This document shows positions 1-64,000 of a DNA stretch of 64,000 nt, piece after piece; the stretch's first letter is position 1, and the number at the start of each line of letters is the position of its first letter. The position numbers and the translations under genes were made by a program. Location of the stretch: contig OX387607.1 of NCBI GenBank assembly GCA_947568835.1, positions 13,779,701 through 13,843,700 of the forward strand, given 5' to 3'. This DNA is from Protonemura montana. Lineage: Eukaryota; Arthropoda; Insecta; Plecoptera; Nemouridae. Below the pieces are notes generated by a model. That model worked only from the letters and a program-made list of their open reading frames with translations. It had not been told where the DNA came from and searched no databases.

Positions 1-3000
1 CTCTAAATTCAGACTGTTACACAAAAGTAGTTTTTGTCTGGGAGGTGGACTTTGCGTTTATTATGAGAAATAAGTCACATGATTTTCAATGGAGAATGAA
101 ATCAGTTCTCAGGGGTTGGTTCTTTAGATGGGGCACTCGTTTTGTCGAATAAATAAAATGGTTCTCTTTTCAAAATGTATTCATTGGTAATTACTACTTA
201 TACACCCATTTTGAAACTTGATTATCGTTCTACTCAAAATGTGGACTAAAAATATGTAATACTTTTGTTGCGACCAAAAACTATAATATTTATTCATATT
301 GCCATGTGTAATTAATAATTAATAATATAAATTAAATTCCAAAGTTTTCCAGAAAAGCGAATTGCTATTACCTATATTGACAACGTACTGATATTTACTA
401 TGATTCACAATTGGTTCACTCGTGACATTAACAATTATGAAATCCTGTGAAAAACCATCTCAAGTTTAATCAAATGATTAGATCTAAATATTTATCAAAT
501 ACCAACCTTGTCAAAAAATATTTCAAAAATTCCTGCGCATAAAAGCAAGCCGAGACGCAAATAAAGACATAACATGTTGGCGATGAAAAACTCAAGGGTC
601 CCTTCCCGTGAATTTGACAGGTGAATGACAGGCGGGGTAACGCCCAGAACCTTACCCCATAATAAGTTAATAATACAGATGGATTCATTGTAAATTGAGA
701 CATTTATTTATTTAGACAATTTTCTTAATAGAATTATATAACACTGTTGTGTATAAAGAGGGACGGCGTGTGAAAGCTTGTTTGGGGCTGATTCTTTGGG
801 CTGACAATGCTGACATCGCGGGTGAAATTGCTGACAACTAAACGCTGACAACGTGCAGACACCTTGGCTGACGAGGGATTACGTTGGGGTTGTTACTGAC
901 AGCTGCTTTCGGAAATTATCTCGAAAATATGCTGCTGACCCCAAGTTGATACATATACTTATAAATTGAAGTTGGATGGCAATTTACGGGGTTGTGATAG
1001 AGGCATAACTTGTGTTTCTGTCTTATCTGTCTACGTTTAACAGCTCTGAATGTGAGCTACTTTCAAATGTAACATTTGTTCAAAATAAGCACCATTTTGC
1101 CAACACCAAATCAATTGTTTATGAATATAGAGAAACCATACTCTTGTTAGAGAAAGTAGAAAGATTGTGTGCATTGCATGTTTTATAAACATCTTGTAAA
1201 TACAATTTGAAAAAAATTACCAAGCTACACACATTTGTTTCGACTTCCCACCTAAGAACGGTATTGAGTCCAGAGAGTGACTCGCTTTCGGCTGAAATTC
1301 AAAGTGTCAATGTTCCTATTTCCTGTTGTCCAGCAGGAGTGGTGGATATGTCCGGAACGTAAGGTATTTCTAATGGAACCTCGATCCCCCCCTCCCACCA
1401 CTAACACAAAATGTTTCATGGAAATGCATAAGACATGCCCATTCTAACAACTCAAATAGCTATGGATATAATGACCGCTAACAACCTGCAAAATTGATTT
1501 CATCTGCAACATTTATCAATATGTAATATGGTAATATGGACATACATGTAGATACTGTACAATAAACAGCGATCAGAAAGAGCCTAGGGTATCGGCTAGG
1601 GCAAAAGGCGATCAGCTGCAATAAAAGCATAACTTTACTTTTCACTAAAATATAGCTGATATAATAAGCAATAAAAACATCTAGAATTAATTTAATCTTC
1701 TGCTTTGATCAATAATCGTCTTGAAAGAGCGACCCCCGAAAAATGTCCCCTTCCCCTTACGTTGGCATATCTTCCCAACTTGTGTAACGATAAACGATAA
1801 AAACTAGCAAACCGTTTAGCACAAAGCCCGTCTCGCTGTCCGCCCGTAAACCGCTCGGTCTACCACTCGATCATTCCGATGATTGTAAGTTATCAATTCA
1901 TGGAGAGACACTCACACAACGCGTCCCATCTGGGCATGTGAAAAACCTAACGCCTCAAAACTAAATAATTAGCTAGCATTTAGACGAGCAGCCGAATAAA
2001 AGATCGCCGGGTGTTTTCATGGTTCTCAGCCGAGACGCTTCGATTCGAGACGAAGGTGTCTTCGTCTTCGAGGGCCTGTCAGGGGTAATTAGCTGTGGTT
2101 GGTAGGTGAATGGTTCGGGTATTCTTGAGATGCATGTTTCCACCAGCCGTCGAATTGTGTTTACAAGGCGATGTTTTGCACGATTGCGTGGACCATATGC
2201 GTTTTTTTTTCGATGTAGAGTTTTGTTCCATTCACAAATGCGTTTGTGTCAATGACCGGTATGGCTGATTCAGGAATGTCAAAAATGTTTCTTATCGAAA
2301 CTTTTAAATAATATTTTAACATATTATGTTTATTAGCACATTTTCTCTTATCACATACATTTTATATTTTGCAAGATGGGCTCGCTTTGCTATTTAAACA
2401 AGAAAATATAGTTTTTAAAACCGATTTTTGACTTCATTTTGAAAAGCAGTGGATACCACAGAAAAGTGTATGTACAACGAATATGTAGACATTTTGTAAA
2501 TATTGTTTTCCTCCCAGTTAACGTATTTCATGTCAGTAAAGTTTGCTGCAAATGTGTAAATCACTAATAAACCGTTCGTAAGCATCGCTGACCTCAGAAA
2601 GTAATTAAACTAGTTCCTGATAAGGAAACTAGTTTATTAAAAATAGTTACTAGTTTCCAAATCATGTGCATTGTCATGTTCTCAGTGCTAATTATACAAC
2701 CAGGTCACCCACTGAGGTACCTCAAATTTCACTCCAGAAATTATAAATACAAATGTTTCAAACTCTTGATAGGCATCTTTACATTTTCTTGGTAGAAATA
2801 AGAAATGATGAAGCTGATACGATTGTCATCGAGTTAGTTTATTCGATCCCAATCATTTCACAGAGAATTATATTATGTAAACACAATTAGCATTTAAAGA
2901 GAACCCATTTTTAACCACTGTCCAGCCGGCCCCTAGTTTTATCATGCGTCAGCTCTAGGCATCTGCAGCTACAGATAATTACAGAGTGAAAAAATGTTTA

Positions 3001-3029
3001 ATCGATTTGTTGAGTCCAATGACTCACAG
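1..3029. other. AT-rich intergenic DNA, no gene seen
   Basis: No open frame here resembles a known protein, and no paired splice sites frame a coding block. The only local structure I see is an imperfect hairpin of about ten base pairs near 2046-2072, built on CGAGACGAAG and its near complement, and a second weak one near 2607-2633 around AACTAGTT. Short AT-rich words recur throughout without an obvious period. Confidence 0.6.
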
Positions 3030-3408
3030 TGTTGACAACGGGCGTCCACTGGTCTAATAGCGTCGGTGAATGAGTGGATGATGATGAGGATGAGCCTAGC
3101 TTAGTCAAGAAGGGAGGAGAGGAAACCCGGTGCCGGCACGTAGCCTACTCTTGTCGAAGAACACCAAGGGGACCACCGGCTTAAGGTCCCTTCCGAAGGA
3201 CTGTACAACGCAAACAACAGGATTCCTCCACAAATCCATGCTGTCGAGAGGTTACTAGACTAGCTTCAATCCACCAAATCTATCTCCCGAACAAAACTGG
3301 TCGTGCGTATGATTGTCGCCCATCCAATACCTGATACAGCGCAGTGTTGCTTAACTTCGGTGATCTCACGAGAACGATTTTTCCAAAACACCAAACCTGT
3401 CGGTCGTT
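3030..3408 (+). repeat. SINE-like dispersed repeat, copy A
   Basis: This stretch shares long similarity with 17795-18035 and with 41215-41530. Common landmarks in order are the GCGTCGGTGAATGAGTGG block, a purine-rich GGAGAGGAAACC block, GTGCCGGCACGTAGCC, GACCACCGGCTTAA, CAACAGGATTCCTCC, and a tail with AGTGTTGCTTAACTTCGGTG. The head (GTGTTTAACGACGCAC) found in other copies is missing or eroded. The layout resembles SINE-like repeats common in mollusc genomes; that link is from memory of the family, not a search. No coding potential is present. Confidence 0.65.
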
Positions 3409-6400
3409 GAAACTTAGAAACGTGCATTAAACACGTAGGTCCTCTTTCTCCGCTTTAAGACTTGTTGAAGCCAACAACGGAAAAATTACACTCCTCCAAC
3501 AACATGGGAAGCCATTTTATCTAACATTCTTTTCGGTTCGTACTCGATGACTTAAGAATGGAGTGCAATCACGCGACCTTCGGGACGGAGAAAAAACGAT
3601 TTCTGTATTATTTTTCCTTCGCGTGTTGTAAATGCCAACAAATCAGTCGTAATTTGCACTGATACTCGCGGGGATTTCAGTCGCCGTTGAAAAAGTTTGC
3701 CTAAATGAATTTGAAAACGCGTGGAAACGAGAGAAAATTGATTAAATCGAATTGAAGAAATAAGAAAAGTTTTAAAATACCATTCGGTGAAGTTGCTCGT
3801 GCTTTGAATGGTTAAGTAGTGGCGAATGCCTCCGGGAAATTTTCCCTTCTTCTGGGAAAATACCGGGAAATTTATCACGCTTCGGGAAACGGCACCACGG
3901 GAAATGCTAAAACATGTAACTTGTGAAATGAAATCTCGAGTCAACGCGACATCATGTGTTCGCTCCCATTTTATCATCACTCCTAATAAACACGTTCTGG
4001 GCAAATGTCTTCTTGAGATTTCCTCCGCTCAGAAGTCGAGGAGCGTCTTAAACAATGCACGCAGTTTTGACAACTTCTTGAAGTGCCGCTCGTTGGCCGT
4101 TGCCTCGCGAGTGCCTCTAACTCCAAGCCGAGAAGCTATTAATTACGGCAGTGTTTTTTAATTCAGTCTTTTGTCATTAATTCAACGCAGCTCGGGTCTC
4201 GCGCGACTGCAAGACCGTGATTAAGCGCGGAAGTCACCGCGTAAAAGGAAATACCTATATAGCCAACGCAAAAAGAACGCGAATTATTCAAGTAAAGCTT
4301 TTTAAATAATTTTCCATTAGTGGAAAAGTGTGAAATTGCTGACAATAGGAACGGAATCGCAAGGCTTGCTTCGGGCTTGCCACGTCTCCATTAAGGGAGG
4401 GTGGGGGGACGAGGGCTACGGGGGGAAGTTTCGGAGGGAAATTACGCAATTACGTATTCTTTGGGCCCCGCAGTCGACCAAATTACAACATCAAGCCACT
4501 GGCTTATGGATGAGGATCCCAAGATAAGACAGCGCGCAATCAGTTTCTTTCATTCGAGCTCGTCGTATAAGAAAAGAACAAAAAAAAATCACGTGATTCT
4601 CTTCACAAAAGTACTCCATTTTTCTATTTACATGTTGATTCGTCTGCAGAAAAAAAATGAAAAGATTAATTTTCCATTGAGTCAGTTCGTCGGTGCTAGT
4701 TTCTCGTCATTCATTGGTTGGCGTTTTCCGTTGAATATTTATGTGAATTTCCGAGATTTCATTAGGAAATTGTGTGATGGACGGTTTTAGAGACTCTACA
4801 TACATCTCCCTCCCCTTTAAACTCCCCTCCCCATCCACCACGAAACCTCGGGACAAGAGAGCAGCCCCCGAAATGGGATTAGTCGACGGAAATTAAGAAA
4901 AGGGGGTGCATTTTTTTTTACCAGTAATTAGAGTCGAATTATCATAGAGCTTCTCAAGTGGTGCTAATCACGGCCATCTAGGAGCACGGGAACGAGTTCC
5001 GTGAGGTGGAAATGTCAGAGCGGATTGATGAGTCAGAGTAGATACGCGGCAATTTTGGGCAATGCCCTGTCACAATTGGTCACTGCCTTCTGGCAAGCAA
5101 TGATCATCGTATGGATATCTAATGGATGACAAAATGGTAGAAAATAGAAAAAAAATCCGGGGTTCCGGATTTTGTATTCTCTTACTTTGTTTCTGAAGGT
5201 GACAAATGCATACTAAATTATAAATGTTATCAATTATCTTTAGTAAACGATAAGCGGAATTGATTTTGTTATTAACCTTTTTTCACAATGTTGAAATGTG
5301 AAAGGTCGAGTTTTCTAAGAAATGTTAATTCAATCAACAACGCTTTGCTTTTATTTCTTCTAGTTATGTTACCTGTCAAATTTTTCCATTTTTCAGTTAT
5401 AACTGAATTAGTTTGCATAATTTTAGCAAACAACCATATCTAGTAATACGTCATAGCATGTCAAGGAATAATGATTCAATTATTAAGCAAATTATATGCC
5501 ATGTGTCTGGATATTTTCTGTATTACATGCATTGATTTGCATCGATTTTCAAATAGCTTTCCACGCAAATAGAGGTCTATGTAGACTTCATGAACTACCG
5601 TAATTGCAACTAGCAACTCGTTGTCAGTTCTCTGCAGCCCCCGAAACAACCCCGAACAAAAAAAGTGAGATTAGTAAATCGTGATTAAAGAATGCTTCTT
5701 ATTTTCATTGAAACCAGTTTCAAGTTTAAAGTTTCTTTATGCATCATTTAACCATGTACAATATGGCATTAGACAAATCAGTTTGGCTTACAATTTAGCT
5801 TACAATAATAATTATATGTCTATAATACATCGATACCAATGTCGTCTACGTCATTTTAAATTTTAAAACTTCCTGTACTGAATAAAAGGCATGCTGTAAG
5901 TCAGTTGACTTACAGTAAGATTGTTAAAATCTGCAAGCAGCCTCGGCTGGACTTGCATTGGCCAAATATGTTTCCAGCAATTCGAAGTCGTGCAAGAAGT
6001 GAAGCTTCACGTGAGTTTGTTTCGAATGCTCGACCAACAACACTCAAGCCCCAAGTGAACTCGACATCCAAGACAATTTAATTCAGTTGTCCAACAATCC
6101 ATGGTCAAGAAACCAATGCTTTTCACCACAAATTGGTCCTAGTTTCGATCTACACCGGAACACTCTTGAACCTTCTCGAGGAAACACGGCCACAGAAAAA
6201 GGGGCAACAATGACCTAGCGCGTAGTTATACGTCTGCCAAGATGCGTGCAGAAGTTGAAACATGAAAGTGCGACACTTACTAAATAGTGCGTGGTCGTAC
6301 TAATACTCGCAGAAAACATTATCAAGCATTGCTCTGACTTCCTGTTGTTAAATGCCGGGTTATAATTATAAAACCACGTTCTCGTGTTTTAGAATTTTCA

Positions 6401-6451
6401 AAAACACTTGAACCTTTCATAGCACGGTTCACGACACGGCTTAGTAACAAC
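3409..6451. other. Intergenic DNA without recognised genes
   Basis: There are open frames of 60-150 codons between about 3550 and 4800 on both strands. They overlap each other on opposite strands, lack recognisable domains and lack splice partners. I see no gene. The 3830-4160 part is somewhat richer in CpG than its surroundings, so an unannotated first exon or regulatory block cannot be excluded. Confidence 0.5.
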
Positions 6452-7020
6452 CGATGTCCACCCGTGGTAATATAAGATAGCAGAGTTGAGAAGCTCTGTC
6501 AGGCGATCTCAGCATCTCCATGGCAACCACACGTTGAATCAACCATTGAACCTCCTATGCTAGGCCATGATATACCCACGGTAACATAAGATAGCAGAAT
6601 TGAGAAGCTCTGTCAGGCGATCTCAGCATCTCCATGGCTACCAAACGTTGAATCTACCATTGAACCTCCTATGCTAGACCATGATATACCCGTAGTAACA
6701 TAATATAGCAGAATTGAGAAGCTCTGTCAGGCGATCTCAGCATCTCCATGGCTACCAAACGTTGAATCTACCATTGAACCTCCTATGCTAGGCCATGATG
6801 TACCCGTGGTAACATAAGATAGCAGAATTGACAAGCTCTGTCAGGCGATGTCATCATCTCCATGGCTACCAAACGTTGAATCTACCACTGAACCTTATAT
6901 GCTAGGTCATGATATACCCGTGGTGACATAAGATAGCAGAATTGAGAAGCTCTGTCAGGCGATCTCAGCATCTTCATGGCTATCAAACATTGAATCTACA
7001 ATTATATCTCTTATGCTTGA
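6452..7020. repeat. 114-bp satellite, array 1 (about 5 copies)
   Basis: Five successive monomers begin at about 6467, 6581, 6695, 6809 and 6923, an exact 114-bp period. Each carries TAAGATAGCAGA, AAGCTCTGTCAGGCGATCTC, CATCTCCATGGC and TTGAACCTCC. The copies differ by only a few per cent except the last, which fades out. The period is a multiple of three (38 codons). The same monomer forms a second array at 13728-14182. Frame conservation there makes minus-strand open frames, which I regard as a by-product rather than a gene. Confidence 0.95.
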
Positions 7021-10000
7021 TAGTTTTATTTCAAGCTGGCAAAGAAATGGCTAACTTTGAACAATTTTAGTATGGGACGCTTAGCTGCTGTTTATACCGG
7101 CACAGTGATTTTAAATTTACCGACTACTTTGACCTCCAAATCATGGTTTAATAGTTAAGCCTCTTCCAAGTTCAAATATCAAACAAAAATTGGGTAGAGA
7201 AAATAATATACGATGAAAGTCAATGTGGCCTCAACGACTATAAGCAAGGTGTTAAAGGCGATGTTGAAATCTGACATGACTGATTTTGCCAGTCATATCT
7301 TCAGACGTGATAGATAAGAGTAATAATCTGTATTACTATTCTTAAGACACAAGTAACTAACATTATTTTCAGAGTCATAACCACGAGTTAGAATGAGACA
7401 TCTCACACTCACAACCTAAACAACATCAACCTTAAGAGCCCATTAATTAATGTTGCAATATTGTTAATGCTGTCGGCCATTTTACTGACATATCTAGCCC
7501 TGAAAGAGCCGTTGAAGGTCATTCTCACAGCTAATGATAGTCAAAACCGGTAGACTGCTGCAAAAACCATCGACTTCTAATAACCTTCGGTTCCATTTCA
7601 CAAAACATTTTCTCATCCCAGCGGTAACTCTCAGAAAACTAGTTTTTAATGATTGACAAGATGAGTTTATTGGTATAATGCTAGAGATCTAAGCACTGAT
7701 TTACTCTAAAATAAGGGAATCACTTTTCACATGTCATTATCGGTAAAATAAAAAAAAAAAAACGATGCGAACTTGATCGGAGCGTCACGAAATGACTTGT
7801 GGCAAGTCAAGAGATGCAATTGCATCATGTACAGATCATGCGGGTACCAAGACCCGATACTGCAAGACGTTCTGTTTACATACAGCTGTCAGCTACGATT
7901 GGAGCGACAACGGAAGTGATCTTATACCCAACGCGTTGACAAAGACGAGGGTCCTGCTTTTCAAGATGTCACCTCTACGCCACACGATATCATGGACGAG
8001 ATGCTTGAGAATTTCGCTGGCTTTTGTGTTCGGAGGTGAAATGTTCATTGCAAATCAGAGTTGGTCTAACTGTCACGTGTTCTGGTGGTCGCTGAAGTTT
8101 AATTTTAAATGTGGATTGTAATGATTTCGTAATGATTTTAGGGTGTTTTGTATTCGATTGTGGGAAAGAATTGATTTATTTCTACATGAACAGAAGGTAA
8201 AAGTTAGTTTTTTAAGTAGATTGTGTAAAAAAATTATTTTAATTCTAGCTTAAAGCTTGGAAAGAATTCAAATTTCTTGAAACTTCTGCGCAGAAAATGT
8301 TGTCCTCCGTCGGACGCGATGAGTGATCGCATTTTTAAGCATTTGCTTTTTGTGTGCAATTTTCTAAAAATCGTCAAAACTTACACAAAAAATAGTTTTT
8401 ATCAAAGTTTAAATGTTTTTTTCTGACAGGAAATGCCCGAATTTTATTTGCTAGGAAACCTAGCAAATAAAATTACTCGATTATTATTTCGAGTAATATT
8501 ATCACAATTTCACGACGTTCAAGAGAAAGATACATGGAAATGATACAAGCAAATGTGATGGAGAGAGGAGGAAAATGGAACGATATAGAAGAGAAACTAT
8601 GTTAGCAGGATATAGAAGTATGGAAGAATTTGGCTATGGTAAAGGAAGAAGACAAATTAAATGACAGGTCATTTTTAGACAGTTTTTTTGTCTCTATTTT
8701 TAGATTTTTACCAGTTTGACAAAGAAACGAAAGAGAAACAAATAACTTCAATAATTGTTCCAATCGTTTTCGTGTAAAGTTTAATATGTCTGGAAGCTAC
8801 TTGGCACCTCCACCGTCGTGAAGAGCTCGTGCACAGGCCAAGCTAGTCGCCCCCTCACAAACGCTGGGACACTTCCTATGTAACCTATCACCAATTTCAC
8901 GTGGAAAATTAAGGTGCTTAGCAAACTTTCTCGCAAGGTCTTCCTCTTGTCCCGTTTTCCTATGTTGAAAGCCAGTTTTAAGGACGCTACTCGTGGAAAT
9001 CGAATAGAAAATTACAAAGTCATTCTGCCGTTCAAAGTAGAAAATGTAAATATTGTTTTCTTGCGCTCTAAAAATGCAGCAGCGCTTACTGGAACATTTT
9101 TCCAGTGCAGTTCTCAAGATTTTCGAATACGAGTTTTGTTTTTTCATTTTAATGGAATGAGGTTTGAAATTCTAGCTAGATTTCCATCTTCTCTGTTCGT
9201 TAGAAACGATCGTTGCTTGAATAGCAATTTCGTGCAAAACATGTCCCATACCGTAGTTTGTGTGCTAACTTTTGGTTTTCTTTGCATACATCCAAAAGTA
9301 TTTGGAGTGAAAATGTCTAAAATATCAATTTTGTGAATAAACCTTGTCGCCGTAAAAGCGAGCCCCGAAAAGAAAAATAAGTCACGTTGCATTAATATTT
9401 TCGAGTGACAGAATTAAAACTTTGTGCACTATTGCGTACAATATTGCGTTCACAGTCTTATGGAGTTAAAATAGCATGCGTTCTTATGGGAAAAATAGTT
9501 TATAAAGTTAGCATAGGTTGGTCTAAATACAAATTGCTTAAGTGAAGGAAAAATAATCTCTGATTTGACAACCATCATTCAATTTACCGATGATTTACGA
9601 ACAATTACAAAACTATATATTAAATAAAACGATTTGATATAAAGCCTCATTTCTTCTAATAATGGTCTGTGACCTGACAAAAACTAGTTGAACTGGCTTT
9701 TTTTTAACATGAGTCTAAAAACAAGGTATAAGTGACGTTTTTTTTTTTGTTTTACTCACGAAGTATCCAACAGAGTACACAACTTCTAAGCTCTGAACCC
9801 ACAATATAACTTTGTTATCAGTGGCATGAGAGGCGATGTGATGACAGCTGTGATTTCCAGCGAGAAAAGATAAGGTCACCAATTACAACAATGCTTTTCA
9901 TGTTATCACATCTAAGGCACAGTTTCTCGGCGGTTCCTTAGAAACTTAAAAGTCTGTTAATTAGTTTATAAACTTAGTTAGTAAATCTTTAACATGTTTT

Positions 10001-11824
10001 TGTTTGTTAACAATATGTTCATCGCTAACGGACCACTAACCTACTCGAGAAAAATACCGGAAAACTGTTCCGTGCAGACAGCGCATTTGTAAAAGACCTT
10101 GATTATCACCAGTTTTCCAAGTTTCAGTGACATTCCTTACAAACACCGGCCTAAAGACTGCTTCGCCGATACTTGCTCGCAACCGTGAAAACGCAAAAAC
10201 CACCAGAAAAACCCCAATACCGTAAAACCCCATAACCAAAAATCAAACTCCCAAAGACAACGCCTTAAGAGAACCTCAAAGTCTAGTCTCTCAGCACTAG
10301 CTGCCTAAACGTGTCCCAAACCAATAAGTGTCCGCCCTAGTTCGTTGCCGCCTCCCGGCCGATGAAGCCTCGCTTCCCGGCAACTCGTAAGCCCTCGGCG
10401 CCGGGGCAAGAGGGGGACCTACCGAATTCATTGTTGTATTCAACTCCAAGAAAACATCCGGGAAATCAGAAACCGTCTTCCTGATCGGGCAACGTTTTAT
10501 TGTCATTATTGAACGTTCGCCTACAACAAAATATCTTTTCCAATCAAAAATGTTAGTCCCGGGGTTTAAGACTCTGGAAGAATTACAGGCACCTGAAAAG
10601 GAGTGGCACTGAGCTGAAATCACCCACAAAAGAAAAATCATATCCTCTAACAAGCCTTACGTCGGAAAATACGGTAGCGTTTGGAAATTCGTTCGTGGAA
10701 ACTAATTTTCCTTTCGTATATTCGTAAATATTCTTCCAAAAATGTTATTCTTAACTTCGAGACACTTTCTAGCAATTCTTGTTATTCACTAACTCAGCCA
10801 TGTTGTGCAGTTTTCAGTCCACGCGATCATGTGTATCAAGAGATTTGCAAATGCGTGCAGCTATGTTTTTCCAGTCATTATTATCATGAGTTTTCATGAT
10901 TAAACTATTTTAAAATAAAATCATGCACTTGTGTTTGACAAACTTATCGAAAGTCACTCATTTTGATCTGAAACCGTTGCATAGCAAATTCCAGCCAAAT
11001 TTTTGACGACCTGCAACTATTTACTGTGAAAAATGAATCCAAAATTATCTAAAATCTGAACTTTTGTGGCTTACATGCTTATAAAATGACCAACACATAT
11101 TCGAATGAATGGCACAAGATCTTCTCGAAGCTTTGAATTGAAATTAAAATAGACAATTTAATCTAAACCTTAGTAACTCTCCTTTGTGGATCCGTGGATT
11201 GCGGTTTTTTTTACTTTTACAGTAAGATGAGATGGCATGCAATGAGATAAGACATTTTATTTAATTCTTTACTAATTAGCAAATGAAGGCAAATGATTCC
11301 ACGTTTACCATCTCATCCCGAACGTCGTCTACATGCATATGACATTCTAGTGTTGAGTCCCACGCACCTTGCTCTCTGCGGCGGCGCTCTCCCATCACGA
11401 CGGCGACCACAGATTGACCACATCACTACGCTGTCCAAAACCCGGGATCCTACTGCAGTGTCCAAAAACCAGCGTCCAAAAGCCGCGACCTTCCGGTTCG
11501 AATCCCGATCGGCGATTGGTGCTAAAACCTTTGCGAGCAATTCTCGGGGTCGCCTTTGCACGTGTTAAAACAATAGTGAAAATTTGTCAATTGCTTGTCA
11601 TAGGGTGATTGGCTATACAAACATGGCGGCTGCTTGTTGCGTACAAAAGAGTAGTGTAGGGACCATATTTCTTTTTACTTTGAGATAACATTGACGTATT
11701 GGACTGTCGGTATTTGGTGTGGGGTTGAAAAAAATATTCAAACTTCGACAAAAGGGCTTATCAGAATCTTGTCGAATTCATGGAAAATGTTTGTAAATTC
11801 GTAGCAGTGCCGTGACCCATTCCT
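7021..11824. other. Intergenic DNA, two adjoining hairpins inside
   Basis: No gene is supported. Overlapping opposite-strand open frames near 8797-9392 have no recognisable domain. The one clear structure is a pair of hairpins at 8440-8497. Traces of the fold-back MITE family occur at about 9673-9724 (AAAAACTAGTTGAACTGG and ATGAGTCTAAAAACA). A good B-box-like word (GGTTCGAATCCC) lies at about 11490, but I find no convincing partner A-box or tRNA fold around it. Confidence 0.5.
8440..8497. other. Double hairpin
   Basis: Arms 8440-8455 and 8459-8474 are perfect 16-bp inverted complements (core TTTTATTTGCTAGG) separated by three A residues. A second hairpin, ATTACTCGA at 8472-8480 with TCGAGTAAT at 8489-8497, starts inside the last bases of the first, so the two share three bases and could form alternative structures. 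It sits in gene-free DNA. It may be an AT-rich cruciform or the remnant of a fold-back element; no terminator function is implied in an animal genome. Confidence 0.8.
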
Positions 11825-12035
11825 TTCTGCATGGCAATATCTTGGAAATATCCTGACAGTATTTATGAAAATCTTTGCAAGACTGTGGTGGTCATGGTGA
11901 ATCCTTGACAAGTCACTGGCAAAATCTCCAAAAACTCTTGGCTCAATTTTCTCAAACCCTTGGCAAAATATAGAATCAAATTTGGCTAAATCTTAGGTGA
12001 ATCTTGGCTAAATATTAGCAGGAATATTGGCCAAA
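11825..12035. repeat. Degenerate CTTGGCAAAAT-type short tandem repeat
   Basis: Words close to CTTGGCTAAAT or CTTGGCAAAAT recur about ten times in roughly 200 bp, at irregular spacing near 20 bp, for example at about 11935, 11960, 11980, 11995 and 12003. This looks like an old, decayed minisatellite. It directly abuts the SINE-like head at 12058. No coding content is seen. Confidence 0.55.
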
Positions 12036-12057
12036 GTGTTCGTTGATTGATTGATAC

Positions 12058-12125
12058 GTGGTGTTTAACGACGCACTTTTTTGACAACTGGCAACATGGT
12101 TGTGATCTTATAGTGTCGACTAGGT
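12058..12125 (+). repeat. SINE-like dispersed repeat, head fragment (copy B)
   Basis: The block GTGGTGTTTAACGACGCAC, followed by a low-complexity T-stretch, a GGCAACATGG-like part and CTTATAGTGTCGAC, matches the first 60-70 bases of the copies at 17795 and 40545. The body and tail of the repeat are absent, so this is a fragment. Confidence 0.65.
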
Positions 12126-13727
12126 TTTCGTGGATGAATCAACATAATTTTTCAAATTTGTATAAAAAAATAACGGTGAGATATTCATAATTTCTAAAAA
12201 AATGTCCAAATTATTGGTTGAACCGTTGAGTTTTGGCCTCATACGTAAATTATTCGAGTAGTTAAAGAAAAAAATACCAAAACTCAAATTGTGCATCTAA
12301 TTTCCAGGCCAGTTTTTTTTTTTACGAGCCTTAAAAATGAGTTCAACTCCACATCTCTCAAGAGGAACCCGCACTCTGTACAAATTTATATCATTACCGT
12401 CATGATGAAATGCATAATGACATATGCCTTTAATTATCCCGCGCTCGAATTAACGTCAAGTACACACGGCGAACCCGAAACGTGTTCCAAAGTTCGTACG
12501 TTGTATGCTGTTGACATTTTTTTCAACGGGCCGTGAACTCTACAAAAAATATCGCTGTTTTTTTTTCAAGTGCCAACAACTGACATTTGTAGTAAGCAAT
12601 TATTTCCTTGTTCGAGTGTGATGGGTTACTTTTCGTTACCATCTAGTTTCTACCTGTCATAGTTTCAGGATGCTTTGAGTGGAATTAGTACAATCTCTGT
12701 TGAATTGTGGAGCCAAATATGTGAACTGCTACAACCCGGTAATGAGATGGTGTACTTTTGGTAAAAAAATTATAATATCGAAATCACTAAAGTTGGACGA
12801 TCTGACCCCAGTAGCCATTGCCCAGTGCATGGCCTCGGGAATGATTTTTATTGCCCAGCATTTTCAAATCAGCAAAGCATTCTTGTCTATGTGCATCAAT
12901 GGAAGCTCACTTAAAATAGGAATTATAAAACCTTAAAACTAATTCAATTAAACCCATATATGACAGCCAAACTTTCTTATCACCCGACTTGTTTGTGATT
13001 TCTTTCAGCAAGAACATTTACCTAGATTTCTTTAGTCTTATTTATTCTCATTTTCCATGGAGGCCTTTTTCAAACCGCATTGTAGCAATATGAGAAAAGA
13101 ATACAGAAATAATCCAATTGGTAGATATATATGTCATAATAATACAAGTCAAATCTAGATACCAATAATTATTCAGGGAGAATATAAAAAGATATGTGAA
13201 TAAGAAGTTATTTGAGGCTAGAAAAATGACAAAGTTTCTACGTTTTAATGATTGCTTATAAGGATACATATGTTGGTAACACATTTTCCGACCTATAATT
13301 CTTACTCTGGTCACGATATAAATTCAAACTATTTATTTTCAGTGTCCCTTGGTATTCGCCTGCATGAGCAAAGACCCCTATAAGACTTCTCAATCGTTGG
13401 CCCTGGCGGTAAATTACGATATCTCCGTGCATTCCGGGGCAGGACGCGCATAAAGCGTTAATTGGGTGGTGGGGGGTTGGTAGAACCGGTAACGAGGTCA
13501 TTAGTTCGTACCGCGTAGACGGCAAGCTCCGCGCCTTGATAAGGACACTCAGGACGAACGGGGCAGTCAGGATCAGGATCCATGCCGGCTAAACAGTGCG
13601 TATCCTGAAACGAGGCTTTCGCTGTATTTTGGATGCCGTTCAGCTTGGCAGGGAACATTTATATACAGTCATAATAACTTCTTATGGTATTTAATGTTTT
13701 TTCTTAAGATATTTTTTCTTTGGCTTT
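12126..13727. other. Intergenic DNA with a GC-rich island at 13340-13660
   Basis: Most of this stretch is AT-rich and featureless. The 13340-13660 part is clearly more GC-rich, and its minus strand reads open for about 66 codons with several Cys and Pro residues (for example CPVRPECPYQG). No splice-flanked exon or recognisable domain could be established. It may be a decayed exon, an inserted fragment or chance. Confidence 0.4.
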
Positions 13728-14182
13728 AGGGTATGCTATATCCGTGGCAACATAAGATAGCAAAATTGAGAAGCTCTTTCAAGCGATCTCAGCATCTCCA
13801 TGGCTACCAAACATTGAATCTACCATTGAACCTCCTTTACTAGGCCATGACATCCCCGTGGTAACATAAGATTGCAGAATTAAGAAGCTCTGTCGGGCGA
13901 TCTCAGCATCTCCATGGCTACCAAACATTGAATCTACCATTGAACCTCCTATACTAGGCCATGACATCCCCGGCCGTAGTAACATAAGATAGCAGAATTA
14001 AGAAGCTCTGTCGGGCGATCTCAGCATCTCCATGGCTACCAAACATTGAATCTACCATTGAACCTCCTATACTAGGCCATGACATCCCCGTGGTAACATA
14101 AGATAGCAGAATTAAGAAGCTCTGTCGGGCGATCTCAGCATCTCCATGGCTATCAAAAGTTGAATTTACCATAAAACCTCCT
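13728..14182. repeat. 114-bp satellite, array 2 (4 copies)
   Basis: Monomers start at about 13747, 13861, 13979 and 14093. Spacing is 114, 118 and 114 bp; the 118-bp unit carries a four-base GGCC insertion. The monomer is the same as in the array at 6452-7020 but with its own shared variants (AGAATTAAGAAGCTCTGTCG against AGAATTGAGAAGCTCTGTCA). The two arrays have therefore homogenised separately. Open minus-strand frames of about 70 codons here only reflect the 38-codon period. Confidence 0.95.
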
Positions 14183-14870
14183 AATTTTCGTTTTCAAAGT
14201 TGACAACGTTACATTTCAGTATTCCTATTTATTTGTTCCATTGGTACTATCATCCAACCATGCAAGCAAAATATTTATCTACTTAAAATACACTTTGTTT
14301 CTTTACAATACATTAACAAAGTTTTAGTTATAATATCATTGATATTATGCTATATCGTCAAATCATATTTTCTGGCAAGCTCTGACCGTTTTTTTTATCT
14401 TTATGCAATGAAATTATTTTGGCGTAACATGACAGAGTAGGTGAAGGATAATGTAGAACGTGGTCACAGCCTTCTATCAGTTGTTAGATATTAAAAGCGT
14501 ATGAATTGTGTCTTGTAATTGCTGGCACGAACCAAGAATGAAATGCCAACCGTTCACTCAATAAGCGTGACTCCACGAGGCGAGTAATTACTTCTAAACT
14601 AGAATCCACCCGCGGCGTTTTTCCAGACTTTTTTAAAAATTACTGTCTGAAAGTGGAGACTCGACGGCGGGTAGGGGTGGCAAGGGGGTGGTACATGGGG
14701 GGAGGGAGAGGGTGGCTGGCTGGGGGATGGGGCGATGTGCAGAGTGAATGACAAAAAGAAAAGAAGCCATTTTCACATTTCAAAAAGTGTGGCGTTAATT
14801 ACTACACATTTCTCCTCTTCATTATTCTTTCGATCTGTCATAGGTCGACCAGTTTCAGCAAATACGTGAC
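14183..14870 (+). other. Intergenic, with G-rich quadruplex-prone block 14667-14735
   Basis: From 14667 to 14735 the plus strand holds many runs of three to six G residues (GTAGGGGTGG, CAAGGGGGTGG, ATGGGGGGAGGGAGAGGG, TGGGGGATGGGG), enough for one or more G-quadruplexes. It lies about 140 bp before the CCTCG/CCTTG microsatellite. The rest of the stretch shows nothing. Confidence 0.65.
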
Positions 14871-15067
14871 TTGCCTCGCCTCGCCTCGCCTCGCCTCGCC
14901 TCGCCTCGCCTCGCCTCGCCTCGCCTCGCTTGCCTTGCCTTGCCTCGCCTTGCCTTGCCTTGCCTTGCCTTGCCTTGCCTTGCCTTGCCTTGCCTTGCCT
15001 TGCCTTGCCTTGCCTTGCCTTGCCTTGCCTTGCCTTGCCTCGCCTCGCCTCGCCTCACCTTGCCTTG
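14871..15067. repeat. CCTCG/CCTTG pentanucleotide microsatellite
   Basis: About 39 five-base units run without a break: first mainly CCTCG, then mainly CCTTG, then CCTCG again. The block structure suggests C-to-T change at the CpG followed by local duplication. The frames opened on both strands (RQGKA- or LPCLA-type repeats) are artefacts of the period. Confidence 0.97.
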
Positions 15068-15589
15068 AGCGTGTTCCCAAGCACGAAAAGTGCACGATTG
15101 ACCATTTTTTAGAATTATCCTGTGTATACAAAAAACAGCTCGTGAATAGAGATTTGGGAGCAGACTCAAAATGCCCGATATTAATCGAAGTGATCTGATA
15201 TGTTAATTTCTAGAAATTATTTTCGTGCTTTGTCCTAATGTTCGTGTTTCTCGATTTTTCTTTCGATATCAAGCTTTCCAGTTTTCCATTTTCAAAGCAG
15301 AGGTTTTATTGTTAGCCTATATTTTAAATTTAACTGAAATCAAGACATTGACGACGTTCGACAAATATAACGTTTGAGATTTATGAAGAGTCCAACGTTG
15401 AACCAATCTGTGGTTGAACGTAACTTATAAAGACCAGGAATCTTAGAAAAGTGTCTTTATATTCCCCAGTTATTACCATTCACATCCAGTATTACCAGTA
15501 GAAATTTACTCACAATGTAGCTCATGGTTTTCGATAGCTTCAAAGATGTCTTGTAGAATTTAGACGAGCACCCAAGAACCAACGATCTT
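15068..15589. other. Intergenic DNA, nothing seen
   Basis: AT-rich sequence between the pentanucleotide microsatellite and the GGAACTAG minisatellite. I find no open frame with protein character and no repeat. Confidence 0.6.
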
Positions 15590-16045
15590 AGGAGCTAGAA
15601 ACTGTAGAACTATAGGAACTAAATACTTGGAACAAGAAACTGGGAATTGGGAACTAGGAACTAGAATTGCTTTTAGACTCATGTCTCCTTGATTTAGCCT
15701 TAACACTAGTTTTAACAAAAACTATTTGAACTTAGTTTTGAATGCTAAGTGAAGAACAACTAAATTTCCCAACGTTCGTAACTTGTACCTGTTACTTCTT
15801 CAAGGGTAAGAGCAGTCCTGACAATAAGCATTTAGGATGCTTGAACTAGGTAATTGTTATAATTTGATGTGGTTCTTTCGTTATTGAGAAATTGAAGAAG
15901 AAGTAACAGGTACAAGTTACAAAACGTTGAGAAATTTAGTTGTTCTTCACTTAGCATTCAAAACCCATTTCAAATAGTTTATGTTAGCAACTAGAAATTC
16001 GGAACTAGAAACTGTAGACTTGTAACTAGGAACTACTAAACTAAA
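15590..16045. repeat. GGAACTAGAAACT-type minisatellite split by a MITE
   Basis: Degenerate copies of GGAACTAGAAACT occur at 15590-15665 and resume at about 15988-16045, on both sides of the fold-back element at 15671-15982. The halves look like one former array into which the element inserted, or from which local repeats grew on both sides. No gene lies here. Confidence 0.6.
15671..15982. mobile_element. Fold-back MITE, copy 1
   Basis: The left half reads TTTTAGACTCATGTC, then CACTAGTTTTAACAAAAACT, TTTTGAATGCTAAGTGAAG, and GTACCTGTTACTTCTTC. The right half contains the reverse complements in reverse order (GAAGAAGTAACAGGTAC, CTTCACTTAGCATTCAAAA, then AAATAGTTT), so the element folds on itself with arms of about 90 bases around a 90-base loop. 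The same sequence forms a shorter palindrome at 61003-61196 and a fragment at 63421-63491. No transposase is encoded, so it is a non-autonomous DNA element of unknown superfamily. The outermost right end is lost here. Confidence 0.8.
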
Positions 16046-16719
16046 AAGCATCGTGTTAAACCACCTACACATGGTAAACACTCACTGAGAAAGCCCCCTT
16101 GGTTCCAGGCCTCGCGAGTAGTATGAACACTTGGCTTCGTATACTTGAGGCAACGTCGATCATAGCATGCTTACAATAAAATATCAAACCACACTTTCAT
16201 CCCACACACCCTCCCCATGCGCTTCCCATGAATATTCACACACGGGGGGGATGCAAGCGGGGGAGAATGCATCTCTATGGCGTACGTTTAGCTCTCATCA
16301 AAGATGCTGCATCCTTGTCAACCTCCGACGGGCTGTCATCTCGTCTCGCTCGCACCAGCCCGTCGCGATTCCTGTACACTTTTCTTTTTTTCTTTTTACC
16401 TCACGGCTAAACCAATGTTGTGTCGGCTCGGCAACGCGTGCATAATTCCACTCACTTTTCATCAAGCAGTTTTTTACGAAATTAATGCTGATTTTTTTTT
16501 TTTTATCGTCTAGGTAGTACCAAAGGTATTACGTAGGTACTACATGCTGTAACTTATGGAGCTTCTGGGAAATTTTCAGATTTATTTGCAGAAACTAAGA
16601 CGGGCTTCAATGAAATGATATCTCCACTATGCAAACTGATGATGACCACCGTTCGTGTTTTTTTTTTCAAAGTAAAATTAAATTCAAATTTGATTGGAGA
16701 TTAAAATTAGAGGTGGCCG
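16046..16719. other. Intergenic DNA, nothing decisive
   Basis: Open frames of 60-92 codons at 16167-16513 overlap in all three plus-strand frames and have no recognisable domain. I see no gene. The sequence from 16200 to 16390 is moderately GC-rich with runs of G and C. Confidence 0.5.
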
Positions 16720-17330
16720 TGAAGCGAATAGTGGGAAGTACAAGCGTTTTTTAGGCACTTTTCATACTTCCTCGGCGTAAAAGGGCGTTTGTAATCGATA
16801 AACAGCATTAGACAGGTGTTTTTAAGCGCGTATAAGCGTCAAAAAGGTGATTGTAGCGATTTGGCGCTAAAATTGTGTTGGTAGGCGTTCGAAAGCGTTT
16901 TTTAGGACATTTTGAGCGTTCCTAGGGCGTGCGGATAGTGGAAAATAGCGTGCGGATAAGACCTGGCGACCTGCGTGCGGGTAGGAGACGATTTTCGTAC
17001 GAATAAGGTAAACCGGCAAATGGGAAAAGCGAGTTACTTGCGTCGATGTTAGCAATTGCTGCAGTGCGAATAAGAGGTTGTGAATTCTGTGCGGATAGAC
17101 ACATGCGAGTAGCGTGCGAATAAGAAGGTAGGTACATGGAAGTGGCCCGTGATGGGTCAGGAAGTGACGTGCGAATAGCGAGTATACCGCTCGGTTTAGC
17201 AAAGTGGAGGAATTGGTGTGCCTGTAGGTTGGAATTCATGGCGAGTTGAACAAACTGAAGTCAGTAATGTGCGGATAAAAATATACGTGCGTGCAGATAG
17301 TCACAGGGAATTGGCTTGCGAACAAGATGG
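16720..17330 (+). repeat. Cluster of degenerate GTGCGRATAR motifs
   Basis: All on the plus strand, close matches to GTGCGRATAR begin at about 16929, 16950, 16975, 16997, 17064, 17089, 17103, 17114, 17169, 17269 and 17291, with weaker ones at 16722 and 17315. Many steps are 21-25 bp. The upstream part (16740-16920) instead repeats AGCGTTTTTTAGG (at about 16743 and 16888) and other GGCGT or AGCGT words. The separating sequence is not itself repeated, so this is not an ordinary tandem repeat. Its role is unknown. Confidence 0.6.
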
Positions 17331-17794
17331 AATGACAGGGTATCAGGGACGATAAAATCACAATTTTTTTTATTTTGTATTTTTTTATTTAATTTATTCG
17401 TCGCGTAAACATTACCAACACATTGTATGGAACGAGGCAGGTAACTAAATTATAATTGAATTCAATGTATACAATTTAAAAAAAAAGCATTCACTCCTTA
17501 TAAAACCATACCAAAATAGTGACCTTATTGTACAGGAAGATAAAACAGAAATTCACCTCCCAAAAAACGCCCTTATTTTCTCTCGAGGAGGTCAAGGATT
17601 TCAAAATTAAATAGGATAAAAGTGGATACGATGCGAATAGACGGGATAGAATCAAATTAAATTATTTAATTCCGCCGAGTCACTGACATTGCAATGAACA
17701 CCACAGGTTTGCTGTAAGTGTTTAAAAAAAAGTAAACTGTTAAATACTTCTGAGTAAATCACCCAGTAATTGAACGTTGATTTAGTGAACGAGT
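17331..17794. other. AT-rich intergenic DNA, nothing seen
   Basis: Mostly A and T runs. One further GCGAATAG word occurs at about 17632. No open frame of interest was found. Confidence 0.55.
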
Positions 17795-18035
17795 AGTGGT
17801 GTTTAACGACGCACTATTTAGACAATGGGTCATGTAGCACTGGTCTTATGACGTCGGTGAATGAGTGGATGATGACGATAATAAATATGAACTATCCTAG
17901 AATACAGGCGGGGAAACCTAGTAGCGGTACGTAGACCACTTCTGTCGAAGATCGCCAGTGTGACCAACGGCTTAACATCCCCACTGTAGGATTGACAACG
18001 CGAACAGGATTCCTCCGTTAAGATTAGGCGATAGG
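17795..18035 (+). repeat. SINE-like dispersed repeat, copy C
   Basis: This copy begins with GTGGTGTTTAACGACGCAC, passes through CTTATGACGTCGGTGAATG, the AGTGGATGATGA block, GGGGAAACCTAG, CGGTACGTAGACCAC and CAACGGCTTAACATCC, and reaches ACAGGATTCCTCCGTTAAG. It gives the head and body that connect copies A, B and D into one family. The final tail module is not recognisable. Confidence 0.75.
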
Positions 18036-18959
18036 GATTAGTTTTAATTATAATCCTCTTATTCTCTCTTTTCATTCACAATGCAACATTTCGTTACAAT
18101 TTCAAGTGTTTGGAAAAGTGTTCAGTTTCAAATCACGAGCGCTGTAACTCTAATGAGCTAGGTGCTACACGTGTAATGAATGATTGTAAATACAGAGGCT
18201 TACACGATGCAATTCTCTGTCCAAAATCGCCAGTTTGTTTCCCTCTCGCTGTTGTAGAAGCAGCGTTATCGTGCGCACGACGGAAATGGCTCCGGATTGA
18301 AACAATTGCTGAGCGACTGCAGTGACTGAGCCGAGCTACAAATTCATCATCTTCCACGATCAGATGCTGCTCGAGTCTTGAGAAATATCGACGGCGAAAT
18401 TTAGCGTCATCTTGAGCGGCAACAAGCCGTAATTGCCTTTCATGCAATTAATCAAAAATAAAATACGGTATCCTGCTTTGAGGAGGATCTCCTGTAGCTA
18501 AAAATATTTTTATTAAACAAAAAAGGGCCCCTAGAATAATCAGTCGTACAGAAAATAGACAAACATGTAAACCATTATTTATAAAGTTCAAGATTTGAGC
18601 TATGACATGTCTTTATATCCTAGATTTAGTTTTATTTGTATTTGACAATCCTGAAAGTTTTAATAAGCAAAGTGATGTTCGTGATTTTAATACAAGAAGA
18701 GGCAATATTTACCGTCCACCGAGAACAAGACTGACTATCACAGAATAGACACCATTGAGCAAAGTAGCAAAGATTTTTAACAATTGACCTGAGCATATCA
18801 AAATCAGAAACTCCAGTAGACAAGCTTTTAAACAATTGACAAAAATGTTTTTGGTGAACTATGCATTTTATACTTTAGACGAATTTGAATCATCAATTAA
18901 TTGTATTTGTAACTACTGTAGATTGTATTGCTAGAATGGATGTGACGATGATATGAACT
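18036..18959. other. Intergenic DNA, no gene seen
   Basis: Two open frames on opposite strands overlap at 18110-18447 without domain similarity. The AT-rich 18600-18950 part may be the eroded upstream portion of the LINE tail that follows, but I cannot show reverse-transcriptase residues in it. Confidence 0.45.
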
Positions 18960-19085
18960 GAAATTACCCATGTATATTAATGTACGTTTTAGACAGGTCT
19001 CCATGCTCCTACAAAATATGTCATAATATGTACAAAGAGTGTTTTCTTCAGAAAAATGTAAGTAAAGGAACAATTACAATTATAC
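18960..19085 (+). mobile_element. LINE 3' tail fragment, copy 1
   Basis: The words ATGTCATAATATGTAC, AAGAGTGTTTT, CAGAAAAATG and AATAAAGGAACAATTA-like sequence occur in the same order at 31180-31262, where they end in an ATT-rich tail. Two genomic copies with a shared 3' end and diverging 5' parts fit a 5'-truncated non-LTR retrotransposon. The family cannot be named from this tail alone. Confidence 0.55.
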
Positions 19086-20080
19086 AAGCTGATTTGAGTA
19101 ATTTAAGCTTATTTGAGTTGAGTAATCATTTTTGAGTGTTAACTACGCCAGGAAAAAAGCCCAACGCAGAAAGTAACAAAAATGTGTTTTTTTGTCAAGT
19201 CATTTGTCATGTTGTGAACTTGCGTTAACATTATCTTTTAGGAGCAAGAATGTGTTTAAACTTTTATGCCGAAATAACGCTTCAGTGTTTTACTGAAGAC
19301 AGAATCAGGAGTGCGAATTTGTTTACCCTTAAAATTCTTCATTTGTTGACATCCCTTGAGGACCAAAATTCGTTACTCGGATTCCATCTTAAAATATTCC
19401 TAATTTTTTTAAGGTTTGCACCCCTAGCAAGGCGAGCTATTTGGATTTAGCATGAACATAATGTTTTAGCCTACATAAATATTATAAGCATGAAAACAGA
19501 AATAACTCCCTCCGTGTTTATCTTGGAAAATATAGGGGTGTACATGTCATTCTCCTTCAAATTATACCTGCAATATTCAAACATCACGTTACATATTTGA
19601 AGTGGGAATCCGATTGACAAATTTTTACCCGCGACGAGTGTCAACAGCGGTAGAATTTCAAGAAGTGTTGAATGCACTTCCCTGTTTTTACTTGCAATGG
19701 ATTTTTTTACCTGCGGTTCTTGATTTTCTTGGTTGTTTGACTCAGCGCCTGCATCGTAGACTTGACATCAGTGCATATGTGTACGACGTGTGGCCTACCC
19801 ATCGGGATTCACAAAGAAATGTTCCCACATCTAGTTTTAAAAGGTTAAATAAACTACGGAAGATAATTTAATTGAGTAATGTGTATTATTATTAATATTT
19901 TTATTGGCATATTCTTTTACGAGTTGTCCTGTCTTGCTATTTGCCTATTTGGCTGTAAGGGAAGATGTTTTCTAGGATTGGAGACGAAATAAGTGAATGC
20001 CGGGTTTTTATCCCGTCTGGTACGCTAAATAAAATTTAGAAACAACTACCTACATTATCATGAAATTCGGTAGTCAGTTC
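19086..20080. other. Intergenic DNA, no gene seen
   Basis: Plus-strand open frames at 19250-19450 and 19602-19871 have no recognisable domain and no splice context. A short palindromic CGGGTTTTTATCCCG word at about 20000 is the first hint of the tRNA-like mosaic that follows. Confidence 0.45.
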
Positions 20081-20472
20081 TTCTAGCCATGTCGCGGTGG
20101 TAGGTCGCCAAGCCAAGTGGGTCGCAGGTTCAAAACCCGGTCGCGCAGCTTTCTGCTGCCCGGGAAAAGGTAAGTAAAATGGTGTGAATAAAAAGATTGC
20201 AGAAATGTTCGTTCCAGAGAATATGTTGAGGTAATTTGTGTACTTGTCATACTCTGAGGCCCTCTTCTGCTATTCAAGTTTATGTTATTTCCCCGCACAC
20301 TACCACTCGTCTCGATGGCTGATTGGGAAGGTTGCTTCTCCAACTATGTCATTCAACGGTCTCGAGCTCAATTCTGTACCGGTATGCTTTTTGTTATTCA
20401 GAAAGGGGCGACTAGAATATTATTGTCAAGAAATTGCATCACGTGTTTTAATAAATCCGTAAAAACGAATTA

Positions 20473-20545
20473 GCCATCGTAGCTCTGTTGCAAGATCTGG
20501 GTCTACGGCAGGAGAGGTTTGCAGTTCGGCTCCCTGCGCCATTAC
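20473..20545 (+). repeat. tRNA-like module
   Basis: An A-box-like TAGCTCTGTTGCAAG near the 5' side is followed 36 bp later by a B-box-like GCAGTTCGGCTCCCTGC. Its ends (GCAG and CTGC) can form a T-arm stem. The acceptor ends do not pair, so it is not called a functional tRNA. This is one of the better-preserved members of the 20.1-25.1 kb mosaic. Confidence 0.5.
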
Positions 20546-21366
20546 ATTTTGTGACCCGGAGGGCATTGATGGGATGGCAAAAAAATAGTCCAAAAGATTT
20601 TTTCCTTTTTTTTATATTTTTTACAAAGTATATCTATAAACTAAACCAACCGCATACCATAGTGCATATTGGTCGAAAGGTAACGATCCCGCGTCGTGGT
20701 TTGAACTGGTTTCATATGACCGATTTCAAATCGGAGTGGAGTCTGCGTTCTGTAATTGAATTTTGGACTTTTTCCGGGTACACGATTGTAGGTGGCGGGG
20801 GCCAGTATCAAAGTTGCGGTGCTTGGGTCAAAACCGTTGACATTTTTGAACCAGTGTGATAAAGTGTATAACTATGCTTTGCAGCTATCGGTTGCGGCGG
20901 TAGTTGTGAACTTTACGTGGTCGCATGTGTAAAGGCCTAGACTCCGATGAGTCTAGGTTCTGATTTACCCAATTCTGAAATATTGGTGAAGTACACATTT
21001 ATAGAATTTTTGGCGTGTGATTATTTAGAACGGCAGTTTTTTTCCAAGAGAAAAAGTCTATGAGCCATGATTAAACGTGCACATACAAATCGAAAAACAG
21101 TATGTGTCTAATTCTGATTTCGCGCCCGATGTAGGTAATTAAGAGCTATTCTAACCTTTGTCACCTTTGTGTAAATTCGTATAACATTGTCTTTCTGAGA
21201 CTGTCCGATCTACGTGGTAAAGGGTCCACGGTCTCTCATCAAAGGTATTTGCCACCTGGATAGAATCTACTCGACGGAGGAACCTGTACACAGTTGTAAT
21301 CCTACAACTGGATAGCTGGAGTAAGGAGACTTTAATATTTCAAGATTGCATCGGACTTCAAATGCC

Positions 21367-22245
21367 CGCTTGGTCGTGAGGTTAATGGCATCGAACATAT
21401 CGTTTACCTGGTAAAATAGTGTGAAATTACTAGGTGTTATCACGTTTATTCCACGACGCGATTTTACACATATGCATTTTTTTTTTGGGCGAATGGCGTA
21501 GACAGTAGCATAATTCTGAAGACTAAAGAATTCGTATTTTAACGGTGTTTTTTTTTGCGAGTTCCGAATTGTTTTATGGTGTTTGAATATTAGTACCTAC
21601 TTACTTACCGATAAACTTCAAAGAAAAGAACATCCGATTGGTATAACAACTCGACCACGAAGTAACTGCGAAATTTTAGTTACGACATAAAAAACACTGC
21701 TAAACTACAACGTGATTAAGCACAGAAAATCCAATCGTTAGTGTTTAGTTGTTTTAGAACCCACGTTAGTTATCTAACGAGGGTGGCTCTGTGGCAGGCG
21801 CTGTGCCTCGAGTCGCGGTAGCGAAGCGTTCGTTCCCCGGCGTAGTCACATTTTTGTATCTTACCATCGACTTAGATAGAATGTGACCAAATGTGAAAAT
21901 TATTAAAAGTCCATAGTGAAGTACAAATTTCTGCCAACAGGTGGCTCAGATGGTAGTTTTGGAATGAACTCTAGTTCGCAATCCTATATACTTGATGCTA
22001 GACTTAGGAGCTGCACACGGGGTTATGGGTGGGGTTCGCGGTCGTGGGAACGGCTCACAAAATTGGCCCAGGAGCTCAGGAGCGCCCGACAACCTTGCTT
22101 TTGTCTTAACCATTCGCCCAAAAAGAAAATGCATTAGTGTAACTCGTCGTGGATAGGACTTGATTCGAACCTAGTAACTCCGCACGCAGCATATCAGGTG
22201 ATCGACAAGTCCGGTGCCTCTAACCGCACGACCAAGCGGACATTT
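21367..22245. mobile_element. 880-bp element with tRNA-like inverted ends
   Basis: The left end (21367-21515, plus) and right end (22075-22245, minus) are similar to each other in inverted orientation. Each starts CGCTTGGTCGTG with GGTTA soon after, an A-box-like start, and ends with a T-run or A-run plus GGGCGAATGG. The right end also has an intact-looking B-box (GGTTCGAATCAAG, minus strand). Between them lie two further tRNA-like modules, at 21777-21850 (GTGGCTCTGTGGCAGG with GCGTTCGTTCCCC) and 21945-22000. The interior recurs inverted at 23735-24290. No open frame of note is present. I read it as a non-autonomous mobile or rearranged unit; target duplications could not be identified. Confidence 0.5.
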
Positions 22246-22424
22246 TTGTTGTGGTACATTGTTGAGATATTTCACTCTTCTGACTCAAGCTACCCAACGC
22301 ACTTCATCTGGATCATATTTTTGTTGAAGGGATGGTGAGAAAATAAGCCGAAGTATACTTTTAATTTTTTTTTACTGAGTTATTTATAGAATACATATAC
22401 GATCTATACCTCTATCCGTGAATG

Positions 22425-22512
22425 GAGGGTGCATTAGCTCATTAGGAGCGAGCTAGGGACAGAGGATAGTGGTACTGTGTTCAAATCCGGGCAGTTTTTT
22501 TTTTTTTTTTGT
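22425..22512 (+). repeat. tRNA-like module with T-run
   Basis: TTAGCTCATTAGG (A-box-like) and TGTGTTCAAATCCGGG (B-box-like) lie 34 bp apart, and a run of about 15 T follows directly after GGGCAG. The order and spacing are those of a polymerase III unit with terminator. The stems of a cloverleaf pair poorly, so it is more likely a SINE head or tRNA pseudogene than a working tRNA. Confidence 0.5.
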
Positions 22513-22794
22513 GGACAGGATAGCACTGAAGAGTGTTTTGATCTTTCGAGTAAAACAATAGCATGGGTTTGTGTCAGGTTTGCAGTGCTCGAGTCACGTG
22601 GTCATGTTGGTACTAGCCAACAGTCTAATTAGTCGACCAGTTTCGAACCCCGGCGCCGCCACTGGACGACAGTTGTTCAACAAGATGAAAGATCTGGGAG
22701 CTTTAAGTAATCGATAATATTAAACTCAGAAAATATCTTCTATATCTTCGATACGGCGTTCGAAGTCGGTTCCCTTTGTTAAAACCCAAAATAT

Positions 22795-22875
22795 GTCAGC
22801 CGCTCTTGTAGTCGAGCGGTGAGGTCGTCCGGTTGATGTAGTGAAGGTTCCGCGTTCGAGTCTCTGCCACGTAAT
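22795..22875 (+). repeat. tRNA-like module
   Basis: TTGTAGTCGAGCGGTGAGG near the 5' side resembles the A-box region of class II tRNAs, and CGCGTTCGAGTCTCTGCC gives a B-box. Spacing is about 45 bp. Serine- or leucine-like layout is possible, but the anticodon arm does not pair. It overlaps the inverted copy of the shared unit at 22895-23060 only at its edge. Confidence 0.45.
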
Positions 22876-23384
22876 AGTAAAATGATAGTTTTGCCATCAT
22901 CAGGCGTATCAACATACGAGTTACCGACTGAAGTCCAGCATTAATTGATCGAGTACATTTATTACCCAACAGATTGCGCTGGGGGTCACGGTGCGTCTTA
23001 ACACGACTGCACGTTCGGTGAAACTTTACAAATAAGAATAAGTGGGGGCACTGTGATCTTCCATAGGGCTTTGATGGGCGGTCCTCCTATCAGCCTCTAA
23101 AGCTTGCGTTCTCGCGTTAGCTTGTTGCAAATGGTGAAAGCCCATATTTTTTAGTTGTCCAGTGCTTCTGCAAGGTGTGGTTGCCGGGTTTAGCTATTGC
23201 TAGCGAGGACGAATATTAACTGTCCGCGATATTTAAAAAAAAATTAAATATGAATTCCCTGACTGCTGACTGGCATGCGGTTCTAAAACGAACTAAACAG
23301 AGGGTGCAGTCGATGTGATGTAGCAATCAAGAAGCCGGACTTTCAAACATGAAATTCAAATAGGTTCATCTTTCTCCATCATGC

Positions 23385-23475
23385 CTGGACGTGAGCGTGG
23401 CACATTGGCATCGTCGCTGCTTCGGAAGCGTCAAATATATTCGCTACCGGGATCAAATCCCACTCGACGGAGGAA
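23385..23475 (+). repeat. tRNA-like module (related to 21200-21290)
   Basis: GTGGCACATTGGCATCG is followed by CCGGGATCAAATCCCACTCG. The downstream words ACTCGACGGAGGAA also occur at about 21270, after a comparable CTGGATAGAATCTACTCG. The two are therefore diverged copies of one module about 2.1 kb apart in direct orientation. The B-box carries an A where the consensus has T. Confidence 0.45.
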
Positions 23476-23559
23476 GCTTTTGACTGTTGGAATGCATTTT
23501 CCATCCGTGTTCGTTGGAGTCAGAAGACTCATATATCTAAAAAATTCAGACAATAGTGT

Positions 23560-23735
23560 TGTCCACATGGTCTTGTGGTTAAAGGCATTGAATTCAACGA
23601 GTTGAATGTGGATGTGAATGTGAATGTGAAGTTCCTCGGTTCGAATCACGTTCGATCCTCGACGCAGTTTCACACTGACAAATTATTTTTTTTTCTTTTG
23701 GGCGTTTGATAAAGACAGTAGCAAAACTGCCTGGC
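23560..23735 (+). repeat. tRNA-like module, class II layout
   Basis: ATGGTCTTGTGGTTAAAGGC fits an A-box and D-arm of serine or leucine tRNA type, and CCTCGGTTCGAATCACG fits a B-box. The variable region is swollen by a TGTGAA-like microsatellite. A T-rich tract (ATTTTTTTTTC) follows about 35 bp later, then the GGGCG and GACAGTAGCA words shared with 21487-21512. It is the third copy of the module that forms the ends of the 880-bp element. Confidence 0.55.
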
Positions 23736-23775
23736 GCTCCTGTCGCTTCGCGCCAGTCGCGCCCGGCAGTTTTGC
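23721..23775. other. Nested cruciform-forming sequence
   Basis: GCAAAACTGCC (23721-23731) and GGCAGTTTTGC (23765-23775) are perfect 11-bp complements. Between them, CTGGCGC (23731-23737) and GCGCCAG (23750-23756) form a second stem, giving a stem with an inner side hairpin. The homologous place in the left arm of the long inverted repeat (about 22045-22090) has lost this symmetry. Confidence 0.75.
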
Positions 23776-24329
23776 GGGCCGTTCCCACGACCCCAAACCC
23801 CACCTATACCCCGTGTGCAGCTCCTACGTCTAGCATCAAGTATATAGGAACGGTAGGTAATTAGTGTTAGCGACAACCAGAGCCACCTGTTGGCAGAAAT
23901 TTGTACTTCACTCTGGACTTATAATATTTTTTCATATTTGGTCACTTGCTATCTAATTCGATGGTACGAAACAAAAAGCCGCCACGCCGGGGAACGAACG
24001 CATAGCCACCACGTTATGAAGCACAGCGCCTGCCACAGAGCTACTCTCGACAGATTTATAGTACGGGTTCTAAAACAACCAAAGACTAACGTTTGGATTT
24101 TCTATGCTTAATCACGTTGTAGTTTAGCAGTGTCTTTTACGCCGTAATTAAAATTCTGCACTTATTACGTGGTCGAGTTGTTATACCACTCGGATGTTAT
24201 TTTCTTTTAATTTTTTCAGTAAGTAAGTACAAATAATCAAACACCATAAAGCAATTCTAAACACTAATTCTTTAGTCTTCAGCGTGCATCTCAGGTTTTT
24301 AGCTTTTCCAATATCCTCTAACGGCAACA

Positions 24330-24670
24330 AGAGAAGCTGGATCTGACACCCACGCCACGCGGTGCTAGCGTCCTTGGCCACTCCAAAATACGGGCTTCAA
24401 TCCAACTCAATCTAACGTCATAGACCAGCATTTGAGTCCGACTGGAGGAACGCCAGTCGGTCTCTGTTGCATGTTGATGGATTCCCAGTGGCATGACTCT
24501 CACTAAGTATGTACGAACACGCAGTCGAGCTAAGTCAGGTAAGGCTAGGTAAGTAAATAGACAGCGAACTCTGCTGGATATCAACTGCACTTGATAAATT
24601 GAAATGTCGATAAATCACGTCCATCGGTTGGTAACTCGTATGTCTACTCCTCGCTAGGCTGTTGCAGGTA
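24330..24670 (+). repeat. Shared repeat unit (copy 1)
   Basis: Landmarks in order: AGCTGGATCTG, TTGGCCACTCCAA, ATCTAACG, a hairpin GACTGGAGGAACGCCAGTC, CACTTGATAAATTG, CCATCGGTTGGTAACTCGTA and TACTCCTCGCTAGG. The same order recurs at 27460-27770, and part of it recurs inverted at 22895-23060 (ACGAGTTACCGACTGAAGTC, AATTGATCGAGTACATTTA, GTTCGGTGAAACTTTAC). This links the outlying blocks to the 20-25 kb mosaic. Confidence 0.6.
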
Positions 24671-24711
24671 GAACACATGCAATTTATATATTCAAAAAAT
24701 GCACTATTGCT

Positions 24712-24797
24712 GAGCCGGACTTGTATTCTAGTGTTTATGCTGCCCGATTCAAGTGCATTGAGGTCCGCGTTCAATACCCATCCGCGGAACTTTTTTT
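24712..24797 (+). repeat. tRNA-like module with T-run
   Basis: A GGACTTGTATTCTAGTG word precedes TCCGCGTTCAATACCCATCC (B-box-like), and a run of eight T follows about 12 bases after the B-box region. The A-box is weak. It lies just beyond shared repeat unit copy 1. Confidence 0.4.
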
Positions 24798-25070
24798 TAT
24801 AGGTACATTAGTAGTAATTGGTTGTTTCTGAGAAATGTGAAATACATCGAAATTAAGTAGTTTCGAAATTTTTGAAACCATTTGTGTTTCATTTCTCTAT
24901 TTATTAACAAATTTCCGACTTAATTTTGTACATTTTGAATTTTTTTCCTTTTATCTAAAAAATAGATAGGCTTATTTGGTGCTATTTGTCGTCAAACGTG
25001 GAATTAGAAGATTCCCCAACCCCTTGTGAGCTGGTTGAAATGTTTCCGTTTGAATCCCGTTTGAAATGCA

Positions 25071-26991
25071 TCATAATCTTTCCTTGCCAGGTAGGTACTT
25101 TTAAATAATAATAATAATAATAATAATTTTATTCGCAGTTTACAATGTTACATGTTATGCTTCGTCAAACTTAAAAATAAAATAAAATAAAATAAAAGAG
25201 CAACTAATAATAAACATGTACTGATAAACATATTTATAAACTAATAAACATGTCATGTTACATGACACCAATCTAATATTTTTGGTTGTAGTCAGTCCAA
25301 TGGTAAAATTCTTTTTCTATTAAAAACAATTTGACATATCTTTTAAATATTTTCATGCTGAAGTTAAAATAAAAATAGACTCGTCTCAAAAAGTGCTGAT
25401 TGATGATTGAATGATGCTGGCATGCCTTTCCATCTTGTGTTATGCTGGTGTAAAGTCTTCTTGGCGAAAAGCGCGGCATTAGATTTTACTAATATTGTCA
25501 GTTATAAAATGTAGATTGATGCCAGAGCTAAAATATATTCTGTTAAATCATTTTCCCTGTTAAAACCCCGTTGAATCGCTGTATTAGTGTCACATTTAGT
25601 TATGCTCCGAAATAGTCTACAAATTAAACCCATTTCCAGTCGTTTCAAACCGATTCCGGCAATTCCTATACGGGGTGCAAATTTGCATGTGCAACGTGCA
25701 AAAATGACGTCACGCAAATTATGGCTTTTATGTAAGTAAAAAAACACAAGTTTCTATTAGCATAGGATTGTAATTTGTTAGTGTAAACCCTTTGCAGCGT
25801 GTGAGCCTATGTAGCATTGACTGCCATTGCTAGGTAAATGTTCTAGCTATTTATGTTTTGGCTGATTCTTTTTCAAGCATATTGTTTTTACAAACATAAT
25901 GACTCTTCTGTAAGGATAATAAAATTAAAATACATTGCATTACATTGTATATTATACAAGAATTATGTTTACCCACATTTTTTCAGCACAAAACTCTTCA
26001 AAATATTGCATGAAACCAGCAATCACACAACACCAAAACACAACAATCTCACCTTGCCTCACGATCCCATTTTGTCAAACCATAGTCAGATGATCTCGAG
26101 CTTCTTTCTTCCTGCCCCTTGAAAAGGATCATCATGAGGTGATCGAATGGTGGTCTACCCAAATCAAACAAACAGCAACCGTACTGACGCGTGAATACTA
26201 CCTCAACTTGTCAACCATCTGCCAACAAACCGTCCGCCCAAGTTTGAGATAATCACAAACAATTAGCTAATTTCCACTACCCCAAAAACATTTCTAAAGA
26301 AGGCCCAAAGATACGAGATCCGTAAACATCTCAACAAGAGTTTTCTAATATTTGATAGAAAAGATGCAATTGTTGCCTTGCTACGATGATAGGTTTTGAA
26401 TTTTGTGAGATATCTTTTATGTGTTTTGTTTATCGGTGCTAGCGACTGACACCTGTGGAAAATGCGAGGTTTCCGTGTGAGAATCTAGAGATGGCGGTCA
26501 CGTCTGCAGGCATTCTCTTGTCATGAACGCTAATCGAGGCTGGCATGGGTTCACACTTCACATGAAAGCATAGTCGGTGTCGGGTTTCGACATTTTCTTG
26601 TGCTCATGTTCTTTTGTTCTTGTTGAAAAAAAGTACATGTCTTTTAGGGTATTACTTGGTTGTCTACTCTGGAAAATGAACCCAACAATGCTATGCTTAA
26701 AACCATCTGAATATGACTAGGTAATAGCATCGAGTTTATAGGTCTAGTCAGAGGATCAGCGCTTTATGTAAAATTTTCTAATGAGCAAACGATCCGGCAA
26801 CATGTGATAACGGTAGGTGCCATCCGATGGTGCTTGCGGCCGTTCTTTATAACAAATCTCACCACTCAATAGTAACTGAAAATATCATTGCATTTATTTT
26901 GATTGTTGAGGTTGGCATGACCATAGCGAGCGGAGCCAGCGAAGCGAAATCTAAAATTTAACTTCCCCCAAAAAATTGGTTGTGTGTGTGT
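25071..26991. other. Intergenic DNA with short microsatellites
   Basis: AAT repeats lie at 25104-25127 and AAAAT repeats at 25173-25197. The remainder shows no gene. Open frames at 25502-25747 and 25853-26122 have no recognisable domain. The segment after 26866 leads into a GTC triplet tract. Confidence 0.55.
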
Positions 26992-27063
26992 TTGTCGTTG
27001 CCGTTGTCGTCGTCGTCGTCGTCGTGGTCGTCGTCGTCGTCGTCGTCGTCGTCGTAGTCGTCG
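26992..27063. repeat. GTC/GAC triplet microsatellite
   Basis: About 20 units of GTC or CGT with a few GGT and AGT interruptions. The long Val, Thr or Arg runs in translations of both strands come only from this repeat. It joins directly onto a tRNA-like module at 27060. Confidence 0.95.
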
Positions 27064-27315
27064 ACCGCTTTCGTGGTCGAGTGATGAGACTGGCTGCTCC
27101 AATAGCAGGAGAAATCACGTTCAAATCACGTTTAAACATCGGGTCAAACAACACTCTTGTAAAGCGATCGAGAATTTCTGAAATTTTCACCATCAATATG
27201 ATAATTTTATAGTTTTAGTTCCAGGTTCGCTAAAAGGTTGCGCTGGCGTATTATTTTGTGGTAGGCGCCTCGGGCCTGGGGTTCGTGTCCCATGCACCAG
27301 GTTACGACACAATAA
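27060..27315 (+). repeat. Two outlying tRNA-like modules
   Basis: Module one (27060-27140) has TTTCGTGGTCGAGTGATGAG and CACGTTCAAATCACG about 50 bp later, a class II layout. Module two (27235-27310) has GCTGGCGTATTATTTTGTGG with GGTAGG, then CTGGGGTTCGTGTCCC. They extend the 20-25 kb mosaic past the gene-free gap. No intact cloverleaf could be drawn for either. Confidence 0.45.
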
Positions 27316-27459
27316 CAGAAAAAAGTAACAATATCAAAAACAAAAACACAAAACAGGCAACATAAAGTTAAGAATAACATGAAAATTAAACAATCAACAC
27401 ATAATAGTAACACAAATCAGCCGATATCCCAACATCTCAAGATCTAAGGAGGGGTTTGT
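27316..27459. other. A-rich spacer, nothing seen
   Basis: Low-complexity A-rich DNA between the outlying tRNA-like modules and copy 2 of the shared repeat unit. Confidence 0.5.
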
Positions 27460-27770
27460 TCTTGTCTGGTAGCTAGATCTGGGCCCGAGCAGAGAGGGGC
27501 TCTTGGCCACTCCAATATAGGGCCGTTCACCATTTGCTACGATCTAACGAGAGAGAGAAAGCCTTTTGGCTCGACTAGAAGAACGCCAGTCGAAACCCGT
27601 ACCCCCCTCAACAGTTTCTGGTCCTCTTATCCGAAAAGTTTCACAAGGTTTCACCGAACATTAAATGTACTTGATCAATTAAAAATGGACATCGGTCGCC
27701 GCATGGTCGTTATGCCAACTATACTTTTATCACAGGTCGGGCGACACTACTCGTTAAGGTATTGCAGACT
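27460..27770 (+). repeat. Shared repeat unit (copy 2)
   Basis: This matches 24330-24670 in order: GCTAGATCTG, TTGGCCACTCCAA, ATCTAACG, GACTAGAAGAACGCCAGTC, AATGTACTTGATCAATTAA, GGACATCGGTCG and ACTACTCGTTAAGG. The retrotransposon begins at or just after its end, so the LINE appears to have inserted into this unit, or to be joined to it by 5' truncation. Confidence 0.55.
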
Positions 27771-30385
27771 GGCATGATCGCGAAGCAAACCTGCTGCTCG
27801 AGTTTAACATCACATCTCTAATTAAAAGACCAACAAGGGTTACACCGAAATCCAGTACCTGCATTGATTACATCATGACAAACGTCACAGACTTCACAGC
27901 CGTACGATGCATGGAAACAGGCTTATCAGACCACTTAGGACAATTTGCATCATTCAAGCTAGAGACACCAAACAAAACTTCCACAGCCAATAAGACACAT
28001 ATGAGAAGAAACTACAACGAGAAAAGCAGAGAACTCTTGAAACGGGACCTAACAACAACAGAATGGAATTCTGTCTGGGACGAACCCACAATAGATAGAA
28101 AATATGAAGCATTCATAACAACATTCCTAAATATATTTGACAAACATTTCCCACTAGAACCTAAGAAGACTCGGATAAAACCACAAAAAGCTCCGTGGAT
28201 CACAGAAGAAGTAAAAGAAGCATGCTATCAAAAAAGAAGAGAAAAAAGAAGAGTTACAAGACTCCTTCGCAAAAATAGAAAGAAAAACAAAACTAATTGC
28301 TTCAAACTCATCGAAGAGGCCAAAACAATGAAAAGATGCGTTCAATCACTCGTTAGGTCAACTAAAACAAGATACAATGAAGGGTTTATAAAAAAGGCCA
28401 CCAACAAAGGCAAAGCCACATGGCAAATACTAAGCAAGCAACTGGGGAAGAAGAAACCACGGAGGAACGCAGAAGACGAACTGAAAATAGAAACAGAAGG
28501 ACGAGTTATTTGGAAAGGAAAGGAAGTAGCAGAATCACTCAACAGATTCTTCATCGAGATGGCGGATTCGTTGGTAGACACGAAGAGTGACACGACATCA
28601 AACTGCAAGAAAATGCTCGAAAAAAACATACAGCCACCAAGAAGCTGCATGGAACTTAACCCGACTAATGCTTGGGAAGTTGCGCAAACAATAGGGGAAA
28701 CCAAGCGCAAATGGTCCTCAGGGTGGGATGGGGTCCCGGCAGCAATAATTAAACAAGTAGGCCCAGCTATAGCAGCTCCGTTGGCACACATATGTAACCA
28801 GTCCTTCAGAGAAGGCAAATATCCGCACATAGCAACTTGGGCTTCAGTCAAACCCGTATATAAGAATAAAGGCAGTGAGTTAGAGATGAACAATTATCGC
28901 CCTATTTCATTGTTAAGTAATTTTGCGAAGATTATATCAAAAATATTCTACACGCGACTCCTAGCATTCACAGAAAACAACAGCATACTCTGTAAACAAC
29001 AGCATGGATTTAGAAAAAACCGGTCAACCACCACCGCAGCCTTCAGCCTAGCACACCGAGTAGCGGAGGCACTAGAAGCTAAACAACACGTGGGGACGAT
29101 CATGTTCGACCTGTCAAAGGCATTTGACACTATTCAACACAACACTCTATTACTGAAACTCGATTATTATGGCATCAGAGGGTTAGCTCTGGAATGGATT
29201 AGGTCATACATCTCAAATAGGAAGCAAAGGGTAACAATCAATGACGACACTTACAGGTCAGAGTGGGGATCAGTTAAAACCGGATTACCGCAAGGGAGCA
29301 TACTGGCCCCAATACTGTTCAGTCTATATGTAAATGACCTCGTAGCGAACTTACCACTAAACATCAGCGAACCAATCCTATTTGCAGATGACACGAGTGT
29401 CGTGGTGCACGGTAGCAACAGAAATGAGCTCATCACAAACCTTACCGAAGTCTCAGAATGCATTAACAACTATTTCTCTGCTAATAAGCTAAAATCAAAC
29501 GAAGACAAAGCCCAAATAATGACATTCCACACGATTGGGAAACAGCTGGAGTGCCAGGAAATGGAAATAGTAGAGAATAGTAAATTTCTGGGATTCACAA
29601 TAGATTTTAAACTGAAGTGGAAACCACACCTGATAGACTTAGAAAAAAAGCTCAGTTCAGCCTGCTACGCACTCAGAATAATATCCAGATTCAATAATGA
29701 GGCGACGCGAAGAATCGCGTTCTTCGCAAACATACAATCCCTAATTACCTATGGCATTGTCTTGTGGGGAGGGTCAATATTTGCTGAACGAATTTTTAGG
29801 AAACAGAAAAGAGCGCTACGCATTATACAGAGGGTTGGAAGAAAGGTGTCATGCAAGAAAATATTCGTAAGGAAACAGATTCTAACGTTACCATGCTTGT
29901 ACCTCCTAAACATATTGCTCTTTGTAAAGGACAATCCAACACACTTCTTAAAAAATAATACGATCCATGACAAGAACACAAGGTCCCGGGACGATATACA
30001 TCCACCAATGAGCCGCCTCACAGTAACAGCAAGAGACCCCTCCAGAATCGGAGTCCATATATACAACGGTCTCCCGAATCATCTCAAAACTCTAGATGTA
30101 AGCAGAGATGTGTACAAATGTAAAATAAAAAACTACCTAATGAATAACGCTTTTTATAGCATTAATGACTATTTAAAAAGAACAAACTGTTTATAACTAT
30201 ACTGTAAAATAAAACATTTTATTGTATTTTATGACATGATTTATAACCTGACTATTTCCAAGACTCCGGCTTTATTTAAAAAAATAAAACTATTATGGAG
30301 TGAGCCTAACTTGTATGTTAAAATATTATGTACCTGAATACTGTGCGACGGAAAATAATAAATAAAAAATAAAAAAATAAAAATA

Positions 30386-30412
<27 letters not shown>
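27758..30412 (+). mobile_element. 5'-truncated non-LTR retrotransposon (Jockey/CR1-like)
   Basis: The element reads into the C-terminal end of an apurinic-type endonuclease (STCIDYI, then SDHLGQF), continues into a complete reverse transcriptase and C-terminal domain, and ends in AATAAA-rich sequence plus a run of about 30 A at 30387-30412. The whole 5' part (most of the endonuclease and any ORF1) is absent, as usual for target-primed insertion. An A-rich 3' tail, an FADD catalytic box and the SKAFDTIQH motif fit the Jockey/CR1 group; the exact clade needs a tree. The uninterrupted frame suggests a fairly recent insertion. A 3' fragment of a related element lies at 40660-41213. Confidence 0.9.
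27875..30196 (+). CDS. LINE ORF2 protein, reverse transcriptase part
   Basis: This 773-codon frame encodes the retrotransposon's own polymerase, which copies its RNA into nicked chromosomal DNA. Residues 1-40 are the tail of the endonuclease (SDHLGQF). A lysine-rich linker follows to about 270. The reverse transcriptase spans about 280-560, with NNYRPISLLSNFAKI, HGFRKNRSTTTA, the first catalytic Asp in FDLSKAFDTIQH, GLPQGSILAPILFSLYVND, and the catalytic pair in FADDTSVV at residues 503-508. A C-terminal region (VLWGG, KRALRIIQR, LTLPCLYL, GLPNHLK) is typical of Jockey/CR1-type ORF2. The frame is also open upstream of the first Met back to about 27758, so that Met is not the true start. No internal stop is present. 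Confidence 0.9.
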   Translation: MTNVTDFTAVRCMETGLSDHLGQFASFKLETPNKTSTANKTHMRRNYNEKSRELLKRDLTTTEWNSVWDEPTIDRKYEAFITTFLNIFDKHFPLEPKKTRIKPQKAPWITEEVKEACYQKRREKRRVTRLLRKNRKKNKTNCFKLIEEAKTMKRCVQSLVRSTKTRYNEGFIKKATNKGKATWQILSKQLGKKKPRRNAEDELKIETEGRVIWKGKEVAESLNRFFIEMADSLVDTKSDTTSNCKKMLEKNIQPPRSCMELNPTNAWEVAQTIGETKRKWSSGWDGVPAAIIKQVGPAIAAPLAHICNQSFREGKYPHIATWASVKPVYKNKGSELEMNNYRPISLLSNFAKIISKIFYTRLLAFTENNSILCKQQHGFRKNRSTTTAAFSLAHRVAEALEAKQHVGTIMFDLSKAFDTIQHNTLLLKLDYYGIRGLALEWIRSYISNRKQRVTINDDTYRSEWGSVKTGLPQGSILAPILFSLYVNDLVANLPLNISEPILFADDTSVVVHGSNRNELITNLTEVSECINNYFSANKLKSNEDKAQIMTFHTIGKQLECQEMEIVENSKFLGFTIDFKLKWKPHLIDLEKKLSSACYALRIISRFNNEATRRIAFFANIQSLITYGIVLWGGSIFAERIFRKQKRALRIIQRVGRKVSCKKIFVRKQILTLPCLYLLNILLFVKDNPTHFLKNNTIHDKNTRSRDDIHPPMSRLTVTARDPSRIGVHIYNGLPNHLKTLDVSRDVYKCKIKNYLMNNAFYSINDYLKRTNCL

Positions 30413-30417
<5 letters not shown>

Positions 30418-31179
30418 CACTCTTAAGACTCTTATCACTCTCAGTTGCCGCTCATTGGTCAGGTGGTGGGACTGCAGCTTCACGCGCAGGAAGTCCGCGA
30501 TGTTCCAGTCTCTGAGCGATGTTTGTTTTTGCATACAAGAAACAGATTTAAGGTATGTGCACCAACTTGTCCGTGAATGTTTGTATTTTTGAAAGTAGGC
30601 CAGAGTTTTTTTAACTGGTAATTATTTTTGTTGTGGTTTGACAAATAAAGCCTATTCGTAGGCTCATGAGCATTATCGCTTTTCAACTTGATTACTGGCT
30701 GGTGTGGGACAGTAATGTTTTCTCATAACTTTCCGGACACCTTGACAAGTTCACGTGATTACTTTTCATCCGAAGCCCTCACATACGTTCGGTTAGTCTT
30801 TGACGGTGAGTGGTACACCTTCATTCATACCTAGGTGTCGTGCAAGGCCCCTCGGTTGCCTCAGACCTGGCGCCGGTCAAAGGTGGTGTGTGGCACAATA
30901 CACTCAACTGACAACTAGGTGTCATGTCTGTACGGTCTGCACTTTGGTCTGCACCATTTCAGCCAGTCTGTAAAGTTTTTTACATGTGTTGTACAACACT
31001 CAACGATTCTACTTTTCTGCTTACGTAGAATATACTAGAGCTCAACGATATTACTATTCCAAGATAAAATTAAATTCTGTTAGCGTTGAAATGAACCATT
31101 TAAAATGCAATACACTTATGAAAAAGAGTATCATTATAAGTTTAGATCTTAAATTAAAAGTATGAATTGTCACAATATG
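30413..31179. other. Intergenic DNA, no gene seen
   Basis: Mixed sequence between the retrotransposon tail and a second LINE tail fragment. Short open frames have no recognisable features. Confidence 0.5.
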
Positions 31180-31262
31180 GCATAATGTCATAATTATATA
31201 ATATGTACTAAGAGTGTTTTGTACAGAAAAATGGAAATAAAGGAACAATTATTATTATTAAT
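31180..31262 (+). mobile_element. LINE 3' tail fragment, copy 2
   Basis: TGTCATAATTATATAATATG, ACTAAGAGTGTTTTGTACAG, AAAAATGGAAATAAAGGAAC and an ATTATTATTA tail match the order at 18960-19085. The ATT-rich end marks the 3' terminus. It lies about 90 bp before the uORF-bearing leader of the coiled-coil gene and so borders its promoter. Confidence 0.55.
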
Positions 31263-31353
31263 TATATTTCCAATCCTTTTCATCAACCAATGTACCTACT
31301 ACAAATCGCAGCCAAGAGAGGTCGTCCCAAGCGTCTACTTGACAATAACAACA

Positions 31354-31389
31354 ATGGCGTCGCCGGTGATGTTTACTAGGTCTAGCTAG
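31354..31389 (+). promoter_or_regulatory. Possible upstream ORF in 5' leader
   Basis: ACAATGG, a favourable initiation context, opens an 11-residue frame (MASPVMFTRSS) that stops 144 bases before the main start at 31534. If the transcript begins upstream of it, this would be a uORF able to reduce translation of the coiled-coil protein. Whether it is transcribed is not visible. Confidence 0.35.
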
Positions 31390-31533
31390 ACGGAAACTTC
31401 ATTATTTTTTAACTGAATATCTCGTTTTGTATGTGGTTATATTTTTAATACATTAAGGAGTCACGAGTAACTTGTAACTTTAGTAGAAACAAGATTGGTT
31501 TGAGTGCTGCAACGCGATCAACAGTTTACCAGC

Positions 31534-34500
31534 ATGGCATCCAAACGCATCCAAAGAGATATTCGTGACTTGGATGTAGATTTAGCCCATTGCGAGTGCT
31601 TACTATCTAAGGCTCTAAAAAATAAAACCGAAAAGACTGCCATCTCCAAACAACCACGACCAAAGTCACTGGCGACCAAATGTCACCACGTTGTCCGAAG
31701 TGAGTGGGACCATTCTGGTCCTATCACAACAGGCCCGTACGCTGTTGATATTGTATCCTCGGGGAATAATATATCAAAGGGAATGACTCCGTCAAAGTCA
31801 AGAAATGGCGTTAATTACTTTGAAGAGATACTTGATGGTAAAAACTCGGTAGTTTCAGTGACAGTGAAGACTAAGGCAGGTAAAGACAGCAATCTCAAGC
31901 GAACAAGTTCAACGCAGTTAAGCTCAACGAAAAGAAAATCTCAGGAAAATAAATTGCAAATGAGAGACCCACCAAGAAAGATTGATAATATTGCTCGTCT
32001 CAATAACAAAGTAATTGAAAGTCCAACCAAATTGACTAGCCAACTAGATCAAATGCTTGATACTGCTGAAAAACCAAAGCATTTAACGTGGAGCAGGAGG
32101 TTTCAAGAGCAAAGTGGCAAGGTTGATATTAATAAAAAAGATGGTCGGCTAGAAAATGAGCCTAGAAGAACCATGCGAACAAGCTCCACTACTAGAGATC
32201 AACCTCAACTCAGTCGATACACATCCTCCTTTGCTGGTGGTTTCAACAAAACCGAAGAAAACAAACGTTGTTCTTCAGAGTTGTCGTCTATCTCTGGAAG
32301 CCAGAAATCTTACAACAAACATATAAGTGACATTGATGAGTTGCTTTATGTGAATCAGAATATGCGATTAGATCAGCAGTCGGCTACTTCTATGCGTCCA
32401 GTTGTTTCTAATATGACAAATGCAACAGTGGTCAGTTCTTTCAATTCGTCTGGAGGAGATGGAATCAAGGATTTCTCCATGATAAATCCAGTCAGACTTC
32501 TAAACTTCCTTTTTAAAGAACTGGACGGGAAGCTAGAGTCTAAACGTAAGTTGCTCTGGATGAGTATAAAGTACTTCTAACATTTCTTACATTCTAAACT
32601 ATTTATGAAAAAGGTCTACTAATTATCAAAATTGATGCAGAGAACAAATTATTATTTTTTTTAAGCATACATTCAGTTACTCACTTCTGTGCTATGTGTA
32701 ATTTTTGAGCCCTCACTATGCTCTGCTGCATGCCTTTTTTTGTTTCTAACTTTCTAACTTGCCTTTTATCTCGGTCTACATTTAGAGATGCTACAACCAG
32801 ATGCATCAACTCGCCAACTGCTCCGAGAAATCGAGCTTACTTTGCGTCGAATCTCCATTGAAGACGGCAGCCATACGATACCGAAATCGTCCCCAATTAT
32901 CATTCCAAATTCACCTCCTGTCCGTGATTCGGGCTCGCAGATCACAAACCTTCACCGCCACCTTGAGAAGACGTGCTCTCAAGCCGAGTCTGCGGTAATT
33001 CGGGTGGAACAAGCCTGCGAACAACTCAGAAAGGACAAGAAACGGCTCGAAGAGTGAGTCTCAATGAACTGAACAAAAACACTTTTTTTCTATCATATTT
33101 ATGATAAGATATGAATAATGTGCTTAGCAGCTGTGACTAGGCTATGTTTTCCTAGGTCTGGTTCCAGGTTGACCTACCCTGCTTGCTTGTAGTATGTCCT
33201 TTGTTAACCAGCGTAGTTGGTTTATAGATTGCTGATGATGGTCACATGGCTCAGATAAATTCATTTCAAATGAGTTTATTTGCTATTTACCTTTTGGACT
33301 ATATATTAGTCAATAAAATAAATCAAAAGTTTTGTCATATAAGAAATACATTAAGTGGAGTTTGAAGTAATAAATGGGATTTACTGAGAGCAGTGAAGAG
33401 ATGGTGGTAATCAGTGGTAGATAATTCGTTTGTTGGTAAAAGTTTCAGTTAGTGCCTTCGCTCAAGACTAAGGAGCAATGTGTAGACCACATTGGGTGAC
33501 CACCAAGTTTCAGTTCTTGATGTCATTACAATCCAAGTGCTTCTCCATATTACCTAATTTGTCTCAAACTAGAGCTAATGTCGATTATTTTTCAGTGACA
33601 TATCGGCCAAACAAAAGGAGCTCGAACTAGCTTCGCTCAACGAAAAGGACTACCTTCGTGCCGTGGGTTCGCTCAAGACTAGTCTAGAGACTATGACTAA
33701 GAAATGCGACGATTACGCCAAAACAATCGCAAGCCTCACAGCCCTTGGTACTGAACTTCGCGATGAGAACAAGGTTAGTTAGCTCATATTTTAGGGGGTA
33801 CGTCCCTTTTAGGCTGACTGGCTTCTGTCAGCAAACTTCCAAACAGTTCATTAATTATTATACTATCCAAATAGTAATTTACTAGTATTAATTATTGCTT
33901 TTTTTACTGGCACTTTCATCATACTTGTTTCAATGTGAATTTAAGCTGTTGTTGTTTGTAGACAATTCGTTGACCTAATTACCGCCTTCCTGTTCCGTCA
34001 GATTATCCCGGCGCTGCGAGCTGCTCAAAAAAAGCTCAACCAACGGCTAGAGGATTCCACCCGTGAAAACGAAGCGCTCGCTACAGAAGTCCACGTGTCT
34101 CGACTAGAACAGGAGAAGTTACTTGCTCTGGTGACAGAACGAGACAATGAGCTCGCTAGAGTTCGTAAAGAAGTCACGTGAGTTGTTCAATTCTCATTTG
34201 TTTTCAATATGAATAAATCCTTCTTGCTTCCAATGTGCGTGAGCAAACTAAATATTTTCGTTCAGGAAACTTTTCGTTCTAACTATAGCAAAACTGTCAG
34301 AAAAGTATCATACGAATGACAGGAATCAAAAAAGTTTTGCTTGGTTGTGTTGGTTTTGTCCACTTGCAGTGTTCGTGTTCATTTTTAATTCAACACAAAA
34401 TCACGACTGCCGCCTAGTTTTAGTTTGTGACAGATCACATTCACTTCCAACATATATTGCATTTAAGCAGATTATTTCTTATTTTTCTACACCAGCCTAG

Positions 34501-35882
34501 GAAGGGTGTGACTTTGCTCTGAAATATTCCACTCTACTCTGCTCTGATGTAACTAACCTCTTACACTGACAAACAAACAAAAATATGCATATCTGAGCTA
34601 AAATGTGAAATCATAACCAATTTAAATGTAAGACTCAAGAAAAGCTAAATTGGGAATTAAACATTCTGAGACTAGAATTGAGGACTAATCAGCATAAATC
34701 CAAATGCAATCCAATGAAGGCTTTAACAAATCTTTTCCTGATATGAGTCGCTCGCTTCCTCGTGTAGAGACATTCACAAGCTGGTGGCCGATCAGCTGGA
34801 GACATTCAAGACCTCGCCTCGACGGCAGGACGAGCGCATCGGAAAACTCGACCGAGAGATGGGTGCTCTCAACCGACACGGGTGGACTTCCACGTCTGAG
34901 TCTGAAACCTCTGTCGACGAAGACCAAAGATTGCCTGTCACCAGCTCGCCTACCTCCAGCTGCAACTCTTCAGTAATAAAAAAAGGTAGCTTTTATTATT
35001 AAATATTGAAGTGTTCTGGAGAGATGCTTAAGCTATCAAGATAAAGGTTTGTAAATTGGTTTGCCAAAAGTCTTGTGGTTAGTGTCAAAAGGCAGGGTAA
35101 TTGGTGTGAGAAGGTAACGCAAGAGAGAAAGAGTAACTCAGGAAACTTGAATAGATGCCATTGTGGGGTTACTTGGAGGCTCTAATGTTTTGGCACAATC
35201 ATTTTGAAAAAGGACTTTTTGTGTTGGCTGAAGAGATATGCAATTTTAACATTTCTTCTATGAGATAAGTTCATAACGTGTTGTTCACTTTCATTGTCTC
35301 ATTTCACCAATAAGCTAACAACGTTTCCAGCGGCTACGGAATGGTTGTCTTACCAGAAGTTCCTTTAACAAAGAGTCTAAGGTTGAGTCTGTAAGTGCGG
35401 TTAGCTATCTGGGATATACATTCGAATGCATCTTTTCCAGTTCTATGGTCATCTGCACAGAAGCTCGATAAACCTTGTCAACGTTCATTTCAGGTGTTTC
35501 CTCGTCGTGGCAAAAGATCAGCAACATCTCTAATTTTGACAAGAACGCAATCCAAAACTCGATCTTCCGCAAAGTGGGAGCGGCCGTCGAGACGGTGCTT
35601 GAAGGCACACAACTGGAAGCAACGCTGCGATCTAGTTCCATCCCATTAGACAGCGGCAAAGCCAACTTCCAAAGCCTCTATTTGTCTATGTCAGATTCGA
35701 CAGGCGTCAGCACGGGCCCTATGCCGGGATCGCCGACTCACAAGTCTAACCGGCAGCTCAAAGAAGACCTCGACGATCTCTTTGCCGAGATCAAGAAAAA
35801 GACCAACAGTCTGAAAATCAAGCTGGCAAGTCCACCGAGGGTGAACCAAGGCAAAGAAGCGGTAGCCGACGCGAGTTTTTAA
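31534..35882 (+). CDS. Coiled-coil protein, unrecognised
   Basis: The model joins 31534-32545, 32786-33053, 33596-33773, 34002-34177, 34768-34985 and 35494-35882. All introns are GT-AG, phases close, and the protein is 746 residues. I took the ATG at 31534 because the frame upstream opens only from a GTG. Residues 1-330 are basic, Ser/Thr/Lys-rich and probably disordered, starting with a short helix (RDIRDLDVDLAHCECLLSKA). Residues 350-570 are strongly heptad-like (EQACEQLRKDKKRLEE, LKTSLETMTKKCDDYAKTIA, LNQRLEDSTRENEALATE) and should form a coiled coil. The tail is Ser-rich, then has a short helix (LKEDLDDLFAEIKKKTNSLK). The layout fits a centrosome or cytoskeleton scaffold, but I cannot name the family. 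An ATTAAA poly(A) signal lies at about 35987. AMPK beta is tail to tail on the other strand. Confidence 0.75.
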
Positions 35883-36326
35883 GTTCTTTGGGAAAATGAG
35901 TAAGATCAGGGTTAAGCATCTTCATTTCTATTTGACTTTGGCTTGTCAGCCTATGTTTACCTTTATTTAAATGGCATTTATACAGACATTAAAAGTGTAA
36001 TGGACAGTGATACTGTTAACAAAAAATTTTAAATATAAAAATATGGCCATCATGACATCCAGAACTGAACAAAAGTTAAATACACGTGAAATTCAAATCG
36101 ATTGCTGTATAAATTTGTTGCAAGCCCATACTATCCCATTACTGCAATGTTATTCATCATGTTGACATAAACTGTTATCTAGAATTACCTATATTGTACA
36201 AATGATAAGCTTTTAGCATCATAACAAAACAAACAAGTATTTTACCTAAGCCTATGGCTTTAATTTATAACATCCTCTATCTCATACAATTCCCCAAACA
36301 ATCACAAAGCTGAAACCCAGCACGCT

Positions 36327-37121
36327 TTAAATCGGTTTGTAGAGAAGGGTTGTGACATACTTCTTGGAATATCTCTGCGTTGCGCTGAGAACCATCACCC
36401 CGTCTCTGATGGACTGTGCATACAAGTGATTCAACATCACATGGTTCGGGGCAGGCAGCAGAGTAGGTTCGCACGAAAGTGGCGTATCCTTGTTCAAGAT
36501 TACTTGAAGGAGATGTGGAGGCAGATTCGGAGGTCCCGAGTTCTTTTCCCACGGCTTGTTCTCTGGAATCTCTTGAGCGTAATCGTTTTGCAGGCTCGTA
36601 TTTAGGTGCTCACCGTCCATTGCCAAAGCTTCAAACACCTCAAAGTCGGATCTCTTCACAGTACACAAATTGTTCTTGGAGCCCACTTCGTTATTAACTA
36701 CTGCTACTCCAGGATCGTGACGCCATTTACCATCGACAAAGAACTTGTATTGATGTTCTCCTTCTGGCAAATCGAATATGGTGACAAAGTCTCCGTGACT
36801 TTTAACCATTGGCAATGTCTTCCAATTTGTGAAACTACCACTGATGAGGACATTCTTTCCGCCGCCTTCCCACTTGAAAACCGTCGGCAGTACCTTCTCC
36901 GCCTCTGCTATTTTGGTCCCTTCAGATATTGTGGTGGATCTTTGGCGAGGAGCACCAAATTCGTCTTGTGAATCGTCATCTTCGTTCGAAGACTGGAAAA
37001 TTAGCTTTGTTGCTGGTTTCTTGTCGAATACAAAGGCTTGTCCTAAACTATCTTTAGTAGGAGATGGTGGAGCTATGAATCCAGTCCCTGGTTTATGGGC
37101 TGGTGCAGTGGTGTTGCCCAT
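36327..37121 (-). CDS. PRKAB: AMP-activated protein kinase beta subunit
   Basis: This single 264-codon exon encodes the scaffold and glycogen-sensing subunit of the AMPK heterotrimer. It starts MGNTTA, the N-myristoylation site of the family. A Ser-rich linker runs to about residue 70. The CBM48 glycogen-binding domain (about 75-165) shows VFKWEGGGKNVLISGSF, the ligand Trp in NWK, a Ser at the LPMVKSHGDF autophosphorylation position, and YKFFVDGKWRHDP. The alpha/gamma-binding C-terminal domain follows (PPHLLQVILN, HVMLNHLYAQSIRDGVMVLS, ending YVTTLLYKPI). Length matches animal beta subunits (about 270). Vertebrate genes have several introns; this one has none. An ATTAAA signal lies at about 36262, downstream on this strand. 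It diverges from MRPL33. Confidence 0.95.
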   Translation of the reverse strand: MGNTTAPAHKPGTGFIAPPSPTKDSLGQAFVFDKKPATKLIFQSSNEDDDSQDEFGAPRQRSTTISEGTKIAEAEKVLPTVFKWEGGGKNVLISGSFTNWKTLPMVKSHGDFVTIFDLPEGEHQYKFFVDGKWRHDPGVAVVNNEVGSKNNLCTVKRSDFEVFEALAMDGEHLNTSLQNDYAQEIPENKPWEKNSGPPNLPPHLLQVILNKDTPLSCEPTLLPAPNHVMLNHLYAQSIRDGVMVLSATQRYSKKYVTTLLYKPI

Positions 37122-37259
37122 TGCGAAGACTCACAGTATATTTTAATAATAAATCGATGCTACGTATTATATACTACCCCGTGAGTAGTTTATTCTTTTT
37201 CTAAAGTAATTATTTCGCACAAAATCGAGCACTCATTTGACAGTCAGCCAATGTCACTG

Positions 37260-37400
37260 AGCTGCAGAGCGATAAGTTTAGTTCCCACGGCCACCAGGTT
37301 TGCAAGGCGGTGCACGTGCTGCTCCGTTCTTCAAGGGTGAACGATGATTGGTTAAGAGGCGCGGCCCTCGGATGCGCGTTTTATTTGAATAGGTTAAGCA
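37260..37400. promoter_or_regulatory. Possible shared promoter, AMPK beta and MRPL33 side
   Basis: Between the divergent genes a GC- and CpG-richer stretch contains GGTGCACGTGCTG (an E-box CACGTG), ATTGG (a CCAAT box in reverse) at about 37345 and a GAGGCGCGGCCC run. It lies 140-280 bp upstream of the AMPK beta start. No TATA box was placed with confidence. This is a position-and-composition inference. Confidence 0.4.
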
Positions 37401-37647
37401 CGTCTTATTGAAAAGGATGAGAACACATATTAAAATATCAATAAGAAAACCATTTGGAGTTTAAAAGATAAATGAGGTATAGGAATTTCTAGCTTACCAA
37501 ATATTTGAGACCATAAAATCCTGCAAGACCTTAAACCCCCAAGAATGTGTTCCTATGTGAAATTGTTTGTATTTTTTTTATTTGTATTTGTATTTGTATT
37601 TGTATTTATTGTTTCGAACATATCAATCAAAATATTTTTTTTCCAGA

Positions 37648-38044
37648 AATGTGGGATCCTGTCCAATTTTTTCAATGGATTTTCCATTTTCGAGATACTC
37701 CCAATAATGAACAGTATCAACTCAACGGTATCAGCAAGAAGACAAAAAAGAAAAACAACAAGAACCAGCAAACGGTGAAGTTACCGTTTGGTATTGGTGA
37801 ATGTTTTGACTATCTCTGGGCGACCATAGATTGTAATTTTGCTTGTAACTTAAATAATTTCCTTCCATCAACGATTGTGGTAAGCTTACCATTGTGGAAT
37901 CCACAATGTTGTGGGGGCTCACCTTTGCAAGCTATGCATGTGACAATTGAATTACATTGCATTCCCTATATCACACCCATGATAACATCTTATTTCAATT
38001 TTGAAAAAACTATTGCAAGATTCATACTGATTGAAATAAAATAA
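37648..38044 (+). other. Orphan open frame upstream of MRPL33
   Basis: After TTTTTTTTCCAG, a plausible splice acceptor, an open frame of 131 codons begins with AATGTGG. Its product starts MWDPVQFFQWIFHFRD and includes a Lys/Asn-rich stretch, then GIGECFDYLWATIDCNFACN. The frame passes a good donor (GTAAGC at 37879) and ends at an AATAAA-rich stretch near 38035. I do not recognise a domain. It could be an exon of a small gene, a 5' exon of MRPL33, or chance. The preceding 37565-37610 contains a TTTGTA microsatellite. Confidence 0.35.
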
Positions 38045-38078
38045 AATAAAAAACACTTTCCTTGCTTTAAATCTCAAT

Positions 38079-38106
38079 CCCCCCCCCCCCCCCCCCCCTC
38101 CCCCCC
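38079..38106 (+). repeat. Poly-C tract before a splice acceptor
   Basis: Twenty C residues, one T, then seven C lead directly into AG at 38107-38108. If the MRPL33 leader starts at 38109, this is its polypyrimidine tract, made almost only of C. The complementary G-run could form a quadruplex. Confidence 0.7.
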
Positions 38107-38150
38107 AGCCAAAATTCCTGAAGGAGAAAATACCACAACACACAACAGAG

Positions 38151-38760
38151 ATGTTTATCACTGGGGTGCTGTTAAGAAAAGGACCAAAAAGCAAGTATGT
38201 ATTTCTAAATCAGGGTAAACATGATACGCTTACCATACCAATATTCATAATTAAATATCTCCACATGTTTACCTTTTTGTTTCAGGAATGTAATGGTTTT
38301 AATGGAAAGTGTGGTTAGCGGTCACAAATTTATAAAAGTTCGAGAAAGGCTCGCTGATAAATTGGAGCTGGTTCGCTTTGATCCTTTCAGTAAGCAACTT
38401 TTACAAGTATTTAAGATCTAGATTTAGAAAAATATTCTCAAGAGAAACTCGGAAAAAACAGATGCAATAGCCATAAAATTAACCCGTGTTAACGACGCAT
38501 TAGTAGCTGCATTCTGATTGTATTCATAATTTCTAGAGTAGGATTACACCACAAGGTATATCCGTTTTGTCTACTGTTAGGGCTGTAGTTAAGCAACGAG
38601 TAAAATCAACACTCATTTTCATAACTTACACGGCAATGCCGGCTTGACAAGATTCATCCTTACGAACTCATGATTCTGTATTTTAACAATTTTTTTTTTC
38701 TTTCTTGCAGTTCAAATGGACAGTGTATATCGAGAAAGAAAGAAGATTCGAAGCATGTAG
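38151..38760 (+). CDS. MRPL33: Mitochondrial ribosomal protein bL33m
   Basis: Exons 38151-38194, 38286-38389 and 38711-38760 give 65 residues, the same length as human MRPL33. The product is a component of the large mitochondrial ribosomal subunit. Conserved landmarks are the basic start (MFITGVLLRKGPKSKNVMV), SGHKFIKVRERLADKLELVR, DPF, and the terminal ERKKIRSM, against KKKIRSL in the human protein as I recall it. Both introns are GT-AG (donors GTATGT and GTAAGC). bL33m normally lacks a long cleaved presequence, which agrees with the short N-terminus. AATAAA signals lie at about 38990. The P450 gene converges from the right; its own possible signal (ATTAAA, reverse strand) lies at about 39085, so the two 3' ends nearly meet. 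Confidence 0.95.
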
Positions 38761-39266
38761 TAGTATTTACCACTTCATGATATTTCTTTTTTTATGCAAA
38801 TGTTTTGGTGATGTTTAAGATTTTACCAACCTTTCAATATGTTACTGGGAGATAATTTTTCTGTCTGTCAACATGATTTGGATGCACCTATTGTTAGCTA
38901 CAGGTAGTTGAAATTTCTATCCAATCTCCAAAATAAGAGCTGTTGATATAATGGAACCTGTATCATAGAGACTATGATTAGTCAAGTAAATAAATAAAAT
39001 ACAAAAATGTGTACAGTACTGAAAATGTCCAGTCCACTCGTATTTCGTCAAGTACAACGACGTTTAGCTGTTTTGCTTTCATTTTTAATAATAAGCCATA
39101 ACTGATAAGGAGCCAGCTTTCTACATAATCACACCATTTAAATCTAATATCAACTTAACGTAATAAAGTTCTAACTGTACTGAAAAACTTACCCTGACCT
39201 CAACCTCAAAAATACGTGAAATCAACTGTGATGTCTAGCTGCGCAACATGTGATGTGGACAAACAT

Positions 39267-42200
39267 TCACGCATTTCGATCCACAAAACGAAACTTGAGA
39301 GGTCTATCTGGCATGGAGAGAAGTCGAGCCGGCGCCTTCACATCTCCGTAATGGTATTCGATACGGAAGTTACGAACCAGCTGAAAAACCAGCCAGAAAA
39401 ACGTTGTTCTTGGTGTTAGTTCTGAATTTTGCAGTATCAATTACCAATTTAAAAGCAATCCCTCTCACATTAGGTTACTTTTTAGCTTAATTGCTATTAA
39501 TGGAGGAAGTTCAGAAATAAAGGTCAGACAAGGTACCTTGGCTGTGAGCGTGTACAGCTGCAACTCGGCCAAACTTCGGCCAAGGCAGGACCGAGCTCCG
39601 TGGCCGAAAGGGATTGATGCAAACGGATGCACGTCTGCTTCCCCAACCATCCAACGCTCAGGTTTGAAACGGAGAGCGTCTTCAAAGTTTTCTTCACGCA
39701 GGCAAGCAACATGGCTCGTCATCAGCATCAACGTCTGTAGGCATTCAATACTTGGTTTTAACTTGAGACGTTTATAGCTAAGTGGAAGTAAGACACACTG
39801 TTTTCGTACTCAAAAAGATACAACTAGCAGAAGACTTCAGATTAAATTGATTTAAGAAGCTTATGAAAACCATTTTCAGGTTATCAAAGGCAATTACAGC
39901 AAATACCTACCCCTTTTGGAATTTTGTAGCTGTGGAGAGCAATGTCTTTTGGCAACACTCGAGTCATCACTGGTATCGGAGGATTCAATCTAATAAATAA
40001 TAAAACAAGAAACAAATATTTTAAATTAGTATCGTAAACACAAATACACTCAAAAATATGTGCCCAATCAAGAACTCAAACCCTAATCCCCACATTTTGT
40101 GGATATGCTCTAACCACATGACATTTTTGAGACGATTTTAGAGTATTTAATGAGAATGATAAATCTCCAAGGTATAAGACTACGAGACTGTGAATTATAA
40201 GCAACATCACAGACATGTTTGCAACCTCGACAACTAACCTCAAGCTCTCCTTGACGCATGCGCGCAGCAGTGGCATGTGCTGGAAAATTTCTGGCTCGAG
40301 TTCGGAACTCTTCAGCGGCATCATTGGGGAAATCTCCTCGAAGAGTTCTCGCTGGACTCTAGGGCTCTTGGCCAGGCGGTAAAGCAAGAAGCACATCGCA
40401 TGGCTGGTCTGGAACGCACAAGATAAGCAATTGCATTTGTCATTTAGCCCAAGAAATAATGTAGCAGGGTTATCTACATTTGCCTATTTGTGAGAAATGA
40501 AGAATTTGAAAACTTGGGAATGTTTGATCATGAGGAATTGATGGCTTCTGGAGTTAAATGATGCACTGTTTTGGCAACACGCTCTTTGGCACTGGTCTTA
40601 TGGCATTCAGTTAACGAGTTTACATTAATTGCAAATGTAAATAATACAATGGTGGTGTATAATAGTTTCATACATTCTTAACTTGAATATGGACTTCTGC
40701 TATGGGGAAATTCCCATTGTACAAAAAGGTTTTTCACCCTCCAAAAATGAGCGCTTAGATGCATGTTAGGAGCAAGTATTAACCCAACAGCCAATGTTTT
40801 CTATAAAGTCTCACGTAAGGAAACTGACGTCTCATGTATTTAAGAAACTGACAATTTTAACTTTACCTTGTATGTGTTTATTTGTACAATCAATAATGTT
40901 TTAAATCACGTGACACTTGAGAATGATCAAACAACGTGACTTACCAGAAACACTACCAATTTCAAAACTGAACAACTAAGGACAGAATTAAAAAAACAAG
41001 ACCCTATGTATGCGGGAGAAAAACTTTATAATGCACTCCCAAAAAGGGATCCAGATCATCACACACCTTAAAAAGTACCTGATTGAGGAATGTTTTTACT
41101 CAGTGAACAAGTTTTAAAAATTGCTCTAGTTATAGTTCTGTGTTCATATTTTTAATTTTTCAAACTGTCAATATCACTGTACAATGATCAAACGACAAAA
41201 TAAATTGTCTTATACTAAATGAGGATGATGATTAATCTAATCTAGCGTAGCCTAGAACAGAGGAGGGAAAACCTGGTGCAAGTACGTGGCATACTCTTGT
41301 TGAAGAGCACTTAGGGGACCACCGGCTCAACGTCTCTTCCAAAGGACAGTACAATGCGAACAACAGGATTCCTCCACAAATAGAAGCTGTCGAGAGGTTG
41401 ATAAGCGAGGCGAGTGAAGTTGCTGTACTAACTTTCCTCCACACACAACAGAACTGGTCATGTCTATGGTACACCCAACCAGTACCTAACCCAGCGCAGT
41501 GTTGCTTAACCTCGGTGATCTCGCAAGATCCGGTGTCTCCAACACGCTAAAACTGTTCGGTTTGAACTTCGGTTGGTTAGCCTTTTGTTGTGAAAAGAAG
41601 CAGATAATCATAATTATATTACTCGGTAATTTCCTGATTTTGTTCATAAATTCTTCTTCCTCATTGGATATGCATAATACCATAATGTTCCTTGCAACAC
41701 TAGTAAGTACTGGGCCACCAGGGTTCAATTTAACTCAAATTTCACTCCTGTAAGGCACTTTCCTTGCATCAGACAAGTCACAGAATCGTGATATCAATCT
41801 AACAGTACCAGTCTCTCAACGATTGAAACTTCTTATCTCACCGCATTGACTCCTATGAGCAGGGAGTCAAGCACCACGGTGAGAACGTCTTCGGGAAGCA
41901 TGTCTTCTGCCAGCAACAGCGCCTCGAGCAAAGAAGGATCCGGCGACGCCCGGTCCACTGCGCCGGCTTCTTTCTTCATGCGCAGCCGATTCTGAGTGAC
42001 GCGGATGTACTTAGCAGAGATCCTGGGAACCAGAGACATGTCACTGGAATCAGGATTTGTTGCATGGTGGATAGTTGGGGGTTTCTTACGCCAGTTTACC
42101 AGTTTGAGGGAAATTTGTTAGTCAGTACTGTACTTTGCCTATTTTATTCTATCAAGTAGAAGAGCTATCACACTACAGTCCACTCTACCACAATAAACCA

Positions 42201-44386
42201 GCACTCAATGATTATCAAACCATTTTCAATATGATTTCCAACATGTCAGTTAGAAAATTTAATTGCAAATTTGCTGAAAGTCAAGCTGCAAATTTCTTTC
42301 GAGTGGCAACTGCTCTTAAATTCTAGTTGTCAATTTCAGCCTCTACCCAAGAAGCTCAAGGACAGAGATGACTTGCAAAAATGATTTAAATTGTTTTTTA
42401 TGTTGAAACAATAGATATTAATAATTCCATGGTGAAATCGTTACTTTGCTTTGCTAAACAAGTTACTTTAAGATTGAGGGATAGATTAATTTTGGGTGAG
42501 AGCCCGCATCATTTCAAGGGAAACTCACCCATCGATGGCATCGCACGACGAAACGAGTCGTTGCCAGCTGCGTGTCTCGACAAAGCGCCACCACTGGAGC
42601 CCCGACTCGCACTTGGCAACGGCTGCGACAGCCTCGTCAAGTGCGGAGAGAAGCCGGTGGGATTCAGAGCCCGGGGACATGGCATGGCCGTCCAGGCATC
42701 CCAAGCGCTTGCCGAACGCCACCTGGCCCACGGCTGGACAAGCGGAAACGTTGGATTCAATGCAACTGTCACGCGTTAAGTTTCTGACACTACCGACTCA
42801 AATGTAATAAATTTACAGGACTAAAATACGTGGTTCAGAAGATTTTAGGTGGCATATGAAAATCTACAGACTCATTTACATTGTATTTCAATATCTAAGG
42901 TCAAGACAATATTTAAGCTTTCAGAAAAAAAAGGTACATCAGTCTGTTTATTTTTAGTAAAATAGACAAGGACACATAGCACACTTAATTACTGCAAGCA
43001 AAACATACCAGTTTTTTCTCGCACTTACATTCAAGGGACCATTTACGGATCTCAGTTTGGAAATCTGTTGGAACTTCTTCTTGGCGGTTCCTTATGGTTT
43101 GAATTCTGAAAATGTTGAATTAGCTCAAATTAGTGTATGAACAAATTAAACTGTGAAGCAAATGATTTAGCAAGATGGTTTAGGAATCAGATGCAAGTGC
43201 TAACAACCTGGATATGAAGGATTGAGCAATGTCCTCAAGTCCATCGAAGAAATTCAATACACTTTTCCGCATTGGAGTCTCAACTTTTGACCGCATTTCC
43301 TTCCACTCTGGGCCAGACCTAGTTAAAAAAAAAACACATATTAGTTAGATCAACCAGACACTTAAGTAGGTATGCAGTACATAACTTTTAATAGCATAGT
43401 AGGATGATCCTTTGTGGTATTCCTCACATGATGAAAGGGCCAGCCATGCGCAAGCGACGATGACGTAGACGATATTCCTCTACCGAGTCTAAGCTAGAGC
43501 GGACGGGGTAGCTCCCTTCCTGACGATAAACCGCTTCAATGTGTTCTGGCCGATTCAGGAACACAATGTTACCTCCGAGAGGACCATGGACTCGAACAAC
43601 GGGTCCATAATGATCGAACATCTTGTTGAACGACCAAGTGCTGCTGTTCCAAATCATGTTCGAACCTAGGAAACAATTTGGAAATGATGATTACTATATG
43701 TAAACATATTCTCCCAATTTCTTATAAGCAGTTATATGTGAAGCATGTAACAAGTGATATTCTTCTAGATAATACAAGAATAGTGCAAGAAAATCATTAA
43801 TAAATTAACAATGACTATAAGAAGATCTCTCATTCTAATAAAGTGGAAAGCTAATTCAAACATATCTAATAATAACTAACAATCTCTAACAGATTAATTT
43901 CAAATAAAAATACCAATGAAATAGGTAAATGATAAAGGGAATATTAGTACCAATAGTGCTCATGAAGTAGACCATGGAGCTGGCAGTCAATTGCCTCCCA
44001 ATCACTGGAATCAGTTCCCAAATCTTTGACAAAGTGGCCAATATCTTTGGACCAGGAACTTCATCAAATGGCAAGGCTAACTTGACCATATCATCTTGCA
44101 TCTTCTCAACATCCACCAATTCCCCATGGGAAACTGGGTGGGCTGGAGTCAGAGCCTCATTGGGAACTTCCTTTTGCAGATTGGGCAATATTGTCTTCAC
44201 ATGTGCAGGTATGTACTCAGGTATCAAACTTTCTTGGAGAGACCGATGATCTGGCTGCGTCTGATCAAACTTTGGCGGCAGATTCACCTTCACAGGGGTT
44301 GGTTTTTGTAAAAGATCAGTATATCGTCGACTTATTATCTTGCTCAATCGGGCAATTCTAGGTGCCCTTTTCAAAGATGTCAACAT
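39267..44386 (-). CDS. Mitochondrial-clan cytochrome P450
   Basis: Ten exons in order: 43951-44386, 43428-43665, 43208-43318, 43029-43105, 42529-42733, 41842-42022, 40239-40408, 39911-39989, 39537-39734, 39267-39380. All phases close, giving 602 residues. An acceptor at 44395 suggests a further non-coding first exon. The N-terminus (LTSLKRAPRIARLSKIISRR) is Arg-rich without acidic residues, a mitochondrial presequence. Then come PGPKILATL, the ExxR helix (KESLRLNP), FKPERW, and the heme loop PFGHGARSCLGRSLAELQL with its Cys ligand. Similarity is to the CYP10/24/27-like mitochondrial clan, which takes electrons from adrenodoxin. The substrate is unknown. The I-helix reads IGVNATSHAM, so the usual acid-Thr pair is Asn-Ala. 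About 80-100 extra residues lie before the PGP motif. It ends close to MRPL33, and ANAPC1 lies upstream on the same strand. Confidence 0.93.
40545..41530 (+). repeat. SINE-like dispersed repeat, copy D, split
   Basis: The head (GATGCACTGTTTTGGCAAC, then GCACTGGTCTTATGGC) lies at 40545-40620 and the body and tail (GAGGATGATGATTAATC, GGAGGGAAAACCTGGTGC, GACCACCGGCTCAACG, AACAGGATTCCTCC, AGTGTTGCTTAACCTCGG) at 41215-41530. The gap is filled by LINE sequence. It sits in the P450 intron between the sixth and seventh coding exons, in antisense orientation to the gene. Confidence 0.75.
40660..41213 (+). mobile_element. LINE 3' fragment inserted in SINE-like repeat
   Basis: The plus strand reads remnants of a reverse-transcriptase C-terminus with several interruptions: FIHS, LNYGLLLWGNS, ALRCMLGAS, then NVLNHVT. 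These align in order with ITYGIVLWGGS and KRALRIIQR of the 27758-30412 element. The end has AATAAATTGTC rather than a long A-run. It is older and far more decayed than the intact copy, and it dates after the SINE-like repeat it interrupts. Confidence 0.65.
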
Positions 44387-44938
44387 TGTGAATCCTGCAA
44401 TGGTATAAATGACAGAATTAGATAATTTATTGCTTAATTTAAAGATATGAACTTATTTGTGCTTAAGAACAAATTGCATACTTACAAATTAATGATTTTG
44501 GTGTAATAGACAATACTATTTCAGAACTTTCTGCCAGAAGTACAGGAGAGCATTCAATTGTTCCAAAGATGACGCTTGTTGTTTTCAACCTTCTCCTAGG
44601 CTTTCTTGCAATCATTTTAGTCTGACAACAATGGGGGCAGTGAAAAAATATATAAAACGCCATTTCAGAGATCAGTGTTTCAGCCGCAAAAAATGTAATT
44701 AATTTCTATTCAAATAAAGTGGTTTGTTACTAATGTGGCTGATGATTTTAATTACTTGACAATTGCTGTAAAAAAATTTTCCAAATTGATAAAACATATC
44801 TTACAGAGGAACAAATGATAACTTCAACATTTTCATTGGTTGTACACATATATATTTTACAATTTCAACAATTTTAGTGTGAATTAGACACTATTTTACA
44901 TGATTAATAAAGATAGATACAAAACTTAGCATGAGGCT

Positions 44939-47900
44939 TCATCTTTTCAATATTGACGCAATCTGTCCGAGAGTTTTTGCAGATAGTTGCAAAGGCTTAA
45001 GCGCAAAGTTCAGCGTAAGGGGATTTACCGCACCTAAAATTTCAGACACACCGTTTGGTTATAAAGCACTTAATTGAATTCCACTGCAATGAAAGAAAAA
45101 CCATTGCCCAAATGATCCTTACCTTGAAGAGCTTGAAGATTCAATTTACGTGGCGAAGGAATGTCGTAGAATGTCAAGTATGAGGCCAGCCTCTTCGACT
45201 TGAGATCCGAGTCGCAATCAGACACACCACTCACAAGATATTGCTTTAATATCGGCATCAAATCTGCAAGAGACAGAGACATCAGATGTTACCTTCAGAA
45301 TTCAGCATGCAAGGTTCTCAAGAAAAAAAACCAATTGGAATGTTACCTTTCTCCCACAGGTCAAGCGTATTGAAGATGAACATTTCTACGGAGAGTGCTA
45401 AATCCGCGTTAACCAGGTGATGATCGTTTCGATCGCAATCCTTCTTCGACAGGATTTGCGTTACCAGCAGTTTGAGTTGCCACGTCAGGTACATGTTAGG
45501 ATCATTGTTAAACGTCCGCAATGCCTGCAAAATTCAATGGAAATTCTTCTGTACCACGAGGCTTTTGAGCTAGAGTTCTCTGAACTGGACAGGCAATAGC
45601 CATTTAAATTAACAGATCTTCATTTTTTGCTCCTATTTAAAACTCTCTTCCAGTCCCAAGTGACAGGCTTGGCATCGTCAAGGAACTTTTAACACCATGT
45701 GAAAGCTAAAATATAGTGGTTTTTAATGGTAATGGTGTCGAGAGTCTAATTTATATAACAGGGCAAAGTAAAGAAAGAACACAACTTACCGAGGTTAAAA
45801 AATCTGGTTGCAATAGATACAGAGTTTTTTGTTTCCCCTTTTATCTTGTTCATCTTTGTTTAGTAGAACAAAAGGATTCTAGCAGAAGGATCACAAATCT
45901 CTGCATTTACTGCCACCAGATCTTTCAATTTGGTTTGTTGTATGCCTTCTCAACTCTTCCCCATTAGATGTAGTGCTTACGTTATTGGTCTTGAAGTCAC
46001 CACGTCACACAGATTTCAACGAGTATTCATAAGCACCCTGAAGTGACTTACCTTAATGAGAGTGATCCAAATCGGCAAGATAGTGACTTTGTCTTGGGTG
46101 ACACACTCGTATGCTATTAAGGTGAGTGATTGCATCAGTTCTAGCTCGCTGCGGCTTTCCTCCCCCGTTGGGCCTCTCTCAAGGAAGTGCCGAGTGAAGT
46201 TCACTATCGATGGATCCGATGAAAACGCACAGATCGACTCCGCCTACAAAATTGTTGATACTTTGTACTTAATACATTGATGCTGAAGCTAGAATTGGCA
46301 ACTTGACATTCATAATTCAGGCTGATATTACTGAAATTACATTCAATAGAATACTGTTTATAACTCTAAAACCTAAATTTGACATCGAATCGACAAGCAA
46401 ATAATAAGAGTTGTAAAAACCAGAATATCATATACAAATCAATTTTTTTTCTGCATTTTTTCTTGTATTTTCTGCATTTTTTATGAACTAAGCATGTTCG
46501 CTGACACCCCAAAATGTAGCAAATGATGGAACATACCGACACCGACCACGAGACAGCCGTGTCACAGGTGAGAGTCTTGGCAAGCATGCTCCGGAAACCG
46601 TGCGGATCTTCGAGGTACGACAAGCATCCGGCTTTCTGTTTCACATCCAGACACCCAGAATTGTTGAGCAGGTTTCTGGAAAAGTAGAGGCAAGGTTCTG
46701 AGCTCGTGGATCAGATGGCCAGTTTTCAATTTGGCCTGATGGCTGTCGATCATAATCTTCTATTTGTTGAAATTTTCCATTGCAACCATTGGCAACAACG
46801 GCAGATATTGACCGAGGTTAAGTTTTAGATGCTGGCAAAGAATCTTAGTATCACAGTACAGGTGCCAAAAACAAAAACCACATAATACTAATGGAAAGCC
46901 AAAACTCAAAAATATTAACCAAAAGGCATTCACGAACTATATTGGATAAATTTTGAGAAATGTTTCGAGTGTAACATTGGAAATCGTTCTAAATGCAGCA
47001 TGGCTCGGTGCTTAAAAAATTGTCATACATAGACTACTTGACCCTATTAATTAATGTCAACTATCCACAACTTCTTGAAAATCAGTCTCAGGCTCTGTAG
47101 ATACCTCAAATTTGTTTCTTGCCCTTTGTACGTAGTTGTAGTAGAGTATGGAATGGTTGATAAGTTTGTTTCTGAGTATATAATCAATTTTTTTATAGAA
47201 CAAAAATCACGAAAAAGACCGCAAAAAAAACTGGCAGTACCATTATGTTAGAAAGCTAGAATTCAAATATGTTGTAGAAAATAGATCAAACTTTGTTTGA
47301 AAAAAGTTTTTTTTCAAACATGTTTTAACTTTATCTTGTACTTGAACTTGAACTAGGCTAAAATCATGATTTTTTTAAGAATCCTTTTAGCAAGAAAGAA
47401 CAACAAAAAAACGTGTTCTAACAAAGTTCAATCTTAAGTCAATAATACAAACATACTTCTAGTCATGAGATGAGACTCATAGACATGAGTCTAAAAACAA
47501 TCATACTTAGTCAACTTTAGCAGAAAGGTCAGGAAAGAGCTTCGAAAATTGGTCTGAAGACACTAGGGGATCAGTCTATTAAAGAAATGTGTCTCGACTT
47601 TTTTAAACATGGTTTCTTATTCCAGATTTGCTCTGCTTTTCACGTCGATTTACATGCATTTTTAGCCTACGGTCACCAACATGTAAACAACACAACAAAG
47701 CCTACATTTGCAAAGTCCTAGTTGGCAGTTGAAAATCAGTTATTGGCATAAGTTATCATCGGGACTTACTGCAGCAGGTCCCAGTTGCGATCCTTATGGA
47801 ACACCACGGACCAGTAACGGTCATCGTCCACCACGACTCGCTCCAACTTGCAGAGCTCAGGCAGTACGCAGGGGGCCTTCATGCGTACCGTTTTCTCCTA

Positions 47901-50900
47901 GGGACAAGCGGAAAGTCACCAAAACTAAACATTTACACAAGACAGTCCGGCTAAAACGCTGCTACGAAGATCAATCTATAATTGATTGTTACGATACCAA
48001 TGCCTTAGAGCCAATGCCTTATTTTATATGAATATTCAACTACTAAATTCTGTATCCCCAGGTAAGTAAAGCAAACCTTCCACTCAATCGACCATGCAAG
48101 TAATTTCTTTGCATTGTTAAGATGGTATATTCTAGAGATGGGCACGCATGAAGTCAATGAGAGTCACATTCTGGCCATATAATAGTTGCATAATATTAAG
48201 CTTCAGACTTGATTTGCAAGTGATTTCCCTGCAGTATTGGTGCACGCACTTGGTAGTCGCTGGGGTCAACGTAGACAAATGAGAGATGTGCGTAGCAGAG
48301 GTAGCCGGTGTCAATGTCACGCGGTATCACCAGGCGCGGTTCAGCAGCCAGCACGTACAGGTGACGGAACGCCTGCAGGTGGTACCTACCAGACGAAACA
48401 GCGATTAGCGTCATTGGTGTATCATTTTAACTGGTGGCACTTGAAAGGAATCTTATTTGGTCTGTGGTTGGTGGTGATTGTGTAAAACCCAAGTTGGTCG
48501 ATATGAATCGAGTCCAATGTAAATGTTAATTGTTGATGAGGCTTTGGAAAGCATGCTGGCATTGAATAGACTTGATTACGTTCTCATTTTATTAATATAT
48601 ATATAAGGTTAATTGTCACGCTCGACTGCTGCAATTTTAACATCAAAATATTTGGTTGGATGAGGTTTTAATCAAAATTTGATTTAAAATGCCATCAAGT
48701 CAGTTCATTTTTTTGGAATGAGCCAAGTTCATAAAAATTTGCCTACATTTGATGACAGTTCTCGACAGTTAATAAATGCAATGAACCAAAGTTTCAATGA
48801 ACAGTAAGTAAATTTAAATTTCATTTCAATTTGATCCAAAAAATACGATAAACAATGTCTCGAAACTAGTTTGCACTCGACAAGGCTGACTCAAAACCTC
48901 TCGGAGAGTGCAGTCTGCTTAAAATGGTGGTTCAAGAAGTGATTACGCTTTTGTGTGACAAAAACACAAATGGAATCCATAGGATACAGCCAGCTGATCA
49001 GAATTAAAGTCAGCAATCTACTATTGGCAACAGATAAAATTCCCTAAATCTGAGGTGTACCTTTGATTTCAATGCTATTTTTAGAGTTTTTGAAACACGT
49101 TTTCAACCAATTTTGACCATTAGAGGAGAAAAAAACTTTATGAAAACACTAAAAATAGCACGGGCTCTGTGAGAGAAGTCAAAATCAGGGACTCTCAAGA
49201 TGGCAGGTTTGGCTTCAAAGTCTTGCTATGGCAACCGCTATCCAGATTATATGAGAATAGTGGCCGGTACTTACCGGTTGTCGTTGCTATGCGTCGGGAA
49301 CTTGGGAAAGAAAGCGCAAAGCATTGCAGCGACGGCAGAAGGCGAAGTGCCGAGGGTGTATCGTCCGCCGCCGAAGAACAGCAGGCCTAGCGCGGCGTGC
49401 GTGGCTAGATGCGACCCGTACGTCACTACGCTCACGGTGGGACCAACTCGAGAGCGGAGGTGCCGGCATAGCCGGACCACTTCCAGCTCCCCGGTACCCG
49501 CCATCACCTGGACAGGGAAACAAAGGGAAATTCAATATGTGAAATCTGATTTTAATTGCAAGCGCTAGCAACGCACAAAGTTTTTCATTATAAGGAATAC
49601 TGATGACTTCTGAAAAATTGGTTCCCAAACGGGGACTCAAACTCCGATCTCCACCTGTCGTTGTTTGAAATGTTGTTTGAAGTGGGATATTATTAACTGG
49701 GATATTATAGCTTTCATTGAGCCAATTCTTAAGGAGACAAAATACAAGAAACTACTCATAACGTCACACAAGTGACCAGCAATTATAATTATGAGCAGAT
49801 GCCAGATAATACAGTATTTGTAAAGCTATTTTTTTCTTTTCCTTTTGTGTTTGTTCTTTAGATTGGTAGGTTCTTGATTATTTTTAGCTTCTGCCCCATT
49901 TTGACACCAAAATGCATTAGTCAATTACTGTGAAAAAAATATATACTTGCAATTGAAATTCAGTAAGTGACACCATCTATGGTCTTACTTTGCAGTCAAT
50001 GGACGGATCGAAGCAAAGTTTTTGACAGACATGGCCCCAAAAGAATGGGTTTCTGCAGACTTACTATGGATTTATGGACGTCCATGAATTTAGATAGAGC
50101 CAAAGCATTTTCTAGTAAGGAACAAAAAATAAAACTCGGGCGTTCATGCAATCAATTAAAGTTGAAGTCTTATATTCATGAAGTTAAATAATAATTGTTC
50201 TAGTGAACCACCTGCACCAATTTTAAATTGTTTGCTTGAAATGCTATAGATTTGCTCTAAAATACGACCTGGACTCCATTGCAGACGATTTGGCAGCAAC
50301 GTAAGACTTACCATGGCCAGAGCCAGCACGATGACGTTAAGGCACGTTTCGATGGTGGACTTGCCGGCCAGCTCGGCAATCGACTTGCCGGAGAGAGACG
50401 TGAACATCTTGGCGTAGTAGAGCAACGTCTCGAACGCCGTCTGGTTGGCAGAACCAGCGTAACGCAAGCCGATAGCCATGCACGCGCCGCCCAGGATGTT
50501 ACAGTACGCTTGGCTGTCGAGGGGAAATTCAAAGTGTTCCTTAATTTGGTTTTGTTCATTAATCAAGTGAACATTAGCATCGATGTGGGAAGATTGATAT
50601 TTTTCTATCGGTTTCAGTTATATTCTGTTATTTATATTCTGGTTAAAGAAAGATTCTCTCCTGGGCCCAGTAAATGGTCTTTAGACTCTTTTGGCAACTC
50701 AGCAATACAAAATAAGCAGAGTTAGAAAGAAAATTGTAGATAAAATATTGGGTTTTTATTTTCAAAACCATTTTAGTTTAATGGTAGATGGTGAATGAAG
50801 ATAGCAGTGCAATCGTATAAGTTTGGTTGGGTTATTTGTAGAGCCACGATTATATGGTGATGCGCGAAATCGCGAATTGTTCTTATCTCTTGTTATTCTT

Positions 50901-53900
50901 ACAAATGAGTGCGATTCATTGAATTCCCAACTCAAATATGTAAGAAGCTCATCGCGACAAAACGCGAAATTCACGAAAAATCATCCATAACACCGAAATC
51001 AACCATTTCCCGCGAAATCATCGCGAAATGAGCCTTTTCCCATCCAATTATCTTAAATTTCAGATAATCTGTTATTTTTTTCATTTTTATCAAATCATAT
51101 TTCACGGAAAATAAATAAACAAACCCATTTGTTTTTATGCTAAATTAAGAGATAATGAAGCTATTTCACTATAATACGTGTATTTTGCGAAATAGCCACT
51201 TATTTCCATGCAAAAATGTAAAATGTTTATGTTATCTCTATAAACACACATTTCCATGGATTTGTCATATTCAGTTCTGTTTCTCATCAAATGCTGTCAA
51301 CATTCCTAAGCTTAGGGGGTAGAAGTAGTGGGGCAAAATGTTTGCTGTAGGAAACCATTGCCATTGGTTGGCTGAATCTTCCCCTCCTTGCCATGTGCGC
51401 ACCAGCACCACATGCATTCAGTCTATATAGAGATTAGCTGGGATTTCAAATTTCAATGGGGTGTAATAAATCTTTGACTTTTGAGGATCCAGCAAAGCAA
51501 CTCTTTGTGAGTGATGGATATATTTTGATGTGTGGAATCTGGAACACCAGACTTGTCTGGGAGAAAAAAGACAATCTTGCAAAGTATGTTAGTACCAGGC
51601 AGTGGGTCTAATTCAAATTCTAATGGACATAAAAATCTCAAACCCCTCATTTGCAGTCCTGACTTAGCAAACTATTTGAGCCCCTGTGAACAGTGTTGAT
51701 GCAGAGAGGTTTTTTAGTCAATAAAACCTTGTGCTGACTGACAAAGGAACAAGAATGAAGGAAGCTACCATTGAAACTTGTTCAATGTTAAGTTTTAACA
51801 AGTAGTAGGTGTTGCTCATGCTGCCATACAATGTATTTCATGGTGGCATTTCTGAAAAATATTTATATGTGCTATTAATTTTGTTCCAAGTCCCTTACAA
51901 ATACCGATGTTGAGGACCTACACTAAATATTTGCTTTATTGTAATTATTATTGATCACTTCTTTATTAGAGATCCCAGTGCTTACCCTAAATCTTCATTC
52001 CTTTCGAATGTAGACCGCAAAAGCTCTTTTTTTCTATTTAGCTATAAACGCTAAAATTCAAATAATTAGCACTAAAATTTCGATAAAACTAATGCTAACA
52101 ACACGTACCTTCCTTTTTCGTCACCTATGTCTGAAATCTGCTATAGACATGAAATTCTGTACTTTTTCCATAACACCGCCATAACACCGAAATCCAAAAA
52201 GCTTACCACGAAATTATCGAAATCATAACACCATAAAATCTTGGCTCTAGTTATTTGGTCTGGTCTGGTATGGTTGAACTGTTGGTGGTGGTGGTTTGGT
52301 CAGGTCTGGAATTTGATAATATTAACTTGTTGTAAGATCTGTGCTGGGCTAACCCAATTGTTTCCAAAGCTGATGTAAATGCATTTTGAATAAAAAACTC
52401 TACCTAATATTGTTTGAAAGCACTTCATCATTATTTTAACTTTAAAGATGCACTTTAAAGTTATTCAGCCCTTTACAAACTTTGACTTTTCTTTGGCACC
52501 TCTCAAAGAGAACAAACATGATTTAGGAAAACTCAAACACTCAAGGTGCTCAGACAGCAGTTAAATACCAACGAACCAGACCTCGAACCGATATCGGAAA
52601 AAAAAAATGACCGGACTCACTTCATCGTCTCGTAGTCGATATTGTCCGGCATCTCTGGCCCAGGCTTGACCAGACAGAACGGCCGGATTGTCTCAGGTAC
52701 GTTGGACTCCACCCAGTCCCTGACTGGGAGCACCGAGCGCCATAGTATGAGCGCTCGTGCCACGATGCGCAGGAGCAGGAAGTCCGGGCGTACAAAGTCC
52801 AGGAGGTACTGCGTGTCCGGGGCCTTCATCCAGTCAGCCACCGCCCGGTTGCCGGTGTCGAAATACATCATGCCGAGAGCCAGCGTCGCACCGGGGCTGG
52901 TCACGTCGATGTTGGCAGAGTCACCTGCAAGGCAACGGAATTTTCAAGGACTTTTTAGAAGATAGATGAGTTCTGCGTTGATGGGAATAGAGTTAGATAG
53001 GCTAATTTGTGATTTATTGATTTTTGATTTACAAAAATTTCGGAATTTTAGGCAAGGTACGTTCATTTCGTAAGGGATGTTAAGTCAGTTGAGATTTAAC
53101 CCCCTGATATAGAAAACAATACATGTGTTGGGCTCAAAGTTAGTCAGAGTTACACCGCTAATGTTAAAAGTTCCACCAAGCTAACCGGCCTCGATTTTGT
53201 GGTAACTGGTTCCGGCCACTTGCAGTCGTCCCAAACCTCTATAATTAAATAATTACAACTCAAAATATTGATCCTTGTATATCAATTATTGGTGAGCTGA
53301 ACGTACTAAAGACAAATTGAGTGGAAACCAGTCTCAAATGCAAGTAATCTGTGAGAAAAAAACAAAATTACATTTCCGAATGACGGTTACCCCATCTCTG
53401 GGTGATCCCTATATCTAGGCCATTCTTTTCGATATAGTAAAGTATAGTTATCAATCGGCAATTTCCGTGAAGACAGTTTAACATTAACCCTCGTGGCTCA
53501 TGTAATGAAACATGGGAAAAACAGACTGCCTTTTGGTAGGGGAACGAGGCTGGAAAAATGTACGACTGAACCGGAATACAAACCGCCAGTCAGGTACTCT
53601 ACCAACCGAGCTATCCGGGCACACCAGATTCCACTCTCGCAATGTGGGAAGCAATCTCCAAAATGAAGTAACTTTGCATTCAAAGTGGTCGACGTACCTT
53701 CCCTGATCTGGTAGCTGGGCGACTTGTACTTCTCCTTCTGTGAACCGGTGAGGGGCCTACGATGCCCGCCAACCATGTAGTGGTGCAGGGTGTCTGAGAT
53801 TGCAAGGTCTCCAAGTCCGCACAGCTGGGACCCCTTGCCGAGCACCACCAGACCAAGCGCCAGTCCAGCGGCAAGAGAATACGACTCGCGGTCCACGCTG

Positions 53901-56900
53901 TTCTCCATCTCCGGCCCGGGGGGACGGCCTGGGGGCAGATGTTACCGTATGCAGGCGCTTTCGTTTTGAAGTGATTAAACAAATTCACGATAGCCTTCAC
54001 TGTAAATATTGCAGACCAAATCTTGTTTTATTATTACAAACATTACTACCCTAATCAGTGTTTTTAATTGGGGAATGGAACGTCGGTCTCCAACTATTCC
54101 CCTGATTCCTAGATTAGAAACACATTTTTGAGAAGGTCATATTAATTTAATAAAAAATCAAATCTTCTGCCCATTGCAACCATTCGAAACATGAATAAGA
54201 AATTATGCAAGTCAATGTCTGCACAAATTTCAAGCAAAATTGTTGACATTTTTGGGAAAATTCCCTTTTCCATGCCAGGACATATGGATAAACTGGAAGA
54301 AGAAAGACAAGTAAAACACTTCTAAACAAGGCAAACGAGCATTGTCAAATAGTCGAGGCTTTTGAGTTTTGACTCAAATATAAGGTAACAATTTCACTGA
54401 AACATATGAAGCAAATCCCGGGGCCACAACGCTGTCTGCGTTACCTGCGTAAGCTTACAGAGTTCAATCTCTTGGGGCCAGTATTTCAGTAGCCTATGAA
54501 AACCCTTTGTAACCCTATATAACCTAACCCTACAAGCTCTTATAATAAATTAAAATTGTTTGGTCAGCCAGTAATTCCCTTGGTTACAGACAGTAGGGTC
54601 CAATTACCGATCTCCGTGAGCAGCACTTCGGCAATGTGCCGATGAGCAGTCCCTTCGTAAACGAGTCCCACGCCAAGCAGTGCTGCCACCTGTATGTTCT
54701 GCGGCATGTCCATCTCGATAGAAGTGGGCGGCAGGAGGGCCTCAATGTGGATGCTCATCAGTTTAGTGGACGCCACGTCCATTGTGCCTGCGGGAGGAAA
54801 GGCAACGACTTCTGGTTAGTTCTTGATAAATTACTCAAGTTAGCAACAATCAACTTAGATAAAGAAGACGTGCGTTTAAAAACCACAAGAGCTTGCTCGT
54901 TGTTCGTACTTGTAATGAACCGACACTAACCTCTCTTGCAAGCGGCGACGCCCAGCAGTAACCCAACGCTGGTCATCTCGTGGCACTTGATGAGGTACTC
55001 AAACGTCTTGAGAACGGCCAGGTTGTTCAGGTGTCCGTTGAGTCCCAAGGCCATAAGAAAGCCAGCATGCTCCGTAGGTACTTCGGTCGAGCCCTGAAAA
55101 TCCAAGACGAATGTTGTTGTCCAACTCAATTCAGTTAGTGTTAGGAAAGTAGTACTTACTTACCAATTGATCTCTTTTAAATTTTGAAATCATAGAGATT
55201 AGAATCAAAAATGTACTGAAGATTTCTGTAGTAATGTACTTTTTACCCCACAGCACATTATGTGCTGCAATAGTGTGGTGCCAATTTACATTGCCCAGTA
55301 CTTCAGAGAGAAGAAAATAAAAATAAAAAATAAAATCAATAAAAAAATATCTAGCCACAACAATGTAGAGTACTGGCGTACTACCATAGCGCTGATGTGT
55401 CACTGTATTCACGAAAAATTTCCCCCAAATGACTACTTTACCGTCAAAATTTGAGACACTGAGAACTCTGAAACCATTCTGTAACTGCTTAAGAGTTTAC
55501 TACCAAGGGGACCAAGCAGAGACTGCGGTTTCAATAATGGTCAAAAACATCAATTACCCAGTAACAGTGAGAGTAACAGTACCAGTCAGATGATCACGAA
55601 TGAAACAGATGTAAAAAATGTAAAAGGGAATTAGAAAAATGTGAGAGAATGGAACAAAGTTAAATAAGAAATTGCAATGTACCTTATAGCTTACATCTAA
55701 ATAAAAACTTAGCCAAGAAATGAAAAAAAAACCAACAACACAAACTTACACCATGACAGCCAAGTACTTAAGTGCCAAGTGGATGAGTTCACCTTTGGTT
55801 TGTTGAACACGATCCAGTTAGAGTCGATGTCAGGAGCATTTGGAGCGATGCGTAGCCCTGCGGCCACCCCGTTGTGAAATAGCGGCCAGAGATTCATGTT
55901 AGGCACTACTTCGATGTGCGTCAGATCCACCGTGGTTCCCCGCGGAGGTACGCGACCAGTGAGGCACAGCCGTGGTATCGGCAGCGTTTCCGTTACGACT
56001 GGCGCGGACGTACGCAGAGTGAACATGCCCCTGAGGAACAGAAAGTTGAGTTAGGTTCTGGGGGTTTGAGGTTAACGAGATAAATATTGTAGGCATAGTC
56101 CGTTCAGTAGTATGTAAAAAAATGATAAGGTTGATGAAGAAAGACATAAAAGTGGATGAAGATCCTTGGACCAACTTCTTAAATGCTGGAAAAGTTATAA
56201 GAAAAAAAATAAACAGGATATTTGTTTGATAATTATAATTAACGTATTATTTATTTGGTACGTGTATGGTATTTGATTGATGACACTCAATGTGTTCACA
56301 CTTTCCAAATGTCTGCCTCCCGTGATGATTTGCAATGAAATAGAAAATATAATTTTTTAATTTGACTATTAACTGTAATTTACCGGTTACATGTAAAATC
56401 TTTCAACAGTGCTTGATTGGTCTTTGCAGGATAAGTTAGCAATGAAATTATCAAAGCACAGCATAGCTTAGCAAAACTTGGAATAGTTTAGCATAGCCAG
56501 TTAATCAAAGATAGCCGTGTAATTAAGTTTGTGATACTTAGGATATGCTGAGAAATACTTCTTACATCAACAAACTTATAGCACACAAGTAGAGAAAGTG
56601 TCTTATGAGTTAAACAAAGTACAAACGGTTCCACAACGACAAACTGAGTGCTGTCAATTTACCTGCCCAGAGGTAGCGCCATCGTCCGGGTACAAAGGGC
56701 GTACAAGTGCTTCTCCTGCTCCTCAATGAACTCGTGGTCGTTGACCTCTGGCCGCTGCGTTATCGCGATGCTGACGGGAGCTGACGACTGCAGCAGTCGC
56801 CTGACCTCTGCCACACGGTGGTCCTTGCTGAATCGCAGCTTCAACAACTGAAATTCCACCGGCAATCGCAAATGTGAGCGACGTTTTTTTTACAAATTTA

Positions 56901-59900
56901 CAGTTGCGTGAACACAGTTGTGAACACAGGAAACCATGTAGCAAAGATTGATGATGGAGGTAAAAACTGGCAATTTGTGGATATGAACCTGGATATGAGC
57001 ACAGGGCATCTTGATTGCTGGTCGGGTCCTCTACTTACAGAAAGGATCTCTGAGGGAGAAAGTGCATGGACGAGAACATAGCAACCCAGAGGCGGGATAC
57101 ACACAGCTGAGTGTAAGCGTTAATTTGTAGGTGACGTTATTATCACCAAGGTAACAACCTCTGAAAATCTGGAAACACCTTATGTGATTCATTTTAAAGA
57201 TTTGGGGAATTTAAGCTCTACTTAGTGAATTCTGCCTCAGAGCTGAGACACTGTGCCAGCATTGCTGTCAATGTTACCTCCATGTCCATGGCCTCCATGC
57301 CATCATCCTGGTCGCACTCTGCCACTCGCGGAGTGGCCGCTGTCTTGCGGTTTTCTCCGTTACCGCCAGCGCTAGGAGACGTCGGCAGCGTCGAGTTGAC
57401 GGGGCTCGTGCGGTCCCCAGAGTTGCCGGAATGTCTGCAAGACAAGAGCCACGTCACGATCTTGTCGCTGTCTTCTCATATTATTGCATGCTCCCACATT
57501 CTTGTGGAATAGGACACTGGACATTTCATGGTAAAAGCACTTAAATTCTCCTTGCTTAAGTCAAATGCAGTAGTTTCAATTTTGAAACTAGCAAATTTTA
57601 CAGAAAAAACAGATTTTTGTGCAGTTCAAATAAGAACTGCTTTGGAGATAAAAGAGAAGGAAAATAGAAAGAAAGTTAGATGGACAACGAAGTACGAAAG
57701 AGGGTTTGGCAAACCAGCATGAAAAGTAAGAAGATAAATAATTTTGCAGAGCATTTTGCAAAGTCTCATGCCAAAAATATCACGTGTTCTACTCGTTTTG
57801 ATTAAATAAAAAGGATAAAAAATATATTACACATTTTTTTTTATCTCAAGTCCATAAATGGTTCACATACTGCCTTCTCAAGTAAAGCTCTTATGAGGAC
57901 ATGTTCTTAAAAGGCTTTGTGTCGGCTATTTTTGTAGATGGTTCTTAATTTCTTTTCCTACAAATGCTCTATACTATAAGAGCTAGCGGCTCAAAAAGCC
58001 TACCTGAGTTGTCGGCACTGCGTAGCCAGGTCCTGGCGCAGGATGAGTTCGTAGGCAGCTTCAGGCCAGTCTTGTGGAGGGTCGGCACGGCAACGGTAAG
58101 TCACCGTGTTCAGGAGCAAGGCGATACCGGCAGGAAGCTTGCTGATAGTACGCCGCGTCATGCCTGGGAAGCATTCGTAAGGAAGCAACAGTTAACTAAC
58201 GGTTTCAGTGCTCAAATCCATCATCGTCGGTTGCCAATCACTAACCGGTAAATCGGTGAAAGAGGTAATCATACAGAAGATGAACTTAATGGGAATAACG
58301 TGGCACTATTACAACCTTGCAGACCATTTCACAATGTATATATAAAGTGTAAACACACTTTTTTAATATGGGGAAGAAGGCAAGTCTTGGCTATTGCCTT
58401 GTTCTCAATTAAAATGTAACTGATCCCTTTAAAAAGTAGGATCTAGTAATAATTGGTTGTGGTAAAGATGGAGGGAGAAAAATTTCTTGAAAAGTACACC
58501 ATACGACGCCAATTTTCTTCTCTGGTAAGTTGCACACCTCTCTTTCCTATTTTACCACAATCAATATCCAGCATCTTGGCACCCTATTTGCATTGATCTA
58601 ATAACAAGCTTGACTTTCTTAGTAACTTTTAACTTAAATTGTGAAAAGGTCCTTGCAAGTTTGACTGACTCACCCATTTCCGTCATCAGCATGACAGCAC
58701 GTTGGGGCATGGGGTAGGCGGCGCTTCTGGCCTCCCGGGAACTGAGCGCCTCCTGTGGTTCAGCTCGGCTGCCAGGAGGCACCACCAGGCGCACAAACAG
58801 TCCCAGCGCCACGGCAGTGTCAGCGCCATGCACGGCCAGCGCCGTCAGCTGCACCAGCTCCTGGAGAAGAGAAGGCGGAGTTTTACCCAAAAATGAGGTC
58901 AGATAATGACGGGAATGCCTGGCATGTGGAATCGCCACCAAAAATCACCAGTTTAAATAGTAATAATTTACTTTTCAGAAGGTTTTTCACAAAAAAAAAA
59001 AAAAAGTTAAATGTATTGGAATGGGAACAACACTTCTTGCAAGATCTATAAAGCAGGGCATAAATGCAGCAAGTCAGGTACTTGATGCATAACTGAAATA
59101 GTTAAAAACTTCATCACATCTGAAATTCTTACTGTCAGCACCGAAAATGTAGTTTTACGAGCTGCAAGCTCAGTATCTTACGAGATGTTTCGATTTCTTG
59201 AGATTTCCAAAGCAATTCGATACAAGGTGCAAGGAAAAATTACAAAATCACATAGCATCAACTCTTTAGAAACTGTTTATACCCTGAAAGAACTTTTAGT
59301 GAAGTACGTTGAGCGTGCTGGGCGCTTACCTTGCAGGTTTGGTTGACGTGCCGTACGTATGGGAAGGGCAAGGGCGTGCGCCGTTCCAACAGGGCGTTCA
59401 AGTGCCCGAACACGTCCGGCGGGTCCGTGGGCATGAACGTCGGTGGACTCAGCTTCTTCAGGGCCGCTTCCGTTATCTGACTTGGCTGGCAACGACAAGG
59501 ACACATAAGATGGATTTCAAAAAAAATTCCGTGGCAATGTAGGATGGTGATTTTTTCATGACAAGTTCTAGCTAGATATTGCATAAAAAATTCCAGCAAA
59601 TGTGTCCATCACCAACGTTTGTAAGTATTTTTGGCTAACTATGGGCTAGACCAGCGATGGTCAACCATTTTGCAGCAGTGTCTCACATAATTGGACGGTG
59701 TGTCACTTTGAAGTTATCCCTAGTGAGGAGCTAAAAGAGATAATGTCAAGAGCTGTGATATTTTCACTTTTTAAGCTCGTTTGTTCATACTACTTTGTAA
59801 TTTTCTAACGAGAAAATTAAGTTTTCGGATCACAAAAGTCTTACAAACAGCTAGAGTATAACTCCAGATGTATCTCATTGATGTTTTGATTACCTAGATC

Positions 59901-62900
59901 AGAACCAACTTGGTTAAGTGTCTCTAAAACTGTTCTAATCTAAGCCATAAGCCAGGCTTATGTTAGCTATTTCTTCATTTCTAGTACCTTGTATTGTTAT
60001 GTTATGCTTTTGATACACACTGAAGAATAGACACAATAGAAATGGTCTAAAAAAAACTATCGACAACAACTCAGGGCAGCACTTGTCGTTCCATTTGGCT
60101 CTAAAAACTCTAAGTGCGAGTATTTGAAGTGCCTTGCAAGTACCTGGGCATTTCTTAGCGAGCAATGTTCAGGAAAGTCTTTCCAGTAGTGCTCGACGTA
60201 CTCAGCGAGTCGAAGGTCTACTGCCATCTGGTGCAATAGTCGAGCCAACAACGGCATACTCTCACTGAGCAGCATGTCTAGTTTCAGCTCCTGAAACTCG
60301 CCAGGACAGATCGGCTCTGTTACACATCCTCGATTTGACGTTCCATGCATGTAAAGTACATTTTTAGCTTTGGTTGGCGGCGAAAAAAAACTCGATTTAT
60401 TGCCATCTTTCCATACACTAGACTAGGTTTGAATGAATGAATAGTGTGGTTTAGAGGCGCGTCAACCTTTTGGTAATTTTGCGCCTAGAGACTAGGCTTC
60501 TTTGGTTATCTTGTAAAATCTGGTAAGAACTGGTAAGAAGACTGGTAGATACTGGAGAAGACTGGTATGAATATACAATTTCTTTCAATTTTTTGAAATT
60601 GAATTTTTTCAATTGAAATTTCTTTCAATGTTATCAATTTCTTTCAAATATTTTTAAAGTGAGTACACAGGATATTGTTTGCAGTGTAAAAGTCTACAGA
60701 TATTTTTTTATTATTTGCAAGTGTTTTTGAACATTTTGACCACTTGTAAGCTGGATTCCATGGGAGATCAATTACTATTTTCTATGATATTTCACTGGAC
60801 AATTTCTCTACAACATTAATAAAAAGATGACTTCCACACTCTTAAAAAAGTGTCAGCATTTCTAAGATATGGTCTACTTGCCAACGGTTGCCGCCTGCAA
60901 AGCGTTCACCTCTTAGACATAACTTATTTATGTAAATGATTAGTAAAATTTTAATATTTTCTTTTTTTTGCAATTCCCTTTCAGGGTTAGTCTAGAGTTG
61001 AGCCTAACAAAAACTATTTGAACTGGGTTTTGAATGCTTAGTGAAGAACAACTTAACTTCCCATGGGAGTTGAGGAAATTTTACCATGGGTAAATTTAGT
61101 TGTTCTTCACTTAGCATTCAAAACCAAGTTCAAATAGTTTTTGTAAAAACTAGTTCTAAGGTTAGATAAAGTAGACATGAGTCTAAAAACTATCATAGAG
61201 TTGAGCCTAGTCAACAATCTAGATGACAAGTATGTGGTGCAATGTAAGCATCCAAAGCAAGGGCTTACCTCATACAACAAGTGCAGTGAATAGAGCACCA
61301 GTGGAATGCAGGTGAACAGCGACGCTGAAGCCGTTATCTCAGCGCTGCCGACGCCAGGAACTGATGAGACTCGAGCTGCCACCGGCTTTAGACCAAGCAG
61401 ACTGGCCAGACCTTGGCCCAGAGCCTGGCAGACAAATAACTCCTTTCAAGCCTTTTGAACTGGTTTGAACTGGATTGAAAATGACTGTGAGACATCGTCA
61501 AAACGTGGAGCCCAACACAATTCACAGCATTCCACTTGCCCACAAGCCAAAATAAATTAAAACTTGTCCAAAGGATGGTGTAAGCTACTAAGTTGCTTTT
61601 ACTGGAGCTGCAAATGAATACCTGTTCAAATGATTTCATGTCTTATGTATACTGAACTCAAGAATAAATGCAGAAAAAACTGTTTCAATGTGATCGTCAT
61701 CGTTACTCCGATCCCTACCTGGTGATGTGCTGAACACAAGAGGTAGTCCCAGTCTTCCTCTGAGCCGCCCCCTGACGAGCGTTTCTTCTTCGAGTTGGGT
61801 ATCGGACTCGCAGAGCCGGTCTCGCGGCCAGACAAGCATAGCTTGGCCACCTCGTAGCCAAGCAGGTCTGCAACCAAAAGCACACGACAGCACCCGTGAG
61901 CAATCAGTTAGTTCAAAGCAACAAACTGGTGCCGATCAAATCAACGTTGAAGAGAAACTTGGCGAGGAAGCTTTAGTTGGAACGTACCTATGCGTACTGT
62001 GCAGCAGGGTAAGAAAAATTTGGCAAAAATCACGTCTCAAATTTACATTTTTGAATTTACGCTGTTGATCAAATTTAAGTGATTTGACACTTTAATCAAC
62101 ATGAAAAGTAATTTAATTGATTTTTTAAGCTGAACTGAAACATGTGTTGCATTGGGGTTAGGTAGACATTTTTAAAACTTAATCAAAGTTAACACTTGAC
62201 ATGTTAACAATACATTGTTTTGAAAATGGGCCCTGTAGCACCGGCTTGACAGCCTAAGAAATTCAGCGATTGTCATGCTCACCCAAAAGTACTTCGATGA
62301 AAAGCTGCCACTCCGCTGTCGGAGAGATGTCTTGGGAGCCGGGCGCATTCCGCGTTGAATACCACTTGCACGCGAGCTGCATCGCTTTGTCCCGGGGCAG
62401 CACCTGCTTGAGTGCACCGAGGCACCGTAAAACTGCACAAAGCACAGCAACAAGTAAAATAACAAGATTCGGAACAATTTGCCAGGCAGTCTTAAAAGAA
62501 TTTGGAACGCTCGTCAAGATTGTGTTTCAAGACTTTCTAGATTTACTAGCTCGCAGTAGATTTTAGTCAAAACAAGCTGGATGAATTAATTCCATTAATC
62601 TCCAAGAATTGATTGCTGTGCAGTATGTTTTGGAATGCCCAGGACAGTGCACTGCTGAGTTTAGGAATGGATTTAACTGTTCACTGACCCAGTAGATACA
62701 GTAAGTTTTTTAAAGAAACCAAAAGCTTTTTTTTCTAATATGAATAAAATATATTAAATATCATTAAAAATTGCTAATGATTCTTTCACTACCTTCCTAC
62801 CTACCTGGCTGCGCCACCTATCAGGTGGCATTCTAATAGATCTAATGAAATCACAAGTATGTGATCTGATAGGTTACAATCACTAGGTTACTAGGTTACA

Positions 62901-63893
62901 ATCAAGCACGAAATGGATTAAATCCTTCCTTAAATTTGAACCAGGCCATAGAGTATAAGTACTAGAGGAGAATGGAAAAAATATTGAAGAAAATTAAGAG
63001 CTGAAGGATCAGGGTTCGATTTCTCTGCAAGACTTTCCAACTTGTTTAAGGCATGATGGAACAATGACCACAGAATGATATGGTTATAATAACTCCTTAC
63101 CTAACGGCGATGAGCAAATTTCTGGCAAGGACACTCGGTACAGAGAACCATCGGTATAAACCTAAGACAACACAAAAGATTTCATGATGAGAAACAATCC
63201 AATCTCTTATGCATTTCATAAACTTACATCAGATGGTAACTACAGCAATAATGATGTATGTTTATGCGGAAACTTTTGAAACCGGTGACGCAGGCATCAT
63301 GAACTACAACTTGTTTTACGAACGAGGAGGTAGATCAAACAACTTATTACAATATAGAAGCATGATAAGTGCAAAGCTACCATGTAGGTTTAACATAACC
63401 CAACTCTTCCACTATGATTGTTTTTAGACTCATGTCTTCTTAATGTACCCTTAGCACTAGTTTTAACAAAAACTATTTGAACTGGGTTTTGTCAACTCTT
63501 CCACTGTATTCTTCTAGCCTGCGTAAACAAGAAGGCAAAGCCGTAACGTTATATAACCTCTGCACCTATTGCAACCAGCTTTTTTTATCCATAAGTTGCC
63601 TTCCTTCATTACATAACCAACTTTCTAGAGCAGCAAACTTCCTGCTGCTATTGCCGAGGTGATCTCAGCACCGCAGCGGACTCACCAGTGTCAGTCGGTT
63701 GCCGACAGCGTCGCGCAGTCCACGTAGCTTCCCGCCGCAGGAGCTGGAGACAAATTGTGCGGCGACATCCGAGAAGTCCATCGCGGACGAGTGGTTTTCC
63801 GTGGGCACCGGGCTCAGCAGGTAGGCGCCGTCTTCGAAACGAGCCGGCTCCATTGCAGAAGTGGGACGCGATGACGACAGAATGCTGTTACGT
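44939..63893 (-). CDS. ANAPC1: Anaphase-promoting complex subunit 1 (N-terminus off window)
   Basis: Exons in order: 63686-63893, 63101-63161, 62283-62432, 61719-61867, 61269-61424, 60144-60290, 59330-59485, 58674-58860, 58004-58163, 57278-57434, 56663-56847, 55793-56030, 54931-55093, 54608-54787, 53698-53928, 52621-52924, 50312-50513, 49275-49507, 48250-48385, 47770-47897, 46537-46675, 46052-46243, 45347-45524, 45123-45263, 44939-45033. All are GT-AG and frame closes over 1424 residues, about three quarters of the 1944-residue human protein. APC1 is the platform scaffold of the APC/C ubiquitin ligase, which targets cyclins and securin. Conserved marks: LLSPVP, DWDYLL, DHEFIEEQEKHL, RTMALPLGRGMFTL, and proteasome/cyclosome repeats (GLLLGVAACKRGTMD, VAALLGVGLVYEGTAHRH, SLAAGLALGLVVLGKGS, GATLALGMMYFDTGNR, ILGGACMAIGLRYAGS, HAALGLLFFGGGRYTLG), then RYHLQAFRHLYVLAAEPRLV. 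The end is QIASILKR. The N-terminal propeller half is beyond the right edge. Confidence 0.97.
47481..47507. mobile_element. Fold-back MITE end fragment
   Basis: AGACATGAGTCTAAAAACA followed by ATCATAC matches the right terminus of the element at 61003-61196. Only the end is recognisable, inside an ANAPC1 intron. Confidence 0.45.
50839..52249 (+). mobile_element. hAT-type DNA transposon, decayed, with 8-bp target duplication
   Basis: GTTATTTG occurs at 50831-50838 and again at 52250-52257, a perfect 8-bp target-site duplication. The element starts TAGAGCCACGATTATATGG and ends with the inverted TAGAGCCAAGATTTTATGG; both fit the hAT terminal pattern. At about 51690-51790 the plus strand still reads a hAT dimerisation-region fragment (SVDAERFFSQ, a stop, then NLVLTDKGTRMKEATIETC). 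Repeated AACACCGAAATC and CGCGAAAT words flank the interior near both ends. It is 1411 bp long, so most of the transposase has been lost. It lies in the ANAPC1 intron between coding exons 52621-52924 and 50312-50513. Confidence 0.88.
59650..59712 (+). mobile_element. Possible hAT end remnant
   Basis: CCAGCGATGGTCAACCATTT followed by TTGCAGCAGTGTCTCAC resembles the start of some hAT elements (CAGNGNTNNTCAACC). No matching second end or target duplication was found in this ANAPC1 intron. Low confidence. Confidence 0.25.
60500..60660 (+). repeat. Local short repeats in ANAPC1 intron
   Basis: About six copies of ACTGGTAAGA or ACTGGTAGA-like words lie within 60509-60575, followed by AATTTCTTTCAA repeats and an A/T palindrome (TTCAATTTTTTGAAATTG). 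The first words look like splice donors but on the strand opposite to the gene, so they should not act in it. Confidence 0.55.
61003..61196. mobile_element. Fold-back MITE, copy 2 (best preserved)
   Basis: The left arm has AACAAAAACTATTTGAACTG, TTTTGAATGCTTAGTGAAG and AACAACTTAACTTCCCATGG. The right arm has the complements in reverse order (CCATGGGTAAATTTAGTTG, TTCTTCACTTAGCATTCAAA, TTCAAATAGTTTTTGT), then AACTAGTTCTAAGG and AGACATGAGTCTAAAAACTA. The loop is short, so nearly the entire element is a palindrome. It lies in the ANAPC1 intron between 61269 and 60290. The family is the same as 15671-15982. Confidence 0.8.
63421..63491 (+). mobile_element. Fold-back MITE, left-half fragment
   Basis: TTTTTAGACTCATGTCTTCT, then TTAGCACTAGTTTTAACAAA and AACTATTTGAACTGGGTTTT match the left arms of the copies at 15671 and 61003. 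The sequence stops at GTTTTG, so half the element is missing. It is in the first ANAPC1 intron of the window. Confidence 0.7.
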
Positions 63894-64000
63894 CTGCGAG
63901 AAGCACGGAAACAGAGATTTAGAAGTGAACCTTCTTCGCGTTGAGCATCTGAGTCTATTGGAGTCCAGATTGACAAATCCAACTTAAGATTGACAAAACC

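What the first reader, a model, noticed from the sequence alone, without database searches (positions are those of the whole stretch)
20081..25070. Dense mosaic of many different tRNA-like (A-box/B-box) modules
At least nine clear and several weak polymerase III promoter-like pairs lie in 5 kb on both strands, some with T-runs just after. The modules are not copies of one sequence: some have class I and some class II spacing. A single tandem tRNA gene or one SINE family would not give this. It may be a graveyard of several tRNA-derived SINE heads, a decayed tRNA-gene cluster, or an unusual Pol III-bound domain (such loci act as insulators in other eukaryotes).
Basis: partly seen in the sequence, partly recalled or inferred. 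Interest (0 to 1): 0.75.

Follow-up and report, generated by a model that had tools for sequence, protein, structure and literature searches.

The report
Dispersed Pol III promoter-mosaic repeat family
A stretch of an animal chromosome carries about a dozen different promoters of the tRNA-gene type that do not make tRNAs; it belongs to a non-coding repeat family spread through the genome in which a short core, a hairpin and many of the promoter and stop signals are kept better than the rest.

Summary
With box models from 35 distinct tRNA genes of this genome, 20081-25070 has 12 A/B-box pairs of at least 13 bits (11 sites), against 1.8 +/- 1.65 in 100 shuffles and 0-2 in the other bins. They are not tRNAs: no cloverleaf stands out. 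A decayed tRNA cluster is not supported and a SINE-head graveyard is disfavoured. The stretch is one copy of a non-coding dispersed repeat family: a 36-bp core occurs 717 times, control 0, and the order of the arms recurs. The unit is two convergent cassettes (A box, B box, T-run) flanking a 55-nt hairpin and a C/G-rich core. Over distant copies core, hairpin and unit boxes are better kept than flanks; in the closest copies only the core clearly is. The cassette RNAs show no shared fold. I read it as a family held together by Pol III/TFIIIC recruitment: a non-autonomous amplifying element or a chromosome-organising platform. Sequence cannot separate the two. The core is absent from viral contigs; limited paper searches listed nothing like it.

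The parts
19084..25090 (+). window copy of the dispersed non-coding repeat locus (left arm, centre with inverted units, right arm); the ends are not sharp
   Evidence: matches to other loci start at about 19086 and run to about 25090; a further 25540-25701 piece also matches
20090..20155 (+). module M1: weak A box 20090, strong B box 20127; B-box block 20121-20155 conserved; no T-run
   Evidence: 15.3 bits; block found 16 times genome-wide at <=3 mismatches; T-run absent
20316..20400 (+). module M2: A 20316, B 20365, T5
   Evidence: 16.8 bits; same module in the C2 locus, followed by a long T-run
20480..20545 (+). module M3: A 20480, B 20523 (below the 13-bit cut-off)
   Evidence: 12.7 bits; 15.1 bits in the C2 locus
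21566..22286 (-). inverted copy of the central unit (76% to 23517-24257)
   Evidence: self-alignment
21784..21870 (+). module M5 (same kind as M12): A 21784, B 21827, T5
21994..22029 (-). decayed copy of the 36-bp core
   Evidence: 5 mismatches
22120..22236 (-). module M6 (same kind as M11): A 22235, B 22171, T-run
   Evidence: A box read by eye
22435..22510 (+). module M7: A 22435, B 22478, run of 16 T; best boxes of the window
   Evidence: 25.7 bits; counterparts in held loci L010, L018, L020, L044 (B box and T-run) and L012 (T-run, broken B box); a whole-genome search with 111 bases had found none
22599..22650 (+). module M8: A 22599, B 22640; no T-run
   Evidence: A box read by eye
22809..22890 (+). 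module M9: A 22809, B 22853, T4
   Evidence: 16.6 bits; 7 copies in held loci
23398..23485 (+). module M10: A 23398, B 23450, T4
   Evidence: 21.0 bits; 40 copies in held loci
23568..23700 (+). module M11: A 23568, B 23638, run of 9 T; left, convergent cassette of the unit
   Evidence: A box read by eye
23721..23775 (.). 55-nt hairpin with compensatory changes between copies
23776..23850 (.). C/G-rich core (four runs of 3-4 C/G); 36-bp probe at 23802-23837
   Evidence: 717 genomic copies at <=3 mismatches, control 0; best conserved segment
23960..24043 (-). module M12: A 24043, B 24000, T5; right, convergent cassette of the unit
24518..24559 (+). right-arm block of 42 bp, conserved far above its surroundings
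   Evidence: 18 genomic copies at <=3 mismatches, control 0; alignments
24707..24800 (+). module M13: A 24707, B 24768, T8
   Evidence: 13.6 bits; related to M9

Best explanation
It is one copy of a large, dispersed, non-coding repeat family made of heterologous RNA polymerase III type-2 promoter cassettes. The repeated unit is two convergent cassettes (A box, B box, T-run terminator) on either side of a hairpin and a C/G-rich core; fuller copies add further, different cassettes in left and right arms in a fixed order. Shown: box enrichment, loss of tRNA structure, copy number, unit geometry, uneven conservation, and a hairpin kept by paired changes. Inferred: TFIIIC binds the boxes, Pol III makes short RNAs of roughly 85-130 nt that end at the T-runs, and it is this recruitment and transcription, not the RNA fold, that is selected. 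The likeliest reason for that selection is propagation of the family as a non-autonomous amplifying repeat, with expansion into direct and palindromic arrays by recombination. A chromatin role of the bound sites is the main alternative and is not exclusive.
For: Box enrichment in the window and in homologous clusters elsewhere. Core 717 hits, M11 A-box pattern 157, M12 A-box pattern 129, left M1 block 16, right block 18, each with 0 in the reversed-pattern control. M1 block and right block lie in the same order and orientation 2.6-4.4 kb apart at 6 loci. Of 75 cores with full flanks, 53 have the M11 A box (usually about 220 bp upstream) and 36 the M12 A box (usually about 210 bp downstream, opposite strand). 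T-runs of >=4: 27 of 28 M12-type and 30 of 30 M11-type copies, collected by similarity to a query that includes the T-run. M7 keeps B box and T-run in 4 of 5 other held loci while its body differs. At flank divergence 25-30% core sites differ by 5.5%, hairpin 9.2%, M11 and M12 boxes 13%, M10 boxes 17%. In close copies boxes are not consistently slower than flanks, which fits selection during amplification rather than on standing copies. No shared RNA fold of M12 or M11 transcripts but a covarying hairpin between them. The one ORF of the stretch that was scanned has no Pfam hit.
Against: No transcription or occupancy data. No sharp element ends, target-site duplications or partner enzyme were found, which a mobile element should have. 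Box conservation is clear for M12 (A and B), M11 B and M8 A, middling for M11 A, M9 and M10 B, and absent for M10 A and M8 B. In the closest copy pairs (flanks <2% apart, 14 pairs) the hairpin differs at 10 of 770 sites, no less than the flanks (38 of 4,539), and in 8 pairs at 2-5% the M12 boxes differ at 16 of 130 (12%) against 3.1%. M1 and M8 lack a T-run in the window. 22 of 75 cores lack the M11 A box and 39 of 75 the M12 A box at my cut-offs. Four of the 10 weak pairs predicted in M12 RNAs have at least one change on both sides. Pairs are not independent, and held loci were chosen by similarity to the window.
Confidence: 0.5

Rival explanations
1. Host-selected chromosome-organising platforms: clusters of TFIIIC sites that act as insulators or domain borders, with the hairpin/G-rich core as a further protein site. 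Copies are kept because the chromosome uses them.
For: Core sites show 0 differences of 1,108 in copy pairs whose flanks differ by less than 2%, against 38 of 4,539 elsewhere, as selection on existing copies would give. Dispersed on the chromosomes: the 100 exact core hits listed fall in 45 clusters (counted by hand). TFIIIC sites without Pol III are linked to insulators and SMC complexes in other organisms (passages of PMC4226948, and PMC11346459).
Against: The boxes and hairpin, unlike the core, are not consistently slower than flanks in the closest pairs. T-runs are kept with the boxes, which binding without transcription does not need. Long arrays of near-identical units look like selfish amplification. 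Position relative to domain borders unknown.
Confidence: 0.2
2. Graveyard of several tRNA-derived SINE heads that happened to collect in one place and was then duplicated.
For: Module sequences align to different tRNAs better than every one of 200 plain shuffles for 6 of 9; the genome does have tRNA-like SINE-type sequences (at 53568-53620; two divergent tRNA-like sequences).
Against: With boxes fixed, similarity to tRNAs is weak (3 of 9 at or under 5%). Cassette patterns are not commoner than the unit core (157 and 129 against 717), though the patterns differ in length and are not strictly comparable. Order of modules is shared between loci and distant copies conserve unevenly.
Confidence: 0.12
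3. A multicopy family of genes for functional small non-coding RNAs, in the manner of vault or Y RNA genes.
For: Promoter and terminator both kept; the hairpin shows compensatory change.
Against: The predicted RNAs of M11 and M12 have no clear shared fold (consensus -0.33 and -1.54 kcal/mol); at the gathering score 12 held loci give only a 5S-like Rfam hit. The hairpin lies between the cassettes, past both terminators.
Confidence: 0.12
4. Chance: ordinary repeat sequence rich in B-box-like words, over-read.
For: B-box-like words are short, and the tRNA covariance search finds nothing above the rest of the window.
Against: 12 pairs against at most 7 in 100 shuffles; boxes are among the best conserved stretches for M12 A and B, M11 B and M8 A.
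Confidence: 0.06

Closest known systems
tRNA-derived SINEs, including those with two tRNA-like units (Twin of Culex, recalled; not confirmed)
   Same: Type-2 Pol III boxes, T-run, dispersed copies, no coding found
   Different: About nine kinds of module in one 5-6 kb ordered locus on both strands; no tail or target-site duplications seen
Extra-TFIIIC (ETC) loci and tDNA insulators
   Same: B boxes without working tRNA genes; possible role in chromosome structure
   Different: Terminators are kept too, and A boxes in several modules; sites sit in a repeated sequence family with a hairpin and G-rich core
Viral tRNA-like gene cluster (TMERs of murine gammaherpesvirus 68; search listing with abstract starts only)
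   Same: Several different Pol III type-2 cassettes close together (recalled)
   Different: No viral genes found here, hundreds of chromosomal copies, no tRNA-like fold
Foldback-type elements (recalled)
   Same: Long inverted repeats, internal tandem repeats, palindromic arrays
   Different: No defined ends or target-site duplications found; Pol III cassettes are not, by recall, a feature of foldback elements

Membership tests
tRNA gene or tRNA pseudogene cluster | cloverleaf score above background | tested here: not met
   ARAGORN 0, Rfam none; own tRNA model: 3 of 14 listed hits in the stretch, best 12.7 bits against 14.3 elsewhere in the window
tRNA gene or tRNA pseudogene cluster | A and B boxes at tRNA spacing | tested here: met
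tRNA-derived SINE | Pol III type-2 head | tested here: met
tRNA-derived SINE | head similar to a tRNA beyond the boxes | tested here: inconclusive
   3 of 9 modules at or under 5% of box-fixed shuffles (M11 redone, 28 of 500)
tRNA-derived SINE | many free-standing copies with tail and target-site duplications | tested here: inconclusive
   only copy numbers were looked at; one search missed M7 copies that one search shows, so absence in such a search means little; tails and duplications of single modules were not examined
Extra-TFIIIC (ETC) locus | TFIIIC bound without Pol III | not testable with these tools
   needs ChIP data
Extra-TFIIIC (ETC) locus | B box present, terminator not under constraint (my inference from the definition) | tested here: not met
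   T-runs in 27 of 28 and 30 of 30 copies, collected with queries that include the T-run
Foldback or other DNA transposon | constant ends with target-site duplications | tested here: inconclusive
   ends vary between copies; no empty site available
Virus-derived repeat | viral genes or match to viral contigs | tested here: not met
   a 19-base core pattern has no exact match in viral contigs; no long ORF in the stretch, the one scanned has no Pfam hit

The most novel reading that the evidence does not exclude
A new kind of genomic element: a multi-kilobase, protein-free Pol III platform in which pairs of convergent, non-tRNA type-2 cassettes stop on either side of a conserved hairpin/G-rich core, present in some hundreds of dispersed units and kept by selection for what the paired transcription or TFIIIC loading does to the chromosome at the core.
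Probability: 0.25. Interest if true: 0.85.

Novelty: new variant of a known kind. Interest (0 to 1): 0.6.

Why it matters
Pol III type-2 promoters are known from tRNA genes, SINEs and a few small-RNA genes. A repeat family in which many unrelated cassettes are kept, without tRNA fold and with terminators, would be a natural test bed for whether Pol III loading itself shapes chromosomes or drives repeat amplification. The convergent cassette-hairpin-cassette unit gives a concrete, testable arrangement with hundreds of copies in one genome.

Tried and rejected
tRNA genes: rejected by ARAGORN, Rfam and an own covariance model. Isotype affinity: looked good against plain shuffles but mostly vanished once boxes were held fixed; for M11 that script had fixed the wrong A box, and the repeat with the right one gave 28 of 500. 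M7 as a lone module: a whole-genome search found no second copy, and I first believed it; a closer look at held loci shows counterparts in five, so that argument was dropped and the odds of the SINE-graveyard rival raised from 0.10 to 0.12; those of the organiser were lowered from 0.22 to 0.20 because of the close-pair figures. Coding element: stop-to-stop frames of 150 residues or more in the held loci were listed but not scanned against Pfam; the one window ORF of the stretch that was scanned had no hit. A short open stretch right of the right arm, begun by an ATG in several copies, stops after about 22 codons and was dropped. Virus: no match to the core in viral contigs. Sharp element ends: not found. 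Splice-site-like words in the right arm (24540-24550 and near 25085) were noticed, not tested. Organism: not identified; the AMPK beta and proteasome/cyclosome-repeat ORFs fit an animal, arthropod by my recall. Paper searches: eight ran, three of them with 0 papers; none of the listings showed such an element. PMC4226948 and PMC11346459 were seen as passages, the other papers as listings only.
Full report
What was checked first. The window lies in a genome of 258.5 Mb in 34 contigs, an animal by its genes. I took 48 tRNA sequences of that genome (37 distinct; 2 of these left out because no B box was matched, so 35 used), made A-box and B-box matrices and scanned both strands. In 20081-25070 there are 12 pairs at 13 bits or more, against 1.82 +/- 1.65 (maximum 7) in 100 dinucleotide shuffles, and 0-2 in the other twelve bins of the window. 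One pair is the opposite-strand reading of another, so 11 sites remain. Real tRNAs score 18-34 bits; only M7 (25.7) and M10 (21.0) reach that range. Nine of 11 sites have a run of at least 4 T within 70 nt after the B box and seven of 11 at least 5 T (P = 0.009 and 0.003 against base rates; 5 of 14 sites outside have at least 4 T).

They are not tRNAs. ARAGORN finds none in the window. Rfam finds no tRNA in 19-26 kb at E <= 10. A covariance model built from 20 of the tRNAs, run with filters off, lists 14 hits in the window at E <= 10; three lie in the stretch (12.7, 9.0 and 6.8 bits), and the best, 14.3 bits, lies at 53568-53620. Module sequences (consensus for seven, window letters for M1 and M7) align to tRNAs better than all of 200 plain shuffles in 6 of 9 cases. 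With the boxes held fixed M2, M12 and M3 stay at or under 5% (3, 12 and 24 of 500), M11 lies at 28 of 500 once its A box is placed rightly (20 of 500, where the wrong A box was fixed), and M7, M9, M10, M1, M8 do not stand out (66, 97, 120, 201, 243 of 500). So the resemblance sits mostly in the promoter boxes.

It is a repeat family. A search of the genome with 20081-25070 gave 329 matches (34 of 862 candidates scored, so a lower bound), many in tandem or palindromic arrays. The 36-bp core occurs 717 times at up to 3 mismatches, the reversed control 0; the 100 listed, all exact, fall into 45 clusters by my hand count. M11 A-box pattern: 157; M12 A-box pattern: 129; left M1 block: 16; right block: 18; all controls 0. 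At six loci the M1 block and the right block lie in the same order and orientation, 2.6 to 4.4 kb apart. A second long locus on C2 aligns with the window over 19210-21233 at 71% and over 24439-24736 at 86%, and has box pairs of 12 bits or more at the places of M1, M2, M3, M10, M11 and M12, with poor A boxes at M1 and M12. In 12 other 10-kb loci, box pairs run at 9.7 per 5 kb inside the clusters and 1.5 outside (96 in 49.6 kb, 21 in 70.4 kb); these are homologous copies, not an independent sample.

Anatomy of the unit. The window has two inverted units (21566-22286 and 23517-24257, 76%). A unit is M11 (+), T-run, hairpin, C/G-rich core, T-run, M12 (-): two convergent cassettes. Among 75 distinct cores with full flanks in the held loci (80 cores in all), 53 have the M11 A box (<=8 of 25 mismatches), 56 the M11 B box, 36 the M12 A box and 45 the M12 B box, mostly at distances near 220, 158, 210 and 170 bp. 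The misses run from 19 to 39 of 75; by eye many are units in palindromic arrays that lack one side.

What is conserved. Across 47 aligned sequences (window and 46 copies) the mean share of the commonest base is 0.965 in the core, 0.942 in the hairpin, 0.921 and 0.935 in the M11 and M12 boxes, 0.898 in the M10 boxes and 0.825 elsewhere. At flank divergence of 25-30% the core differs by 5.5%, the hairpin by 9.2%, the M11 and M12 boxes by 13%, the M10 boxes by 17%. Close copies tell a mixed story: in 14 pairs with flanks under 2% apart the core shows 0 of 1,108 differences and the M11 boxes 1 of 350, but the hairpin 10 of 770, against 38 of 4,539 in the rest; in 8 pairs at 2-5% the M12 boxes differ at 16 of 130 against 3.1%; in 4 pairs at 5-10% the core shows 4.4% against 6.9%. 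Pairs are not independent. So the core is slow at nearly every distance, while boxes and hairpin are slow mainly between distant copies, as expected if their selection acts along the lineages that amplify. By sliding windows, M12 A and B rank 7 and 5 of 94, M11 B 5 of 137, M8 A 3 of 144; M11 A 36 of 137, M9 A and B 22 of 111, M10 B 26 of 122; M10 A (63 of 120) and M8 B (57 of 148) are not raised. T-runs of at least 4 follow in 27 of 28 M12-type and 30 of 30 M11-type copies, which were collected with queries that include the T-run. M7, which a whole-genome search had not found elsewhere, has counterparts in five held loci: B box and T-run are kept in L010, L018, L020 and L044, and in L012 the T-run is kept and the B box is broken.

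Structure. RNAalifold on 28 M12-type and 30 M11-type copies gives consensus energies of -1.54 and -0.33 kcal/mol, with 4 of 10 and 0 of 6 pairs changed on both sides in some copy: no clear shared RNA fold. The hairpin is different: in 32 distinct same-length hairpins (25 of 80 cores did not fit that length) 686 of 736 pair cells are standard, more than in any of 1000 shuffles (mean 678, maximum 684), and one pair is T-A in 17 and C-G in 12. The margin is small and these counts share ancestry, so the number of independent paired changes is small. The consensus folds at -40.1 kcal/mol as RNA. The core carries four runs of C/G that could form a quadruplex; that is a reading of the sequence, not a test.

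What it is not. No long ORF lies in the stretch, the one ORF from it that was scanned has no Pfam hit, and a 19-base core pattern has no exact match in viral contigs. Outer ends are not sharp: left of the conserved words some copies carry a variable array of a 19-bp word, and homology fades at different points. I found no target-site duplication and could not look at empty sites.

How it most likely works. Boxes and terminators are kept between distant copies while the RNA between them shows no clear fold. That points to selection for recruiting TFIIIC and Pol III and for stopping transcription before the hairpin and core. I think the family most likely spreads or persists through that activity as a non-autonomous repeat (0.5); a host-selected chromosome-organising role is the chief rival (0.2) and fits the slow core in nearly identical copies. 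ETC loci, which share the B boxes, are described as having TFIIIC without Pol III (passages); the kept T-runs here argue against a pure ETC reading.

Novelty. Searches of the paper library (three of them empty) listed SINE papers, TFIIIC and insulator papers and viral tRNA-like genes, and nothing with about nine kinds of type-2 module in one dispersed locus family. That is a limited search, and repeat libraries could not be consulted, so the family may be listed there under a name. I rate it a new variant of a known kind.

Noticed in passing
window 27485-27698: A further short piece related to the same repeat family (short matches at about 69-96% in many held loci), about 2.4 kb right of the main stretch.
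   Followed up: partly
window 53568-53620 (-): Best tRNA-like hit of the window (14.3 bits), probably the head of an ordinary tRNA-derived SINE; two sequences scored as tRNAs (L083, L084) look related to it by eye.
   Followed up: no
window 41443-41560 (-); L049:1193-1313 (-): 5S rRNA-like sequences above the Rfam gathering score; perhaps 5S-derived repeats or pseudogenes.
   Followed up: no
window 27875-30196 (+): 773-residue open frame with a reverse transcriptase domain (PF00078), a LINE-type ORF, next to the repeat locus.
   Followed up: partly
window 24518-24559: 42-bp block nearly unchanged in 18 loci with two 5'-splice-site-like words, and a 3'-splice-site-like word near 25085: the right arm might be spliced from a Pol II transcript.
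   Followed up: no
window 6460-7017 and 13742-14183; 14870-15067: Two arrays of one 114-bp satellite, and a CTTGC pentamer array.
   Followed up: no
window 18900-19083 and 17790-18016: Two other dispersed repeats; the first ends where the repeat locus begins.
   Followed up: no
G000:C16: Left-arm matches are frequent on contig C16: 9 of the 18 strongest non-self matches (down to C16:1034877). The cause is unknown; a sex chromosome is a guess.
   Followed up: no
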